Of a stretch of DNA of 59,190 nt, positions 1 through 59,190 are shown in pieces. The translations under genes and the position numbers were made by a program. Numbering within the stretch: position 1 is the first letter of the stretch; each line of letters opens with the position of its first letter. The stretch spans positions 1-59,190 of the forward strand of contig CANREG010000008.1 in NCBI GenBank assembly GCA_947629565.1, given 5' to 3'. The notes under the pieces were generated by a model. That model searched no databases. It saw only the letters and a program-made list of their open reading frames with translations, and was not told where the DNA came from. The DNA comes from an uncultured Lachnospiraceae bacterium. GTDB taxonomy: Bacteria; Bacillota; Clostridia; Lachnospirales; Lachnospiraceae.

Positions 1-14
1 TATTATGATAGTTT

Positions 15-76
15 CAACAAAAAACACCCCAATCACTGATAAATCAAGGACTGAGGCACCTATTCATTATACTGCG
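15..76. repeat. Direct repeat copy A of the tRNA-Leu terminator segment
   Basis: This 62-bp segment closely matches 402-464, the region directly after the tRNA-Leu 3' end, with only a few substitutions. Both copies begin (minus-strand sense) with CGCAGTATAAT and contain a GC-rich hairpin followed by a T run. Here no tRNA precedes the copy. It also carries the TTGTTG box (CAACAA at 15-20) that serves as the -35 of the toxin promoter in copy B. A second module of the same kind may therefore lie just left of the window. Confidence 0.75.
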
Positions 77-102
77 TATACGTTTTTTAGAAAAGGGAAT
101 AC

Positions 103-131
103 TTGCATTTAGTTGATGCATATGTTATACT
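103..131 (+). promoter_or_regulatory. Promoter of the putative antitoxin RNA (TA1)
   Basis: A TTGCAT -35 (103-108), a 17-bp spacer and TATACT (126-131) with an extended -10 TG at 123-124 point right into the convergent toxin gene. The only thing downstream before the terminator is about 70 nt of non-coding sequence. Confidence 0.6.
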
Positions 132-137
132 ATCGTC

Positions 138-209
138 AACTAAAAGGATATGAGTGTCAAGCTGACACAAGGCAAACCCCCGGAGAGTAGCCGCTCTCCG
201 GGGGTTTTT
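138..209 (+). ncRNA. Putative type I antitoxin RNA (TA1)
   Basis: The predicted RNA of about 70 nt starts 7 bp after the -10 box and ends at a strong hairpin with a T run. It contains a small hairpin at 154-168 (GTGTCA-AGC-TGACAC) and then the terminator stem. It converges on the minus-strand small ORF at 214-312 and shares its terminator, so the two RNAs are complementary through the terminator. In addition, GGCAAACCCCC in this RNA can pair imperfectly with the GGGGGTGTTGGC around the toxin ribosome binding site. The layout resembles the par/fst class of type I toxin-antitoxin loci. Function is inferred from layout. Confidence 0.5.
174..207. terminator. Bidirectional terminator shared by TA1 RNAs
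   Basis: AAACCCCCGGAGAG pairs with the complementary arm ending GGGGGTTTTT. The A run on one side and T run on the other let it terminate both convergent transcripts. Confidence 0.8.
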
Positions 210-213
210 CGGG

Positions 214-312
214 CTAGTTGTCACTGTCGTCTCCGCCTAGCCACTTGCAAACATAGCAGCCAACTATGCTCGCCAAAACGGAAACCAAAAAGGATACAAG
301 TAATGCTATCAA
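214..312 (-). CDS. Small hydrophobic peptide, putative type I toxin (TA1)
   Basis: The predicted peptide has 32 residues: one membrane segment (about residues 2-21, rich in L, V, S and A) followed by a polar tail, CKWLGGDDSDN. The frame is open further upstream into the tRNA, but two signals favour the TTG start at 312. A strong ribosome binding site (AAAGGGGG, 320-327) sits 7 nt before it. The promoter at 379-407 would start transcription near 372, after the upstream ATG at 388-390. Short membrane peptides with KWL-GDDSDN-like tails recur in Lachnospiraceae genomes as unannotated or holin-like toxins; that is from memory. The gene converges on a small RNA with a shared terminator, as type I toxins do. 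Toxicity is not shown by the sequence. Confidence 0.6.
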   Translation of the reverse strand: MIALLVSFLVSVLASIVGCYVCKWLGGDDSDN

Positions 313-378
313 GCCAACACCCCCTTTCTGTTGCCAGAATGGGTGCGACAACGCCTTAATTATACCATTGACTATAGA

Positions 379-407
379 ATTATACAACATTTTAATAATT
401 CCAACAA
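379..407 (-). promoter_or_regulatory. Promoter of the TA1 toxin mRNA
   Basis: On the minus strand, TTGTTG (402-407) is followed by a 17-bp spacer and a perfect TATAAT (379-384). The -35 lies inside repeat copy B, so the repeat supplies part of the promoter. The predicted start near 372 leaves a leader of about 60 nt before the TTG start codon. Confidence 0.65.
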
Positions 408-464
408 AAAAACGCCCCAATCCCTGATAAATCAAGGACTGAGGCGCCTGTTGATTATACTGCG
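402..464. repeat. Direct repeat copy B, containing the tRNA-Leu terminator
   Basis: This is the partner of 15-76. Read on the minus strand it starts with the last bases of the tRNA and forms a 13-bp stem (CGCCTCAGTCCTT with AGGGATTGGGGCG, including G-U pairs), then T7. That is an intrinsic terminator for the tRNA transcript. A direct repeat that begins at a tRNA 3' end is also what tRNA-targeting integration leaves behind. Confidence 0.75.
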
Positions 465-545
465 GGAGATGGGACTTGAACCCACACGGTCGCAATAACC
501 ACCAGATCCTTAGTCTGGCCTGTCTGCCAATTCCAGCACTCCCGC
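461..545 (-). tRNA. tRNA-Leu (anticodon AAG)
   Basis: The minus strand folds as a class II tRNA of 85 nt. It has acceptor GCGGGAG/CTCCCGC, anticodon stem CCAGA/TCTGG with loop CTAAGGA (anticodon AAG), a long variable arm and T-arm GTTCAAGTC. The discriminator base is A and CCA is not encoded. AAG with A34 normally edited to inosine reads CUN leucine codons. The terminator follows immediately. Confidence 0.92.
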
Positions 546-645
546 TCGCTGCATCTCTGCGCATACGCTGTATCCGAAGAAACGCACCTTGTATAGATTA
601 CTATGTTTTCATCAAAAATGCAATAGCAAATTGCAATTTTCTTCT

Positions 646-678
646 ATTATCCGGCTCTGTCTGTCAGAACCGGATAAT
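646..678 (-). terminator. Hairpin downstream of rplT
   Basis: The 14-bp stem ATTATCCGGTTCTG/CAGAGCCGGATAAT with loop ACAGA lies 25 bp after the rplT stop. The following tract is A-rich with few T, so it is a weaker intrinsic terminator but well placed to end the infC operon. Confidence 0.6.
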
Positions 679-702
679 GTATGTTCGTTCTGATTATCGA
701 AA

Positions 703-1059
703 CTATGCCAGCTTTGCCTTGGCAACATCAACTAACTTTGCAAATCCCTCTGCATCAGAAACTGCCATCTCTGCTAACATCTTGCGATTGATATCCACAC
801 CGGCTAACTTCAAGCCATACATAAACTTGCTGTAAGATAAACCGTTCATTCTTGCTGCTGCATTGATACGGGCAATCCATAACCGTCTGAACTGTCTCTT
901 TCTCTGCTTTCTGCCTGCATATGAAGAAGTCAGAGCCCGCATAACCGACTGCTTAGCAATTCTGTACTGCTTGGATCTTGCACCTCTGTATCCCTTTGCA
1001 AGCTTTAATACTCTGTTATGTCTTTTCTTTGCGCCTACGCCGCCTTTTACTCTTGCCAT
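703..1059 (-). CDS. rplT: 50S ribosomal protein L20
   Basis: The 118-residue protein is full length and highly basic. It has the family's N-terminal pattern ARVKGGV...[15 protein letters not shown] and the C-terminal part [11 protein letters not shown]20 binds 23S rRNA early in 50S assembly. It is also the autogenous repressor of its own operon in Firmicutes. It is the last gene of infC-rpmI-rplT, 25 bp after rpmI, with an AGGAGG site before the ATG. The leader upstream of infC is the expected L20 target. Confidence 0.97.
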
Positions 1060-1084
1060 TTCTATTTCCTCCTAATCCATCTGC

Positions 1085-1282
1085 TTATAAGTACGGTAAA
1101 ATCTTCTTCATTACCTTCTCGTTGGTCTTGTCCATCATTGTCGCTTTTCTGAGATTTCTCTTTCTCTTCGGGCTCTTCTTTGTCAAAATGTGGCTCTTGT
1201 AAGCCTTATTTCTCTTAAGTCCGCCACTTCCGGTTTTCTTAAAACGCTTTGCTGCTGATTTCTTTGTCTTTAATTTCTGCAT
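1085..1282 (-). CDS. rpmI: 50S ribosomal protein L35
   Basis: The 65-residue basic protein has the L35 pattern [20 protein letters not shown] and ends KKILPYL. Two in-frame ATGs occur two codons apart. The second (1282) is chosen because GGAGG then sits 8 nt upstream, whereas it is only 2-3 nt from the first. L35 is a small structural protein of the 50S subunit. It sits between infC and rplT in the standard order. Confidence 0.95.
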
Positions 1283-1384
1283 AATCATTTCCTCCTTAAA
1301 ATGTCTAAAACTCTTATATAGAATCGGAACCTGGTTCCACCATATAACTTTATGATAAGCGTACTCTGTCCTCCGAAAAAAAGG

Positions 1385-1891
1385 CTATTTCTTCTCCGAT
1401 AAGAACATAATCATGCTTCTTCCTTCAAACTTTGCCGGTTTGTCAACGACCGCAATATCCTCTAACTGTTGGGCAAACTCATCTAAGATTACCTTGCTCT
1501 GATTCACATGGGCAAGCTCGCGCCCCCTAAACCGCAGCGTTACCTTAACCTTGTCTCCCTTAGAAAGAAATTTCCTCGCCTGATTTACCTTGGTGTTCAA
1601 ATCGTTGGTATCAATGTTTGGTGACAAACGCACCTCCTTGATATCAATCGTCTTCTGTTTCTTTTTCGCCTCTTTCTCTTTTCTCGCAAGCTCATAGCGG
1701 TATTTACCATAATCAATAATCTTGCATACCGGCGGCTTCGCATTGGGAGCAATCTTAACCAAATCCAATTCCGCTTCCCTTGCCAGCTTCATGGCATCCT
1801 TTGCAGACATGATTCCCAACTGCTCTCCTTCTGTCCCAATCAAGCGGACCTCTTTGTCACGAATCTGCTCATTAATCATCAACTCGCTAAT
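1385..1891 (-). CDS. infC: Translation initiation factor IF-3
   Basis: IF-3 binds the 30S subunit, prevents 50S joining and checks start-codon selection. The protein shows the N-domain (MINEQIRDKEVRLIG) and the linker and C-domain (APNAKPPVCKIIDYGKYRYE, then KVTLRFRGRELAH). No ATG is well placed at the 5' end. GGAGG lies 9 nt before an ATT codon at 1889-1891, giving ISELMINEQ, 168 residues. AUU starts are a classic feature of infC, where IF-3 represses its own translation by rejecting non-canonical starts. The upstream ATG at 1912 is not preceded by a good site. The internal ATG at 1877-1879 is an alternative. Confidence 0.95.
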   Translation of the reverse strand: MSELMINEQIRDKEVRLIGTEGEQLGIMSAKDAMKLAREAELDLVKIAPNAKPPVCKIIDYGKYRYELARKEKEAKKKQKTIDIKEVRLSPNIDTNDLNTKVNQARKFLSKGDKVKVTLRFRGRELAHVNQSKVILDEFAQQLEDIAVVDKPAKFEGRSMIMFLSEKK

Positions 1892-1920
1892 GGCTTTGTA
1901 CCTCCATATCAAAAATTATT

Positions 1921-2030
1921 AAAAAAAGTGGACAGCAAACCTATCCACTTCTATTAGAAACCTACACATACTTCTCTAATATTTAACCCGAGTCGCCTGT
2001 CTGCGCTAAGGTGAGAGTGGATACTCTGCT
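1921..2030 (-). promoter_or_regulatory. L20-type leader of the infC-rpmI-rplT operon
   Basis: Just before infC, AAGTGGATAG and TGTCCACTT form a hairpin followed by T7 (1921-1947), which is an intrinsic terminator. Upstream, TATCCAC (complement of 2017-2023) can pair instead with the GTGGATA arm of that terminator. This is the alternative-structure arrangement of L20 leaders, in which L20 binding selects termination. The match is by structure and position, not a covariance search. Confidence 0.75.
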
Positions 2031-2064
2031 TTGTTGTCTGCCGCATATTTCACACGACTTGAAT

Positions 2065-2093
2065 AGATTACCATACATATCTATGCAAGTCAA
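2065..2093 (-). promoter_or_regulatory. Promoter of the infC operon
   Basis: On the minus strand, TTGACT (2088-2093), a 17-bp spacer and TAATCT (2065-2070) are preceded by a TG extension. It lies about 40 bp upstream of the L20-type leader structures. Confidence 0.65.
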
Positions 2094-2134
2094 GCAAAAA
2101 ATATACTTTTTCCACAAATTCCGCAAATTTTTCA

Positions 2135-2682
2135 CACCCTGCAATGCGCAGGCCCCTCCCCGCCTTAAATCCCGGCGGCTGTCATTATATTATCCGCTCT
2201 TTAATTAAGTGGCGCGCCGCCAACGGAGATTTCCTTCCTGTTTTTCCTGCACTGGTTTCGGTTTTAAGAAATCCTGCTGCCTGTGCGTCCTGCCTGTAGC
2301 GTTGCATGTGCTTTCGAAGAACTCGCACCGGGAAGGGGTGACTGGGAAACATCTAAAGCCCCTTTGAAAACGCCGGTACTTGCGGAGGACGCAAAGTTTA
2401 TCTCGTCCGATAATATAAACCGTCCTCCGCTTATGTACCGCTGCGTTTTCAACGAGCGAAAGCGCGGCTTAAGATGTTTGCCCAGCACCCCAAAACCGGT
2501 GCTCAGACACTTCTTCGCACATGCAACAGGCAGGACGCACAGGCAGCGGATTTCTAAAAAACCGCGTGTCAGGAAAAACAGGAAGGAAATCTCCGTTGGC
2601 GGCATATACACTCAAAAAGCAGATAATATAATGACAGCTGTCGGGGCAGGAGTGCAAGTAGGGCCTGCGCATTATCAGGGTG
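2135..2682. repeat. Large imperfect palindrome (548 bp)
   Basis: The two halves of this intergenic region are inverted copies of each other, centred near 2408. Perfect stretches include 34 bp (2216-2249 with 2570-2603) and 22 bp (2276-2297 with 2526-2547). The termini also match: CACCCTG at 2135 and its complement ending at 2682, then TGCGCAGGCCC. The centre has a 6-bp stem, GTTTAT/ATAAAC, and a short loop. The right end lies 1 bp from the ppk stop codon. No protein is convincing inside: the open frames there are reflections of the two arms. It could be a palindromic MITE-like element or a very long structured RNA. Confidence 0.85.
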
Positions 2683-2683
2683 C

Positions 2684-4822
2684 TTAATATTTGCTGCCCT
2701 TGGCCGGTTCGAAGATATGGCGAACCATTTCTTCTTTTTCTTCTGCAAAGACCTGCTCCATGGCTAACCGGCAAAATTCATCCTGGGCTCCAATCTTTTC
2801 CAAGCCCCGCAAATCCTGTTTGGCATATTCCCGGCTGTTAGGCTTTAGGATATGCGCCTTTAAAGTATCTGAAAGCTGTAGCTTCAAAATACCGATAACA
2901 TCCTGCTTCAGCTTTTCGTCCTCCACAGGGAAAGTAATCTCTACCCGCTTATCCAGATTTCTGGGCATCCAGTCGGCGCTTCCCATATACACATCTTCAA
3001 AACCGTCGTTGTAGAAGTAGAAAATGCGGGAGTGCTCTAAGAAATTCCCTACGAGGGAACGCACTGTAATGTTTTCGGAAATGCCGGGAATACCGGTCTT
3101 TAAACAGCAGATTCCCCTCACAATCAGGTCTATCCTGACTCCGGCGGCGCTGGCTTTATAAAGAGCCTCGATAATCATGGGATCGCACAGGGCGTTCATC
3201 TTTGCCACGATTCTTGCCTCCTTGCCCTTCTTTGCATTTTCTGCCTCCCGGTTAATCAGCATTAAGAAACGGTCCTTTAACCAGATCGGGGCCACCATCA
3301 GCTTATTCCAAACCGGCGGTTCCGAATAACCGGACAGCATATTAAAGACGGCGGTTGCGTCCTCGCCAATCTCATCATTGCAGGTCAGGATTCCCATATC
3401 CGTATACAACTTTGCCGTCACATCATTATAGTTACCGGTTCCCAAATGCACATATCTGCGGATGCCGTCCTCCTCCCGTCTTACCACTAAGGCGATCTTG
3501 GAGTGGGTTTTTAGTCCCACAAGGCCGTAGATTACATGGCAGCCGGCCTTCTCTAACATCTTCGCCCAGCCGATATTATTTTCCTCGTCAAATCTGGCCT
3601 TCAATTCCACTAATACCGTAACCTGCTTGCCGTTCTCCGCCGCCCTTGCCAAAGAGGCCACAATGGGCGAATTGCCGCTTACCCGGTAAAGCGTCTGCTT
3701 AATGGCAAGCACATTGGGATCATTGGCCGCCTGGGAAATGAAATCTACCACCGGCGTAAATTCATAATACGGGTGGTGCAGCAGGATATCATGCTCTCTA
3801 ATCTGCTCAAAGATTCCTCGCTCCCGGTCTAAGCCGGGCACCGGCTGCGGAATATACTTCGGCAGCTTATACTCGTCAAATCCGGACAGGCCATAGGCTT
3901 TCATCAAAAAGGTTAAATCTAAGGGGCCTTTAATTTTGTAAAGATAATCCTCCTCCACATTTAACTGCTCCATAAGCTTTTTCTGAAGCCGTTTGTCCAT
4001 CGTATCCGCAACCTCCAAACGGATTACCTCGCCCCACTGCCGTTTCTTTACCTGCTTTTCAATCTCCTTAAGCAGGTCGGCGGCGTCATCCTCATCAATG
4101 GCTAAATCCGCATTTCGCATAACCCGGTATGGATGGGCAGATAAAATGGTGTAATTCAAAAACAGCTTATCCAGATTCCGCTCAATTACCTCCTCTAACA
4201 GGATAATGGCGGTCTCCCCTTCCTCCTCAGAGGGAATTTCCACGATCCGGGAAAGCACGCCCGGCACCTGTACCGTTGCAATATCGATTACTCCCTCATT
4301 CTTTTTATCCTTGATTAAAGCGCCGATATTTAAGGATTTATTCTGAATGAGCGGAAATGGTCTTGATTGGTCTACTGCCATGGGCGTAAGCACAGGATAC
4401 ACATTTTTCTGAAAATACTCATCTACATAGGAGGCCTGTTTTTCGGTCAGGTCCTCATGACGGTGGACGATATGCAGTCCGCATTTATCAAGCAAAGGCA
4501 TCAGGGAGCGGTTCAGTGTCTTATACTGGTCCGCCATAAACTCCTTGGCCTCCGGCAAAATTGCCGCTAACTGCTCCTTTGCCGTCATTCCCGCAATGTC
4601 CCTCTTGGTATATCCGGCATGCACCATATCCATCAAAGACGCCACGCGGATCATAAAAAATTCATCTAAGTTCGAGGCGGTAATGCTCAAAAATTTAATC
4701 CGCTCAAAGGGCAGAATCGTCTTATCCTTGGCTTCTGCTAAGATTCTCTTGTTAAACTGTAACCATGACAGCTCGCGATTTTCCAGATATTCCGGTTTTA
4801 AATATTTATTCTTTTCTTTCAT
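2684..4822 (-). CDS. ppk1: Polyphosphate kinase 1
   Basis: PPK1 reversibly transfers the gamma phosphate of ATP to polyphosphate through a phosphohistidine. The 712-residue protein has the usual length and domain order. The N-terminal domain (YLENRELSWLQFNKRIL, SNLDEFFMIRVA) precedes two PLD-like catalytic domains. These show GLKTHSKIALVVRR, with the conserved His, and FLEHSRIFYFYNDG, followed by GSADWMPRNLDKRVE. The ATG overlaps the ppx stop by 4 bp, so the two are translationally coupled. AAGGAG lies about 10 nt upstream of the ATG. Its end abuts the large palindrome. Confidence 0.97.
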   Translation of the reverse strand: MKEKNKYLKPEYLENRELSWLQFNKRILAEAKDKTILPFERIKFLSITASNLDEFFMIRVASLMDMVHAGYTKRDIAGMTAKEQLAAILPEAKEFMADQYKTLNRSLMPLLDKCGLHIVHRHEDLTEKQASYVDEYFQKNVYPVLTPMAVDQSRPFPLIQNKSLNIGALIKDKKNEGVIDIATVQVPGVLSRIVEIPSEEEGETAIILLEEVIERNLDKLFLNYTILSAHPYRVMRNADLAIDEDDAADLLKEIEKQVKKRQWGEVIRLEVADTMDKRLQKKLMEQLNVEEDYLYKIKGPLDLTFLMKAYGLSGFDEYKLPKYIPQPVPGLDRERGIFEQIREHDILLHHPYYEFTPVVDFISQAANDPNVLAIKQTLYRVSGNSPIVASLARAAENGKQVTVLVELKARFDEENNIGWAKMLEKAGCHVIYGLVGLKTHSKIALVVRREEDGIRRYVHLGTGNYNDVTAKLYTDMGILTCNDEIGEDATAVFNMLSGYSEPPVWNKLMVAPIWLKDRFLMLINREAENAKKGKEARIVAKMNALCDPMIIEALYKASAAGVRIDLIVRGICCLKTGIPGISENITVRSLVGNFLEHSRIFYFYNDGFEDVYMGSADWMPRNLDKRVEITFPVEDEKLKQDVIGILKLQLSDTLKAHILKPNSREYAKQDLRGLEKIGAQDEFCRLAMEQVFAEEKEEMVRHIFEPAKGSKY

Positions 4823-6360
4823 GATACCCGCGCTCCTTTTTGTCTTAATACTGGTCTGATTCCATATACCTTGGAGAAAAAGTCTGCCTTATCGTCGAAC
4901 AGTCCTCTCTCTAAGGCCAGATCATACAATGTATCTATCGTAATGACCAACTGCTTATCCTTAACCACAATCTGATAGGCATTGGCCTTCTGCTTGTGGG
5001 AACGGTCCATGGCATTGGCCACTTTAAGGATTGCCACTAACTTTGCAATCTTCATATAATCCGCGCTTCCCAGACTGCCGTAGATTTCCCGGTAATCGGG
5101 CAGGGGTACGGAATTGTATCTGATGATATTGGCAATCTCCTGCCGTTCCTTATGGGAGAGCCCCATGATTTCAGTTGACATAATAATGGCATAGGAGTTA
5201 TCCCCGGCGCCGTTCATATTGATAAATTTGCCGCAGTCATGGAGCGTAGCCGCAATCTCTAACTGTAACCGATCCTTTGGCTGCAAACCATGTATTTTCT
5301 TCGTCTTATCAAAAATCTGACAGGCAATGGCCGCCACATTATAGTTGTGTTCCCGGTTGCAGCGGTAACGCTTGGCAATCTGATATACGGAAGACCGTAT
5401 ATCATCTTCAAAATTCCTGTGGAATGTCAGGTTCTTATTCTTCTCTAACACATCCACAATGATTCCGTCGCACAAATCCACCTCCGGCGTCCAGATCATA
5501 TCCGCCTTGGCATTGCGCAGGAAAATTCCGTAAATCATCGCCGCAGGCAACAGCAAAGTGGCCCGCTCGTAGGGAATCTTGTACTCGTCTGCCAGATCGA
5601 TGATATTCTTGGAAAGAATCTTGTCAAAAATGGCATTTAACTGTTTTTCATTCAGATGATCCGTAATTTCAAGCTCCGGAACCAGACGAATCAGGTTGCC
5701 AATCTCATCTCCAATGGCAATTACATTTTTAATCTCCTTATCCCCGAGATAATGATTCCGGAAGGTGTCAATCTCATTCGAAATAAATTCCTCCATGGCC
5801 CGCTCTAACAGCACCTTATTGAGCCGCAAATTTTTCAGCCGTTCCCGCACCCTTAACGCGCCGATGGGAATGTTCTGGGTAGCCGTAAGTTTACCGTTAT
5901 TCATCAGGGAAATCTGGATACTTCCCGCTCCGATATCCACAATAGCGGTATTCTTCTCCACGATTTTTTCGAAATTCTCCGACTTTACCGCCAGACCTTT
6001 GTACATGAGAAAGCGATGCTCGGAGTTGCTTAATATTTTTACCTCAATCCCCGTGCGCAATTTGAGTAAATCGAGCACCATCATGTTGTTCTTGGCCTCC
6101 CTCAATGCGCTGGTCGCATAGGCGCAGTATTCCGTTGTTCCGTACTCCTTCATTTTCTTGGCAAATTTGGAAAGGTTCTCGCTTAACCGGTCCACCGACT
6201 CCTGAGAAATATACCCGTCCTTGTAGGTGTCCAAACCTAACTCCATAATATTGCTGACATAGTCTAACTGCCTGTAACCCTTTTTGGCAGTAATCTCATA
6301 AATTTTCATGGTGACATCCGTAGAGCCGACGTCAATCGCCGCAAATGTCTTATATGCCAT
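4819..6360 (-). CDS. ppx: Exopolyphosphatase / pppGpp phosphohydrolase (Ppx/GppA family)
   Basis: The 513-residue protein has an N-terminal actin-fold Ppx/GppA domain (AAIDVGSTDVTMKIYEI, IVDIGAGSIQISLMNNG) and a C-terminal HD-type region (around residues 335-480, LHDCGKFINM). This family releases phosphate from polyphosphate chain ends, or the 5' phosphate of pppGpp. Pairing with ppk1 in one coupled unit argues for polyphosphate turnover, with synthesis and degradation encoded together. GGAGG lies before the ATG. Ppx versus GppA activity cannot be told from sequence. Confidence 0.9.
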   Translation of the reverse strand: MAYKTFAAIDVGSTDVTMKIYEITAKKGYRQLDYVSNIMELGLDTYKDGYISQESVDRLSENLSKFAKKMKEYGTTEYCAYATSALREAKNNMMVLDLLKLRTGIEVKILSNSEHRFLMYKGLAVKSENFEKIVEKNTAIVDIGAGSIQISLMNNGKLTATQNIPIGALRVRERLKNLRLNKVLLERAMEEFISNEIDTFRNHYLGDKEIKNVIAIGDEIGNLIRLVPELEITDHLNEKQLNAIFDKILSKNIIDLADEYKIPYERATLLLPAAMIYGIFLRNAKADMIWTPEVDLCDGIIVDVLEKNKNLTFHRNFEDDIRSSVYQIAKRYRCNREHNYNVAAIACQIFDKTKKIHGLQPKDRLQLEIAATLHDCGKFINMNGAGDNSYAIIMSTEIMGLSHKERQEIANIIRYNSVPLPDYREIYGSLGSADYMKIAKLVAILKVANAMDRSHKQKANAYQIVVKDKQLVITIDTLYDLALERGLFDDKADFFSKVYGIRPVLRQKGARVS

Positions 6361-6448
6361 CCGGCATCCCTCCTATCCGCATAATTCTTCTCCCGTATAC
6401 GCTCCGGTAATGCTGCTTCTTTCCGCGCATAACCGGCAGTTTTTCTTT

Positions 6449-7597
6449 CTATACCTTCTCCGACGGAAAGCATCCTAAGATTCGGAATTCCTCGGTCTCC
6501 GCCATAATGCCCTTTAAGGCATTTTTCACCTCGTCGTCCCCTAGGTTCCCCTCAAAATCCACAAAGAAACAATATTCCCACTGCTTGCCGGTCAGCGGAA
6601 TGGACTCGATACTGGTCATGTTCACATTATTAAAGATAAAATGAGCCAGTATATTATAAAGGGTTCCGCACTCATGGGGCAGGGCGAAGGAAATGCTGAC
6701 CTTATTGGCCTTTTCCACATACACATGGCGGTTGCACACAATCACAAACCGGGTGGTATTGGTATCCGACACATTTAACTGGGGATTCAATACGGTAAGG
6801 CCGTAAAGCTTGGCAGCCCTGGCGCTGGCAATGGCAACCTGTGTCATATCCCCGTCTTCATGCACTTTTCTGGCGCTCAGTGCCGTATTGGCCATGCTGA
6901 CCTGCCGCCAGTCCTTATCCTCTAAATATTCCCTGGCCTGCATCAAGCCCTGCGGGTGGGAAAATACAGTGGTCACCTTAGAAAGATCCGTTCCCGGCAG
7001 CCCCAGCAGGCACTGGTTTATCTTAATCATCTGCTCTCCCACAATGGACAGCTGATAGCGATCTAACAAATCATAGATGCCGTTTACAAATCCCGCGGTG
7101 GAATTTTCGATAGGCAGAACTCCATAATCCGCCTGCCCTTCCGCCACCATTTTCGCCACTTCAAAAAATTCCTTCACATGGACGGCCGAAATGTCCTCCC
7201 CAAAATAGGTAATCATGGCCTCCTCCGCAAAGGCCCCCGGCACGCCGGCATACGCCACCTTCGTATCACTGGAAATGTCCAACTGCTTTACCGGGGTAAA
7301 CATCTTGTCAATCACATGGTCCCTGTCCCCGATAATGCTGTACTGGTACCGCCGGGACACAGACATAATCTGCAAAAATAACTCCTGCACGCTCTTGGCG
7401 TTAAACTCCGTACTGGCCATGGCCCCCAGCTTCTCTAACTTCTGCTGCTCCCTTTCCCTGTCGTAAATGGGCTTGCCTGTGGAAATCTTATACTTTGCCA
7501 CCTCTAAGGACAACGCCATGCGCTTTTCGAGCAGCTCCACAATCTGCCGGTCAACAGCATCAATATCCTGCCTTATGTCATTTAAATCCTGTATCAT
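6449..7597 (-). CDS. pheA: Bifunctional chorismate mutase / prephenate dehydratase (P-protein)
   Basis: The protein converts chorismate to prephenate and then phenylpyruvate for phenylalanine synthesis. An AroQ-type chorismate mutase helix bundle occupies residues 1-90 (IRQDIDAVDRQIVELLEKR). The prephenate dehydratase domain follows (AYAGVPGAFAEEA, TTRFVIV), and then a C-terminal ACT domain (SISFALPHECGTLYNIL, SIESIPL), the usual site of phenylalanine feedback. The start at 7597 (382 residues) is preferred over an ATG 18 bp upstream because AGGAG then sits 7 nt away. It starts 1 bp after the folK stop, so it is cotranscribed with the folate genes. Confidence 0.95.
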   Translation of the reverse strand: MIQDLNDIRQDIDAVDRQIVELLEKRMALSLEVAKYKISTGKPIYDREREQQKLEKLGAMASTEFNAKSVQELFLQIMSVSRRYQYSIIGDRDHVIDKMFTPVKQLDISSDTKVAYAGVPGAFAEEAMITYFGEDISAVHVKEFFEVAKMVAEGQADYGVLPIENSTAGFVNGIYDLLDRYQLSIVGEQMIKINQCLLGLPGTDLSKVTTVFSHPQGLMQAREYLEDKDWRQVSMANTALSARKVHEDGDMTQVAIASARAAKLYGLTVLNPQLNVSDTNTTRFVIVCNRHVYVEKANKVSISFALPHECGTLYNILAHFIFNNVNMTSIESIPLTGKQWEYCFFVDFEGNLGDDEVKNALKGIMAETEEFRILGCFPSEKV

Positions 7598-7598
7598 A

Positions 7599-8426
7599 TC
7601 ACTTCTCCTTTTCACTCCGAAGCTCCTCTAGCATTTGCGACACCGATTTCCTCAAAATGGGGTGAACATAGTCCGGCGCAATTGCCGCTAAGGGTTCTAA
7701 TACAAATTCCCGCTTTGGAATCTCCGTATGGGGAATCTTGAGATTCTCTGTGTAAACTACCTGGTTATCGTAGAAGAGTATATCAATATCGAGAGTCCTC
7801 GGTCCCCAATGAATGGTCCGTTCCCTGTGGGCCTCCTGCTCAATCCGCATCGCTTCTTCTAAGAGATCTTCCGGCATCTTTAAGGTCTCTATCTCTAGGG
7901 CCCCGTTTAAGAAATCATCCTGTTCCACATCGCCATAGGGTTTTGTGACAAGGTAATCAGAGACGGCGGTTACCTTGGTATCCGGCAGGGCGTTTAACCG
8001 GTCAATGGCAAAATCCAGATAGCCCTCCTTATCCCCCAGATTCGAGCCAATAGAGAGATAAGCCCTATGCCAGCACCGGCTGATGGTAACCGCCACAGTA
8101 TCCAAGGGAACCTGCACCGGCGCCCATGGCTTCTTTACCGTTATCTCAACGCCTGTCAGCTTCGGAAATCCCAGCAACAGCCCCGTTGCCAACTCCTCCG
8201 CCAGCCGCTCGATTAACAGATACCGCTCTGTCTCCACCAGCTTTTTGATAAACTGGCAGACCTCGCCGTAATCAATGGTCTCCTTAATGTCATCAGTTCT
8301 TCCCGCTCTTCTTAAATCTAAGGACATGACGGCAGTAATCAGGAATTTCTGCCCTAACAGCGCTTCCTCTTCCAACACGCCATGATACCCGAAAACCTCT
8401 AAATCCTGAATTGTAATCTTATCCAT
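7599..8426 (-). CDS. folBK: Dihydroneopterin aldolase / HPPK fusion
   Basis: Residues 1-115 are FolB (IQDLEVFGYHGVLEEE, ITVKKPWAPV). Residues 120-275 are FolK (AYLSIGSNLGDKEGYLD, RTIHWGPRTLDIDILFYD, IPHTEIPKREFVLEPLA). FolB cleaves dihydroneopterin to 6-hydroxymethyldihydropterin and FolK pyrophosphorylates it. The fusion links two consecutive steps of folate synthesis. AGGAGAACGGT precedes the ATG. The product feeds FolP encoded just upstream. Confidence 0.95.
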   Translation of the reverse strand: MDKITIQDLEVFGYHGVLEEEALLGQKFLITAVMSLDLRRAGRTDDIKETIDYGEVCQFIKKLVETERYLLIERLAEELATGLLLGFPKLTGVEITVKKPWAPVQVPLDTVAVTISRCWHRAYLSIGSNLGDKEGYLDFAIDRLNALPDTKVTAVSDYLVTKPYGDVEQDDFLNGALEIETLKMPEDLLEEAMRIEQEAHRERTIHWGPRTLDIDILFYDNQVVYTENLKIPHTEIPKREFVLEPLAAIAPDYVHPILRKSVSQMLEELRSEKEK

Positions 8427-8467
8427 ACCGTTCTCCTGTCTGGTCTATTTGATGAGTAGTCTGCCCG

Positions 8468-9277
8468 TTATCCGGCGTTTAAAATGGCCTCTGCCATCCG
8501 GAGTCCCCGAAGATTGGTTTTCACATCATGCACCCGAAATATCGAACAACCGGCCATCCGCCCCATAACGGAAGTGGCAAGGGTTCCCTCCTCCCGTTCC
8601 CCTACCGGCAAATCCAGCGTCAATCCGATCATAGATTTCCTTGATGTCCCAAGCAGCACAGGATAACCCAGCTCCTTAATCCGTCTCAAATGCTTCATCA
8701 CAGACAGATTCATGGAAAGATCTTTGGCAAAGCCAATACCCGGATCCACTACAATCTTCTCCCTGTTAATGCCAGCTTCTAAGGCAATCCCTACACTCTC
8801 CTGCAAATCAGAAAGTATATCCTCCATTAAATCCTGATAATCCATATTATCCCGGTTATGCATCAGACAGCAGGGCACTCCGGCCTCTGCGATTACCTCC
8901 GCCATCTTTGCATCTTTTTTCAGTCCCCATATGTCGTTAATCATATCCGCGCCTGCGTCAATTCCCGCCTGCGCCACCTGCGCTTTGCTGGTGTCTAACG
9001 ATATGGGAATATCGAACCGTCCGGCAACAGCCTCAATGACAGGACACACCCGTTCCATCTCCTCCGCCGGAGATATGGGCGTATGTCCCGGTCTTGTGGA
9101 TTCGCCCCCGATATCCAAAATATGGGCGCCGTCCTTTATCAGCTTATCCGCCTGGAACAATGCCTGGTCCAATGTGGTATAGCTTCCCCCATCGGAAAAG
9201 GAGTCCGGCGTAACATTCAGTATTCCCATAAGATAATAGTGGTTGCTTAAGTCAAAATCCCGGCTGCCAATTATCAT
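8468..9277 (-). CDS. folP: Dihydropteroate synthase
   Basis: The enzyme condenses the pterin pyrophosphate with p-aminobenzoate and is the sulfonamide target. The TIM-barrel motifs are clear: MGILNVTPDSFSDGG, ILDIGGESTRPG, VDPGIGFAKD, LGTSRKSMIG and RVHDV near the C-terminus. The chosen ATG (9277, 269 residues) has AGGGGA about 10 nt upstream; an ORF opening 30 bp earlier lacks a good site. It lies between the HD hydrolase and folBK in one operon. Confidence 0.95.
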   Translation of the reverse strand: MIIGSRDFDLSNHYYLMGILNVTPDSFSDGGSYTTLDQALFQADKLIKDGAHILDIGGESTRPGHTPISPAEEMERVCPVIEAVAGRFDIPISLDTSKAQVAQAGIDAGADMINDIWGLKKDAKMAEVIAEAGVPCCLMHNRDNMDYQDLMEDILSDLQESVGIALEAGINREKIVVDPGIGFAKDLSMNLSVMKHLRRIKELGYPVLLGTSRKSMIGLTLDLPVGEREEGTLATSVMGRMAGCSIFRVHDVKTNLRGLRMAEAILNAG

Positions 9278-9296
9278 AGTCTGTTCTTCCCCTGTC

Positions 9297-9800
9297 TCAA
9301 TACACAATCTTTTGGTTCTTTATCCCGTCATCCCAATAGCACTCTTTTTGGGCGGCGCAATCAAAGCATGCCCGGCTTAATTTATCCGCCTCATAGAGCA
9401 GATTGGAAAAATCCTCTTTTCCTTCGCCTTTATTCCGCTCCTTGGGGTGATTGGCAATCGCCCTTGTAACCAGAGAAATCTCTTCTTCCTCATAACCGCA
9501 GTCCGCTAACACTTCTGCCGCCCACTCCGCACCCGCCTCATCGTGGGGACGGTTCTCCTCGTACTGGGCGGCCCGGCCAATATCATGAAGTAAGGCCGCG
9601 CCGTAGACAACATCCTTCTTAAAAGAAATTCCCCGTTCCAATGTCAGGATATACATAATTCTTGCCACATCTAATGCGTGCCCTCTGTCATGCCTGCAAA
9701 ACTTCCTGTCTTTCTCCAGTTCATCGATCCGCCGCTGATACTGTAGGTAAAGCGGATGCCTCATAATCTGTTCAACCCGTTCCATATTCCCTGCCGCCAT
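9297..9800 (-). CDS. HD-domain phosphohydrolase in the folate operon
   Basis: The 167-residue protein has the HD signature: H in RHDRGHALDVARI, HD in ALLHDIGRAAQ, plus RPHDEAGAEWA and a C-terminal CFDCAAQKECYW with three Cys. It overlaps the end of folC by 29 bp and is 19 bp upstream of folP, so it is fully embedded in the folate operon. HD enzymes cleave phosphate esters. The folate pathway has a dephosphorylation step (dihydroneopterin triphosphate) with no dedicated gene here, so a pterin role is possible but only inferred. An alternative ATG lies 5 codons later. Confidence 0.85.
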   Translation of the reverse strand: MAAGNMERVEQIMRHPLYLQYQRRIDELEKDRKFCRHDRGHALDVARIMYILTLERGISFKKDVVYGAALLHDIGRAAQYEENRPHDEAGAEWAAEVLADCGYEEEEISLVTRAIANHPKERNKGEGKEDFSNLLYEADKLSRACFDCAAQKECYWDDGIKNQKIVY

Positions 9801-11070
9801 CCAATTCCCCGATATAGGATAAGGAGCCCCAAGCGATAATCACCGCTTTCTCTCCCTGTTCTTCCAGCCGCCGCCAATCCCTTCCGGCCCGCTCTAATGC
9901 CTGAAGGGCAGTTTCACAGACCTCTGCATCCCCGCAGTAAGGCAGAACGCTTTCCCTTAACTTAGCCCCGGAAAGCCCTCTTTCGTTCTTCGGCGTAATG
10001 GTATATACCTTGTCCGCCAGCGGACAGAGTATTTCCATCATTTTATCATATTCCTTATCCCTTAATACTCCTATTATAAATATTATTTTCCCGTTTGTAA
10101 AATGCTTTTGCACACTTTTTCTAAGCGCATGGGCGCCGTCCGGATTATGGGCGCCGTCCCGGATTATCAGCGGGGCGTCCGATATCTTTTCAAAGCGGCC
10201 CGCAATCCGGGCATCTAAAAGCCCCTGCTTTACCAGACTGCCGTCAAGACGCAGCTTGGTCTCTATGGCGGTAACCGCATTATAAATCTGATACCTTCCC
10301 GCCATGGAAATCCCGTATTCCTCTCCCTTATAGCGAAAGGTACTGCCCTCTAAGGTTTCCGAGATAATCTCAATATCCTTTTCTTCTACCTTGTAAAATC
10401 CATAAGGATTCGTCCGTTCTGTATTATGTAAACTAAACTGTTCCTCCAACACCGCCATCACCTGCGGCGGATTGGGATAGGCCACTGCCGGACAGCCTTT
10501 TTTTATAATCCCCGCCTTTTCAAAGGCAATCTGCTCTATGGTATCCCCGAGAAACTGCATATGGTCCATGCCAATGGAGGTGAACACAGTGCAAAGGGGC
10601 TGTTCCACTACATTGGTGGCGTCCAATCGGCCTCCCATTCCCGTCTCTAACACCACCAAATCCACCTTCTGCTCTAAAAAATACAAAAAAGCAATCGCCG
10701 TTTCGATTTCAAAGGCAGTCGGAAGCGGTTCCCCGGCCTTTTCCATATCCGAAAGTTCTGTCATCACAACCGAAAAAAGCGCTGCGAACTCCTGCTCTTC
10801 CATATACCGCCCGTTAATCTGAAACCGCTCTAAATAACAGAACAATGTGGGTGAAATGTATCTTCCCACCCGCAGTCCCTCCGCCCGGTATAAATGCTCT
10901 AAAAAGGTACAGGTGCTTCCCTTTCCGTTTGTCCCTGCCACATGGATTACCTTAAGACGGTTCTGGGGATTGCCAAGCCGCTGTAAAAGACTGGTTACCG
11001 GTCCCAATCCCAAGACGCTGCCCCTCTTTGCCGCCTGCTCCATATACGCCTGCGCTTCTCTGTATGTCAT
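9772..11070 (-). CDS. folC: Folylpolyglutamate / dihydrofolate synthase
   Basis: FolC adds glutamate to dihydropteroate and folates with ATP. It has a Mur-ligase fold with P-loop VAGTNGKGSTCTFL, the FolC signature around LDATNVVEQP, and a C-terminal ligase domain with RDGAHNPDGA. From the ATG at 11070 it has 432 residues. An ORF start 51 bp upstream adds residues not typical of the family. It is the first gene of the folC-HD-folP-folBK-pheA run. No folE is in the window. Confidence 0.93.
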   Translation of the reverse strand: MTYREAQAYMEQAAKRGSVLGLGPVTSLLQRLGNPQNRLKVIHVAGTNGKGSTCTFLEHLYRAEGLRVGRYISPTLFCYLERFQINGRYMEEQEFAALFSVVMTELSDMEKAGEPLPTAFEIETAIAFLYFLEQKVDLVVLETGMGGRLDATNVVEQPLCTVFTSIGMDHMQFLGDTIEQIAFEKAGIIKKGCPAVAYPNPPQVMAVLEEQFSLHNTERTNPYGFYKVEEKDIEIISETLEGSTFRYKGEEYGISMAGRYQIYNAVTAIETKLRLDGSLVKQGLLDARIAGRFEKISDAPLIIRDGAHNPDGAHALRKSVQKHFTNGKIIFIIGVLRDKEYDKMMEILCPLADKVYTITPKNERGLSGAKLRESVLPYCGDAEVCETALQALERAGRDWRRLEEQGEKAVIIAWGSLSYIGELDGGREYGTG

Positions 11071-11150
11071 CACTTTCCAACCAACTTCCTGCCAATCTCT
11101 GCTAGTAAAATATTGTAGCACAAATCCCGGCAGATTGCCACCCCGGACGC

Positions 11151-11188
11151 AAAAAGACTACAGCCGGATTTCTCCATCTGTAGTCCCT
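11151..11188 (-). terminator. Terminator between the deacetylase gene and folC
   Basis: On the minus strand GGGACTACAG pairs with CTGTAGTC around a 14-nt loop, followed by T5. It ends the polysaccharide deacetylase transcript before folC. Confidence 0.8.
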
Positions 11189-11232
11189 TATTCTGTCTCA
11201 CTATTATTTGTATCTTGCGGCATTACCCGCGC

Positions 11233-12246
11233 TTACTCCTCCACTGAATTGCAGGATACATGCTGAATTAACGGAGTATCCGCATCAATCGGCAGAATTT
11301 CATACCCCTCGCTTTTCAGCGTATCAATCAAAAGCTGCAAGGACTCCACAGTGGTGTGGGTTGTCTGCAAATCATGCATCAGCACTATGGAATCATCATT
11401 TTTCTCCACATCATTCATAATGTTGTCTACCAACTGTTCTGGCGCAAGTCCCGAAGTAACCGCATCTCCGCTCAAAGAATTCCAGTCGTAATAGTTAATG
11501 TTATGCTCGTTTAAATAAGCGATATAATTCTCAATAGGCAGCGGAGCCACATTGTTTGAACTGCCTCCCGGAAACCGGAAAATATTAGGTCTTACCCCCG
11601 TCACCTCATTGATTAAGTCGCTTAACTTCGTGAGCTCGTCCCCAAAACTGTCCACAGATTTATAAAAATCCTGATATACATGGGAATACGAATGCATACC
11701 GATCGTATGTCCCTCATCTACAATACGCCTGTAATAATCGTAATATTTTTCATCTCTGCCAATGACAAAAAAAGTAGCCTTCACATCATTTGCGGCAAGC
11801 ACATCCAAAATCTGTCCCGTATAAATGGATGGCCCGTCGTCAAAGGTTAAGTAAACCCGCTTGACGGCTTTGGCCTGTTTCTCATCTTTGGATTGCTCGT
11901 CTTTTGCCGTCTCCTCCCGGCTGTCTTTCCCGGTCAGTTTTTCCTCGGAAGACTTCTCCACGCTGGCGCTGCTTAACACTGTTCTGGTGGAGTCGGCAAG
12001 CTCCCCATTGTCCGCATCCTGCCCGCTCAAAAGCGCCTCCCGGCTGGACTGGAGCGTCAGATAATCGCCGCCATCCTCGCTTAGGGCATACTCCAATTCC
12101 TTTTCTAACTGGTTCACCCTGTACAGCAAAAATACGCTGGTTAAAATAGGCACGATTGTCATAATTAAAAAACCGTATATAATTACTTTTTTATAGAGCG
12201 CAATCCGCCGTCTTCTGGCAAGCTCCGCTCTTGTTATTTTGGCCAT
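11233..12246 (-). CDS. Membrane-anchored polysaccharide deacetylase (NodB family)
   Basis: The 337-residue protein has an N-terminal transmembrane anchor (about residues 20-42) and a charged, Ser-rich linker to about residue 125. A NodB domain follows, with motif 1 TFDDGPS, motif 2 HSYSH, motif 3 RFPGGSSNN and a late LMHDL. Family members remove acetyl groups from peptidoglycan GlcNAc/MurNAc or other glycans outside the cell with a metal ion. Orientation implies an extracellular catalytic domain. AGGTGG precedes the ATG. The substrate cannot be assigned. Confidence 0.9.
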   Translation of the reverse strand: MAKITRAELARRRRIALYKKVIIYGFLIMTIVPILTSVFLLYRVNQLEKELEYALSEDGGDYLTLQSSREALLSGQDADNGELADSTRTVLSSASVEKSSEEKLTGKDSREETAKDEQSKDEKQAKAVKRVYLTFDDGPSIYTGQILDVLAANDVKATFFVIGRDEKYYDYYRRIVDEGHTIGMHSYSHVYQDFYKSVDSFGDELTKLSDLINEVTGVRPNIFRFPGGSSNNVAPLPIENYIAYLNEHNINYYDWNSLSGDAVTSGLAPEQLVDNIMNDVEKNDDSIVLMHDLQTTHTTVESLQLLIDTLKSEGYEILPIDADTPLIQHVSCNSVEE

Positions 12247-12424
12247 TTTACCACCTGATTTCCCTTCTCCTTAAAATCTGGAAGTCTGCATCTAAAATAT
12301 AGTATCTGCCATACGGTCGCTGTTCATTCATCTGAATAAAAATGCCAATTTTTCTAAGCGTTGTTATTATAAAAAAAAGATTTTTTTTCGTCAAGCGGTG
12401 ATTTTCTGTATATTAGGTCAATTT

Positions 12425-12454
12425 TTGTCATTTTGAATACACTATTAATATAGG
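12425..12454 (+). promoter_or_regulatory. Candidate promoter of the ABC importer operon
   Basis: TTGTCA (12425-12430), an 18-bp spacer and TATAGG (12449-12454) lie 20 bp before the first gene. The 218-bp divergent gap from the deacetylase gene also holds an A-run/T-run hairpin at about 12370-12391. No riboswitch was recognised. Confidence 0.4.
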
Positions 12455-12473
12455 ATAAAAGGAAGTGAAAAAA

Positions 12474-13256
12474 TTGGGAATACCACTGCTAGAATTTTTT
12501 AATGTAAATTATTCTTATCATACAATATCTTGTGAAACTCAGACACTTAAGGACATTTCATTCAATTTAAATAAAAATGAATTTATTTCATTTGTGGGTC
12601 CCAGTGGCTGCGGCAAGACTACACTGTTAAATCTGACTGCCGGACTGCTTCCCCTATCCTCCGGCGCCATACGGATCAACGGAAAACCCAGGGAAGAATC
12701 CGACGTCAACATCGGCTATATGCTGCAAAAAGACCACCTGTTAGAGTGGCGCACCATTTACCGGAACCTTACCTTAGGACTGGAAATCCAGAAAAAGAAA
12801 GACGCCTCCCATATTGAAATGATGGAAGATCTCTTAAAAACCTATGGCCTGTGGGATTTTCGCAACGCTTATCCCAGACAGCTTTCCGGCGGTATGCGCC
12901 AGCGGGCGGCCTTAATTCGGACTCTGGCCCTGTCTCCGGAAATCCTTCTGCTTGACGAGCCTTTCAGCGCGCTGGATTACCAAACCCGGCTGAATGTGTC
13001 CAATGATATCGGTTCCATTATCAAGGAAAAGGGCATCAGCACCCTTTTAGTCACCCATGATTTAGCCGAGGCGATCTCCATGGCCGACAAGGTCATTGTC
13101 CTTTCTAAGCGCCCCGGAACCATTAAATCCATTATTCCAATTGAATTTGGCGATAACCGCCGCACACCGGAAAGCGCAAGAAACGCTCCGGAATTTAACA
13201 AATATTATAATCAGATATGGGAGGCTATACATGATGAAAACGAAGACTTCAGTTAA
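12474..13256 (+). CDS. ABC transporter ATP-binding protein (NitT/TauT type)
   Basis: The ATPase has Walker A GPSGCGKTTLL, signature LSGGMRQRAALIRTLA, Walker B EILLLDEPFSALD and H-loop LLVTHD. It resembles the SsuB/TauB/NrtD ATPases that power import of sulfonates, nitrate, pyrimidines or thiamine precursors. A GTG at 12465 opens the frame, but AAGGAAG overlaps it. The TTG at 12474 has proper spacing and gives 260 residues. Its end overlaps the permease start by 26 bp. No substrate-binding protein is adjacent, so the substrate is unknown. Confidence 0.9.
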   Translation: MGIPLLEFFNVNYSYHTISCETQTLKDISFNLNKNEFISFVGPSGCGKTTLLNLTAGLLPLSSGAIRINGKPREESDVNIGYMLQKDHLLEWRTIYRNLTLGLEIQKKKDASHIEMMEDLLKTYGLWDFRNAYPRQLSGGMRQRAALIRTLALSPEILLLDEPFSALDYQTRLNVSNDIGSIIKEKGISTLLVTHDLAEAISMADKVIVLSKRPGTIKSIIPIEFGDNRRTPESARNAPEFNKYYNQIWEAIHDENEDFS

Positions 13257-14040
13257 GAATGCCCAAACAGAATATGTGAGAAAAATAAAGCGCCGGCAAT
13301 TTTTGATTCGGGTATACCAGATTCTTATTTTTATCACTTTTTTGTTCCTGTGGGAATATACGGCAAAGCATGGAATAATCAACGACTTTATCTTCTGCTG
13401 CCCCTCTAAGCTCTTTGCCACTTTCGTGTCCATGCTAAAGGACGGTTCCTTGCTGCACCATATCGGCATCACCCTCTATGAAACCTTAATCGGCTTTGTT
13501 ATCGTCATTCTGGGAAGCCTTGGCATGGCCACCCTTTTTTGGTGGAACCAGACCTTGTCTAAGGTATTAGAACCCTATCTGGTAATCCTTAACGCCCTTC
13601 CCAAATCCGCCCTGGCTCCGGTTCTCATTGTATGGTTAGGTGCCAACAAGACCACCATTATCGTCTGCGCCTGCTCCGTTGCCATCTTTGGCAGCATTTT
13701 AAATCTCTATACCGGCTTTATCAGCGTGGACGCCGATAAAATCAAGCTGATAAAAACGCTGAAGGGCAGCCGGTTCCAATGTTTAAAGCTGGTTGTCCTG
13801 CCCAGCAATGTGCCGAACATCATCAGCATTATGAAGGTAAACATCGGCCTGTGCCTTGTGGGCGTTGTCATCGGGGAATTTTTAGCAGCGCGGGAAGGTC
13901 TGGGCTACCTGATTATATACGGCTCCCAGACCTTCAAAATGAGCAATGTGCTGCTCTCCATCTTAATTCTCTGCGTCATTGCCATGCTGCTCTATACTTT
14001 GCTGCAGCATATTGAAAAAAAATTAGCAGAATATTTCTAA
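13231..14040 (+). CDS. ABC transporter permease (NitT/TauT type)
   Basis: The 269-residue membrane protein has about six hydrophobic segments and the BPD-transport EAA-like region (around VPNIISIMKVNIGLCLVGVV, EFLAAREGLGYLI). The start ATG at 13231 is set by GGGAGG 6 nt upstream; an open frame reaching back inside the ATPase gene is not used. It forms the membrane channel for the ATPase encoded just before it. Its stop overlaps the stop of the convergent ferredoxin gene by 2 bp. Confidence 0.9.
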   Translation: MMKTKTSVKNAQTEYVRKIKRRQFLIRVYQILIFITFLFLWEYTAKHGIINDFIFCCPSKLFATFVSMLKDGSLLHHIGITLYETLIGFVIVILGSLGMATLFWWNQTLSKVLEPYLVILNALPKSALAPVLIVWLGANKTTIIVCACSVAIFGSILNLYTGFISVDADKIKLIKTLKGSRFQCLKLVVLPSNVPNIISIMKVNIGLCLVGVVIGEFLAAREGLGYLIIYGSQTFKMSNVLLSILILCVIAMLLYTLLQHIEKKLAEYF

Positions 14041-14228
14041 TCCTCAACGATATCAATAACTGACACAGGACAGGAATTTCTGGCCGACTCTGCGGAAGCA
14101 AAATTGGAATCTGTCAGTTTTCCATTTGCTTCCGCTAAGCCGTCATCGCCAAAGGCAAAAACCTCCGGGCAGGTACTGACGCAAAGTCCGCAGCTTATGC
14201 ATCCGTCTTTATTTACAACTGCTTTCAT
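14037..14228 (-). CDS. [4Fe-4S] ferredoxin
   Basis: The 63-residue protein has CISCGLCVSTCPE in the first half and a final Cys in NSCPVSV, giving ligands for one [4Fe-4S] cluster. These small ferredoxins carry single electrons in anaerobic metabolism. The ATG at 14228 has GGAGG 5 nt upstream. The open frame extends 24 codons further but lacks a site there. It is convergent with the ABC permease gene and not obviously linked to it. Confidence 0.9.
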   Translation of the reverse strand: MKAVVNKDGCISCGLCVSTCPEVFAFGDDGLAEANGKLTDSNFASAESARNSCPVSVIDIVED

Positions 14229-14303
14229 ATAAACCTCCATTTCAGGCGGCGGCGCCGCATTTTCTCCTAGTATGCGCCGCCGTTGTGTTTTTATGCACAT
14301 TTT

Positions 14304-15554
14304 CTAATAGACAATCTGATTTCTTCCGTTCCGCTTTCCGGTATACAGATTATCATCCGCCGCCTTAATGGTCTTTTCATAATTGACTCCCGGCTTTGCC
14401 TCCTTCACACCGAAGGTCATCGTCACATGAAATTTCTTTCCGTCATAGGCAAACTCGTTGTCCCGAATCTGTTCGGCTAACGCCTCCACCTTTTCTTTGA
14501 CCTGTTCATAGGCCGTCTCATAAATCAGCAGAAATTCCTCTCCGCCCCATCGGCTGGCAAAACCGCATCCCTCCACGCTTTTCCGTATTCTGGAGGAAAT
14601 ATCGGTCAAAATATAATCGCCGCAGTCGTGTCCATATTGATCGTTGATACTCTTAAACCAGTCGATATCGCACATCACGATTGTAAACCGGCTTTTTTCT
14701 TCCTGTAGGTTCTTCAGCCGGTTATTACAGCTTCTTCTGTTATACAGGGAGGTCAGCGCATCTAACTCCACCAAAGCCTTCAGGTCATGCCTCATTTTAT
14801 CCGCATAGACGCCTATTTCTCCAATCTCATCCTTGCGCTTCGTAATCTCGTCGTCTATGGAGACCGTAAAATTACCGTCCGATATCGTGTGGAGAAAATG
14901 TTTAATCCGGTTAATGTCGGAAATCAATCCTTCGGTAAACTTCCTGCAAATTACCAATGCAAGCAAAACGGCCAGCATCGTAAAAAGCAAAAACCACAGC
15001 ACAATCTCCCCTACACTCCTATACACAATATTTATTGGTTTTCCGGCAAAGACCATACCCACAACGGTCTGGTCCTCATTCCGTAAAGGAGTGTAATATC
15101 CAATATAGCGGCTTCCGTTGACCATAACATCAACGGAATAATAATTTTCCCCTTTCTTTAACACTGCGTCCGAAACCACTTTCTCCGCTTTCGTTCCCGC
15201 CGCAGACACACCATGCTCATCCTCCACCGTAGTTGAGATTCTCACATCTTGCCAGAAAATAGTGGTGTCGATTCCTGAATTTTCCTTAATGTCATATAAC
15301 ATGGAAGGATCGCTGATGTTTACATTCCCCTTTTTAATCACTTTACCGTCGTAGGAATAATCCCCCTGCACCGTAAGGTCAAAGCAGCTCTTCAGCACGT
15401 GGGTGGTGGTTTCCAGTTCATCATGAATGTGGTTCGACGCTAACTCATAGATTAAATAGGCTCCAAATATAAAAATCGCCACGCCAAGCAACGCTGTCGG
15501 CAGTAATATGATAAAAAACAGCTTCCATTTGATACTCTTTCTCTTCTCAGTCAA
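14304..15554 (-). CDS. Membrane diguanylate cyclase with Cache sensor
   Basis: From a TTG start (GGAGG 8 nt upstream) the protein has 416 residues. A transmembrane helix at 12-35 is followed by an extracellular single-Cache-like domain (to about 185), a second helix (about 188-210) and a HAMP-like linker. A GGDEF domain ends the protein, with active-site motif WGGEEFLL and LTSLYNRRS at its entry. It should make c-di-GMP from two GTP in response to an extracellular signal. The RxxD inhibitory site, expected five residues before GGEEF, is absent (EGCG there), suggesting no product inhibition at that site. Confidence 0.9.
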   Translation of the reverse strand: MTEKRKSIKWKLFFIILLPTALLGVAIFIFGAYLIYELASNHIHDELETTTHVLKSCFDLTVQGDYSYDGKVIKKGNVNISDPSMLYDIKENSGIDTTIFWQDVRISTTVEDEHGVSAAGTKAEKVVSDAVLKKGENYYSVDVMVNGSRYIGYYTPLRNEDQTVVGMVFAGKPINIVYRSVGEIVLWFLLFTMLAVLLALVICRKFTEGLISDINRIKHFLHTISDGNFTVSIDDEITKRKDEIGEIGVYADKMRHDLKALVELDALTSLYNRRSCNNRLKNLQEEKSRFTIVMCDIDWFKSINDQYGHDCGDYILTDISSRIRKSVEGCGFASRWGGEEFLLIYETAYEQVKEKVEALAEQIRDNEFAYDGKKFHVTMTFGVKEAKPGVNYEKTIKAADDNLYTGKRNGRNQIVY

Positions 15555-15710
15555 TGTTGTATCCTCCGTATTCCATATGCAAGCCCCTCATACCGTTTCC
15601 TATTATAATGAAAATTTCCAAAATATTCAATGAAAATATCTTATGCTTGTCAGCATTATGTATCGGTAACAATGACTGATAATATTTTCCTTTCAAATCA
15701 AACGATTGTG

Positions 15711-16637
15711 TTAATTCATTTCCTTCAAAAGCTCATCCATTCTGCCGTCAATACCACCAAATTGTGAGGATTCCTTTAAAAATGCCTGATACTTTTCTTC
15801 ATCCGAAGCGTATTTTTTACTGTAGCTGCGGTAAATATCTGTCTTTTCCTCAATCAACCCCCACAGCTCCTTTAGCCTGCCATTCTTCTCTAAATCCAAT
15901 GTTCCCTGAAAATCGTTTTTCTTCTCCTCAATGCCTGCCATTCCCGAGTTAATCGCTTTCAAAAGGGAATCCAGATAATCACTGGCTCCTTCTTTATCCC
16001 TGGAGTCTCTTATTGCTTTTTGAAATTCTTCAAATAATGTCTTTAAATTATCAAGCTGGCTCTCTATATCATCTGTAACCTCTTTCCAGTCTGCCATACT
16101 GCCATATTGCTGATTAGCAGCATTTTCTCCCATGGTTTCTTTCTTCTTCTCGTAGAAAGAACCTATTTGGGCCCGCAGCTTGTTTGCCATGGTTTCAAAC
16201 TGAAGATTGTGCATAACCGGTTTGATAACATTATGATTGATAATATCATCATAATTCATATTCAGCTCGTTTAATCTGTCTTCCATTTCCTCGCCGGAAT
16301 AATTGCGTTCAATTTCCTCCCTCAACTCATTGTACCTTTCATTCATTGCAGATATGATATTCTGAGAGGCCGCTTCCTTATAATTTCTGTTATATACTGC
16401 CATGCCATAATCCCTGGAAACCTCATCTAACCGACTGGCATATCCATACTTTGACTCTACCACCGCTCCGCATTTTAAGGCATACTGTCCCGGTTCCGTT
16501 ATTACGCTTCCCGCTGTAAAGGTTTGCATATTGCCGCCTGTATTTAAGTCCTGCGCAGACGGCGTCTGTATCTGCCTTTTAGGACCTACTGTAACTCCAT
16601 TGCTGTTTATTGTAATATTGGTTACTCCATTCAGCAT
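15711..16637 (-). CDS. Unrecognised coiled-coil protein
   Basis: I do not recognise this 308-residue protein. It has no signal peptide or membrane segment. The first 60 residues are Gly/Thr/Asn-rich (GVTVGPKRQIQTPSAQDL), and from about residue 95 it is largely charged helix (NERYNELREEIERNYSGEEM, LDNLKTLFEEFQKAIRD), probably coiled coil. A good AGGAG lies before the ATG. It stands alone between the diguanylate cyclase and the DUF5721-like gene, with a 276-bp AT-rich gap upstream. A structural or filament-associated role is possible but unsupported. Confidence 0.7.
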   Translation of the reverse strand: MLNGVTNITINSNGVTVGPKRQIQTPSAQDLNTGGNMQTFTAGSVITEPGQYALKCGAVVESKYGYASRLDEVSRDYGMAVYNRNYKEAASQNIISAMNERYNELREEIERNYSGEEMEDRLNELNMNYDDIINHNVIKPVMHNLQFETMANKLRAQIGSFYEKKKETMGENAANQQYGSMADWKEVTDDIESQLDNLKTLFEEFQKAIRDSRDKEGASDYLDSLLKAINSGMAGIEEKKNDFQGTLDLEKNGRLKELWGLIEEKTDIYRSYSKKYASDEEKYQAFLKESSQFGGIDGRMDELLKEMN

Positions 16638-16913
16638 ATTTATCCGACTCCTTTCCCTAATAAAACATAAAACTATAATTACTTAAATAAATTAAAATAT
16701 TAATTATAATTATATATCGTATATTCCGTTTATCATGTTAATATTTTGCACAATTTTTACTTTGTGTTATTTCCTGAATATCATATTACGCCGCCCTGTT
16801 TCCAACGGATTTTTCTGCAAAATTGTTGCGGTTTTGAAACATCAATGGTAAACTGGCTATTTAGATAATTACCAAAATCCTACGATTCGCTTTGAGCAGG
16901 GAAAGGAAGATAT

Positions 16914-17420
16914 ATGCAGGCAGCAGAGATAATCGAGATTAAAAAATTTATGCAGCTTTTACTAGGGACAAACGCCTTTGATTCCTATGAATTTGTATCC
17001 GCCGTCATAAAGACCGATATGTCCTATTCCATTGACGGGCATATCAACCGGAATTTTTATGATGCAAACGACTGGGAGGCGCTTCCCTATTCCGAGAATA
17101 CTTTTCTTCCCTGGGGCATCGCACGGGAGAAAATTTTTCAGCTGATTAAGGGAAAGCAATCCCCGCTCCAGTTTAAGATTATATTAAAAGCCCATAAGGA
17201 TTTAGCGGATTCTCTGATTAATCAATCAAATTCATCACAAAATCCAAATGATATTACCGGCATGTTTCTTAACATCTTATATCAGGACAACAAATTAAAT
17301 GTGACAGGCGGAATTTCCTACTCATTTTTTACTCTGGAAAAAGATTTGGAAATTCAATTTTTCCAACAAATCATCACATTATTAAAATCATATGGTATTG
17401 ATTTTAACTATGAAATCTGA
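16914..17420 (+). CDS. DUF5721-like protein
   Basis: The 168-residue soluble protein resembles the Lachnospiraceae DUF5721 family as I remember it (MSYSIDGHINRNFYD, LPWGIAREKIFQLIKGKQSP, GGISYSFFTLE). Function is unknown. It has no signal peptide or membrane helix, and AGGAAG stands before the ATG. It sits directly upstream of the CIRCE-htpG unit but has its own transcript, since the CIRCE promoter lies between them. Confidence 0.7.
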   Translation: MQAAEIIEIKKFMQLLLGTNAFDSYEFVSAVIKTDMSYSIDGHINRNFYDANDWEALPYSENTFLPWGIAREKIFQLIKGKQSPLQFKIILKAHKDLADSLINQSNSSQNPNDITGMFLNILYQDNKLNVTGGISYSFFTLEKDLEIQFFQQIITLLKSYGIDFNYEI

Positions 17421-17533
17421 AATTTTCTTTTTATATTTTTGAAAAGCTCTGTAATTTCAACACTTTTAGTCATTTTATGCGCTTTTCGATAAAATGTGAC
17501 AATCTTAATTTAAAAATGTGGTTTTCATCCCTG

Positions 17534-17560
17534 TTAGCACTCATTTAAAATGAGTGCTAA
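17534..17560. promoter_or_regulatory. CIRCE element (HrcA operator)
   Basis: TTAGCACTC-N9-GAGTGCTAA is present with a perfect inverted repeat. HrcA binds CIRCE and represses heat-shock genes. Here it lies immediately upstream of the -35 box of the htpG promoter, which predicts HrcA control of this Hsp90. Confidence 0.95.
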
Positions 17561-17567
17561 TTTTTTC

Positions 17568-17596
17568 TTGACTTTTTAAATGCCGTATACTATTAT
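17568..17596 (+). promoter_or_regulatory. htpG promoter
   Basis: TTGACT (17568-17573), a 17-bp spacer and TATTAT (17591-17596) lie 7 bp downstream of CIRCE and about 35 bp before the htpG start. Confidence 0.75.
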
Positions 17597-17630
17597 TGTA
17601 TTTGTAATGAATTGAAGGAGATGATTTTTT

Positions 17631-19631
17631 ATGCCAAGAAAGAAAAAGGGAAGTTTATCCATCAACAGCGATAACATTTTCCCAATTATTAAAAAGTGGT
17701 TGTATTCCGACCATGACATTTTTATCCGGGAACTGATTTCCAATGCCTGCGATGCCGTAACCAAGCTGCGGAAGCTGGCTTTAATCGGAGAATATGAAGA
17801 ACCGGAGGATACCCGTTACCGGATTGATGTGATTGCCAGTCCCACTGACAAGACGCTTACCTTTATTGATAACGGTATCGGTATGACGGCGGAAGAGGTT
17901 CATGAATATATTAATCAAATTGCCTTTTCCGGGGCCTCAGACTTTTTAGAAAAATATAAGGACAAAGCCACAGACGACCAGATTATCGGACATTTCGGCT
18001 TAGGCTTTTATTCTGCCTTTATGGTAGCGGACAAGGTGACGATTAACACCCTCTCCTATCAAGCCGACGCAGAGCCGGTATTCTGGGAGTGCGACGGCGG
18101 TACAGAATATACAATGTCCACAGGCGACAGGGACGTGCATGGTACGGAAATCACCCTGTATCTGAATGAAGACTGCTACGAGTTTGCCAACGAATACCGG
18201 GTAAAAGAGGTTTTGGAAAAGTATTGTTCTTTCATGCCGGAGGAAATCTACTTTACCAATGCTGACGCTGCCAAGGAGGAGGCGGAAGACGTCATTGATT
18301 CCGAAGCTTCCGAGCCGGAAGAAGCAAAAGAAGACAAGGCTGCCGACGCCAAAGAGGAGGCGGCGGGCAATGATGAGACCGAGACTGACGAAGACGGCAA
18401 TGATGAGGCCGGCGAAGAGGCAGAGGAACCAAAAGAGCAGCCCATCAACGACACCCATCCTTTATGGACCAAGCATCCAAACGACTGTACGGAAGAAGAA
18501 TACAAGGAATTTTATCGCAAGGTATTCTTAGACTTTAAGGAGCCCTTGTTCTGGATTCATCTGAATATGGATTATCCGTTTAATTTAAAGGGTATTTTAT
18601 ACTTCCCCAAATTTAATTCCGAGTATGACACCTTAGAGGGCACGATTAAGCTCTACAACAACCAGGTGTTTATTGCTGATAATATCAAGGAGGTCATTCC
18701 TGAATTTCTGCTGCTGTTAAAGGGCGTCATCGACTGTCCGGACCTTCCTTTAAATGTGTCCCGAAGCGCCCTGCAAAACGACGGCTTCGTGAAGAAAATA
18801 TCCGATTATATCACCAAAAAGGTAGCAGACAAGCTGTCCGGCATGTTCAAGACCGAGCGGGAAGCCTATGAAAGCTACTGGGAGGACTTAAGCCCGTTTA
18901 TCAAGTTTGGCTGCTTAAAGGACAGCAAATTTGACGAGAAGATGAAAGATTACATCCTCTACCGGAACTTAGAGGGCAAATACCTCACCCTCTCCGATTA
19001 TCTTGAAGCAGGCAAGGACAAATACGAGAACACCGTCTTTTATACAGATGATGAAAAGGTACAGTCCCAGTATATTAATATGTTCAAGGAGCAGGGCATT
19101 GATGCGGTAGTCCTTACCCACAATATTGATACCCCGTTCATCACGCATCAGGAGCAGAAAAATGAGGGCGTCAAATTTACCCGTATCGACTCGGATATCA
19201 CAAACACCTTCAAGGAGGATATTCCGGAGGAAGAGTTAAAAGATACCACAGACAAGCTGACGGAAATCTTCAAGAAAGCCTTAGACAACGACAAGCTGAC
19301 TGTGAAAGTGGAGAAATTGAAGAACGCCGCCATTTCCTCCATGATTACCCTGCCGGAGGAAACCCGGAGAATGCAGGATATGATGAAAATGTATAATATG
19401 ATGGGCGCCATGGATTCCTCTATGTTCGGCGACGGCGGACAGACTCTGGTCTTAAATGCCAACAACAATCTGGTACAGTATATTCTGAATAACCCGGAGG
19501 GAGAAAATACCGCTATGGTCTGCCAGCAGTTATACGACCTGGCCCTCTTAGCCCATGCGCCGTTAGAGGCGGAGGCGATGACCAAGTTCATTGCCAGAAG
19601 CAATGAGATTCTTTCCTTGATGACCAAATAA
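17631..19631 (+). CDS. htpG: Hsp90 chaperone HtpG with long acidic linker
   Basis: The protein is an ATP-dependent Hsp90 dimer. The N-terminal ATPase shows the GHKL motifs IRELISNACDAVTKL, FIDNGIGMT and IGHFGLGFYSAFMVAD. The middle domain begins near WTKHPND, and the C-terminal domain ends with the usual MTKFI. At 666 residues it is longer than most bacterial HtpG. The excess is an acidic, low-complexity linker of about 50 residues between the N and middle domains (about 208-262, rich in E, D, A), reminiscent of the charged linker of eukaryotic Hsp90. AAGGAG precedes the ATG, and CIRCE implies heat control. Confidence 0.96.
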   Translation: MPRKKKGSLSINSDNIFPIIKKWLYSDHDIFIRELISNACDAVTKLRKLALIGEYEEPEDTRYRIDVIASPTDKTLTFIDNGIGMTAEEVHEYINQIAFSGASDFLEKYKDKATDDQIIGHFGLGFYSAFMVADKVTINTLSYQADAEPVFWECDGGTEYTMSTGDRDVHGTEITLYLNEDCYEFANEYRVKEVLEKYCSFMPEEIYFTNADAAKEEAEDVIDSEASEPEEAKEDKAADAKEEAAGNDETETDEDGNDEAGEEAEEPKEQPINDTHPLWTKHPNDCTEEEYKEFYRKVFLDFKEPLFWIHLNMDYPFNLKGILYFPKFNSEYDTLEGTIKLYNNQVFIADNIKEVIPEFLLLLKGVIDCPDLPLNVSRSALQNDGFVKKISDYITKKVADKLSGMFKTEREAYESYWEDLSPFIKFGCLKDSKFDEKMKDYILYRNLEGKYLTLSDYLEAGKDKYENTVFYTDDEKVQSQYINMFKEQGIDAVVLTHNIDTPFITHQEQKNEGVKFTRIDSDITNTFKEDIPEEELKDTTDKLTEIFKKALDNDKLTVKVEKLKNAAISSMITLPEETRRMQDMMKMYNMMGAMDSSMFGDGGQTLVLNANNNLVQYILNNPEGENTAMVCQQLYDLALLAHAPLEAEAMTKFIARSNEILSLMTK

Positions 19632-19658
19632 GCAGGGGCAAGCCAGACAAACAAACAG

Positions 19659-19709
19659 AAACCTTCCGTAAATGCGGGGAATAAAGCCCTGCTTTCCCGG
19701 AAGGTTTTT
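19659..19709 (+). terminator. htpG terminator
   Basis: AAACCTTCCG pairs with CGGAAGGTTT, followed by T5; the loop contains a second GC-rich stem. It lies 28 bp after the htpG stop. Confidence 0.8.
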
Positions 19710-19783
19710 CTTTGTCTCCGCTTATCAGTCAGTCAAAATGCGTCCGTTTATCCGTTTTTTACTTCTTCGGTTCCGCTGTTCCT

Positions 19784-21499
19784 CTACACCGGAAAGTTGG
19801 TTACCCGGAACAAATCCAGCACCCTCTCAATATTCATCTGTCCATACCCCCAGATCATATTGGGATATTCCAGTTCGTTATCCCGTATGGCATTGTTTAA
19901 AAAAAAGCTCTGAATCTGGGCGGCAAAGAACACGCCGATATTGTAATTTTCCACATTCCACTGTAAAAATAAGGCCATCATGCCTGCGCTGTGAGCTGCG
20001 GCCACAGAGGTTCCGCTCCTTCTCACAAAATTTCCCCGAAGCCCGGGACCGGTAATATTCACTCCCGGAGCCGCCAAATCCGGCTTTACCTGGTTTCTGG
20101 CGTTATACCCCCGGCTGGCTTCCGCATATATGCTGCCGTTTAGATGATTATAGGCCGTCATGGTCATCGCCAGATTGGCGTTTCCCGGTACCACAATGGT
20201 ATTATCCGGCTCGCTGCGGAGAAAATATGTATCCGGTCTTACAAACTGCCGAAGGGGAAGCCACATATTAAAGGTTCTCTGCTTTCCCTCGTCAGCATAT
20301 ACGAAAAAATTCCAGATTCCCGGCGTCGGATTGGTCAACCGGATAAAAATCAGCTCATCTCCGGAATAGGTTTCAATTAACTGATAGGCCACATAAACCA
20401 TAGATTGGGAAAGAGGCAGCCACACCGATTCCTCCTGACCGAAACGGGGCGGAATCTGCGCAATCCGGTCCCCCTGCGGAGAGACTAAGCCAAGCGAAAA
20501 GGTAGTGGGCGCATTTCCCCACAGTTCTATGACAAGCACCTCCTGCCCTTCGTCTACATTTAACTCCACCTGCTGATAGGGCGCATTTTCCGCTAACGAA
20601 CCGGCGTAATGCAAACGCTGGTTTCCCTCGTTTCCCGCCGGGACACTGAACATGATTCCTGCATTTTCCAGTAAATTGCTTATGTACCGCTCCAAAAAGG
20701 TAAGTCCCAAATGCCCTCCATTGCTGCTTCCCACGCCGATCAACAGGGAGAGAGGCAGGTTTCTGGCCGCCGCATATTTTACCAGATAATCCACCGCATA
20801 GATTAAATCCGTCTCTGCATAGGCAGGCACGCCCTCCGGCACCCCGAAATAGTTCCGCAGATAGGGTTTTGCCTCCTTTAACCTGACTATGGCTAGCTCT
20901 GCCCCCGGAGCAATACCCAAAAAATCATTTTCCGGGCTTCCGCCTCCGGCGGCCACCCCCGCCATAAAGGTTCCATGGCCGTTTTCATCCCTTGAGGGCA
21001 CCAGCGAAAAAGGATCCTCCTGCCTTAATGCTTCATTAATCTGCTCTCGAAAAAATGTGGTCCCGTAAAAAGGTGTCGGATTTTCATCACTTTTTTCTAA
21101 TCCTTGTATGGTTTGATCCCAGATTACGCCGATTCTGGTATTTCCATTGGCGTCAAAAAATAAAGGATTGGTATAATCAATCCCGGTATCAATGATACCG
21201 ATAATCACATTTTCTCCGGTCAGTCCGGCATTGTTGGAACTTTGTACCTGCTTCACACCCGTCGCCTCTAAATTAGAGGAATCCATCAGGCCAAAGAGCT
21301 TCGGTATATAAGAATAGGGTATTGATTCAAGATTTGTGAGATAATTTTGGGAACGGGGCATATGAAATATGGCGATTTTTTCCGCAATGGGATTAATGCA
21401 CCCGGTACGATATATATCCTCCGCCCCCGTCAGTCCACGAAAAAAGTTAATCATGTAATCCGAATAATCGTTACTGTAGATCATTTCTTCACAGGTCAT
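19784..21499 (-). CDS. Cytosolic subtilisin-like serine protease (Csp-like)
   Basis: This S8 family protease has 571 residues from the ATG at 21499 (GAGGTG 6 nt upstream). The triad is visible: Asp104 in VIIGIIDTGID, His175 in NGHGTFMAGVAAGGG, and Ser498 in GTSVAAAHSAG. There is no signal peptide, and a short N-terminal prodomain-like part precedes the catalytic domain. A large insertion, rich in beta structure, sits between His and Ser. This architecture matches the clostridial Csp germination proteases (CspA/B/C), which activate spore cortex hydrolases. All catalytic residues are present, as in CspB. No sleC-like gene is nearby, so a germination role is inferred only. Confidence 0.88.
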   Translation of the reverse strand: MTCEEMIYSNDYSDYMINFFRGLTGAEDIYRTGCINPIAEKIAIFHMPRSQNYLTNLESIPYSYIPKLFGLMDSSNLEATGVKQVQSSNNAGLTGENVIIGIIDTGIDYTNPLFFDANGNTRIGVIWDQTIQGLEKSDENPTPFYGTTFFREQINEALRQEDPFSLVPSRDENGHGTFMAGVAAGGGSPENDFLGIAPGAELAIVRLKEAKPYLRNYFGVPEGVPAYAETDLIYAVDYLVKYAAARNLPLSLLIGVGSSNGGHLGLTFLERYISNLLENAGIMFSVPAGNEGNQRLHYAGSLAENAPYQQVELNVDEGQEVLVIELWGNAPTTFSLGLVSPQGDRIAQIPPRFGQEESVWLPLSQSMVYVAYQLIETYSGDELIFIRLTNPTPGIWNFFVYADEGKQRTFNMWLPLRQFVRPDTYFLRSEPDNTIVVPGNANLAMTMTAYNHLNGSIYAEASRGYNARNQVKPDLAAPGVNITGPGLRGNFVRRSGTSVAAAHSAGMMALFLQWNVENYNIGVFFAAQIQSFFLNNAIRDNELEYPNMIWGYGQMNIERVLDLFRVTNFPV

Positions 21500-21619
21500 A
21501 GCAGCCACCTCAGCTTATATGCTATCCCTATTATATGACGGCAGGCGGAGAGAAATCACAACATCTGCTTACGCATCTGTTAAAAAGGCTTTACAGGCTT
21601 TTCATGCATACACATCTGC

Positions 21620-22999
21620 TCATGCATCCTCTAAAAAGGCTTTATAGGCTTTGTACGCCTCATAGACATCCGCCTTGCTGGTAATCTCCCAGGGCGCATG
21701 CATATTCAGTACCGCCACGCCGCTGTCAATGACATTCATGCCATAAAGGGACAGGATATAGGCGATAGTCCCGCCGCCTCCGATATCCACCTTTCCAAGC
21801 TCCGCCGTCTGGAAGGCAACCTTGTGGTCGTCCATAATTTTCCGTAGCTTGCCCATATATTCTGCATTGGCGTCATTGGAGCCGGATTTGCCCCGGGAGC
21901 CGGTAAACTTGTTAAATACCACGCCCCTTCCAAAATAAGCCACATTTTTCTTTTCAAAAGAACTGGCAAAACCGGGATCAAAGGCTGCCGACACATCAGA
22001 AGACAGCATATAGGAAGACGCCAGACATTGCTTTAATTTCAGTTCGGAGTACTGCCCCGCCATGTCCATGATCTGCGCCACCGTATTTTCAAAAAATTTG
22101 GACTGCATGCCGGTGGCTCCCACAGAGCCAATCTCCTCTTTATCCACTAACAGGCAGCAGGCGGTCCGCTCCACAGGCCCCATCTCTAACATGGCAGCCG
22201 CAGAGGTATAGGCGCATACCCGGTCATCCTGTCCATAGCTTATAATCATGGATTCGTCAATACCGGCATTTCTTGCCTTTCCTGCCGGAACAATCTCTAA
22301 TTCTGCGGAGAGGAAGTCCTCCTCCTCCATATCATACTTCTTCTTCAGCAGGGAAAGCACCATTTTCTTGACAGCGTCCTTCTCCTCCTTCGGAAGCGGG
22401 CGGCTTCCCACCAGAATATCCAACTGTTCGCCCTCCACCACTTTGGCGGCTTTTTTATCCATCTGCTCCCCGGCTAAATGAATCAGCAAATCCGTCACAC
22501 AGAATACCGGGTCCTTTTCATCCTCCCCAATCACAATATCCAAAACCTGTCCGTCCTTCTTCGCCACTACACCGTGAATCGCCAAAGGCAGGGTTACCCA
22601 CTGGTATTTCTTGATTCCCCCATAGTAATGGGTATCCAGATAAGCTAACTCCGTATCCTCGTAAAGAGGATTCTGCTTGACGTCCATCCGCGGCGAATCA
22701 ATATGCGCGCCTAATATGTTAAGTCCCTCGATAAGGGGAGCCTTACCAATTTGAAACAGGGCGATAGCCTTCTTCATATTGACCGCATAGATCTTATCGC
22801 CCGTCTTTAACTTCCTTCCGGACTTTTTCAGTTCCTCTAAGTCCTCGTAACCGGCCTTTTTCGCCATATCCACAATCACTTTGACACATTCCCTCTCGGT
22901 CTTGCCACTGTCTAAGAATTTGCGGTATTCCTTACAGAGCTTCTCTAACTCTTTAATCTCCTTCTTATCATAATCCTTCCATGCATTTCTCCGTTCCAT
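21620..22999 (-). CDS. M18 family aminopeptidase
   Basis: This dinuclear zinc aminopeptidase has 459 residues from the ATG at 22999 (AGGAGG 7 nt upstream). Metal-site and family motifs appear in order: LGAHIDSPRMDVKQNP, YGQDDRVCAY, VDKEEIGSVGATGM, SSDVSAAFDPGFAS, GGGGTIAYIL and NMHAPWE. M18 enzymes form dodecameric shells that trim N-terminal, mainly acidic or hydrophobic, residues from peptides in the cytosol. The gene is monocistronic and reads away from clpX. Confidence 0.95.
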   Translation of the reverse strand: MERRNAWKDYDKKEIKELEKLCKEYRKFLDSGKTERECVKVIVDMAKKAGYEDLEELKKSGRKLKTGDKIYAVNMKKAIALFQIGKAPLIEGLNILGAHIDSPRMDVKQNPLYEDTELAYLDTHYYGGIKKYQWVTLPLAIHGVVAKKDGQVLDIVIGEDEKDPVFCVTDLLIHLAGEQMDKKAAKVVEGEQLDILVGSRPLPKEEKDAVKKMVLSLLKKKYDMEEEDFLSAELEIVPAGKARNAGIDESMIISYGQDDRVCAYTSAAAMLEMGPVERTACCLLVDKEEIGSVGATGMQSKFFENTVAQIMDMAGQYSELKLKQCLASSYMLSSDVSAAFDPGFASSFEKKNVAYFGRGVVFNKFTGSRGKSGSNDANAEYMGKLRKIMDDHKVAFQTAELGKVDIGGGGTIAYILSLYGMNVIDSGVAVLNMHAPWEITSKADVYEAYKAYKAFLEDA

Positions 23000-23176
23000 A
23001 ATGCTACCTCCTGACTTACATAATCCAAAGAAAAAGAAGAACCGTACCATGTTCTTCCATTTCTATATCCTTATTATATTATCTTCCTCAAAAAGTGCAA
23101 GTATTATTCCAATGCCGGCATATCATTTCCGCCTCACAGTCTGATTCTGGCCGTTGCAAAGGCACATGCGCCGCAG

Positions 23177-23232
23177 TCCGGCCAGGCGTTTTCAAAGACG
23201 CGCATCCCGCTCCGGTCAGGCGTTTTCTAAAG
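23177..23232. repeat. Short direct repeat across the clpX stop
   Basis: TCCGGCCAGGCGTTTTC-AAAG at 23177-23197 is nearly repeated at 23211-23232, 34 bp away. The second copy contains the last clpX codons and the stop. Confidence 0.6.
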
Positions 23233-24589
23233 CCAGCACACCGCGCATCTCAAGAATCGGGCCGCCGGTTCCCTCTATATAATCCCCGGTAATCGTTACC
23301 CTTCCAATGTTGTCGTCTCTCGGAATCTGATACATAATATCCAGCATAAATTCCTCAATCGTCGCGCGTAAGGCTCTTGCGCCGGTCTTTTTCTCCATGG
23401 CGTGTCTGGCGATGGCCCGGTAAGCAGCCTCGTCAAAGCGCAAATCGACGCCGTCTAAGCTTAACAGCTTTTGATACTGTTTGAGGATTGCGTTCTTAGG
23501 CTCCTTCAATATCTGCACCATCATATCCTCGTCCAGATTCTCCAGCGCAAAGAGCACCGGCAGTCGGCCTAAAAATTCCGGAATCATGCCAAACTCCCGC
23601 AAATCCTCCATTTTTACCTGTAACAGGATATTCTCATCCTTATCATACTTATCCTTCAAATCGGAACGGAACCCGATAGACGCCTGTTTGTTGAGCCTTG
23701 CCTTGATAATATCCTCTATATCCGGAAAGGCGCCGCCGCAGATAAAAAGGATATTCCGGGTGTTAATGGTCGTAAGCGGCACCATGGCGTTCTTGCTGCC
23801 GGCCCCTACGGGAACCTCCACATCCGCCCCCTCTAAAATCTTAAGCAATCCCTGCTGGACAGCCTCGCCGCTGACATCCCGGGAATTGGTATTCTTTTTC
23901 TTGGCAATCTTGTCAATTTCATCAATAAATACAATGCCCCGCTCCGCTTTTTCCACATCATTGTCCGCAGCCGCTAACAACTTGGAGAGCACGCTTTCCA
24001 CATCATCGCCAATATATCCCGCCTCTGTCAGCGTGGTGGCGTCGGTGATGGCTAACGGTACATCCAATATACGGGCAATGGTCTTGACCAGATAGGTCTT
24101 GCCGCAGCCCGTAGGCCCTACCATCAGCATATTGGATTTCTCAATCTCAATATCGTCCATGGTATCCGTAATCACTCTCTTGTAATGATTGTATACGGCA
24201 ACGGAAATCACCTTCTTGGCATATTCCTGTCCGATCACATACTCGTCTAACCTGGCCTTCATCTCGTGAGGCGCAGGAATCGAACTCAATGTCATCTCTG
24301 CCGTCTCTTTTTTCTTCTCCTGCTCCTTCTTCCTTTTCACTTTCTGCTTTCTTGGAATATCATCTACCGGAGTAAACTGGTTCCGGCTCATATTCGGCAT
24401 ATTGCTGAGATCCAAAAACTGCATATTGCTTCCGGCAAAGCTGTCAAACGTCTTCTGCATACATTCCTGACAGATATTAATATTGTTGGGCATATAGATC
24501 AGCTTGCCCGCCTTGGACTCCGGTCTTCTGCAAAGATAGCAGTATCTTTCATATTCGTCTTCCCTGTGGTCGTCTCGCTTGTCTTCCAT
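23216..24589 (-). CDS. clpX: ClpX ATPase subunit of the Clp protease
   Basis: The 457-residue AAA+ unfoldase feeds substrates to ClpP. A zinc-binding domain (CYLCRRPE ... ICQECMQKTF) is followed by Walker A GPTGCGKTYL, Walker B IVFIDEIDKIAKK, sensor and arginine-finger regions, and an IGF-like loop (ASIGFRSD), which contacts ClpP. Compared with the usual 410-430 residues there is an extra charged stretch (RKQKVKRKKEQEKKKE, about 83-98) between the zinc domain and the AAA domain. It is not next to clpP or tig. A 21-bp piece of the coding end is repeated just after the stop. Confidence 0.95.
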   Translation of the reverse strand: MEDKRDDHREDEYERYCYLCRRPESKAGKLIYMPNNINICQECMQKTFDSFAGSNMQFLDLSNMPNMSRNQFTPVDDIPRKQKVKRKKEQEKKKETAEMTLSSIPAPHEMKARLDEYVIGQEYAKKVISVAVYNHYKRVITDTMDDIEIEKSNMLMVGPTGCGKTYLVKTIARILDVPLAITDATTLTEAGYIGDDVESVLSKLLAAADNDVEKAERGIVFIDEIDKIAKKKNTNSRDVSGEAVQQGLLKILEGADVEVPVGAGSKNAMVPLTTINTRNILFICGGAFPDIEDIIKARLNKQASIGFRSDLKDKYDKDENILLQVKMEDLREFGMIPEFLGRLPVLFALENLDEDMMVQILKEPKNAILKQYQKLLSLDGVDLRFDEAAYRAIARHAMEKKTGARALRATIEEFMLDIMYQIPRDDNIGRVTITGDYIEGTGGPILEMRGVLALENA

Positions 24590-24715
24590 TCCTTATCCTC
24601 CAACATCTGTGCTTTAACATACTCGCTCTTTTACTATAATAACAGATATTCCGTCAGATTGCTATTGTATATTTCAGGCAATTTTGCCATAAGCACAGCT
24701 ATACTATTGGCCGCA

Positions 24716-25621
24716 TTAATATTCCTTTACACATTCCCGCATCGCCTTCAGCACAGTATCGTACGTCTTAGAGGTCCAGTGCAGGCCGTCCGAGGCTGCA
24801 TATTCCGGTCTTAAATACCCGTCGTCGCCGGAAAGTTCTAAGGCTAAATCATAATAATACACATTCTTTAAGGGAACTACGCTTCGTTCCATCTTTGTAT
24901 TGTAATAATTCACGGTTTTCAGGCTGATATTAGAGGTCTTTCCCACCGGACTTACCCCCATCACGAAAATCTCCATATCGGGGTTGCTGGCTATACAGGC
25001 TTTTAAAATCTTCTTGTAATAGCTTATAATCGTGTCCATGCCCTTTTCAGAGGGATTGCCTGCCATATCGTTTACGCCCAGCATAATATAGAGCCGGTCC
25101 GGTTTATAAGCCGTAAGATTTTTAAGCAAATCGCTCTTATAATAACCGGACGTGGTAATTCCTACCTGTGCAAATACCTTCTGGGATTTATTTTCCTCTA
25201 TTTTCCCGTAATTAACCAGACCTACCATCAGGGAATCCCCGGCGTATGCGGTAGTTTTCACAATCTTACGCACCTTTTTTTCCATTGGCATGCTGTATGG
25301 ACTATATATGCTTTTGCCATCTTCTTTTTTCAAAGCGCGGATTTTATAATAGTAGGTTTTTAACTGCTTGCCGGTTTTATCTGTATATTTGGTTTTCTTC
25401 GTCGTTCCGATTTTCTGATACCCACTCTTCTTTGAAGTGGAACGGTATATCTCGTATTTCCGGGCGTCCTTCACCGGCAGCCAGATTAACTTAATGGTTG
25501 CCTTGTCTGTAGCCGTCACGCTCCCCATAAAAGGTTTCTTCAGCTTTCCGGCTGCCTGTACCCCGCTCTGGCAAAACAGAACCAGACATAAAATCACCAA
25601 TATTCCGCGAATCTTCTTCAT
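24716..25621 (-). CDS. Secreted SGNH/GDSL hydrolase with fibronectin-III-like domain
   Basis: From the ATG at 25621 (AGGAGG 6 nt upstream) the protein has 301 residues. A signal peptide (KKIRGILVILCLVLFCQSG, cleavage near VQA-AG) is followed by a fibronectin-III-like domain (about 30-120, WLPVKDARKYEIYRST). An SGNH domain then shows block I AGDSLMVGL, block III GVNDM and block V DGLHW. Such exported SGNH proteins add or remove acyl groups on wall or exopolysaccharides. It is the last gene of a run of secreted genes that includes an MBOAT acyltransferase, so a role in glycan O-acetylation is a reasonable inference. Confidence 0.85.
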   Translation of the reverse strand: MKKIRGILVILCLVLFCQSGVQAAGKLKKPFMGSVTATDKATIKLIWLPVKDARKYEIYRSTSKKSGYQKIGTTKKTKYTDKTGKQLKTYYYKIRALKKEDGKSIYSPYSMPMEKKVRKIVKTTAYAGDSLMVGLVNYGKIEENKSQKVFAQVGITTSGYYKSDLLKNLTAYKPDRLYIMLGVNDMAGNPSEKGMDTIISYYKKILKACIASNPDMEIFVMGVSPVGKTSNISLKTVNYYNTKMERSVVPLKNVYYYDLALELSGDDGYLRPEYAASDGLHWTSKTYDTVLKAMRECVKEY

Positions 25622-25670
25622 ATGCGCCCTCCTTTTTACAGGCTGCATCCCGGCGGCAGAAAATGAAAGC

Positions 25671-26618
25671 CTAATAATCCTGATACTCTACTGTTCCGTC
25701 AGACCAGGTAATCACATAATAGCCATGCCCGGAACCGTCGCAATCCGGCACCTTCTGTCTGGATACAACTCTCCTGCGCTGCTTTGTTCCCCTTGTCACC
25801 ACCTGCGCTACCGGCTCCTTTAAAACCTTCTCTGATACCACAGTCCGGTTCTCCTCTTTACCGTCCACGTAGGTTACATTATAAGTTACTTCCTTCTCCC
25901 CTTCTACGCCCGGCGTCTTTTCCACCGTTTCATCAGAGTACATGGCATTTGAATACTCTGTTTCCGTCTCAAAGGCAATGGCTTCCTTTACCGTGATTTC
26001 CTTGACGGAAACCCGCTCCACGGTAATCTTATCCCCTTCATCTATGTCTGCCTCCCTGCCGGGATTGATACGGTCCTTCTTGTCCACTGCAATATGCTGC
26101 TCTGCCAGAAAATCCTCCACGTTCTCCGCCCGGGTAAGACAGGTTTTAGTCTCTCCGTCTACGGAAACCGTAACCTCTTTCCGATGTGTCACAACAATAT
26201 GCATACCGCTTTCCAAGCCTGCGTCCAAATCATGGTTGACATAATCATGCTCTCCTAAGGCAATACCCATCTGGTCCAAGGCCGCCCCCACCGTCTCTCC
26301 GGTCATTTCAAGCTCAGTCGGCTGACCATTTTCCTCCACTGTAACCGCCGCACAGCGAATAATGGAAACCTGAGCCGTCTTTCCGGTAAGGCTTGCGCCA
26401 AGCTCCGGCTCCACCTGGTCCTTATCCGAAAGCCTGATTTCCGCCCGCTCTAAAGCCTGTTGTACCGTCTCCCCGGAAGGAACCGCCACCTTTGTCGTGG
26501 CCTTCCCGTCCGTAATGGAAACCTCCATTTCCGCTTTTTGGCAGCCGGATAAAATGCCGCAGCCAAGCAGGCAGGCAATGATCAATGCACTATATTTTTT
26601 CCTCATTTTCATCCTCAT
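25671..26618 (-). CDS. G5/DUF348 repeat lipoprotein
   Basis: The protein has a lipobox (ACLLGCGILSGC, lipidated Cys likely the second). Three ubiquitin-like DUF348 modules follow (for example VPSGETVQQALERAEIRLSD and TRAENVEDFLAEQHIAVDKK), then a G5 domain (GEKEVTYNVTYVDGKEENR). The C-terminal tail is short and aromatic (GYYVITWSDGTVEYQDY). It resembles YabE/Rpf-like wall proteins but lacks their catalytic 3D domain. G5 domains bind N-acetylglucosamine polymers. Five ATGs occur in the first 18 codons; 26618 is preferred by spacing from AAGGA. The open frame overlaps the DHHW gene's end, implying coupling. Confidence 0.8.
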   Translation of the reverse strand: MRMKMRKKYSALIIACLLGCGILSGCQKAEMEVSITDGKATTKVAVPSGETVQQALERAEIRLSDKDQVEPELGASLTGKTAQVSIIRCAAVTVEENGQPTELEMTGETVGAALDQMGIALGEHDYVNHDLDAGLESGMHIVVTHRKEVTVSVDGETKTCLTRAENVEDFLAEQHIAVDKKDRINPGREADIDEGDKITVERVSVKEITVKEAIAFETETEYSNAMYSDETVEKTPGVEGEKEVTYNVTYVDGKEENRTVVSEKVLKEPVAQVVTRGTKQRRRVVSRQKVPDCDGSGHGYYVITWSDGTVEYQDY

Positions 26619-26647
26619 CTGTACTCTCATCCTTTGCGCCATTTTCG

Positions 26648-28081
26648 TCATTTCCATGTTAATTCTTTCGTTGCCGCCAGCTTATAGCTGTCGCCCTGGC
26701 CGGTTATAATATCCGCCTTTAAGGTTGCTGTCTGCGCCATACCGCCTAAGGCGTTTAGCTCCTCTTTGGTCAGATAAAGCAGATACCCGTAATCCGAGGT
26801 CTCTGTGACTGTCGTAAAAGCCTCATAGGTCTTTGTGGTATCTCCACAGGTGAAACGCACATAAATTCTGGCATCCTCCGGCACATCCCCGGCGTCTATT
26901 TCTCCGGATAAGACATAGTAGTCGGTATCTTCCATAGACTCCTGCAGCGCCATGGTCTTATCCTCTTTTGCATTTTGCTCTTCTATATTTTCCAACGTCA
27001 CTTCCGGCCCTGTCATAATAGGCGGTGCGGTCATATACTCATCCAGATTGCGCTCTACCTTTTCCACTAAGACTAACTCCGGCTTCATCTGCTCCATATA
27101 TTTTTCCACAGGATAAGGCGTAACCTTGGAAAAGGCAGCCTTTTCAAAATGCTCTGCCATCAGGGGAAGCAATGTGTTGCCAAAAGAATCCCGGAACATC
27201 AAAAGATTTCCCTGCCCCTCCGGACACTGTGTCTCAAGCCACGCCCCTTCCACATCCTGTTCCTTGGAGGTATAGTTCCAATGGCTTTCGGTCTGATAGT
27301 AATAATTCCATTCCGGCTGGGCGTTTAACGGATATAACATCTTATTCAAGTCCCCGTATTCCTTTTCTTCCCGGACCGCCTCTACCGTCTCATACCGCTC
27401 ATGGTCTGTCATCAGGGCGTCAAAAATCGTATTGTACGCAAGAATCGCTCCCTTGTTATTCCAATGGGAATCCCGTTTTAAGTACAAAGTTTCCTCCCTG
27501 TCCTCAAAGGGACCAAACAGGTCTGCATAGGCAATCTCCTGACCGGCAAGCTCCGGCGCTATCAAATCCATATTCTTTGTATCACCGGCTTTATAGCTCG
27601 CATAGTAAGGCATATTATCGCCGTACAGGGAATTTTTGTTGGGGGCAACCGTAAACAGAAAATCCGCTCCCTTTCCCGTAACATACTGCTGCAAAAGCCT
27701 CAGATTATTTACCGTATTAAAAGCCTGCCGCTGATTCATGATGTCTTGCCCCAGATAATCATTCAGGGTATCCGTATAGTACAGCCAGCCGTCGGTTCCC
27801 ACTAAAACCGTATCCACGTTAGACACCTGAAACACCTTGCTCATCATAGCCGCATCTGCCGATACCAGCTCCTGACGGAAGGAAAAATGGTCCTCAAAAT
27901 AGGCGGAAAGCTCCTCGAAGAAGTCCAGATTGACGCCCTTTTCCCCTTTAAGCTTTGGAAATTCCGCCAAAGTTTTATTTTCTGTGGTTGTATCCGTCCT
28001 GTAAAATGTCATTCCCGCAAAGGGCAGTACACAGATTACAAGACAGAGCACAATATAAATGATATTTCCTTTTTTGCCCAT
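26648..28081 (-). CDS. DHHW/AlgJ-like membrane-anchored protein (polysaccharide O-acetylation)
   Basis: The 477-residue protein has one N-terminal membrane anchor (about residues 7-25). Its extracellular part resembles DHHW-family and AlgX/AlgJ SGNH-like domains: AEFPKLKGEKGVNLDFFEEL, DGWLYYTDTLNDY, YLKRDSHWNNKG and LMFRDSFGNTLLPL. In alginate and similar systems these proteins work with an MBOAT protein to acetylate an exported glycan. The MBOAT gene is 12 bp upstream in the same operon, which supports that pairing. The acceptor glycan is unknown. Confidence 0.85.
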   Translation of the reverse strand: MGKKGNIIYIVLCLVICVLPFAGMTFYRTDTTTENKTLAEFPKLKGEKGVNLDFFEELSAYFEDHFSFRQELVSADAAMMSKVFQVSNVDTVLVGTDGWLYYTDTLNDYLGQDIMNQRQAFNTVNNLRLLQQYVTGKGADFLFTVAPNKNSLYGDNMPYYASYKAGDTKNMDLIAPELAGQEIAYADLFGPFEDREETLYLKRDSHWNNKGAILAYNTIFDALMTDHERYETVEAVREEKEYGDLNKMLYPLNAQPEWNYYYQTESHWNYTSKEQDVEGAWLETQCPEGQGNLLMFRDSFGNTLLPLMAEHFEKAAFSKVTPYPVEKYMEQMKPELVLVEKVERNLDEYMTAPPIMTGPEVTLENIEEQNAKEDKTMALQESMEDTDYYVLSGEIDAGDVPEDARIYVRFTCGDTTKTYEAFTTVTETSDYGYLLYLTKEELNALGGMAQTATLKADIITGQGDSYKLAATKELTWK

Positions 28082-28092
28082 GATACCACCTC

Positions 28093-29511
28093 TTAAAATC
28101 TAAAGTATATAAACGGATTGTAAGTGCTTCCTGAAAGCCGCACCATACACCAGACCAGTAAAACTACAGACAGAACAAACAGCACTAAGCTCACTGTCCT
28201 CCATTTTTTTGAAGGCTTATCCGCATCTATGCCGGCACGAAGCTTATCCGCTAATCCCCTGATTGGCGCCATGCCAATGATTCCGGCTGCCGCCATCACA
28301 ATAAACCATGGCGTAAGCTGCTGCATGACCAGACTGATGCAGGCCGGTGAGAAAGAAATCCCGGTAAACATCTGCTTAATCATATATAAACCGGAAGACA
28401 GGGTATCCGCCCTGAAAATGACAAAGCCCACGCAGACAACCAGCAGAGTGTATATGCGCGACAGCCATTTGGGAAGTTTTTTGATTACGGGCGCATAGGT
28501 CTCAAAAAGCAGGAACAGGCCATGCCACAAGCCCCAGATTACGAAGGTCCAATTAGCCCCATGCCACAGACCGGTTAAGAAAAATACAATAATCCGGTTC
28601 AGACAGGTTCTTGCCTTTCCCTTCCGGTTGCCACCAAGAGGAATATAGAGATATTCCTTAAACCAGGTGGACAGGGAAATGTGCCACCTTCTCCAAAATT
28701 CCTGTATGCTGGCAGCGCCGTAAGGGTACTGAAAATTCTCCTTAAACTGAAAGCCGAACATATGCCCTAAGCCAATGGCCATATCACTGTAACCGCTGAA
28801 GTCATAATAAATCTGCAGCATATAAGAAACAGCGCCAAGCCACGCCGCCACAAAATTGACGCTCGCCTCCGGCGCGCCAAAAATATGGTCTGCCACAAGT
28901 CCCATTGTATTGGCAATCAATACCTTTTTGCCGAGACCGCAGATAAACCGCCTGATACCTTTTGCAATTTCATCCGCCTTCATGGAACGGCTGCTAATCG
29001 CCTCGTTGATGTCTCTGTACTTGACAATCGGCCCCGCAATCAGCTGCGGAAAGAACGAGATATACAGAAGGATTTTCCAGTAACTCTTCTGCACCTCCAC
29101 CTTTCCCCAATAGACGTCAATCACATAGGATAACGCCTGAAAGGTAAAGAAAGAGATTCCAAGGGGAAGGGCGATTCCCGGCTGATGAAGCTTAAGGGAA
29201 AAGATCCGGTTCACGCTTCCTATCAGAAAATCCGTATATTTGAATACGGTAAGAATACCCAGATTCAAAATGATTCCTATTGCAACACACAGTTTTTTCT
29301 TACCGGTTCCGGCAATAAGCCTTGCAATAATATAATTGAAAAATGAACTGGCCAGCATCAAAAATACATATACGGGCTCTCCATAGGCGTAGAAAAACAG
29401 GCTGGCTATAATCAGCAGGGCGTTTTTCAGCTTTATGGATGGCAGCACACAGTATAATGCAAATACGACTGGCAGAAATACGCATAAAAATTCCAGTGAA
29501 CTGAATATCAT
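28093..29511 (-). CDS. MBOAT O-acyltransferase (AlgI/DltB-like)
   Basis: The 472-residue polytopic membrane protein carries the AlgI/PatA-type signatures YYDFSGYSDMAIGLGHMFGF, FWRRWHISLSTWFKEYLYIP and LTGLWHGANWTF, the last with the presumed catalytic His. MBOAT proteins move acyl groups from cytosolic donors across the membrane. The partner DHHW protein is encoded 12 bp downstream. The other secreted genes around it (transglutaminase-like, SGNH, G5) suggest surface glycan modification. Confidence 0.93.
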   Translation of the reverse strand: MIFSSLEFLCVFLPVVFALYCVLPSIKLKNALLIIASLFFYAYGEPVYVFLMLASSFFNYIIARLIAGTGKKKLCVAIGIILNLGILTVFKYTDFLIGSVNRIFSLKLHQPGIALPLGISFFTFQALSYVIDVYWGKVEVQKSYWKILLYISFFPQLIAGPIVKYRDINEAISSRSMKADEIAKGIRRFICGLGKKVLIANTMGLVADHIFGAPEASVNFVAAWLGAVSYMLQIYYDFSGYSDMAIGLGHMFGFQFKENFQYPYGAASIQEFWRRWHISLSTWFKEYLYIPLGGNRKGKARTCLNRIIVFFLTGLWHGANWTFVIWGLWHGLFLLFETYAPVIKKLPKWLSRIYTLLVVCVGFVIFRADTLSSGLYMIKQMFTGISFSPACISLVMQQLTPWFIVMAAAGIIGMAPIRGLADKLRAGIDADKPSKKWRTVSLVLFVLSVVLLVWCMVRLSGSTYNPFIYFRF

Positions 29512-29544
29512 CTGTACAATTCCTCTCTTCCGGCTATAATATTA

Positions 29545-30429
29545 CTAGATTTTAAGTTTGTTAACCCGATGAAGTCCTGCCGTCTTATACGTGGAATTAT
29601 AATATTTCTTATAACTCTTGGCCTCTGCAAACAGGGTGTCATACACATGTCCGTTGATTTCCACCCATGCATGCCCGGTATCATCACAGACATACACATC
29701 TTTATATCCACATTCATGGGCCAAAAACGCCAGTGCACAGGCCTCTGATACACAACAGCCGGTTCCCACATCGTATATGTCATTGGCAAAAGTCATCTCC
29801 CAGCCCTTCTCGGAACGCACCTTTGCAAAAATGCGGTGCCTGTCATATTGATGATCCAATACCCAGTCAAAAACCTTTTTCAATTTCTGCTCCTTGGTAT
29901 CTGTGGGTTTTGTCACTTTATTCATTATAGAATTCGCCTTTAACATGGTCTTAATCTTTTCATTATTATATGAAGATTTTTTGGCCTGACCTTTCTTGTC
30001 TAACTTAATACCGTCTATCTCTTTATCCTTCTTCTGCACGCCTGTGCTGCGGTCAAAATAAATATATCCCTTGCCCTTCTTCATCCAGCCTTTTTGCATA
30101 ACGCCCTTTTTCCCAAAATAATAGGTCTTGCCCTGTATCTCAACGAAGGTCTTTTTTGCCCTGGTTCCATCTGCATATTCATAATACGTGTTCCCTTTTT
30201 TTGTCACCAGCTTGCCTTCCGTTTGCTCCGTCGTATTGGTTTCCGTTGTGGCCGGAGTCGTTGTCTGCTGCTCTGTGGTTGGCGTATCATTAGCCGGCAT
30301 ATCCGCCATCTCCGCTGCCTGAACCCTGTTTGCCATTACCAGTAACATCACTAAAAATAAAACCAAATATATTTTTAACTGCATCCTCTGCTGTAAATTT
30401 GCAACATTCTTTTTCATTCCCTTATTCAT
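29545..30429 (-). CDS. Secreted transglutaminase-like protein with wall-binding repeats
   Basis: From the ATG at 30429 (AGGAGG upstream) the protein has 294 residues. A signal peptide (about 20-40, ending QAAEM) and a Thr/Glu-rich linker come first. Choline/glucan-binding-like repeats follow (KTYYFGKKGVMQKGWMKKGK, GYIYFDRSTGVQKKD). A transglutaminase-like domain ends the protein, with Cys in VGTGCCVSEACALAFLAHE, His in TGHAWVEI and Asp in YDTLFAE. Transglutaminase-like folds act as cysteine peptidases or cross-linkers. The order of Cys, His and Asp is intact. Its 5' end is close to the SGNH gene upstream (34 bp). Confidence 0.85.
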   Translation of the reverse strand: MNKGMKKNVANLQQRMQLKIYLVLFLVMLLVMANRVQAAEMADMPANDTPTTEQQTTTPATTETNTTEQTEGKLVTKKGNTYYEYADGTRAKKTFVEIQGKTYYFGKKGVMQKGWMKKGKGYIYFDRSTGVQKKDKEIDGIKLDKKGQAKKSSYNNEKIKTMLKANSIMNKVTKPTDTKEQKLKKVFDWVLDHQYDRHRIFAKVRSEKGWEMTFANDIYDVGTGCCVSEACALAFLAHECGYKDVYVCDDTGHAWVEINGHVYDTLFAEAKSYKKYYNSTYKTAGLHRVNKLKI

Positions 30430-30463
30430 TTTCTGTCCTCCTACTGTTCTTTCAAGCATTTCT

Positions 30464-31420
30464 TTAGTATGTTTCCGATGTCTGCGGACTGACCGTCGTT
30501 TCAATCCCTGATAATTTCTTCTTTAACTCGTCTTTCTTCTGCCCGGCCTTTAACGTTTTTACAAGACTTTGCGCCTTTGCATAGTCCTCCGGCGTCTTAC
30601 TTTTAGCCGCCTGCTTTACTGCATCTGAAGCTTCCTGTTCTTTTAGAATCAGCTTGTCCACAAACTTAACAACTGTCTCCGTCCATACCTTATATCCGGC
30701 ATAGGTCATATGCACATAACCGTCGCTGGCGTATTTGCCCTGAAGACCGCCCTTAGAATCCTTTAAAGGCGTACTGATATCTATATAATACATATCCCTG
30801 TGTTTTTCGCAATACCCTTTCATTCTCCGATTCAACTCATTAATGGCGCTGTTATTCAGATATTTTTTCTGGCGGGAGTTGCACATAGGCGTGGTGCTTT
30901 CAATAAATATAACCACCTTGGGATTTTTCTTTCTGATCCCCTCTATGTAATCCACATAATCCTCATAGGTCTGGGCCGCAGGCTTCCACAAATCATTGGT
31001 TCCCATATTGATAAAAACCCGTTTCACCTTAGCTGCCGCGATTGCATCTTTCGCTTTATATTTCCTACCCCTGTACCCTATTTGATATTTAGAATGGGAC
31101 TGCTTGTCATTCGCAAAGGAATAGCAGCCCTGCACCAGCATAACCGGACCGCCCAGATACCCTTTTCCCTTAGAATCAAAATAATACTTTAATCCCAGAC
31201 CAACCGAATTCCCCACAAAAGCAGAATCTGAAAAATATCTGTCTCTCGTCTTTTCGGATACCTTTTTCTTACCTGTTGAAGTTGTCCGCTGCGTAAGCTG
31301 TATCTCATGCGCGCTTTGCAGTACGGGCGTTTCCTGCCGTACCTTTTTTGCCCCGGCTACGTGTACGCCGCAGGACAAAATAAGCGCTGCGCCAAATAAT
31401 AATTTATTCCATTTTATCAT
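30464..31420 (-). CDS. Secreted SGNH hydrolase-like protein with variant GNS block
   Basis: From the ATG at 31420 (GAGGAG upstream) the protein has 318 residues. A signal peptide (LLFGAALILSCGVHVAGA) is followed by an SGNH fold with block I FVGNSVGLG, block III NMGTND, and a late DGYVHMTYAGY in place of the DxxH block. Block I reads GNS rather than GDS; the catalytic Ser is kept. The last 70 residues are Lys/Ala-rich helix. It heads the secreted-gene run, so it may also act on acylated surface glycan. Confidence 0.8.
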   Translation of the reverse strand: MIKWNKLLFGAALILSCGVHVAGAKKVRQETPVLQSAHEIQLTQRTTSTGKKKVSEKTRDRYFSDSAFVGNSVGLGLKYYFDSKGKGYLGGPVMLVQGCYSFANDKQSHSKYQIGYRGRKYKAKDAIAAAKVKRVFINMGTNDLWKPAAQTYEDYVDYIEGIRKKNPKVVIFIESTTPMCNSRQKKYLNNSAINELNRRMKGYCEKHRDMYYIDISTPLKDSKGGLQGKYASDGYVHMTYAGYKVWTETVVKFVDKLILKEQEASDAVKQAAKSKTPEDYAKAQSLVKTLKAGQKKDELKKKLSGIETTVSPQTSETY

Positions 31421-31577
31421 CCTGCAAACTCCTCTGGTGTAATTGTCGCATTCTGTCAAAATTAACAGAAAATACTGCAACACACTTATTGTATCACAAA
31501 ACTATCCCGTGTCAACAATTCATTTATCCACAAATGCAGATTACAGGCAGCGCACAGTAAAGGATTTTCACATTAGA

Positions 31578-32282
31578 TTACAGATACCGCATGACAAACT
31601 GCTTCGGCGTCATGCCGAGAAACCGCTTAAACTCCCGCTGAAAATGCGACTGGTCCGAATAGCCGAGCTGCCCGGCCCACACGCCGAAGCTCTTCTCCGG
31701 TTCCCTGACAATATAGCTTACGGCACAATGCAGGCGGATGTACTGGCTTAAGCGCTTTGGCCCGCAGCCAAAGTGATCCCGGAACACATACTCCAACTGG
31801 CGGGGCGTGTAGTCCGCCGCCTCGGCCAGTTCCTCCACTGCCGCCTGTCCCTTGCTTTCCATAATCCGGGTTAGCGTATGCCGGATTAAAGGATGGACTT
31901 CTTCTATATAAAATATCTCAGAAAATTTCCGGTTCCAATAGAGAGCCTGCTCCCTAAAAGAATCCATGCCGCCCAATTTTTCCATAACAAGGCAAAGCTG
32001 CTCCTCGGGACAGACAGCGTTATAAAGGGGACTGATATGCAGCCCCAGTAAAGTATCTCCCGGCTGCTCCACCTTTGTCACCCGGCTGCCGCAATCCAAC
32101 GCACAGAGCATTTTCCTGTCACGGTTCCAGAGAAAATCCTTTCCGCCGTCGGGCACATAGATTAAGGTATCTTCAGGCTTCATCTCATAACAGTAACAAT
32201 CCTTATATCCCTCGATAGAACACTCATTGTAATCCCATTTTTTCCGGGCAAACATAGGCTGGGGAGATAATTCATATTTCAT
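31578..32282 (-). CDS. AraC-family transcriptional regulator
   Basis: The 234-residue protein has an N-terminal cupin-like sensor half (about 1-110) and a C-terminal pair of helix-turn-helix motifs: VEELAEAADYTPRQLEYVFRD and AGQLGYSDQSHFQREFKRFLG, ending MTPKQFVMRYL. AraC regulators usually activate neighbouring sugar or stress genes. It lies between the secreted-gene run (same strand) and the ammonium transporter (divergent). Which it controls is not evident. Confidence 0.9.
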   Translation of the reverse strand: MKYELSPQPMFARKKWDYNECSIEGYKDCYCYEMKPEDTLIYVPDGGKDFLWNRDRKMLCALDCGSRVTKVEQPGDTLLGLHISPLYNAVCPEEQLCLVMEKLGGMDSFREQALYWNRKFSEIFYIEEVHPLIRHTLTRIMESKGQAAVEELAEAADYTPRQLEYVFRDHFGCGPKRLSQYIRLHCAVSYIVREPEKSFGVWAGQLGYSDQSHFQREFKRFLGMTPKQFVMRYL

Positions 32283-32454
32283 CGGATTCCTCCTTACATT
32301 CTTCCCTTCGGGTAAGCGTTTTCTAATCTGAATATATGCTATCCCAACTTGCGGTTTTCGTCAATGGAAATTCCTACACTTAACTATATTAATCTTGTCC
32401 CGCCTCTTTATCTGCTATATCAGGATTCATTCTTAAAAAAATTTATTTTGGGTA

Positions 32455-32482
32455 TTGACAAATCAAAATTCTCCAGTATAAT
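32455..32482 (+). promoter_or_regulatory. Promoter upstream of the ammonium transporter
   Basis: A consensus TTGACA (32455-32460), a 16-bp spacer and perfect TATAAT (32477-32482) predict a start near 32489. Confidence 0.8.
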
Positions 32483-32500
32483 GGAAATCGTGTTAAGGGC

Positions 32501-32537
32501 AAAGGTGCTTCGCAGACAAATGCGTTGCACCTTTTTT
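32501..32537 (+). terminator. Attenuator-like terminator in the amt leader
   Basis: AAAGGTGC-TT-CGCA-loop GACAAA-TGCG-TT-GCACCTTTTTT forms a strong hairpin with a U tract only about 12 nt after the predicted start. Without read-through the transcript would be about 45 nt. A second hairpin (AATCATTTTA/TAAAATGATT, 32566-32592), flanked by two GGCGTC repeats, lies between it and the gene. Confidence 0.7.
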
Positions 32538-32628
32538 CTTATATAACAGAGACAAAGGCGTCTGCAATCATTTTAGATTACTTAAAATGATTCCAGGCGT
32601 CTTTCATTATTTTTAGGAGGTGTGTGTT

Positions 32629-34368
32629 ATGGAGTATTCTGCTGTTAACACAATTTGGGTGCTTGTCGGCGCCGCATTGGTATTCTTCATGCAGGCCGGA
32701 TTCGCCATGGTGGAGACCGGTTTCACAAGAGCGAAGAATGCAGGCAACATTATCATGAAAAATCTGATGGACTTTTCCATCGGTACCCCGATTTTCTGGC
32801 TGATTGGTTTCGGCCTGATGTTCGGCAATACCGGCGACGGTGGTTTTATCGGAAGCATAAAAGGTATTGCCTCAGAAAGCAATTACGGAAACGCTATGTG
32901 CCCCGATGGGGTTCCGTTCTGGGCGTTCTTAATCTTCCAGACGGTATTCTGCGCAACCGCAGCCACCATCGTATCCGGCGCTATGGCGGAGCGTACCAAA
33001 TTCCTTTCTTACTGTATCTACAGTTTGATTATCAGTCTGGTTATTTATCCGATTTCCGGACACTGGATTTGGGGCGGCGGCTGGCTGGCCCAGATGGGCT
33101 TCCACGATTTTGCCGGTTCCACCGCGGTACATATGGTGGGCGGCGTAGCTGCATTTGTCGGCGCCATGATTCTTGGACCTCGTATCGGTAAATATCACAA
33201 GGACGGGCGGGCAAGAGCCATTCCCGGACACAGTCTGACTTTGGGCGCTTTGGGCGTATTCATTCTCTGGTTCTGCTGGTTCGGATTTAACGGCGCTTCT
33301 ACCGTATCCATGGAAGGCGACGCCATTGTATCTGCCGGTAAGATTTTTGTCACTACCAACTTAGCTGCCGCTGTGGCAACGGTAACCGTTATGATTATTA
33401 CATGGATCCGTTATAAGAAGCCGGATGTTTCCATGACCTTAAATGGTACTCTGGCCGGTCTGGTTGCCATCACAGCTCCCTGCGATACGGTTTCCCCGAC
33501 CTCTGCCGCAATTATCGGTATCATTTCCGGTTTCATTGTCGTATTCGGCATTGAATTTGTGGATAAGGTATTAAAGGTGGATGACCCCGTCGGCGCTGTG
33601 GGCGTTCATGGATTAAACGGAGCTTTCGGTACGCTTGCTGTCGGCCTGTTTTCCGACGGTGCCGGCACAGAGTGGAAGGGATTATTCACCGGTGGCGGTG
33701 CGCATCTGTTAGGCGTACAGGCATTGGGTATGATCAGCGTCATTGCCTGGGTTGCCGTTACCATGACAATCGTATTCCAGTTGATTAAGCATACCATCGG
33801 CCTTCGTGTCACAGAAGAAGAAGAGGTTCTTGGTCTGGACTCTACCGAACACAATCTGGCAAATGCTTATTCCGACTTCGTATCTTCACCGGAGAGAAGC
33901 GTATTCCTCGGAAGCATGGCCGGCGAGCTGCCTACGGCAGAAGCCGCCACACCTGCGCAGGCGGTTCCGGTTACGGAATACAAGTCTACTGCCCCTGCTG
34001 ACGGAAGCGACCATAAACTTACGAAAATCAGTATTTTGTGCAAGCAGAATAAGTTTGACGAGTTAAAGGCTGCCTTAAATGAAATCGGCGTATCCGGCAT
34101 CACCGTTACCCAGGTGCTTGGCTGCGGTATCCAGAAGGGCGCCGCTAAGATGTACCGTGGTGCAGAAATCGATGTTGTCCTTCTGCCTAAGGTAAAGGTT
34201 GAAGTGATTGTCAGCGCCATTCCGGTTGAAAAGGTAATCGAGGTAACCAGAAAAGCGCTTTATACCGGCAGCATCGGTGATGGTAAGATTTTCGTATATG
34301 ATGTAGAAAATGTTATCAAGGTAAGAACCGGCGAGCAGGGCTTTGCCGCATTGCAGGGCGAGAACTGA
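32629..34368 (+). CDS. amt: Ammonium transporter fused to a PII signalling domain
   Basis: Residues 1-420 are an Amt/Mep/Rh channel. They show AGFAMVETGFTRAKNAGNII, the twin-His segments STAVHMVGGVAAF and GVHGLNGAFGTLA, and about 11 hydrophobic segments. A Ser/Ala/Pro-rich linker (about 425-460) joins to a full PII/GlnK domain (463-579). Its T-loop region is GCGIQKGAAKMYRGAEIDVV and its ATP-site motif is TGSIGDGKIFV. PII normally blocks AmtB as a separate protein, so here the regulator is tethered. The start at 32629 has AGGAGG 8 nt upstream. No separate glnK lies in the window. Confidence 0.95.
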   Translation: MEYSAVNTIWVLVGAALVFFMQAGFAMVETGFTRAKNAGNIIMKNLMDFSIGTPIFWLIGFGLMFGNTGDGGFIGSIKGIASESNYGNAMCPDGVPFWAFLIFQTVFCATAATIVSGAMAERTKFLSYCIYSLIISLVIYPISGHWIWGGGWLAQMGFHDFAGSTAVHMVGGVAAFVGAMILGPRIGKYHKDGRARAIPGHSLTLGALGVFILWFCWFGFNGASTVSMEGDAIVSAGKIFVTTNLAAAVATVTVMIITWIRYKKPDVSMTLNGTLAGLVAITAPCDTVSPTSAAIIGIISGFIVVFGIEFVDKVLKVDDPVGAVGVHGLNGAFGTLAVGLFSDGAGTEWKGLFTGGGAHLLGVQALGMISVIAWVAVTMTIVFQLIKHTIGLRVTEEEEVLGLDSTEHNLANAYSDFVSSPERSVFLGSMAGELPTAEAATPAQAVPVTEYKSTAPADGSDHKLTKISILCKQNKFDELKAALNEIGVSGITVTQVLGCGIQKGAAKMYRGAEIDVVLLPKVKVEVIVSAIPVEKVIEVTRKALYTGSIGDGKIFVYDVENVIKVRTGEQGFAALQGEN

Positions 34369-34411
34369 TTTTCCAATTACTGCCATAAAAACCTTTGTTT
34401 TCCATAGACAG

Positions 34412-34463
34412 AACCGGCCCCCAAAAGTCAAGCTATCATCTGACAATTGGGGGCCGGTATTTT
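34412..34463. terminator. Bidirectional terminator between amt and the DUF1700 cassette
   Basis: ACCGGCCCCCAA pairs with TTGGGGGCCGGT around a 22-nt loop. AT-rich tracts on both sides serve the two convergent transcripts. Confidence 0.75.
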
Positions 34464-35168
34464 CTATTCCATTGCCTCTACTTCTGTTGTTGTAACATCC
34501 TCCAATGATTCGTCGGTTTCATCGGACTCGTCGTATTCCTCCTCTGTCTCCTCCTCCGATATGCCTTCCGATTCTTCCTCCAGTTCCTCTCCCAGTTTCC
34601 CATCACTTCTATAGTATCTATCAAAAAAATCAGCGCCCGTATCCAGAACAAAATCCGCCTTTGGATTTATGAAAATCCGGATTTTCTGAATACCGTCCAT
34701 CTTATAATCGCTGAGGGTATGATTCTTCAAATCTGCGAGAACTATATCTTTTCCCCTCATAAAATCATGCATATCCCGATAATAATAACCACAATCTAAC
34801 TGAAGATACTTCATCTTACTACCGATATCTGTCATAATCTGCTCATTCATTTGAGGCGTTATATCCTTCTGGTCGGTCAGGTATTCAACCTCAATCCTTA
34901 TCGAATCTTTGGGAACGGAAGCATCCTCCTCCACCGTCTGGGTGCACCAGTAGTGATCCGGTATGTCCATATGTACAACCTGATTCTTTATCATGTCCTT
35001 TGGCACCTTGTAATCCAGAGTTTTGGTAATATATTCGCTGTTCTCTAACGTCTTTTCCCCACCATATTCAAACTCACTGTACTCAGCAAAGGCAATTCCG
35101 CTTCCAACCCCGGCAAGCAGTATCCCGCCTACCAACAGCCCTGCCATAACCTTATATCTCTTACGCAT
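34464..35168 (-). CDS. Exported or membrane-anchored protein with acidic tail
   Basis: I do not recognise the family. The 234-residue protein starts with a signal sequence or anchor (YKVMAGLLVGGILLAGVGSG) and has a mixed alpha/beta middle. It ends in about 45 very acidic residues (from EELEEESEG onward). Its start overlaps the DUF1700 gene's stop by 8 bp, and it is the last gene of the padR-DUF1700 operon. It occupies the place often held by a DUF4097 gene in such operons but shows no clear DUF4097 repeat pattern. Confidence 0.75.
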   Translation of the reverse strand: MRKRYKVMAGLLVGGILLAGVGSGIAFAEYSEFEYGGEKTLENSEYITKTLDYKVPKDMIKNQVVHMDIPDHYWCTQTVEEDASVPKDSIRIEVEYLTDQKDITPQMNEQIMTDIGSKMKYLQLDCGYYYRDMHDFMRGKDIVLADLKNHTLSDYKMDGIQKIRIFINPKADFVLDTGADFFDRYYRSDGKLGEELEEESEGISEEETEEEYDESDETDESLEDVTTTEVEAME

Positions 35169-36027
35169 GATTTAACACCTCCTGGTATTCATTGATAACA
35201 ATCTTCTGTACCGCTGTTCCCTCCTCAGGATATTCAAATTCTTCCTGCCGCTTTCCCTGATCCTCCGGCGGGAGCTGTTTATCCTTTTCCTTGATATCCG
35301 CTTTGGGAGTTTTGTTCCATATCATTAAAGCGCCGCACAAAAGAGTAAGAGCCGCAAACACCATACCGCATCCGATTACCGCCAGCAGCACACCTAACAG
35401 CGGATATCCCTGACTTAGCAGTACAGCCGTCATTCCAAACAGGAAAATGCACAACAGGGTATTGCAAGCCATAAAAATTGCATTGAAGAGCCAGAACAGA
35501 TTCCAGCAGGCCAGAACACACCATATAAACGCTTTGCAGATTATTTTGCAAAATCCCAGCGCTATCAGCCAGATTCTTCCAAGCAATCCCCTTTTTCCTG
35601 CGTTCTGCCGCTCCGTTTCCAGCCGTTCCTTTACGCGGTCAAACGGCTTTTTCACCCATTGTAAAAGCTTCCCTGCCTGCCGCTTTCCCCATCTTCCCGC
35701 TGCGCCGGCGCCTCTGCCTATCGCCCCCGCGCCTTTGCTAATGGCTGTTGCCGCCTTCTGCGTTGCCTTGCGTCCTTCTTCCTTTACCTTGTCCATATCA
35801 AGGCTCTTCTCGCCGGTATAATCCGATTTCACATGATATGCCTCTAAAATTCCGGCTGTCAGCTCCTTCAAATCCCCAAAATCCTGAATTGCCGCTTCCT
35901 CCGAAAGCCCTTCCTTCATCTTCATATCAATGTGCTGCGCATATTCTTCCACAATATCCTGAATCTCCTTCTCCTCTAACACAGAAAGATTCTTCCTAAG
36001 CTTTGCCAAAAATTCTTCTTTTCTCAT
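35161..36027 (-). CDS. DUF1700 (HAAS-type) membrane protein
   Basis: The 288-residue protein begins with the HAAS/DUF1700 helical domain (MRKEEFLAKLRKNLSVLEEK, IVEEYAQHI, FGDLKEL). An Ala/Gly-rich amphipathic stretch follows, then about three transmembrane segments (about 165-250) and a charged tail. Such proteins are typically paired with PadR regulators; their function is unsettled. The start overlaps the padR stop by 4 bp, so the two are coupled. Confidence 0.88.
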   Translation of the reverse strand: MRKEEFLAKLRKNLSVLEEKEIQDIVEEYAQHIDMKMKEGLSEEAAIQDFGDLKELTAGILEAYHVKSDYTGEKSLDMDKVKEEGRKATQKAATAISKGAGAIGRGAGAAGRWGKRQAGKLLQWVKKPFDRVKERLETERQNAGKRGLLGRIWLIALGFCKIICKAFIWCVLACWNLFWLFNAIFMACNTLLCIFLFGMTAVLLSQGYPLLGVLLAVIGCGMVFAALTLLCGALMIWNKTPKADIKEKDKQLPPEDQGKRQEEFEYPEEGTAVQKIVINEYQEVLNHA

Positions 36028-36341
36028 TCTTCTCTCTCCTTCAAAAACTTGCTTACCTTGCCGGAAAATTCATTCCATTCCTCTTCCAGCCCGCCTGAAT
36101 ATAAAACCCCTGTAGCCGTAATATGATAATACTTTCTCGGCGGTCCCTCGGTTGATTCTTTTAGATAGGTCTCAAAGTAATGTTCGTTGGTCAGCCGCTT
36201 TAACAACGGATAAATGGTCCCCTCATTCACATCCACCACCTTAGAGACCTCCTCCACCAGCTCATAGCCGTACATGTCCTTATGTAAGACGGATTTTAAA
36301 ACAATCAGCTCCAACACGCCCTTCTTAAATTGTGCATTCAC
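36024..36341 (-). CDS. PadR-family transcriptional repressor
   Basis: The 105-residue protein has the PadR winged-helix pattern: LELIVLKSVLHKDMYGYELV, VNEGTIYPLLKRLTNEHYFE and PPRKYYHITATG. It starts at a GTG with GAGGTG upstream. PadR proteins repress their own operons and are released by ligands. A promoter with a palindrome in its spacer lies just upstream (36366-36394), and DUF1700 follows with a 4-bp overlap. Confidence 0.93.
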   Translation of the reverse strand: MNAQFKKGVLELIVLKSVLHKDMYGYELVEEVSKVVDVNEGTIYPLLKRLTNEHYFETYLKESTEGPPRKYYHITATGVLYSGGLEEEWNEFSGKVSKFLKEREE

Positions 36342-36365
36342 GCTCTCACCTCACTTATTGGTATT

Positions 36366-36394
36366 ATCATATACCCATTACTAGGTAATGTCAA
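36366..36394 (-). promoter_or_regulatory. padR promoter with candidate PadR operator
   Basis: On the minus strand TTGACA (36389-36394), a 17-bp spacer and TATGAT (36366-36371) form the promoter. The spacer holds a perfect inverted repeat, CATTAC-TAG-GTAATG (36376-36390), well placed for autorepression by PadR. Confidence 0.7.
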
Positions 36395-36474
36395 GTACTA
36401 AAATTAATATAATACTAAAAAAACGGAACTATCGGTAGTAGCTATTTCTATTTGAATGAAATTCCGAAAAATAC

Positions 36475-36503
36475 TTGCAGATGAAAAGACATTATGGTAT
36501 AGT
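36475..36503 (+). promoter_or_regulatory. Promoter of the putative TA2 antitoxin RNA
   Basis: TTGCAG (36475-36480), a 17-bp spacer and TATAGT (36498-36503) point right, toward the 3' end of the small minus-strand ORF. Confidence 0.65.
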
Positions 36504-36509
36504 GAACAT

Positions 36510-36620
36510 AAAGAAGGACATCTGCTGCGAACAGATGCCCTACAGGAGCTACCGATAGACGGTTAGCCCAATTTATACGCTAAAAATAGCCGTATCCTTT
36601 AGACTGGGGCGGCTATTTTT
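36510..36620 (+). ncRNA. Putative type I antitoxin RNA (TA2)
   Basis: The predicted RNA is about 110 nt. It has a 5' hairpin (ACATCTG...CAGATG, about 36518-36537), a single-stranded middle and a terminator shared with the convergent toxin mRNA. It overlaps the 3' end and stop codon of the small ORF. A 16-nt sequence in it (36554-36569) is repeated in inverted orientation at 36789-36804 in the toxin mRNA leader, so both RNAs carry nearly the same motif. Antitoxin function is inferred from the layout. Confidence 0.55.
36582..36620. terminator. Bidirectional terminator of TA2
   Basis: AAAAATAGCCG pairs with CGGCTATTTTT around a 17-nt loop. It works on both strands, and the toxin stop codon lies inside the stem. 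Confidence 0.85.
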
Positions 36621-36702
36621 CTGTGTTATTTCCAATAGTATAACCTATACCAAAGCACGTTAAGCCGAAGCTTAATACTGCTATTAGACTTAGAATATCC
36701 AT
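36613..36702 (-). CDS. 29-residue membrane peptide, putative type I toxin (TA2)
   Basis: The peptide starts MDILSLIAVLSFGLTCFGIG and ends GNNTEK: one hydrophobic span with a short polar tail, like holin-like/Fst-type toxins. The start is clear: AAAGGAGG lies 8 nt before the ATG. The stop codon falls within the shared terminator. The mRNA would run about 235 nt from the promoter at 36825-36853, with a leader of about 115 nt that holds hairpin-forming repeats (GACTACCAAGATGGTAG; CCCTCCG/CGGAGGG). It is too short for routine gene callers. Toxicity is inferred. Confidence 0.7.
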   Translation of the reverse strand: MDILSLIAVLSFGLTCFGIGYTIGNNTEK

Positions 36703-36824
36703 AGGCAACCCCTCCTTTCGTAAATTCCAGTTCCCGATTGCCGAGTTCCGGTTTCTATGTAATCGGAGGGTAACAGGCCCTCCGTAGAGGACTAACCGCC
36801 TACCATCTTGGTAGTCCCAAAGTT

Positions 36825-36853
36825 ATATTACCACAATTTGACAGAAGTTGCAA
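36825..36853 (-). promoter_or_regulatory. Promoter of the TA2 toxin mRNA
   Basis: On the minus strand TTGCAA (36848-36853), a 17-bp spacer and TAATAT (36825-36830) with an extended -10 TG predict a start near 36818. Confidence 0.6.
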
Positions 36854-36881
36854 TTTGCAGACAAAAACGGAGAACTTCACG

Positions 36882-36907
36882 AAAAAAAAAATGGAACTAA
36901 GTTCCAT
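36882..36907 (-). terminator. Terminator downstream of the AIM24-family gene
   Basis: On the minus strand, ATGGAACTTAGTTCCAT is a hairpin followed by a run of ten T. The 200 bp between it and the gene end (36912-37121) also holds two hairpins, GCAGCGG/CCGCTGC (37021-37049) and GATTGCCCGGAT/ATCCGGGCAATC (37060-37090), but no convincing gene. Confidence 0.7.
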
Positions 36908-37121
36908 GTTCACTTCTGCTCACTATGACCAAAAGAATAATTTACACCGATAAAAACATAAAAAGTCAAACATACGGAATCACTCCGGTATTTCATTGTC
37001 CTCGTCAGTCAGTAACAAAGCAGCGGCGCAGGAAAAGCAACCCGCTGCATCGATTTTTGTTGATTGCCCGGATGCCGTATCCGGGCAATCATAGGAAACA
37101 ATATATAAAAACAGGAGTCTC

Positions 37122-37802
37122 TCATCCTCTGCTCGGCATCATGGAAATGATTCTGCCCGCAAAATCGTTAAAGTTCTGTGTCTGAAGCACAACCCGTCCC
37201 GGACCGGTCAGCTTGGTTAAGAACAAGCCTTCGCCGCCGAAGAAAATATTGCCAAGTCCCTTTACGGTCTCTACCTCATACTTCACCGTCTTGTCAAAAG
37301 CCACCACATTACCCGTGTCAACCTTGATAACCTCTCCCGGCGCTAACTCCTTGACAACCTGGTCTCCGTCAATCTCCAAAAATGCATAACCGTCTCCGCT
37401 GATATCCTGCAAAATAAAGCCCTCACCGCCAAATAAGCCGGAAGAAAACTTTTTCGTCAGGGTAATGGACACATTTACGCCTTCCTGCGCACAGAGAAAT
37501 GCGCTCTTTTGAGCAATGATGCCCGGCGTACCGGACAGATTAACCGGAATCACATCTCCGGGTACAGTAGAACCAAACGCAATCTTTGCGCCATCCTGCT
37601 TTGCAGAATAGGTAGCCATGAAAAGGGACTCACCCGCCAACATTCTTCCAAGCCCTTTCATCAGGCCGCCCTTGGTGTTGGTCTTCATCTCAATTCCTTC
37701 CGTCTGCCATACCATACCGCCGCTCTGGGTGTACATAGACTCCCCTGCATTCAAAGTTACCTCCACCGCCGGTACGGTCTTTCCTAAAATCTCATACTGC
37801 AT
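37122..37802 (-). CDS. AIM24 / TIGR00266 family protein
   Basis: The 226-residue protein is a Gly-rich beta-helix-like domain typical of TIGR00266: LNAGESMYTQSGGMVWQTEG, GLGRMLAGESLFMATYSA, GLFGGEGFILQDISGDGYAF and GLGNIFFGGEGLFLTKLTGP. Cellular function is unknown in bacteria. It has no signal peptide. AGGAGG precedes the ATG. It lies 38 bp downstream of proC on the same strand. Confidence 0.9.
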   Translation of the reverse strand: MQYEILGKTVPAVEVTLNAGESMYTQSGGMVWQTEGIEMKTNTKGGLMKGLGRMLAGESLFMATYSAKQDGAKIAFGSTVPGDVIPVNLSGTPGIIAQKSAFLCAQEGVNVSITLTKKFSSGLFGGEGFILQDISGDGYAFLEIDGDQVVKELAPGEVIKVDTGNVVAFDKTVKYEVETVKGLGNIFFGGEGLFLTKLTGPGRVVLQTQNFNDFAGRIISMMPSRG

Positions 37803-37840
37803 TGTTACATCCTCCTCATAATTTTCTTTTGTTTTTGCTA

Positions 37841-38635
37841 TTACATCCCCCTTGCTTTACGGGTACAAGCCTTCATCGCTTCAATCACTGCGCTGCGCAT
37901 GCCTTTTTCTTCCAGAACGCGCACCGCCTCTATCGTGGTTCCTCCCGGAGAGCAGACCATATCCTTAAGCTCTCCCGGATGCTTTCCCGTTTCCAATACC
38001 ATTTTAGCGCTGCCAAGGACCGCCTGGGCTGCAAACTGGTAAGCCTGGGTTCTCGGCATACCGTCCGCCACTGCCGCATCCGCCATAGCCTCAATAAACA
38101 TAAACACATACGCCGGTGAACTGCTGCTTACGGAAACCACCACATCCATTAAATGCTCCGGAATCACTTCACATTTTCCAAAGCTATTTAATATTTCTAT
38201 CACATATTTCAAATCATCATCAGATACATTGTTGTTGGGACAGACCGCTGTAATTCCCTCCCCTACCAGCGCAGGGGTATTCGGCATAGTGCGCACCAGT
38301 TTAACCGGTTTTCCAAACTGCTCCTCTAACCAGGAAAGCGTCTTCCCCGGCGCAATGGTTACGATAATCTGCTGCGCCTGTATGACGTCCCGGATTTCCC
38401 CGATTACGCTTTCATAGAACTGGGGTTTTACAGACAGAACTAGAACCTCTGCCTGCCCGGCCACCTCCCGGTTGTCCTCTGTCACCGAAATCCCCAGCTC
38501 CTTATATGCCTTATCCCTGCTCTGTCCGGAGACATCAGCCCCGATGATCTCCTCTTTGCCGGCAATTCCGTTATTCAATATACCCTGTATCATGGCTGTA
38601 GCCATGTTGCCGCAGCCGATAAATCCTAGCTTCAT
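37841..38635 (-). CDS. proC: Pyrroline-5-carboxylate reductase
   Basis: ProC makes proline by NAD(P)H reduction of pyrroline-5-carboxylate. The 264-residue protein has the Rossmann start MKLGFIGCGNMATAMIQGI, RTMPNTPALVGEGI, and the C-terminal signature DMVCSPGGTTIEAVRVLEEK. AGGAGG precedes the ATG. A terminator separates it from the upstream DUF6465-like gene. No proA/proB is present here. Confidence 0.96.
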   Translation of the reverse strand: MKLGFIGCGNMATAMIQGILNNGIAGKEEIIGADVSGQSRDKAYKELGISVTEDNREVAGQAEVLVLSVKPQFYESVIGEIRDVIQAQQIIVTIAPGKTLSWLEEQFGKPVKLVRTMPNTPALVGEGITAVCPNNNVSDDDLKYVIEILNSFGKCEVIPEHLMDVVVSVSSSSPAYVFMFIEAMADAAVADGMPRTQAYQFAAQAVLGSAKMVLETGKHPGELKDMVCSPGGTTIEAVRVLEEKGMRSAVIEAMKACTRKARGM

Positions 38636-38662
38636 ATCAGCCTCCTGAAATATCTTAACTTA

Positions 38663-38702
38663 CAAAAAGCACCGAATCAAGAGAACTCTCAATCCGGTGC
38701 CC
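38663..38702 (-). terminator. Terminator of the DUF6465-like gene
   Basis: On the minus strand GCACCGGATTGAGAG pairs with CTCTTGATTCGGTGC, followed by T5, 16 bp after the stop. Confidence 0.8.
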
Positions 38703-38718
38703 CATGCTAATCTCATTC

Positions 38719-39291
38719 TTATAAAGCTACGCTTCCCTGCTCACCGTCAGCAGTATAATAAATCATATGCTCCTCCGGCTTTACATAGATGTTAAGCTCC
38801 TTAACAGACTTCTTACCAACTGCTGCTACTACCTTTGCTGTAATCTCCTCTGTTGTAATCTCATGACCACAGCACTGAACATATACAGTCTGGGTTGACT
38901 TCTTAGCAGTTGTCTTCTTTGCTGCCGTCGTCTTCTTAGCGGTAGTCTTCTTTGCTGCGGTTGTCTTCTTCGCAGTTGTCTTTGTTGCGGTAGCCTTCTT
39001 TGCAGGTGCTTTCTTCTCTGCTGCTGTCTTTGTTGCAGGCGCCTTCTTCTCTGCTGCCTTTGTTGCAGGTGCCTTCTTTGCAGGTGCTTTCTTCTCTGCT
39101 GCTTTTGCTGCAGGTGCTTTCTTCTCTGCTGCCTTTGTTGCAGGCGCCTTCTTCTCTGCTGCTGCTTTTGTTGCAGGCGCTTTCTCTGCTGCTTTAGCAT
39201 CTGCCTTTGCGGCTTCTGCTGCCTTTGCTGCCTCTACCTTTGCCATAGCTGCCTTCACCTGATCTGCGGTGTTCTTCTTTGTTGTTGCCAT
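38719..39291 (-). CDS. Lys/Ala/Thr-rich repeat protein with DUF6465-like C-terminus
   Basis: The 190-residue protein has two parts. Residues 1-135 are low-complexity repeats of AAEKKAPA(T/A)K and TTAKKTTAAKK, like the C-terminal tail of histone H1 and of AlgR3- or H1-like bacterial proteins; they are strongly basic. Residues 136-190 (TVYVQCCGHEITTEEI, KELNIYVKPEEHMIYYTADG) look like the DUF6465 domain of Lachnospiraceae. The basic part could bind DNA, RNA or polyphosphate; this is inference. Repeat number is likely variable. Confidence 0.8.
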   Translation of the reverse strand: MATTKKNTADQVKAAMAKVEAAKAAEAAKADAKAAEKAPATKAAAEKKAPATKAAEKKAPAAKAAEKKAPAKKAPATKAAEKKAPATKTAAEKKAPAKKATATKTTAKKTTAAKKTTAKKTTAAKKTTAKKSTQTVYVQCCGHEITTEEITAKVVAAVGKKSVKELNIYVKPEEHMIYYTADGEQGSVAL

Positions 39292-39488
39292 GTTACTTTT
39301 TCCTCCATTTTCAAAAAAATCTGTATGTTAAAATCCTCAAGCTGCATTATTTACAATGTTCATACTACTCCAAATAATGAAGTTTTGCAACTTTTTAAGG
39401 CATTTTCTCTAGTATTTACAACCAATGGCGAAAAAATTCTGTTATCCCACGACAAATTGCACAAAAAAGCTGCTCTATATTTATGTAA

Positions 39489-40028
39489 TTATCCAAAATA
39501 TCTCTTTAACAATCCGGCAAACGCCTTGCCATGTCTTGCCTCGTCACGGGCCATCTCATGAACCGTATCATGGATTGCATCTAAGTTTGCTGCCTTAGCG
39601 CGCTTTGCAAGATCAAACTTACCGGCTGTTGCGCCATTTTCTGCCTCTACACGCATCTCTAAGTTCTTCTTGGTAGAATCTGTAACCACCTCGCCTAACA
39701 GCTCTGCAAATTTAGCCGCATGCTCTGCCTCCTCATAGGCAGCCTTTTCCCAGTAAAGGCCAATCTCCGGATATCCCTCTCTGTGGGCAACCCTTGCCAT
39801 AGCAAGATACATGCCAACCTCTTTGCACTCGCCCTCATAGTTGGCTCTGAGGTCTGCAAGAATATCCTCGCTGACGCCCTGCGCCACGCCTACAACATGC
39901 TCTGCCGCCCAGGTAAGCTCACCGTCCATAACAGTGAATTTCTCAGCCGGCGCCTTACATACCGGACATGCCTCCGGCGCTTTTTCTCCTTCATACACAT
40001 AACCACATACCTGACATACAAATTTCAT
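39489..40028 (-). CDS. rbr: Reverse rubrerythrin
   Basis: The 179-residue protein begins with a rubredoxin-like domain ([10 protein letters not shown] ... CPVCKAP) and continues with a four-helix ferritin-like diiron domain ([35 protein letters not shown], and later [10 protein letters not shown]). In classical rubrerythrin the order is the opposite, so this is the reverse type described in clostridia, which reduces hydrogen peroxide and oxygen. AAGGAG precedes the ATG. The gene appears monocistronic. Confidence 0.95.
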
Positions 40029-40161
40029 AATCCTATCTCCTTTTCTTTTTTATTTTAGATGCCTGTACCATATGCAAGCAATATGTACAAACATCCAATT
40101 TTTTATAAATTAACATTATTGGGAAAATGTGTCAAGTCATCTTTACCTGATTTTCCCCCGT

Positions 40162-41535
40162 TTAAGAGGACTGCAGAATATCCACAATCTCCTTTAAATT
40201 CATGCCGTTAGAACCCTTAATCAGCACGACGTCCTCCGGTTTTAATAAAGCCATCAGATAAATGGCTACCTCCTGTTTGTCGGTAAAAGAGGCCACCCGG
40301 ATAGAACTGCCTTTTTCCTGTAAAACCTCCTTGATATTCCGGGAAAGATTTCCGACTACCGCCACCTCATCAACAGGTTTATTCAGAAGAAATTCTCCAA
40401 TCTCCCTGTGGTAGCGCGCCTCATCCTCTCCTAACTCGAACATATCTCCCAATACGGCGTATCTGCGGCCCGTACATGGAATATCACAGAGTAACTGGAG
40501 GCTTGCCCGCATGGAATCCGGACTGGCGTTATAGGTATCGTCAATTACGGTGAATCGGTTTTCCAGACGGATAATCTTCTGTCTCTGCCCCTCAAAATTT
40601 ACAAACTGCTGCGCTGCCTTTTCCATGGGGATTCCATTTTCTTCCGCTACTGCCAGCGCCACCACACAGTTAAGGACATTGTGCTTACCCAAAGCGTTTA
40701 AAGACACCTCCGTCTCCTGCTTTCCATGCACGCAGGTAAAGGTGGTGTGGAAATCGTGATATACAATATCCTTTGCATAGTAATCGCACCAGTCTTCCGT
40801 TCCATAAAACAGGGTACGGCAGGTAAGTCCCTCTGTGGAAACCGCATCCTTTAACAGCGGGTCATTGCCGTTTAAGAACAGGGTACCGCCCTCTTTCATA
40901 AAATGTACGATAGAAAGCTTTTCCCGCCGAATATTCTCCTGTGTCTTCATAAATTGGATATGCGCCACGCCAATGGTCGTCACTACCGCCATATCCGGTT
41001 TTACCATCTCGGATAACACATCCATCTGTCCGACTTCACTGATGCCAAGCTCCAACACAGCAATCTCATCCGTATGCTTCATTCTGGACAGGGTAATCGG
41101 CACCCCGATTTGGGAATTATAATTTTTCTCAGTCTGATAGGTCTTTTTCATGCTGGAAAGCGCCGCTGCAATCATCTCTCTGGTGGTAGTCTTCCCCACA
41201 CTTCCCGTCACTGCAACCACCGGCGCCAAAAATCGGCTCCGCAGGGCTTTCCCTATCCTCTTTAACGCCTCCTCGGTATCGTCCACCCGTATGTAAGGCT
41301 TTTGCGCAACGACAACGCCGTCATGCCGGGACGTCAATGTGGCCGCCCCAATCTCTAAGGCCGATTCGATAAAACGGTGTCCGTCCACCCGTTCCCCGAT
41401 AATCGGCACAAACAAATCGCCTTCTTTAATCTGCCTGGAATCAATGCAGATATCCTGTACCGGCGTATCCGCATCACCACAAAGCAGGACGCCGCCTGTC
41501 ATTTCCACAATATCCTTTACTGTTACATTCTCCAT
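40162..41535 (-). CDS. murF: UDP-MurNAc-tripeptide D-Ala-D-Ala ligase
   Basis: MurF adds D-Ala-D-Ala to the UDP-MurNAc peptide, the last cytosolic step of the peptidoglycan precursor stem. The 457-residue protein has ATP loop VTGSVGKTTTREMIAAAL, TEKNYNSQIGVPITL and DDTYNASPDSMRASLQLL. The ATG at 41535 is preferred (GGAG close upstream); an ATG 18 bp earlier lies inside the HAD gene. It starts 2 bp after that gene's stop, so the two are coupled. Confidence 0.95.
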   Translation of the reverse strand: MENVTVKDIVEMTGGVLLCGDADTPVQDICIDSRQIKEGDLFVPIIGERVDGHRFIESALEIGAATLTSRHDGVVVAQKPYIRVDDTEEALKRIGKALRSRFLAPVVAVTGSVGKTTTREMIAAALSSMKKTYQTEKNYNSQIGVPITLSRMKHTDEIAVLELGISEVGQMDVLSEMVKPDMAVVTTIGVAHIQFMKTQENIRREKLSIVHFMKEGGTLFLNGNDPLLKDAVSTEGLTCRTLFYGTEDWCDYYAKDIVYHDFHTTFTCVHGKQETEVSLNALGKHNVLNCVVALAVAEENGIPMEKAAQQFVNFEGQRQKIIRLENRFTVIDDTYNASPDSMRASLQLLCDIPCTGRRYAVLGDMFELGEDEARYHREIGEFLLNKPVDEVAVVGNLSRNIKEVLQEKGSSIRVASFTDKQEVAIYLMALLKPEDVVLIKGSNGMNLKEIVDILQSS

Positions 41536-41537
41536 AG

Positions 41538-42368
41538 CTACTCCATTCTGCACATCTGCTCAATAAATCTTGCCACCCCATCCTCCTCGTTGGAAGGAAT
41601 CACAGAATCCGCCATATTTTGAATCTCCGGATGGGCATTGGATACCGCATAAAAATAATCGCTCTCCTCTAACAGCGCCTTATCATTTAAGTTATCCCCA
41701 AAGCTCACAATGCTGTCATACTGTCCTTTTGTCCGCAGCCACCTTAACGCCTCCTGTTTGGAAGCCGTCTCCTCATAAATCTCCAGCATATAATAATCGT
41801 CACTGTAGATATCCGGATAAAATTCCGCCTTGACTCCCTTTACCACGGAAAGCTCCCGGTAAAGTCCCTCTAATTTGTCCTTCGGCTCCCTTAACATACA
41901 GCTTAGAATCTCTTTCCCCGTAATCAGGCTTAAATCCTCAACCTCCGTAAATTTCTGATCATACTTCATAATCATCTCATTGCGGAAATAGTTAAGAGAG
42001 GTCGACTCCACACTATCATAATATGCAACAAACCGGTTATTGTCTAACGCTGACAAAAAACAATTCAACCCTTTCGTCTTAATCAGCCCTAACAGCACCA
42101 TGACCACCGTCTCATTTAAGACCGACTTTTTTACATAAGTCCCGGACGCCATGTCATAGACAACGGCACCGTTCATCAGGATCACCGGCAGATTTAAGTT
42201 TAACTTTGCCAAAAGCTTAAAGGCGACCTCCGGCGTTCTGGCTGTGGCAACGCTAAAGGCAAGGCCGCCTGCTATCTCCTTATTGATAATGCGGGCCGTC
42301 TCGTCGCTAATTTGCGCCTGCCTGTTTAAAAGGGTTCCGTCTAAATCACTTACAAATAATCTCTTCAT
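41538..42368 (-). CDS. Cof-type HAD hydrolase
   Basis: The 276-residue protein has HAD motif I FVSDLDGTLLNR, a C2-type cap and motif IV SFGDNLNDKALLEESDY. Cof-type enzymes dephosphorylate sugar phosphates, flavin or PLP. It is upstream of and coupled to murF. The substrate is unknown. A second Cof-type HAD is at 48730-49521. Confidence 0.92.
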   Translation of the reverse strand: MKRLFVSDLDGTLLNRQAQISDETARIINKEIAGGLAFSVATARTPEVAFKLLAKLNLNLPVILMNGAVVYDMASGTYVKKSVLNETVVMVLLGLIKTKGLNCFLSALDNNRFVAYYDSVESTSLNYFRNEMIMKYDQKFTEVEDLSLITGKEILSCMLREPKDKLEGLYRELSVVKGVKAEFYPDIYSDDYYMLEIYEETASKQEALRWLRTKGQYDSIVSFGDNLNDKALLEESDYFYAVSNAHPEIQNMADSVIPSNEEDGVARFIEQMCRME

Positions 42369-42413
42369 TGGTATTCTCCCGTTTTTACTCTAAAGAAATA
42401 TTATACCTCTTTT

Positions 42414-44801
42414 TTATTCTCCTTGCAAACCCTCTGTCTGCTCTTTCCGTTCCGTCTTTTCCCAGAACTGCGCGAAGGCCGCTGCCGCTTTATCTAACGT
42501 CACCACCTGATAATCCGCCCACTCCACAGGAAATGTATCCACCACCTGTTGATTCACAAAACGCTCGTCTAACAAAAGAATTACGCCTTTATCCGCCATC
42601 GTCCGAATTACCCGTCCCGCCGCCTGCTGCACCTTATTGGTACCGGGATACAGATAGGCATAAGCAAAACCCCTTACGCCAAAATAATCCTGCTGGATTT
42701 GCCGCTCATTGCAGACCTGGGGAAGCCCGGTTCCTATAATAGCGGCGCCGATTAGCGCCTCCCCGGCCAAATCGATTCCCTCGGAAAAAATGCCGCCTAA
42801 AATGCAAAATCCAAACACCGGATGCCCGGCGTTCTTAAACTGTTCTAAAAACCCTTCCCGTTCCTCCTCGGTCATGCCGGCCTTCTGGCACACCACCTCC
42901 GTACCGGAGAGCAGCCCCATTTCCATGGCCGTATCGTATACATCCGAAAGCATCTTATAAGACGGGAAAAACGCCATATAATTTCCTGACCGGCTGTTCG
43001 CTAACAGGTCGAGATACTCCGCCATTTTCCGATACTGAGCCGGTCCTCTTGACCGGTAGCGGCTGCTGACATCCACTCCCGCAAAGATGCCCCGGTTCTC
43101 TGCCGGAAAAGGCGAGGGAATATAGATTGCCCTGTCGTCCTCCCCGTTGTGCAGCAACTCCTTATAATAAGTAATCGGCAGCATGGTGGCGGAAAAGAAA
43201 ATCGTGGCGTTCCCCTGCGCAATGCAGTCAGACAGATTTGCAGCCGTGTGGATGCAATAAAGTTTTATCATAAAAGAGGAAGGACTTACCTGCTCCCCAT
43301 AAATCACATAGCTTTCATCTACCAAATCATAGATATTCAAAAACTGGTTCAGTTGAAAATAAAAGTCCAAAATTTCTTCCTGATGCGTTGCCAATGCCTT
43401 AATATCCCGGCTCTCCTCAAAAAAAGACTGCATCTGGGCATACAGGCGCAGCAGCTTAAGATAAAGCTCTTCCAAATCGGCAATCAGCGTATAATTCCTG
43501 CCTCCGGCGCACTGCCTTTTAAATACAAGCATTTCCCGGTTGCACTCGCCAAGCAGCTTTCCAATCTTCTTATTATAGGGCTGCAAAAGTTTGCGCATCT
43601 TTAAGAAGTCCTCCTTGAACAGCTCCGCGCTGAACATGGAAGACGCCCGGTCCACCAGATTATGGGCCTCGTCCACCAGAAACAGATACTCTCCCTTTAC
43701 CCCTTCTCCAAAATATCTTTTTAACTTTACCTTCGGATCAAAGGCATAGTTATAATCGCAGATAATTCCGTCCACAAATAAGCTGACGTCAAGTCCCAGT
43801 TCAAAAGGGCATACCTTATGCTTGTCTGCATAGTCTGACAGCACTTCCCTGGTAATATGAAATTCATTGCAGATACAATCATATATGGCCTCATTTATCC
43901 GGTCATAATGCCCCTTTGCATAAGGACAGTGCTCCGGATCACAGACCATTTCCTCCTGGGGACATATTTTCTCCTTAGCCGTAATCAGCACACTGCGGAA
44001 ATGCAGCCCCTTTTCCCTCAAAATTTCCAGACCGTCTAAGGCCACGCTTCTGGCAATGGTCTTCGCTGTCAGGTAAAACAGCTTTTCCCCATAGCCCTCC
44101 CCCATCGCTTTAACGGCGGGATATAAAGCCGCCATGGTTTTCCCGATTCCGGTAGGCGCCTGCACAAACAGGTTCTTTTTCTCCTTGATGGACAGATAGA
44201 CCATGCCCGCCATGTCCCGCTGCCCGGGCCGGAAGGTGTAAGGGAAATCAAGATTTTCAATGGATGCATTGCGCAGCCTCCGGTTATCCACCTCAAACTG
44301 CGTCCAGCGGCAATATTCCTCCGTCAGCTGATGAAACCATTCCTTCAGTGCGTCAAAGGTAAATTCCTCCCGGAACCGCTTGATTTCCTCCGAATCCAGA
44401 TTGCAATAGGTAAGCTGCACGGCAATCCGGTCAAGCTCATGGTCTAAGGCATAGATATAGGCATAGCACATAGCCTGCGCTTTATGAACATACACAGGCT
44501 CCTCTAACTGCTCTAACTGTTTGTAGATTCCCTTAATCTCGTCAATGGTAACGCCATCCTCCTCGGTGAGAATACCGTCGGCGCGCCCCTCTATCGTCAG
44601 TACAAAGTCCGGGCGCACCACATCCACCTTTAACGGCACCTCCGCCTCATAGCGGCTTCCCATGCTGCCCTGAATCTTCTTATGAATCCGGCTGCCCTCG
44701 GCCATGGCCTCTTTGGAAAAGCTGTACCCGCCACCGGAAATGTCGCCGCTGCGAAATATAAATTCTACCAATCCTCTTACGGAAATTCTAGTCTGATACA
44801 T
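42414..44801 (-). CDS. PD-(D/E)XK nuclease - XPD/DinG-like helicase fusion
   Basis: From the ATG at 44801 the protein has 795 residues. The N-terminus carries a RecB/Cas4-like nuclease: His40 in GSRIH, Asp75 in GRADGI, and Glu88/Lys90 in DEIKG. A superfamily 2 helicase follows, with Walker A QAPTGIGKTMAALY, Walker B FLVDEAHNLVDRA and motif VI-like QAAGRVIRT. Four Cys lie between them (CPQEE..C...HCPYAKG ... KVCPF), as in the Fe-S domain of XPD/DinG helicases. Such enzymes unwind and trim damaged or structured DNA. The start overlaps the DJ-1 gene by 14 bp. Confidence 0.88.
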   Translation of the reverse strand: MYQTRISVRGLVEFIFRSGDISGGGYSFSKEAMAEGSRIHKKIQGSMGSRYEAEVPLKVDVVRPDFVLTIEGRADGILTEEDGVTIDEIKGIYKQLEQLEEPVYVHKAQAMCYAYIYALDHELDRIAVQLTYCNLDSEEIKRFREEFTFDALKEWFHQLTEEYCRWTQFEVDNRRLRNASIENLDFPYTFRPGQRDMAGMVYLSIKEKKNLFVQAPTGIGKTMAALYPAVKAMGEGYGEKLFYLTAKTIARSVALDGLEILREKGLHFRSVLITAKEKICPQEEMVCDPEHCPYAKGHYDRINEAIYDCICNEFHITREVLSDYADKHKVCPFELGLDVSLFVDGIICDYNYAFDPKVKLKRYFGEGVKGEYLFLVDEAHNLVDRASSMFSAELFKEDFLKMRKLLQPYNKKIGKLLGECNREMLVFKRQCAGGRNYTLIADLEELYLKLLRLYAQMQSFFEESRDIKALATHQEEILDFYFQLNQFLNIYDLVDESYVIYGEQVSPSSFMIKLYCIHTAANLSDCIAQGNATIFFSATMLPITYYKELLHNGEDDRAIYIPSPFPAENRGIFAGVDVSSRYRSRGPAQYRKMAEYLDLLANSRSGNYMAFFPSYKMLSDVYDTAMEMGLLSGTEVVCQKAGMTEEEREGFLEQFKNAGHPVFGFCILGGIFSEGIDLAGEALIGAAIIGTGLPQVCNERQIQQDYFGVRGFAYAYLYPGTNKVQQAAGRVIRTMADKGVILLLDERFVNQQVVDTFPVEWADYQVVTLDKAAAAFAQFWEKTERKEQTEGLQGE

Positions 44802-45345
44802 AGTACACAATCTTCTTGCCAATCGTCCGGGCGTTGTCTGCATCCGTCAGTTTCTCAAGCAGGGTAAGACCAAAGTCCACACAGGTTCCCATTCCCCGGC
44901 TGGTGATAAACTGCCCGTCACAGACCACCTTGTCGGTCTTTTTATCGGCGCCGATAAGCCCGTCCTCTAAGCCCGGAAAGCAGGTTGCCTTCTTTCCTTT
45001 CAAAAGCCCTTTTTCTCCATATACGGTAGGCGCGGCGCAGACAGCAGCCAAATATTTTCCCGCCTCGTGATACCGGTCAATCAGCAGGTTAAGCCCGGCA
45101 TGGGCCTTCAGATTCGGCGTGCCCGGAATCCCGCCCGGCAAAATCAGCATATCGGCGTCGCCTAAATCCTGCTCGTCAAACAACAAATCCGCCCGTATGG
45201 TAATCCCATGGGAACTGGTTACATCATAATCCCCGGTCACCGAAACGGTCTTGCAATCCACGCCACCCCTGCGCAATATGTCCACAACCGTCAGTGCCTC
45301 CACTTCCTCAAATCCCGTAGCAAAAAACAGATATGCTTTACTCAT
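44788..45345 (-). CDS. DJ-1/PfpI family protein
   Basis: The 185-residue protein follows the DJ-1 pattern: MSKAYLFFATGFEEVEALTV, then the nucleophile elbow LAAVCAAPTVYGEKG (Cys) and a Glu near the N-terminus (GFEEVE). Members include deglycase- or chaperone-like and thiamine-linked proteins, so exact activity is uncertain. AGGAGG lies before the ATG. It is cotranscribed with the nuclease-helicase. Confidence 0.92.
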   Translation of the reverse strand: MSKAYLFFATGFEEVEALTVVDILRRGGVDCKTVSVTGDYDVTSSHGITIRADLLFDEQDLGDADMLILPGGIPGTPNLKAHAGLNLLIDRYHEAGKYLAAVCAAPTVYGEKGLLKGKKATCFPGLEDGLIGADKKTDKVVCDGQFITSRGMGTCVDFGLTLLEKLTDADNARTIGKKIVYYVSD

Positions 45346-45518
45346 GTTGTAAGCCTCCTTTTTCTTCTCTTTTTCTTATTGTCCGCAGCCTCAAAGCCAC
45401 CCCATATCAATATGAACCTATTTTAGTTTATGGGAAAGTATTTGTCAATTCTGCGCAACTGTGATACCCTTATAACAGTTAAAACGGTACGCCGTATGCA
45501 TCGAAAAGGGAGGTCTGT

Positions 45519-46007
45519 ATGGAAATAGAGAGAAAATTTATCATCGAACCGAAAATGCTGCCCAAAAATCTGGAGGAATATCCCCACAGCCAATTAGAAC
45601 AGGCTTATATCATTACCGAGCCGGTATTAAGAATCCGCAAAAAAGACGAAGCTTATATCCTGACCTATAAGGGGGAAGGCTTTCTCAAACGGGAGGAAGT
45701 GGAATTTCCCCTGACGAAAGCGGCCTATGAAAAGCTATTGGCAAAGACAGAGGGAAATATCATCACCAAAACCCGCTACCGGATTCCGGAGAAAGGAAAT
45801 CTTACCATTGAGCTGGATGTATTCCATGGCATATTCGAAGGGCTTTTCCTTGCAGAAGTGGAATTTCCGGACGAAGACACGGCCCTTTCCTATGCGCCCC
45901 CGCAGTGGTTTGGCAGGGATGTAACCGAAGAAGCCGCCTATCACAACTCCACCTTAAGCCAGATGCAGAAAAATGAGATTGCCAAGCTGCTTACTGCCGC
46001 ATACTGA
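45519..46007 (+). CDS. CYTH-domain protein (triphosphate tunnel enzyme)
   Basis: The 162-residue protein starts with the family motif MEIERKFII (ExExK). Paired basic and acidic residues of the tunnel follow (LRIRKKDEAYILTYKGEG, ELDVFHG, AEVEFPDED). Bacterial CYTH proteins are mostly triphosphatases, some acting on inorganic tripolyphosphate, which would fit a genome with ppk/ppx, though those genes are far away. GGGAGG precedes the ATG. Its 3' end overlaps the convergent gene by 17 bp. Confidence 0.92.
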   Translation: MEIERKFIIEPKMLPKNLEEYPHSQLEQAYIITEPVLRIRKKDEAYILTYKGEGFLKREEVEFPLTKAAYEKLLAKTEGNIITKTRYRIPEKGNLTIELDVFHGIFEGLFLAEVEFPDEDTALSYAPPQWFGRDVTEEAAYHNSTLSQMQKNEIAKLLTAAY

Positions 46008-46806
46008 CAAACACCCGGTTCATCAGCATAACCGTAACCAGCATGGAAAAGGAGCTTCCGGCCAATATCAGCACCGGTATGTTAATGCAGTACATAACCG
46101 CATTGACAATGGCGCCCACTGTCTGGGCAAAGATTGCCGTCTTATAGACCTGCGCAAAGCTAAGCTCTAACATCAGCGTCCGCACGAGAAGCAGCATGAC
46201 GGCGGCATATAACAGCCCGGAGACTGCATATTTTATCATTTCCGCAATATAGAGAAACACAAAGACAGACAACAGCATCATATATATTACATAACTGTGC
46301 TCCGCTAAAATCTCGTTATTCAGGGTAAAGTCCCCCATATCTTTCCACTTCATTTCCTGAACCATGCCCCCTATGCCGGGAACCTGATTGTAAAACAGCA
46401 GATTCTCCTGTCCGACTAAAATGGCCTCCACCATATTCTCCGGCACATCTTCCTTTTGAAATTCCTTTGTATCCGTATCCACAAGCAGATAGACGCCGCT
46501 GACCTCGTCCGCCCAGTCCACTTCCTTTTCTAAGGTAAAGCTGCCCTTCTCCAAAGAAAATGCAGGAAGCCGGTTCATAATGATATCCTTCATGCCGCCC
46601 ATGCCTGCAATGGCACCAAGAGCCGGGACTGCATAGCGGATGACGCTGACTAGCAGGATCAGCACTACAAGAAACTGAATGATTCTGCCCCCCGACAGGC
46701 GCAGCAGCTTTCCATATTCCTTAGGCAGAAACATAGCCGTAATAAACCGGTCAGTTAAGCTTAATTTCTCTTCCTTTTGTGTGTATTCGCTCTCATTTCC
46801 TGTCAT
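45991..46806 (-). CDS. DUF1189-like membrane protein
   Basis: The 271-residue protein has a cytosolic start, then one transmembrane helix (about 45-67) and an extracytoplasmic domain (about 75-165). Further helices lie at about 170-270. The pattern and the central segment (SLEKGSFTLEKEVDWADE) resemble DUF1189. Function is unknown. It starts 21 bp after the degenerate sensor kinase gene ends, on the same strand, so they are probably cotranscribed. Confidence 0.75.
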   Translation of the reverse strand: MTGNESEYTQKEEKLSLTDRFITAMFLPKEYGKLLRLSGGRIIQFLVVLILLVSVIRYAVPALGAIAGMGGMKDIIMNRLPAFSLEKGSFTLEKEVDWADEVSGVYLLVDTDTKEFQKEDVPENMVEAILVGQENLLFYNQVPGIGGMVQEMKWKDMGDFTLNNEILAEHSYVIYMMLLSVFVFLYIAEMIKYAVSGLLYAAVMLLLVRTLMLELSFAQVYKTAIFAQTVGAIVNAVMYCINIPVLILAGSSFSMLVTVMLMNRVFVSMRQ

Positions 46807-46827
46807 TGCTTTTCCTCCTACTAAGAA

Positions 46828-48699
46828 TCATTCTGTTATTTCAATCTCTTCCGTCTCATTTGCCATATCGTTTTCCAACATGGGAAGTACAATGGTAATC
46901 ACGGTTCCTTTGTTCTCTTTTGAGATAATCTCCGTCTGCGCATTGCAGGCCGTTTTCAATTCATCGAACAGATTCAGCAATGCCGTCGGGCTTTTCCGCG
47001 TCAGTCCGTTTTCGTCAAAGCCTATGCCGTCGTCAATAATCTGTATGGCGTAGCCCTCCGCCCGCAGATAGGTTTTCACGGCCACATTGCCCCGGTTATC
47101 TTTCCCGGAAATGCCGTATTTCACTGCATTTTCCACCATCGGCTCTAAGGTATGCCTTGGAACCCGAAACTCTTTTACCTTGCACTCAAAATGAAAGGAA
47201 AGCCCGGCGTTCCGCATTTTCTGCAGCTGCAGATAGGCGATGATATGCTCTAACTCTTCCTCAAAAGGAATCATTTCCCCCGCTTTTTGCAGGGCGTTTA
47301 AATTGTCCCTGAAATACACGGAAATATAATACAGCATCCTTGTACTGCTCTCGGCGCCGCTTTTTATCAAGCTCTGCAGAGAGTGAAAGGCGGCAAACAG
47401 CAGGTTGGGGTTTATTCTCTCTATCAGCTGATTCTTTATCTCCTGCTCGTCATAGGGCTTTTCCTTCTTCTCCGGCGCCGCATATAACGCCTGCCGCAAC
47501 CCGACAAAGCCCAAAAGACCTGAATAAATCAACAGGCCGGCCATCAGATACCACATAGTGTTCAGGTTCTCCTGAATATGCAGAAAACGTACCGCAAACT
47601 GCAGGCCCATTCCCACAAGAATAATGATGTTACCGGTGAGCGGCAATACACACTCCTTTTGTCCGTAACGGCCCATGGCAATTGCCAAAACCACGGTATA
47701 CAGCAATACGCATATGGCAAACAGCCCGGCGCTGAATATAAACACGACGCCGCAGTCTATAAGTGAAAATCCCGTCAGCACCATGGCGCTGATATAGCAA
47801 ATTCCATAAAGCAATATTCCCGTATCCAAAAAGGCCAGCATTTTTTTTCTGCGCATAAAGCAGCGCATCACCATAATATGCATGATGCCCGTCAAAATGC
47901 CAAGACACGCGCGCAAAAGATAAAGCCCGTAATTCATGCCGGTCAGCACCGCCATAGTCTCCCCGGAAAGCAGAAAGAAAAGACCGAATCCGAGACTTTC
48001 CATGGATATATATGCAAGCAGCCTTTTCTGCCGCCAGGTATTTTTCATTATGGCAAATACCACAAGCATGCTTAACGCCGCGAGTATCCACAAAATACCG
48101 GTTGCAATTGCCGGTCCGTCCCGGAACAGCAAATGCATGAAGACCTGGTTTTTCGTTCCGGCATAGATTGGATGAATCTGTATATCCCCCTTGGGATTGC
48201 CGGAAAGTTCTATTCTTATCATCTCGTCATTATACTCCGCCCGCAGCGGGACTAAATGATACGCCGTAACTTCCTTTTCCTTAACAGGGCTTTGGTAAAT
48301 AATCTTTTCATCGACAGACACCTGTACGGACTGCCTGTCCGTTTCTAAGAAGAGGTACATTTCCTCCTGACGGATTTCCGGCGTCCTGTGGAAAAAAGCA
48401 ACCGCTTTATTCTTCAACACAGGCAAAACTGTCGGAAAACTGTTAATCTCCTGAATCATCTGCTGGTTATTTTTAAAATTATCGCCATCTCCGGAATTGC
48501 GAAATTCCTCCAGCCGCTTTTCGTCGTCTGTCTCATACACACAAATCCAGCCGTCTGAAAAATCCGTCATTTCCTCAAATTTTCCCTGACTGCCCTGTCT
48601 AAGCGCCCGCCCGGAGCCTAAAAGACAGAACAAAAGAATACCGGAAACCAATATCAGTCCGGCTATCATATGCAGTTGTCTCTCCTCTAATCGAAACAT
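46828..48699 (-). CDS. LytS/YehU-type sensor kinase lacking the phosphoacceptor His
   Basis: The 623-residue protein has an N-terminal helix and an extracellular domain (about 30-190). About seven transmembrane helices follow (195-405), then a His_kinase (PF06580-like) plus HATPase part. The phosphoacceptor motif, normally NPHFLFN, reads INPNLLFAAF, with Asn432 in place of His. ATP-binding motifs remain (EPMVENAVKYGI, IIDDGIGFD). No response regulator gene adjoins it. It may be a pseudokinase that senses and binds ATP without phosphotransfer, or a partner of another kinase. Confidence 0.88.
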   Translation of the reverse strand: MFRLEERQLHMIAGLILVSGILLFCLLGSGRALRQGSQGKFEEMTDFSDGWICVYETDDEKRLEEFRNSGDGDNFKNNQQMIQEINSFPTVLPVLKNKAVAFFHRTPEIRQEEMYLFLETDRQSVQVSVDEKIIYQSPVKEKEVTAYHLVPLRAEYNDEMIRIELSGNPKGDIQIHPIYAGTKNQVFMHLLFRDGPAIATGILWILAALSMLVVFAIMKNTWRQKRLLAYISMESLGFGLFFLLSGETMAVLTGMNYGLYLLRACLGILTGIMHIMVMRCFMRRKKMLAFLDTGILLYGICYISAMVLTGFSLIDCGVVFIFSAGLFAICVLLYTVVLAIAMGRYGQKECVLPLTGNIIILVGMGLQFAVRFLHIQENLNTMWYLMAGLLIYSGLLGFVGLRQALYAAPEKKEKPYDEQEIKNQLIERINPNLLFAAFHSLQSLIKSGAESSTRMLYYISVYFRDNLNALQKAGEMIPFEEELEHIIAYLQLQKMRNAGLSFHFECKVKEFRVPRHTLEPMVENAVKYGISGKDNRGNVAVKTYLRAEGYAIQIIDDGIGFDENGLTRKSPTALLNLFDELKTACNAQTEIISKENKGTVITIVLPMLENDMANETEEIEITE

Positions 48700-48729
48700 G
48701 CTGATTCTTCCTTTTCTCTTCTATATGTT

Positions 48730-49521
48730 CTAAAGCAGACCGTAGTGCGCCAACGCCTGTTCCACTCCATCCTCTGATATATCCGAGGTGACATATTCCA
48801 CCACATTTTTTACCTGCTCGACTGCATTGCCCATAGCGACAGAATGTGGTACATATTGTAACATTTCCATATCATTTATGGAATCCCCAAACGCATAACA
48901 ATCCGATAAATCTGCGCCTGAATAATCCGCCAAAAACTGTATGCCCGTCGCCTTGCTGTACCCCTCCGGCACAGCCTCGATTACCTGCCCACCATGGGGA
49001 ATCAGATGAAAGTGACTGCCAATCTCCTTTTGAAAGCGTTCCCGGTCGCTTTCCGGCATACAGACCGTAGTAAATTTATCAAAGCAAAACGCCGGATGAG
49101 AGGGCGTTTCAATGGGATATTCCGTATTTTTGGAAAAATAATCATAAATATACTCCATAAAGCTGCCAGGGCCATGCTCTCCCTCAATAAACAGCCGCTC
49201 CTTGCCCTCAAAGACCGTCTGATACCCGCACCGGCGGAGTTTATCGGCATAGCGGATACAATCGTCCTTGGAAATCGTGTGATGAAAGATTTCCCGGCCC
49301 TCATACTCTATATAAGTGCCACAGCCGCAAATCAGACCGTCAAATCCAAATTCCAGCAGAGGACGGTCTATGGCGGTCTTTACCCTGCCGGTATTGATAA
49401 GTATCTTATGTCCCTTTTCCTTAGCCCGGTTCAAAGCCCGCCTTGTGCTCTCCGGCATCCGGTGTTCCTCGTCTAAAGTAATCAACGTACCGTCAATATC
49501 AAAAAAGATCAGTGCTGGCAT
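48730..49521 (-). CDS. Cof-type HAD hydrolase
   Basis: The 263-residue protein has motif I IFFDIDGTLITLDEE, a cap domain and motif IV YAFGDSINDMEMLQY. It is probably a sugar- or cofactor-phosphate phosphatase. Its 5' end is 15 bp after the ribH stop. Some Cof-type HADs dephosphorylate the riboflavin intermediate ARPP, a step otherwise missing here, so a riboflavin role is attractive but unproven. Confidence 0.9.
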   Translation of the reverse strand: MPALIFFDIDGTLITLDEEHRMPESTRRALNRAKEKGHKILINTGRVKTAIDRPLLEFGFDGLICGCGTYIEYEGREIFHHTISKDDCIRYADKLRRCGYQTVFEGKERLFIEGEHGPGSFMEYIYDYFSKNTEYPIETPSHPAFCFDKFTTVCMPESDRERFQKEIGSHFHLIPHGGQVIEAVPEGYSKATGIQFLADYSGADLSDCYAFGDSINDMEMLQYVPHSVAMGNAVEQVKNVVEYVTSDISEDGVEQALAHYGLL

Positions 49522-49536
49522 GGCTGCTCCTCCCTG

Positions 49537-49998
49537 TTACATCTGCTTTAGCAGATTCACCATTTCAATGGCGCCTAATGCGCAGTCATAGCCCTTGTTG
49601 CCTGCCTTGGTTCCGGCGCGCTCAATGGCCTGCTCTATGTTTTCCGTAGTGACAATGCCAAACATTACCGGCACCCCCGTATGTAAGGATACCTGGGCAA
49701 TTCCCTTCGACACCTCATTGCACACGTAATCATAGTGGCTGGTCGCGCCGCGGATTACGGTTCCTAAACAGATAACCGCATCATACTTTCCGGATTCCGC
49801 CATTTTCTTGGCGGCGACGGGTATCTCGAAAGCCCCCGGCACCCAGGCCAGGGTAATGTTGTCCTCCGGCACATCATGTCTTGTGAGGCCGTCTACGGCT
49901 CCGTCGATTAATTTGGACACGATGAACTCGTTAAACCTTGCGGCGACAATGCCAATCCTCATATCCTTTGCGACTAATTTTCCTTCCAATGTGTTCAT
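49537..49998 (-). CDS. ribH: Lumazine synthase
   Basis: RibH condenses 5-amino-6-ribitylaminouracil with dihydroxybutanone phosphate. The 153-residue protein is full length with family motifs [49 protein letters not shown] and [30 protein letters not shown] precedes the ATG. It lies after ribBA but is separated from it by a 418-bp repeat-rich gap, so expression may not be simply that of the operon. Confidence 0.97.
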
Positions 49999-50035
49999 AC
50001 TTAGTACCTACCTTTCTAGATTTATATCTATATTT

Positions 50036-50226
50036 GCGAAACGCTTGTCAGTTTCTAAAGTTGTACATATACAACAATACCAACGCAGGCACGTTCGCAC
50101 TATGCTCGCCTCGCAGCGGCACATAAGACGCTGCTTCGCACCGCCTAAGTGCCGGCGGGCTCACAATGCCTGCTTGTGGTAATTGTTGTATATGCACAAC
50201 TTCATTCAGGTTATCGAGCGTTTCGC
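50036..50226. repeat. Imperfect palindrome between ribBA and ribH
   Basis: GCGAAACGCT (50036-50045) is complementary to AGCGTTTCGC (50217-50226). Inside, GTTGTACATATACAACAAT matches the complement of ATTGTTGTATATGCACAAC, and GCAGGCA matches TGCCTGC. The centre has further GC-rich stems (CGCAGCG/CGCTGC; CCGCC/GGCGG). It is a large hairpin in RNA or a palindromic element in DNA. Confidence 0.75.
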
Positions 50227-50340
50227 TATGCTTGCTTATGGTGATTGTTCCGCTTGCGTAACTTCATTCAGGTTATCAAGCGTTTCGCTATGTTTGTTTA
50301 TGGTGATTGTTTCGTTTGCATAACATAATGCAGGTTTTTG
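50198..50340. repeat. 62-bp tandem repeat, about 2.3 copies
   Basis: The unit beginning AACTTCATTCAGGTTATC occurs at 50198-50259 and 50260-50321 with a few C/T and G/A changes. A degraded third start follows at 50322 (AACATAATGCAGG). Each unit contains AGCGTTTCGCTATG, shared with the palindrome arm. No coding potential is seen. Confidence 0.8.
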
Positions 50341-50416
50341 TGAGTTTTGCAACTCCCAATATACTTAGTAAATGAAATATAATAAATGGTTCATTTCATT
50401 CTATATCAAAAAATGG

Positions 50417-51616
50417 CTAATAATTTAAAATATGGCCCATTTTTTCCTGTTTGGTTTTTAAGTAGAAAGCGTCGTATTTGCCCGGTTCCATGATGATGGG
50501 GACGCGCTCCACAATGTCTAGTCCGTAGCCTTTGAGGCCGTATACCTTGAGGGGATTATTGGTCATAAGGCGAAGCTCACGGATACCCAAATCCACCAGA
50601 ATCTGGGTGCCGATGGTGTAATCTCTGGCGTCCTCCGGGAAGCCCAACTCCAAGTTGGCTTCTACTGTGTCCCGCCCCTGGTCCTGAAGGGCATAGGCGC
50701 GTATCTTGTTAATCAGGCCAATCCCCCGGCCCTCCTGCCGCATATAGAGCAGAACGCCGCGCCCCTCTCTGGCAATCATTTTCATGGCTGCGTCATACTG
50801 CTGGCCGCAGTCACAGCGGGCAGAGCCTAAGGCGTCTCCGGTCAGACATTCGGAATGTACCCGGCAAAGTACCGGCTTGCCGTCGGCAACATCTCCTTTG
50901 ACTAAGGCCACATGATGCTCTCCGTTTAATTTGTTGACATAGCCATATATCATAAACTCGCCATAGCGGGTAGGCATTTTCGCCTTAGCCACGCACTCCA
51001 CAAAAACCTCATGCTCCTTGCGGTACTGAATCAGGTCTGCAATGGTTCCAATCTTCAAATTGTGTTCTTTGGCAAACCGCAGGAGGTCATCCTTTCTTGC
51101 CATCATGCCGTCCTCACGCATAATCTCGCAGCAAAGTCCCACCGGTTTCAGCCCCGCTAATTTCATCAAATCCACTGTCGCTTCCGTATGGCCCGGACGC
51201 TCAATCACGCCGCCCGGTCTGGCCTCTAAGGGAAACATATGCCCCGGCCTGCGGAAATCCTCCGGCTTTGCAGAGTCCTCCACGAATTTTCTGGCGGTAA
51301 CGCCCCGCTCATAGGCGGAGATTCCCGTAGTGGTGCTGACATGGTCCACCGATACGGAAAATGCAGTACAGTGGTTATCCGTATTGGTGAGGCACATCTG
51401 GGGAAGATGAAGCTTATCCGTATAGCTGGCGTCCATGGGCATACAAATCAGCCCTCTTGCATAAGCCGCCATAAAATTCACATTCTCTGTCGTGGCAAAT
51501 TCTGCGGCGCAGATGACATCTCCCTCGTTTTCCCTGTCCTCATCATCTAAGAGGACAATACATTTTCCGGCCTTTAAGTCCTGGGCCAGTTCCAGGCTTG
51601 TATGAAATTCCGACAT
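50417..51616 (-). CDS. ribBA: DHBP synthase / GTP cyclohydrolase II
   Basis: This bifunctional riboflavin enzyme has 399 residues from the ATG at 51616 (AGGAGG 7 nt upstream). The RibB half (about 1-200) shows [20 protein letters not shown] and HTEATVDLM. The RibA half shows the zinc site [20 protein letters not shown] and [11 protein letters not shown]. It makes dihydroxybutanone phosphate from ribulose 5-phosphate and opens GTP. It lies third in ribD-ribE-ribBA under the FMN riboswitch, after a 186-bp gap. Confidence 0.96.
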
Positions 51617-51735
51617 TTTTCCGCCTCCTGTTTTTTTATTTGTATAATCTATCGTGATAATGTCAGTATATGGTTTATCTATACAACACGCATTCATGAT
51701 TATATTCCGATTTTGCTGCTTATTAATTCACTCGG

Positions 51736-51800
51736 TCTACATAATACATAGACATAATACATAGACATAATGTCTAAAACATAATATGTTTACATAATAA
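51736..51800. repeat. Short AT-rich repeats between ribBA and ribE
   Basis: Copies of ACATAATACATAG occur in tandem (51739-51766), with related TACATAA motifs to 51798 and short GTCTA/TAGAC inversions. No gene or promoter is evident. Confidence 0.5.
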
Positions 51801-51802
51801 GT

Positions 51803-52477
51803 CTACATAAATCCGTTTTCTTTGAGGAAATCTGTATTGATTCTGCTTTCCGCCCTGGTTCCCACATTTCCTGCCAATCCCTGTGTTTCATCAAAGTGCA
51901 GCAGTTTATCCACATATTTTCCCACAATATCATTTTCCAGATTCACCACATCCCCGTTTTTTTTGTCAAGCAGAGTGGTGTGGCCTGCCGTGTGGGGAAT
52001 CAGCGACACCTTAAAGCACTGATTGTCCACATAGGCAACGGTTAAAGAAATTCCGTCAATGGCAATGGAACCCTTTTCAATAATGTACCGCAAAAGCGCA
52101 GGCGGCGCCTTAACCGTCACCCAGACCGCATTGTCCTCCCGATCCATGCCCGCTATCTCCCCGGTGCCGTCAATGTGCCCGCTCACAATATGCCCGCCAA
52201 AGCGTCCGTCTGCCGCCATTGCCCGTTCCAGATTCACCCGGCTGCCGAGAGAAAGGCTGCCTAGGGAGGAACGCCGCAATGTTTCCGCCATGACGTCCGC
52301 CGTAAAAGTATTCTCTGACTTTTCCGTCACCGTCAGGCACACCCCGTTCACGGCTATGGAATCGCCAATATGCATATCCTCAAAAATCAGCTTTCCTTTT
52401 ATTGTCAGTCTTGAAGACTTAGCGCCCCGTTGAATGGAGGCCACAGTGCCAATCTCCTCTATGATTCCCGTAAACAT
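51803..52477 (-). CDS. ribE: Riboflavin synthase alpha subunit
   Basis: The 224-residue protein has the duplicated barrel of riboflavin synthase: MFTGIIEEIGTV, IAVNGVCLTVTE, then GHIVSGHIDGTGEI and SIAIDGISLTVA. It dismutates two lumazines to riboflavin. It starts 12 bp after ribD ends. The pathway is complete in this cluster apart from the phosphatase step. Confidence 0.97.
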   Translation of the reverse strand: MFTGIIEEIGTVASIQRGAKSSRLTIKGKLIFEDMHIGDSIAVNGVCLTVTEKSENTFTADVMAETLRRSSLGSLSLGSRVNLERAMAADGRFGGHIVSGHIDGTGEIAGMDREDNAVWVTVKAPPALLRYIIEKGSIAIDGISLTVAYVDNQCFKVSLIPHTAGHTTLLDKKNGDVVNLENDIVGKYVDKLLHFDETQGLAGNVGTRAESRINTDFLKENGFM

Positions 52478-52489
52478 TTCTATCCTCCT

Positions 52490-53626
52490 TCACGAATCCC
52501 CGCCAACGGCTTTCCGCACATCATAGGTAAGAAGCACGTCCTCCCCTACCGTCTCTGCGGACACTAACTGACAGCCCAAAGCCTCTGTCGCCAGTTCCAC
52601 CCCTTCGCCGCCTACAGGCGTGTAATATCCTGCGCCGCCAAAGAATTTGGGAGCCACATATGCCTCAATCCGATTTACAATGCCTGCCTGCAATGCGGCA
52701 TAGTTAAGGGTAGAACCACCCTCTAACAAAATGCTGTCTATCTGCTTTTCGCCAAGTGCTGCCATCAAATCCTTAAGGTCTAACCTACCCTCACATTCCC
52801 TGACCGTCAGCACCTCCACCCCTGCCGCTTCCAACGCCTCCTTCTGCTCATGCCAGAACCGGTTGTACTCCGCATGAGGCGGTATGGTGGCAAGAATGGT
52901 CGGCACCTCCTTTGCCGTATCCACTACATTGGAAGATAAGGGGATCCGCAGCTTGGAATCACAGATAATCCGGACAGGATTCCTGCCCCCTTCTATCCGG
53001 CAGGTCAGTCTTGGATTGTCATTTAATACCGTGCCGATTCCTACCATGATCCCCGTCAGGGCATTTCTTGTCTGCTGCACCCGTTCTCTGGACTGCTCGC
53101 CGGATACCCATCTCGAATGTCCGGTCCTTGTGGCAATCTTTCCATCTAAGGTCATGGCATATTTCATCAGCACATAGGGCGTCTTTGTGGTGATGTAGTG
53201 GAAAAATACCGGATTTAATGCGTCGCATTCCTCCTTCAGAAATTCTGTCACCACCCGGATTCCCGCCGCTTCGAGCTGCTTTATTCCCTTTCCCGCCACA
53301 AGGGGATTCGGATCATTAGAGCCCACATACACACTCGAAACGCCATGCTCTATAATCGCCTCCGTGCAGGGCGGCTGCTTTCCATGGTGGCAGCAGGGTT
53401 CTAAGGTCACATATAACTCCGCCCCCCTCGCCGCCTCCCTGTCTTTTAGAGACTGAAAGGCGTTCCGCTCCGCATGGAGCCCGCCATACTGCATATGATA
53501 CCCCTCGCCGATAATCTGCCCTTCCTTAACTAAAACGGCTCCCACCAGGGGATTCGGATTCACTTTTCCAATTCCACGTCTGGCCAGCTCTATAGCCCGC
53601 CGCATATATTGTTCCCGCTGCTCCAT
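52490..53626 (-). CDS. ribD: Riboflavin deaminase / reductase
   Basis: RibD deaminates and reduces the pyrimidine intermediate. The N-terminal deaminase has zinc ligands in GLHAERNAF and TLEPCCHHGKQPPCTEAI. The C-terminal reductase shows TLDGKIATRTGHSRWVSGEQ and ILLEGGSTLNYAAL. At 378 residues it is of normal length. It is the first gene after the FMN riboswitch terminator. Confidence 0.97.
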   Translation of the reverse strand: MEQREQYMRRAIELARRGIGKVNPNPLVGAVLVKEGQIIGEGYHMQYGGLHAERNAFQSLKDREAARGAELYVTLEPCCHHGKQPPCTEAIIEHGVSSVYVGSNDPNPLVAGKGIKQLEAAGIRVVTEFLKEECDALNPVFFHYITTKTPYVLMKYAMTLDGKIATRTGHSRWVSGEQSRERVQQTRNALTGIMVGIGTVLNDNPRLTCRIEGGRNPVRIICDSKLRIPLSSNVVDTAKEVPTILATIPPHAEYNRFWHEQKEALEAAGVEVLTVRECEGRLDLKDLMAALGEKQIDSILLEGGSTLNYAALQAGIVNRIEAYVAPKFFGGAGYYTPVGGEGVELATEALGCQLVSAETVGEDVLLTYDVRKAVGGDS

Positions 53627-53644
53627 CTTTCACTCCACACAATT

Positions 53645-53678
53645 AAAAAGTCCCAAAAGCGCACTGCTTTCGGGACCT
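53645..53678 (-). terminator. Terminator of the FMN riboswitch (expression platform)
   Basis: On the minus strand GGTCCCGAAAGC pairs with GCTTTTGGGAC, followed by T5, between the aptamer and ribD. Confidence 0.8.
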
Positions 53679-53715
53679 TGCTTACATCAAAATACAATCA
53701 GACCTTGTATCTGAC

Positions 53716-53854
53716 TCTTCTTCCATCCAGACTATACTGTCGGCACCGGAATCTCACCGGTTCCTGCCTTGCGGCTCGCGGGCTGATGAAGCTTGCGGGA
53801 CTGCTCCCCGCTGTTCAAATACCGCCGGTGGGGACTTGCACCCCGCCCCGAAGA
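53716..53854 (-). promoter_or_regulatory. FMN riboswitch (RFN element)
   Basis: On the minus strand the conserved aptamer is clear: TCTTCGGGGCGGGGTG at the 5' side, CCCCACCGGCGGTA, AGCCCGCGAGCC, CCGGTGAGATTCCGGTGCCG and GTCTGGATGGAAGAAGA. FMN binding favours the terminator at 53645-53678 and switches off ribD-ribE-ribBA. Confidence 0.96.
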
Positions 53855-53874
53855 TGATTTGCTTTCCGTAGGTC

Positions 53875-53903
53875 ATTATACTCCATTGTCTGTTATTGTT
53901 CAA
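53875..53903 (-). promoter_or_regulatory. Promoter of the rib operon
   Basis: On the minus strand TTGAAC (53898-53903), a 17-bp spacer and perfect TATAAT (53875-53880) lie about 20 bp before the FMN aptamer. Confidence 0.8.
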
Positions 53904-53942
53904 TAGGTTTTTTAATCTTACTATGCAGACTGGCTATGACAA

Positions 53943-55391
53943 TTATGTTGTTCCATTAATAACATCAATCCCCTTTTCTTTATCTTCTGAAAAAACCACC
54001 GCATATACCTTATCACGCAACGCAACATAATTTTTAGCAGAATTATACCTTGATCCTCGTCCCACATTTCCCTTTATTATTGTTTCCCCATCCAAAATAA
54101 TCCCAAATCCACGACATATGCCATTATCATCTACCATAATGGCACCGTCGATTGATGCCAATCCTTGCATCAAAGATAAGTTTTCAGTTTCGTTCAAATC
54201 AAGTTCATCTATCATCATTCCTTTATGTAGAGAAGATAATCGTTTTACCTCCTGCTTAATAACTTCAGTCTCACCTACGATCATCAGCGCTCCATGAGGA
54301 CATTCATATAAATGTTCAAAAACTAACTCAAATGTTGCTTTGTATTCCTTCCGAATTAAATCAATCTGCTTCACCTTTTCGGAAATTTTTGATTCAAAAT
54401 GCTGTTTATTAATAGAATAAACACCTTCTCGATATTCCAAAATAACCTCCCCACGGGCACAAAGCCGCCATTCGCCTCTTCCACAGAACTCCAAAATATA
54501 TCGTACCGATTCTTTACATAATGTTTGTTCAGTTGCCACAGCTATAATCGGACACTTACTTTCCACCCCTATCCGAGCCAACAAAACATTCCCATTTTTG
54601 CATGTTTCAAGCATTTTCCGCACACTAGATATATTTTTATCCTTACTCATATCTTTGGCAGAAGCATTTTCTTCATTTATCCATACTATGCCTTTTTTTC
54701 TCTGTTCCTTAAGAACCTTACATATATTTTCATCTGCAAAGTAAATACTGGCACAAACTTCACTCCTCTCATAATACTGGTAAGATATTTTTCTAATTAT
54801 ATCTTCTGAGGGAATTGATAACTCACAAAATGCTTTCTTTACATATGCATTAATAATATCAAAGTTAAAAATTTTCTCCTTTTCCTGCCAAACGGATATC
54901 TCCGTTGTATCTAAGTAATCAAGGCTATCAAAGCATTTTTGCAAAAAATCTAACAATACTTCTGCCATAATTTTTTCTGATATCCCCGACTCCGTATCCA
55001 ATACAACCCCGAACATTACACTAAATTCGCTAATAAACTCTGTTGACGCATTATACAAAACTTTAGAATCATTAGAAAAAATAGGGATACCCTCCTCTTG
55101 TTTTCTTATGTATTCTTTGATTTTTTGTGAATCTCCTTCAACTTCAATAACCCGATTGAATTTTATCTGCATTGGTTTTATTTTGTCATTCAACGAGCCA
55201 CTTGCCTCATTTAAGGATTCATTCCAAACAAACAACTCTAAATTTATTAAATTTGCAAACAGCTTTTGCATAACCTCCGATACACTTTTTGTTTTAAGAT
55301 AATTAATAAATCCAGCCGTAAAATTTTCTAATTTATTTTTAAGATCATTTCTAAATTCTTGTTTGTCTTGTTTGTCAATTTCAGCTTTCAT
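53943..55391 (-). CDS. Divergent DisA_N/diadenylate-cyclase-like domain protein
   Basis: From the ATG at 55391 (AGGAGA upstream) the protein has 482 residues and no membrane segment. Residues 365-475 match the DAC (DisA_N) fold: CPHGALMIVG, then LASIDGAIMVD with the DGA motif (415-417), a Gly-rich strand GFGIILDGE, and YAVVFSED at the end. The second DAC motif, normally RHR, reads RGSRYNSA (445-452), as in divergent DAC clades outside core c-di-AMP synthesis. Residues 1-360 are unrecognised and could be a sensor. The gene starts 28 bp after a metallopeptidase-like gene and is AT-rich. Activity is inferred: it may make or bind a nucleotide signal. Confidence 0.7.
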   Translation of the reverse strand: MKAEIDKQDKQEFRNDLKNKLENFTAGFINYLKTKSVSEVMQKLFANLINLELFVWNESLNEASGSLNDKIKPMQIKFNRVIEVEGDSQKIKEYIRKQEEGIPIFSNDSKVLYNASTEFISEFSVMFGVVLDTESGISEKIMAEVLLDFLQKCFDSLDYLDTTEISVWQEKEKIFNFDIINAYVKKAFCELSIPSEDIIRKISYQYYERSEVCASIYFADENICKVLKEQRKKGIVWINEENASAKDMSKDKNISSVRKMLETCKNGNVLLARIGVESKCPIIAVATEQTLCKESVRYILEFCGRGEWRLCARGEVILEYREGVYSINKQHFESKISEKVKQIDLIRKEYKATFELVFEHLYECPHGALMIVGETEVIKQEVKRLSSLHKGMMIDELDLNETENLSLMQGLASIDGAIMVDDNGICRGFGIILDGETIIKGNVGRGSRYNSAKNYVALRDKVYAVVFSEDKEKGIDVINGTT

Positions 55392-55419
55392 GATTCTCTC
55401 CTGTTTCTTCTTTACCAAC

Positions 55420-58059
55420 TTATAGTATATTATCACGGGATTCCCAAATAATTTTCAGCATTTCTGCTATCTGTTCCTCTGCAGAAACATCCTGTAAACC
55501 AGACTTTCTTTGCGTACTTGAATATTCTTTAAAAAATGTGCGTATCTTTTTCATATCATCTGATGGTTCTATATAATCCTCATAAAATTGCTCACTACAA
55601 AGCATTAAATAACTCCAAACCTCGTTCACAACATCAGCATCACGCAAAATATTTCTCAATTCCTTGTGATATTTATCTGGTTCAACTGGCTTTCTACGAT
55701 TCATTTCGCAAGTCAGTAATACCCTTTCAATCAGTTTTTCGGCATCTGTTTGTTTCTTTTTATTTACTTTACCTTCAAAAAAATCAGAAATAAAATTCTT
55801 CTCCAGTTGCTTGGTTCTAATACAACACTGCAAAACAATTCCTATTCGATATAATATATCTGATCGATAACAGTCCTCCAATTTCCAATTTTGTCGTTCA
55901 ACTTCATTTAGTAAACCTTCGACATACTCTATGGCATTCAAATTTAACACAAGAATTGCCATCAAATCCGCAAATCCTTCTTCATAAATCATAGACAATA
56001 CATCCATTGTGTTTCTTGAAGACATAAGTGTACTGCCGGATTCGTGGATAACTATATATCGCTCTGAAGCCTGCTTAATACAGGAAAAAATTTCTTCTGA
56101 ATTCTCCTGGTCGTATAAAACTGGTCCAAATACATTTTTCAAACCAAATTGAACTATATCAATCATTGCCATCTGAATATTTGCCTGTAGCTGAGTTATA
56201 TGTTTTCCATAGATTTTATTTTTTTCAACCACATGCGTATAGTCATAATCCCTACTTTTATTTTCTATCTTCGACACATAGTCCCATTCCAATTTTCTTT
56301 CGAGTGCTCTGCGTAGCATAGTTTCCATTCGTCGTTGAACAGTCTCCCATGCACAATCCTCTTGGCATACTTTTTCTTCCAAGCACCACCCCTTAACATA
56401 ACTTACATAAATATGCGAAAAATTCTTTAAAATTGAATCATATCTAAATACATCTCTCAAACGATATCTTCGACCTACATAATGGGCAGTTTCGTGTGTG
56501 AGTATAATCATCATATCATGTAGATTATAAAGACAATACTCTGGGATTTCTACCTTCATAAGCCTCTTTTGATTGGACACCGAAGAATATAATTCATCTA
56601 CATAAACTACATTACTTATTCCCGGTGCCACTAAAAACTCATATTCACAAGAATCATCTTCTGCATCAAAAGCAGAAAGGATCCTTTTAACAAAATTAAT
56701 ATGGGCACTATAAAAAGCAATAATCTTAGCTGGCACCTCGTATATTTTAGAGTTAAAATCTATCGCTTGAATTGAATGTCTGTCCGAAGTCAGAGAACCT
56801 TGCACATACATACAAAAAGCTTTCAAGAAGTCATAGTAGTCTCGCATATACAAAGTTCCCAGCTTCAAATTCTCTCGCATTAAGCAAAGCAAAAATTTTA
56901 TGGGGGACAAAATAGAGTAAAAGACATAATCATTAAACAGTCCCCCGGCATATCGTGGCACAGAATTCAATATAATATTAATTTCTTTAAAATTCTTGTC
57001 GGGAGATTTTTCTTGTATTTCCCTCAATATTTCCATCGAGTCGTTCTTATGTGAAATATATTTTTCCCCCAGTATTTTGGAGTTTTCTGAAATCTCCTTA
57101 AATTTCTGCTCAGTTATACCTATCTTTCCCTTAAAAGAAATCTCACTATTTTTAGATCCGTCCAGTATATTAGGTAATTTTTCCTGAATCGTAGTTGTTG
57201 TTCCTGCCCAAACAGCACGAAATTCTTTATTTGAATTGCAAAATATCCCTTCTGTTTTACTGTATAAAGAAAGAAAATCTCCCCAACCTATATCCTTTAT
57301 AATAATCTGTTCATCATCAACCCCTAAAACAGCCCTTATCTGCGCATCAACCCCGTCAATTCGATCATTTATTGCTTGCACTAATTTTGTAGCATCCTTA
57401 TTTGGTTCTTTTATAATTTTAATATAAACGCACTCAATCTTTTTCTGATTTAATTGCATTCGCTGTTTGTCTTTCATGTCATCTATCCATTTATGCCTTA
57501 CTGCCATGATTGAAAAACTATTTTTCAAGTAGCAAACTGATTCGGAATCCACAATCAAATTCATCCCCTGATTCATCGCATGAATCAATTGAGCTCCATT
57601 CTGATAACTCTGCGCTTTTATTACAAGAAACAAATCAGAATTACCATATGTAAGATATGTCATAATCTTCATTTCGCTACCTAATGAAAGTTTCTCTTCA
57701 AGCTTACACTTATTATTCCTATCCCAAAATGTAATCCTATCTCCTTCACACTGTATTCTGGTAAAAAATAAAAAAGGATATTCTGGATTTTCTTCCCAAA
57801 ATTCCTTTTCGGCTTCTATATCGCCAAAGCGAATACCATATATCCGTTCTGCATTATATGTGCCTGACAAAGTTTTTTGGAATTCTGTATGTTCTTTCCT
57901 TATACAATCCAAAATCTCTCCATCATTTTCTGCAATATTATTCCCAACATCAATTCCATCTATAGTTCCAAAAGCACAATACTCCCAACTATGCTCCTCC
58001 ATAATAGCTGGAAGAAAATTACTATAAAATGTAAATACTCGACATATATTTTTATCCAT
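55420..58059 (-). CDS. Large protein with HExxH metallopeptidase signature
   Basis: From the ATG at 58059 (AGGAGG upstream) the protein has 879 residues. It contains MIILTHETAHYVGRR (HExxH, His522/Glu523/His526) and, about 170 residues later, SMIYEEGFADLMAIL, whose Glu (about 693-694) would be the third zinc ligand of a gluzincin-type site. The first ~400 residues are unrecognised; the start (FYSNFLPAIMEEHSWEY, then FGTIDGIDVG) looks like a separate sensor or effector domain. There is no signal peptide or membrane helix. It is transcribed just before the DAC-like gene in an AT-rich block beside IS remnants. Confidence 0.7.
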   Translation of the reverse strand: MDKNICRVFTFYSNFLPAIMEEHSWEYCAFGTIDGIDVGNNIAENDGEILDCIRKEHTEFQKTLSGTYNAERIYGIRFGDIEAEKEFWEENPEYPFLFFTRIQCEGDRITFWDRNNKCKLEEKLSLGSEMKIMTYLTYGNSDLFLVIKAQSYQNGAQLIHAMNQGMNLIVDSESVCYLKNSFSIMAVRHKWIDDMKDKQRMQLNQKKIECVYIKIIKEPNKDATKLVQAINDRIDGVDAQIRAVLGVDDEQIIIKDIGWGDFLSLYSKTEGIFCNSNKEFRAVWAGTTTTIQEKLPNILDGSKNSEISFKGKIGITEQKFKEISENSKILGEKYISHKNDSMEILREIQEKSPDKNFKEINIILNSVPRYAGGLFNDYVFYSILSPIKFLLCLMRENLKLGTLYMRDYYDFLKAFCMYVQGSLTSDRHSIQAIDFNSKIYEVPAKIIAFYSAHINFVKRILSAFDAEDDSCEYEFLVAPGISNVVYVDELYSSVSNQKRLMKVEIPEYCLYNLHDMMIILTHETAHYVGRRYRLRDVFRYDSILKNFSHIYVSYVKGWCLEEKVCQEDCAWETVQRRMETMLRRALERKLEWDYVSKIENKSRDYDYTHVVEKNKIYGKHITQLQANIQMAMIDIVQFGLKNVFGPVLYDQENSEEIFSCIKQASERYIVIHESGSTLMSSRNTMDVLSMIYEEGFADLMAILVLNLNAIEYVEGLLNEVERQNWKLEDCYRSDILYRIGIVLQCCIRTKQLEKNFISDFFEGKVNKKKQTDAEKLIERVLLTCEMNRRKPVEPDKYHKELRNILRDADVVNEVWSYLMLCSEQFYEDYIEPSDDMKKIRTFFKEYSSTQRKSGLQDVSAEEQIAEMLKIIWESRDNIL

Positions 58060-58123
58060 AAACCCTCCTAAACATTGCAATACAATTTTCGTTTTTCGAA
58101 AAGAAAAAATGACTAAACACCAT

Positions 58124-58547
58124 ATATTTTTCCTACAGTGTAAGATTACAATACATGTGTTACATTTTAATAATTAAATACTGGAAAAACTTCTTTTGTG
58201 TTATAACAGACAGTATGTTTACCACTGGAAAAATTGTTATGATGGTACATGGAACTCCCTTTGAATTGGGACTGGCTAAACAAGGTATCTAACATAAAAA
58301 AATCAGACCGTTTACACCTCGCCACAATGGTAAAATGAATCGAAACCATCGCAAAGACAATGAGTGTTTTTATGCCACCCATACCTTTTACTCATTTGAG
58401 GAGAATTAACCTTATATAAAGATTATAACCATTTTCCGATGAGACCTTTAGGATGGAAGTCCCCTCAAGCTGGTCTAAATGATTTTATTCATTATAGTGT
58501 AACATATGTTTGACAAGCCTATATAAACATTAAATATTTTCCTACAG
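58124..58547. repeat. 14-bp direct repeats flanking the IS remnant
   Basis: ATATTTTTCCTACAG (58124-58138) and ATATTTTCCTACAG (58534-58547) bracket the decayed transposase fragment. A related inverted copy (CTGTAGGATTTAAATA) is at 59130-59145. They may be target duplications or element ends. Confidence 0.5.
58203..58502 (+). pseudogene. C-terminal remnant of a DDE (IS3/IS481-like) transposase
   Basis: Plus-strand frames encode ITDSMFTTGKIV-MMVHGTPFELGLAKQG, then IRPFTPRHNGKMNRNHRKDN and ECFYATHTFYSFEE. After a frameshift, FPMRPLGWKSPQAGLNDFIH follows. This is the C-terminal rve/DDE pattern of IS3/IS481-type transposases (TD...EF, HxxIRPxTPxHNGKVERxHR). In-frame stops (58290 region onward) and at least one frameshift show it is dead. 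No N-terminal half precedes it. Confidence 0.85.
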
Positions 58548-58548
58548 C

Positions 58549-58752
58549 TTATAGACTTAATGTTTGTATATTCTCAATCACATCATGAATGTCAATACCC
58601 TCAAAATCTGAATCTTCTTCTTTATCTGAAATAGTCAATTCCATAATATCAACAAATGATGTGAACTTCTTTTCCTTGGGAAAAAGCATCCATGTATCTT
58701 TATCTGCTTTTTCATAAACATTGCCGGCCGTTCTTGGTATGCGTTCTTCCAT
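58549..58752 (-). CDS. Small acidic protein of unknown function
   Basis: From the ATG at 58752 (AGGTGGAAT upstream) the protein has 67 residues: MEERIPRTAGNVYEKADKDT, WMLFPKEKKFTSFVDIM, then an acidic end (SDKEEDSDFEGIDIHDVIEN). I do not recognise it. There is no signal peptide or membrane helix. It lies between two IS remnants in AT-rich DNA. It reads as a real gene because of its ribosome binding site and ordinary codon composition, but it could be cargo or a fragment. Confidence 0.55.
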   Translation of the reverse strand: MEERIPRTAGNVYEKADKDTWMLFPKEKKFTSFVDIMELTISDKEEDSDFEGIDIHDVIENIQTLSL

Positions 58753-58803
58753 TATTCCACCTAACAACATAAAACCATTATGTGTCCCTTTCTTTTATAA
58801 GGT

Positions 58804-58850
58804 ATATTATATTTCATATTATATTTCATATTATATTTCATATTATATAA
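58804..58850. repeat. 12-bp AT tandem repeat
   Basis: ATATTATATTTC is repeated three times and then partly (58804-58850), upstream of the small acidic ORF. It overlaps the expected promoter region of that gene and could vary in copy number. Confidence 0.8.
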
Positions 58851-59062
58851 AATATGCATGTCCACCATATATGCATATCTTCCATGCCCTTAGTTGATTA
58901 TTTTACTGTATTAAAATATACTTGTCAAGACATTTTTCCTTTCGTTTTTCATTTTTTTGTAGAGTTACAATTGATGTGACACTTTTCACTATACAAAAAC
59001 GGCTGAGTCCTATAGAATGTTAATCACCACAAAAACGTTCTAAGAAAGGAAACTCAACCGTC

Positions 59063-59119
59063 ATGAATATTATAACACATTCACAACGATATTTGCCACA
59101 TGAATTTAATACCAGATAG
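59063..59119 (+). pseudogene. N-terminal fragment of an IS transposase
   Basis: After AAGAAAGGAAACTCAACCGTC an ATG begins MNIITHSQRYLPHEFNTR, the start of a common IS481/IS3-like transposase, then a stop. Upstream, TGTGACACTTTTCAC (58976-58990) may be the element's terminal repeat. The rest of the element is missing. It could be the lost 5' part of the family represented at 58203-58502, but the order is reversed. Nothing else is recognised to the window end. Confidence 0.65.
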
Positions 59120-59190
59120 CGTAAATTTACTGTAGGATTTAAATAAGCAGAATAAGCCAACGATATTAAAATATTAGAACTTTAGTACCA

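Follow-up and report, generated by a model that had tools for sequence, protein, structure and literature searches.

The operon and its surroundings

The window analysed here is a stretch of 59,190 nt from an uncultured Lachnospiraceae bacterium. Close to its end lie two genes on the reverse strand, the first coding for a large HExxH protein (here termed HEX) and the second for a protein with a DAC-like domain; the ORF calls confirm the positions and sizes given for both in an earlier note on this DNA (Table 1). The two genes are spaced by 28 bp in the ORF calls, and the DAC gene starts with an ATG behind an AGGAG-like site. The other flank of the pair, opposite HEX, carries an FMN riboswitch and a ribD-like gene, and the contig, together with the window, ends 1.1 kb upstream of HEX. 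Promoter-like sites in the region number 34 as opposed to 25.3 expected, and the best of them upstream of the operon is listed in the table.

Table 1. Features of the HEX–DAC operon and its upstream region in the window
Feature	Positions	Strand	Remark
DAC gene	53943..55391	(-)	482-aa DACNH-DAC protein, second in operon
SED motif, residues 468-470	53982..53990	(-)	S 13/13, E 12/13, D 13/13
DAC catalytic domain (predicted), residues 360-471	53979..54314	(-)	PF02457, E 6.5e-7
RGSRYNSA motif, residues 445-452	54036..54059	(-)	G446, R448, N450 13/13
DGA motif, residues 415-417	54141..54149	(-)	D, G 13/13; A 9/13
DACNH-like sensor domain, residues 197-272	54576..54803	(-)	weak here, E 0.074
HEX gene	55420..58059	(-)	879-aa HExxH protein, first in operon, constant part of module
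E694-GFA-D698, candidate third zinc ligand (ExxxD)	55966..55980	(-)	E, D identical 23/23
R533-x-R535-xxx-R539 cluster directly behind HETAH	56443..56463	(-)	R in 22, 20, 23 of 23
HETAH, residues 522-526, predicted zinc-binding/catalytic motif	56482..56496	(-)	H, E, H identical 23/23
Best promoter-like site upstream of operon	58900..58928	(-)	TTGACA-17-TAAAAT, consensus match only
Repeated element, possible IS remnant	58955..59190	(.)	extends to contig end

The operon lies in an AT-rich, foreign-looking island, as had been noted before: the GC content is 0.336 in the HEX–DAC pair and 0.306 from the pair to the contig end, as opposed to 0.467 in the remaining window. Stretches with 99% identity to the terminal repeat at 58955-59190 occur on four further contigs (C14, C30, C94, and C22), two of these stretches lying near a contig start (C14:119 and C30:2). 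Furthermore, diverged copies (84–97% identical) of a segment at about 58138-58205, directly upstream of HEX, occur on contigs C30, C13, and C5. Both repeats are compatible with repeated mobile elements. The neighboring IS remnants proposed in the earlier note are thereby partly borne out; no transposase was identified.

The two proteins and their nearest relatives

The 482-aa protein appears to end in a divergent DAC domain, a call that rests on Pfam and NCBIfam and agrees with the DisA_N/DAC-like C-terminal domain suggested earlier. The Pfam match lies over the threshold (PF02457, 29.4 bits vs. a cut-off of 27), and the profile is matched by seven of nine DAC members at E up to 1. The DACNH region is clear in some relatives (best E 2.2e-10), and 7/9 members show it at E up to 1; in the window protein, no Pfam domain was found apart from the DAC domain and the weak DACNH match, and no membrane helix is indicated by hydropathy. 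The Asp and Gly of DGA, the Arg of GxR, and the Ser of the SED motif are identical in 13 of 13 proteins and the Glu in 12, residues which we take to be the catalytic ones of DACs. The DGA and RGSRYNSA motifs singled out in the earlier note are both present, the latter in place of the RHR motif: the window protein has R-Y-N, with the Asn in 13/13, where the CdaA-like DAC carried by the host genome itself has GTRHRAA. This replacement is not special to the window protein, G[SA]R[YFH]N[ST] being found in all 20 DACs compared. In an hhalign comparison with the host CdaA-like protein, in which one side was a single sequence, DGA, GxR, and SE fall in register at a probability of 0.4%. None of the solved DAC structures was matched by sequence in PDB searches, where the best hit at E up to 10 was a 106-aa chain, ‘NF6’ (E 0.011). 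Compared to DisA and CdaA (PF02457), the window DAC keeps the D of DGA, the R of GxR, and the SE of SE[DE], but has RYNS instead of RHR and is sporadic, not core.

The nearest named family of the window DAC is the third protein of DS-2 (NF053872, DS2_3_antiphage; E 1.7e-29 at residues 252-478), which is matched by all nine DAC members. The window protein scores 102.7, below the equivalog cut-off of 630, which was exceeded in none of 378 genomes. The likeness extends to the DACNH region in relatives and to the RG[SA]RYNS motif, which is also present in plasmid relatives beside a nucleotidyltransferase gene. According to its description, DS-2 is a CBASS-type antiphage system (DefensePredictor) whose DAC mutants lose defence, a phage-defence role of DACs not having been validated before; the DAC sits in the CBASS operon, and the reason for two cyclases is left unexplained there (PMC13092281, 2026). 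The window pair differs from DS-2 and CBASS in that no CD-NTase, phospholipase, or effector gene adjoins it in the sequence up to the contig end 1.1 kb upstream, its partner being HEX. Against PADLOC-DB 2.0.0, the DAC protein and HEX matched no family at E up to 1.

HEX is an undescribed protein family. It has no family match in Pfam, NCBIfam, or PADLOC (no PADLOC model matched in the three HEX proteins run), and neither the family nor a DAC–peptidase pair was found described in open-licence PubMed Central papers; we know of no HEX protein with a reported activity or phenotype. No named HExxH peptidase family in Pfam or NCBIfam was matched by the window HEX and none in NCBIfam by 23 HEX members at E up to 0.1, while the M48 and WLM profiles were each matched by one of 10 members (E 0.16 and 0.079, respectively). 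The HETAH motif and later EEGFAD glutamate reported in the earlier note are invariant: H522, E523, H526, R539, E694, D698, R738, and Y817 are identical in 23/23 aligned proteins. Excluded from this alignment and the corresponding tree were loci L051 and L052, where HEX is split into two ORFs each, and L055, whose short HEX (299 aa, near the contig start) has no HExxH; all three are still counted among the loci below. As an HExxH occurs in 423 of 20,000 shuffled versions of the window HEX, it is weak evidence by itself; here, the gluzincin-type combination of HExxH and a downstream Glu is conserved in 23/23 HEX.

In M48 peptidases, the ExxxD supplies the third metal ligand. HEX likewise has HExxH and a later ExxxD, in the form HExxHxxG followed by an Arg cluster, with 167 residues from the last H to the Glu. 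It differs from the M48-like gluzincins in its size of 879 aa, in lacking a significant profile match, and in having no membrane helix by hydropathy. An hhalign comparison with four M48/M56-like relatives covered little beyond the motif (probability 3–4%), and no solved structure or profile marked HEX as a peptidase in PDB, Pfam, and NCBIfam searches. The best PDB match of HEX, to RNase L (E 0.022 using 10 rows, 0.0038 using 23), concerns a helical, charged stretch around E694 and was judged a chance match, though not disproved. The HExxH…ExxxD pattern suggests that HEX has a metallopeptidase-like site, in line with the peptidase-like partner envisaged in the earlier note, and proteolytic activity is presumed on this basis.

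Distribution of HEX and exchange of its partners

As far as sampled, HEX occurs mostly within the family of the window, since samples of the phylum (383 genomes, the window’s own HEX only) and the class (391 genomes, one further HEX from another family) gave almost no others; both samples overlap partly with the family sample. Three of the loci, L066-L068, carry no family designation. Within the family, 16 of the 397 genomes sampled have HEX, and within the genus 2 of 26. Single-sequence scans revealed no HEX in 72,556 plasmid records or in genome contigs, none of the 109 HEX pattern matches in IMG/VR was confirmed, and nothing matching the window DAC was present in phage records. A second scan of genome contigs revealed at least nine loci, where L065 lies on the same contig as L017 and was counted once. 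In total, at least 26 HEX loci were identified: 16 in the family sample, one more in the genus, one other in the class sample, and eight new ones in the genome contig collection.

The co-occurrence of the two genes, which the earlier note had asked to be surveyed, is borne out across genomes. All nine full-length DACs of the window type in the 397 family genomes, which were found without reference to HEX, adjoin a HEX gene; a tenth match (genome G165) consists of a remnant within a frame of 63 aa and was not counted as a DAC. Conversely, each of the 16 family HEX genes adjoins a DAC (9), membrane protein (4), SIR2 (2), or FRG (1) gene. Among the 26 loci listed, the partner is a DAC in 13, a membrane protein in 9, SIR2 in 3, and FRG in 1, shares which are biased, with that of DAC inflated, because nine of the 10 search seeds were DAC-paired. 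The partner adjoins HEX on the same strand in every one of these loci (gaps −59 to 364 bp), and in 23 of them HEX and partner together have a higher AT content than the remaining sequence of the stretch examined. The SIR2 and FRG partners of four other loci are assigned by Pfam (SIR2_2, E 5.9e-17, 3.8e-10, and 2.8e-16; FRG, E 5.6e-16), and the PADLOC ThsA/SIR2 and PDC-S15 models were matched by 3/3 of those run, the window partner being a DAC. SIR2 and FRG are NAD-consuming or effector domains elsewhere. The membrane partners (9/9) exhibit three to four hydropathy peaks within the N-terminal ~170 residues, followed by a soluble remainder. A docking region common to the DAC, SIR2, and membrane partners was not found by hhalign.

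In the HEX tree, the DAC-paired HEX form two groups, one of which lies beside membrane-paired HEX (joint group 99/98), and a single clade of DAC-paired HEX is rejected (p-AU 0.00207). As they do not form one clade, partners were exchanged, with HEX as the component that stays the same. In the DAC tree, the HEX-linked DACs lie on their own side (89/89).

The genes around the HEX loci are mostly ordinary-looking as read from their ORFs. The neighbor ORFs across all 26 loci number 171. A PADLOC scan of 70 neighbor proteins from the DAC-paired loci gave scattered matches without a control (best 25 of 107 families), some of which stem from a SLATT protein at locus L018 and an AAA protein at L019. 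At L018, the DAC and HEX genes are followed by a SLATT_5 gene with a 4-bp overlap (E 3.8e-10), the only SLATT among 13 DAC-paired loci.

Possible roles of the module

The sequences reveal a consistent pairing, an exchange of partners, an invariant HEX site, a near-invariant DAC site, and a DAC with kinship to a defence DAC. With moderate confidence, we interpret the pair as one version of a modular conflict operon of two genes, most probably directed against phages, in which HEX would be the unchanging component that senses or processes and the second gene an exchangeable output. The link to conflict systems, already raised in the earlier note, is supported by the nearest DAC family, which belongs to an experimentally tested antiphage system, and by the SIR2 or FRG genes that lie beside other HEX genes. 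Since SIR2 and FRG use up NAD or serve as effectors in other settings, we read HEX as the unchanging component and the DAC as one of several outputs, which disfavors the earlier model of a DAC domain that makes or senses a nucleotide controlling the peptidase. In the proposed course, an infection signal would be recognized by HEX or switch it on, and proteolysis or binding by HEX may then free the DAC from the sensor region at its N-terminus. The freed DAC would make c-di-AMP or a cyclic nucleotide akin to it, and this product may drive a membrane effector, such as the product of the SLATT gene found in the operon at one locus; alternatively, the upset of c-di-AMP and ATP may harm the cell. 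Peptidase activity, the direction of action between the two proteins, the nucleotide product, and defence itself are all presumed in this course.

The opposite order, where infection is sensed by the DAC and the cyclic nucleotide it produces switches on HEX as a protease effector, with SIR2 or FRG signaling elsewhere, is a possible, though not a probable, account. DACs are signal makers by family, the catalytic residues are kept in the window protein, and HEX is large enough for a ligand-binding region. The enzymes that generate signals include FRG and likely sirtuins according to PMC9503650, so that partner exchange does not prove that the partners are outputs. However, the membrane partner of nine of the 26 listed loci is no obvious nucleotide synthase, and searches of HEX against Pfam, NCBIfam, and PADLOC revealed no known domain for sensing nucleotides. 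An accessory regulatory pair outside defence, for example one in which a protease links c-di-AMP with the state of the envelope or with osmotic conditions, would fit the ordinary-looking genes around many loci and the presence of a host DAC; it is unlikely in view of the sporadic occurrence of HEX in the family and genus, the AT-rich composition of most loci, the exchange with SIR2 and FRG, and the kinship of the DAC to a defence protein. A guard or decoy arrangement, in which a constant DAC nucleotide silences HEX or a membrane effector until depletion by a phage unleashes it, has a published precedent in the decoy cyclic nucleotides of Panoptes (PMC12657218), and a guard pair would be expected to share an operon, as these two genes do. 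It is highly improbable, as a c-di-AMP decoy would be masked by the host’s own CdaA-like DAC and the SIR2, FRG, and membrane partners fit poorly.

A bolder form of the favored reading, in which HEX is the constant part and the partner an output, is possible but not probable: HEX may represent a new class of immune switch, an infection-sensing metallopeptidase that cuts to fire the adjoining output, be it DAC, SIR2, FRG, or a membrane protein. The DAC would then be a killing or amplifying effector acting through ATP drain or through a burst of c-di-AMP, a nucleotide whose level the cell has to keep within limits.

Kin of the DS-2 DAC are found here in operons of two genes with no CD-NTase next to them, which makes the DAC’s own contribution directly testable. 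Furthermore, as HEX, which has no entry in three libraries, adjoins four unrelated kinds of partner, one HEX mechanism may explain several gut operons at once.

The HEX–DAC pair and the HEX family

The genes for the HExxH protein (HEX) and the diadenylate cyclase-domain protein (DAC) are separated by 28 bp and located just upstream of the riboflavin core locus, where DAC is followed by a riboflavin operon (ribD-like and others, by reading of the ORFs) headed by an FMN riboswitch. All motifs claimed in the earlier note were found in the two proteins, and the AT-rich island that it described is borne out by a GC content of 0.336 for the pair vs 0.467 in the part of the window preceding it. Upstream of HEX, the contig end (59190) falls inside a repeated element, possibly an IS. 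A 73-aa ORF in front of HEX, without family match in Pfam, NCBIfam or PADLOC, could be a small leading gene of the operon, or nothing.

Features of the window and of loci from other genomes or contigs (L-numbers)
Feature	Sequence	Position	Strand	Details
HEX gene	window	55420-58059	minus	ORF, 879 aa, first in operon
DAC gene	window	53943-55391	minus	ORF, 482 aa, after HEX
FMN riboswitch	window	53711-53859	minus	RF00050, 100.2 bits; directly 3' of DAC gene
Repeated element	window	58955-59190		99% identity to stretches of four other contigs (C14, C30, C94, C22)
73-aa ORF	window	58549-58770	minus	between best promoter-like site and HEX
SLATT_5 gene	L018	11117-11773	plus	E 3.8e-10
Macro-domain gene	L061	11222-12583	plus	453 aa, E 2e-17
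AAA_15 ATPase gene	L019	1813-3138	minus	E 4.4e-30
DAC relative	L070 (IMG/VR contig)	5642-8239	plus	865 aa, DACNH E 2.7e-23
Decayed DAC remnant	L057 (genome G165)	6920-7070		DGA...ILDG stretch

The window's HEX shows no NCBIfam or PADLOC match and one irrelevant Pfam match (E 0.48), and its relatives lack a consistent family match (10 members against Pfam, 23 against NCBIfam). HEX is rare, occurring in 2 of 26 genus genomes, 16 of 397 family genomes and, with the window's own genome counted, 2/391 class-sample and 1/383 phylum-sample genomes; it was absent from the plasmids and viral contigs searched. The 23 aligned members share 14 to 36% identity with the window protein, and H522, E523, H526, R539, E694, D698, R738 and Y817 are identical in all of them, the pattern to be expected if HEX were a working HExxH + E metallopeptidase.

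Relatives and residues of the DAC protein

PF02457 matches DAC residues 360-471 above the Pfam cut-off, preceded by a DACNH match that is weak in the window protein and clear in some relatives. A much better match is NF053872 (DS2_3_antiphage; E 1.7e-29), which covers 9/9 members of the first DAC alignment. It describes the third protein of DS-2, reported as a three-gene antiphage system of phospholipase, CD-NTase and DAC, in which each of two changes in predicted DAC catalytic residues abolished defence and whose DAC homologues lie near a CBASS in 15 of 30 cases (PMC13092281). The window DAC is kin to this protein, yet scores far below the equivalog cut-off (630).

G[SA]R[YFH]N[ST] replaces RHR in all 20 DACs compared, and D415, G416, G446, R448, N450, S468 and D470 are identical in 13/13 HEX-linked DACs and E469 is conserved in 12. 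The window DAC is expected to be an active enzyme. Counting against this, solved DAC structures gave no sequence match to it, and hhalign with the host CdaA-like protein, although placing the motifs in register, returned a probability of 0.4%. This CdaA-like protein, which carries GTRHRAA, is the sole other PF02457 match in the window's genome (85% complete).

HEX-linked DACs group apart from seven others (support 89/89, not strong). According to an incomplete gene table, three of six plasmid relatives lie near a gene annotated as nucleotidyltransferase. The relative on the IMG/VR contig, with TPR-like matches, keeps DGA and RGARYNSA, and has no PF02457 match at E up to 0.1; no HEX was seen with it. 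In the stretch holding L057, the decayed remnant of a DAC of the window's type, HEX was not found either.

Partner genes and their exchange

Among the matches listed, HEX has an adjoining same-strand partner at 26/26 loci: DAC at 13 (window, L014-L021, L061-L064), a membrane-type protein (3-4 hydropathy peaks, otherwise soluble) at nine (L013, L050-L052, L054, L066-L069), SIR2 at three (L053, L055, L060) and FRG at one (L056), shares that are biased because 9 of 10 HEX seed proteins were DAC-paired. Conservation of the pair in other genomes was upheld in a search that used DAC alone and is therefore unbiased, where 9/9 DACs adjoin HEX. Gene order goes with partner kind: HEX comes first in six DAC pairs and DAC in seven, orders matching the two HEX clades; the membrane gene leads in 9/9 membrane pairs and HEX in 4/4 SIR2 and FRG pairs. 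Since membrane-paired L013 belongs to the window's genus, both kinds occur within one genus.

In the HEX tree (midpoint-rooted for drawing), the window's DAC-paired clade groups with membrane-paired L013 and L050 (99/98), apart from a second DAC-paired clade, and a single clade of all DAC-paired HEX was rejected (p-AU 0.00207); the positions of L056, L016, L054 and L066 are unsure because of long branches. That HEX exchanges partners is nearly certain.

Possible roles of HEX

Across loci, HEX is the constant part, and its companion gene encodes proteins of several unrelated kinds. SIR2 and FRG are described as NAD-consuming or effector domains of known conflict systems (PADLOC models; PMC9503650). 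The simplest full account, which we hold at even odds with its direction and defence role inferred, is that HEX would act as sensor or activator and the adjoining gene as exchangeable output, DAC being one among several. The reverse order proposed in the earlier note, with DAC upstream and HEX as effector, is distinctly less probable. Third genes bear on nucleotide signalling: SLATT_5 overlaps HEX by 4 bp in a DAC-HEX operon (L018), and a Macro-domain gene follows DAC by 18 bp in a HEX-DAC operon (L061). Both fit such signalling, SLATT being a predicted nucleotide-regulated membrane effector according to PMC9503650, but they concern 2/13 DAC-paired loci. The SLATT_5 product is of the two-helix membrane effector type.

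Genes around HEX loci look mostly ordinary, a point against defence; a non-defence role of the pair appears unlikely, and a decoy scheme most improbable. The AAA_15 ATPase gene near one DAC-HEX pair may be a further defence gene. When 70 neighbour proteins were scanned against PADLOC, 107 families were matched with E no higher than 1e-5 (1-2 proteins per family among 25 listed); as the scan had no control, nothing is drawn from it.

Relatives of the DAC, and the overall design of a sensor with an exchangeable effector, are already known. No description of the DAC-HEX pair or the HEX family was found in the open-licence PubMed Central literature, and the operon has an undescribed protein family, HEX, at its core.
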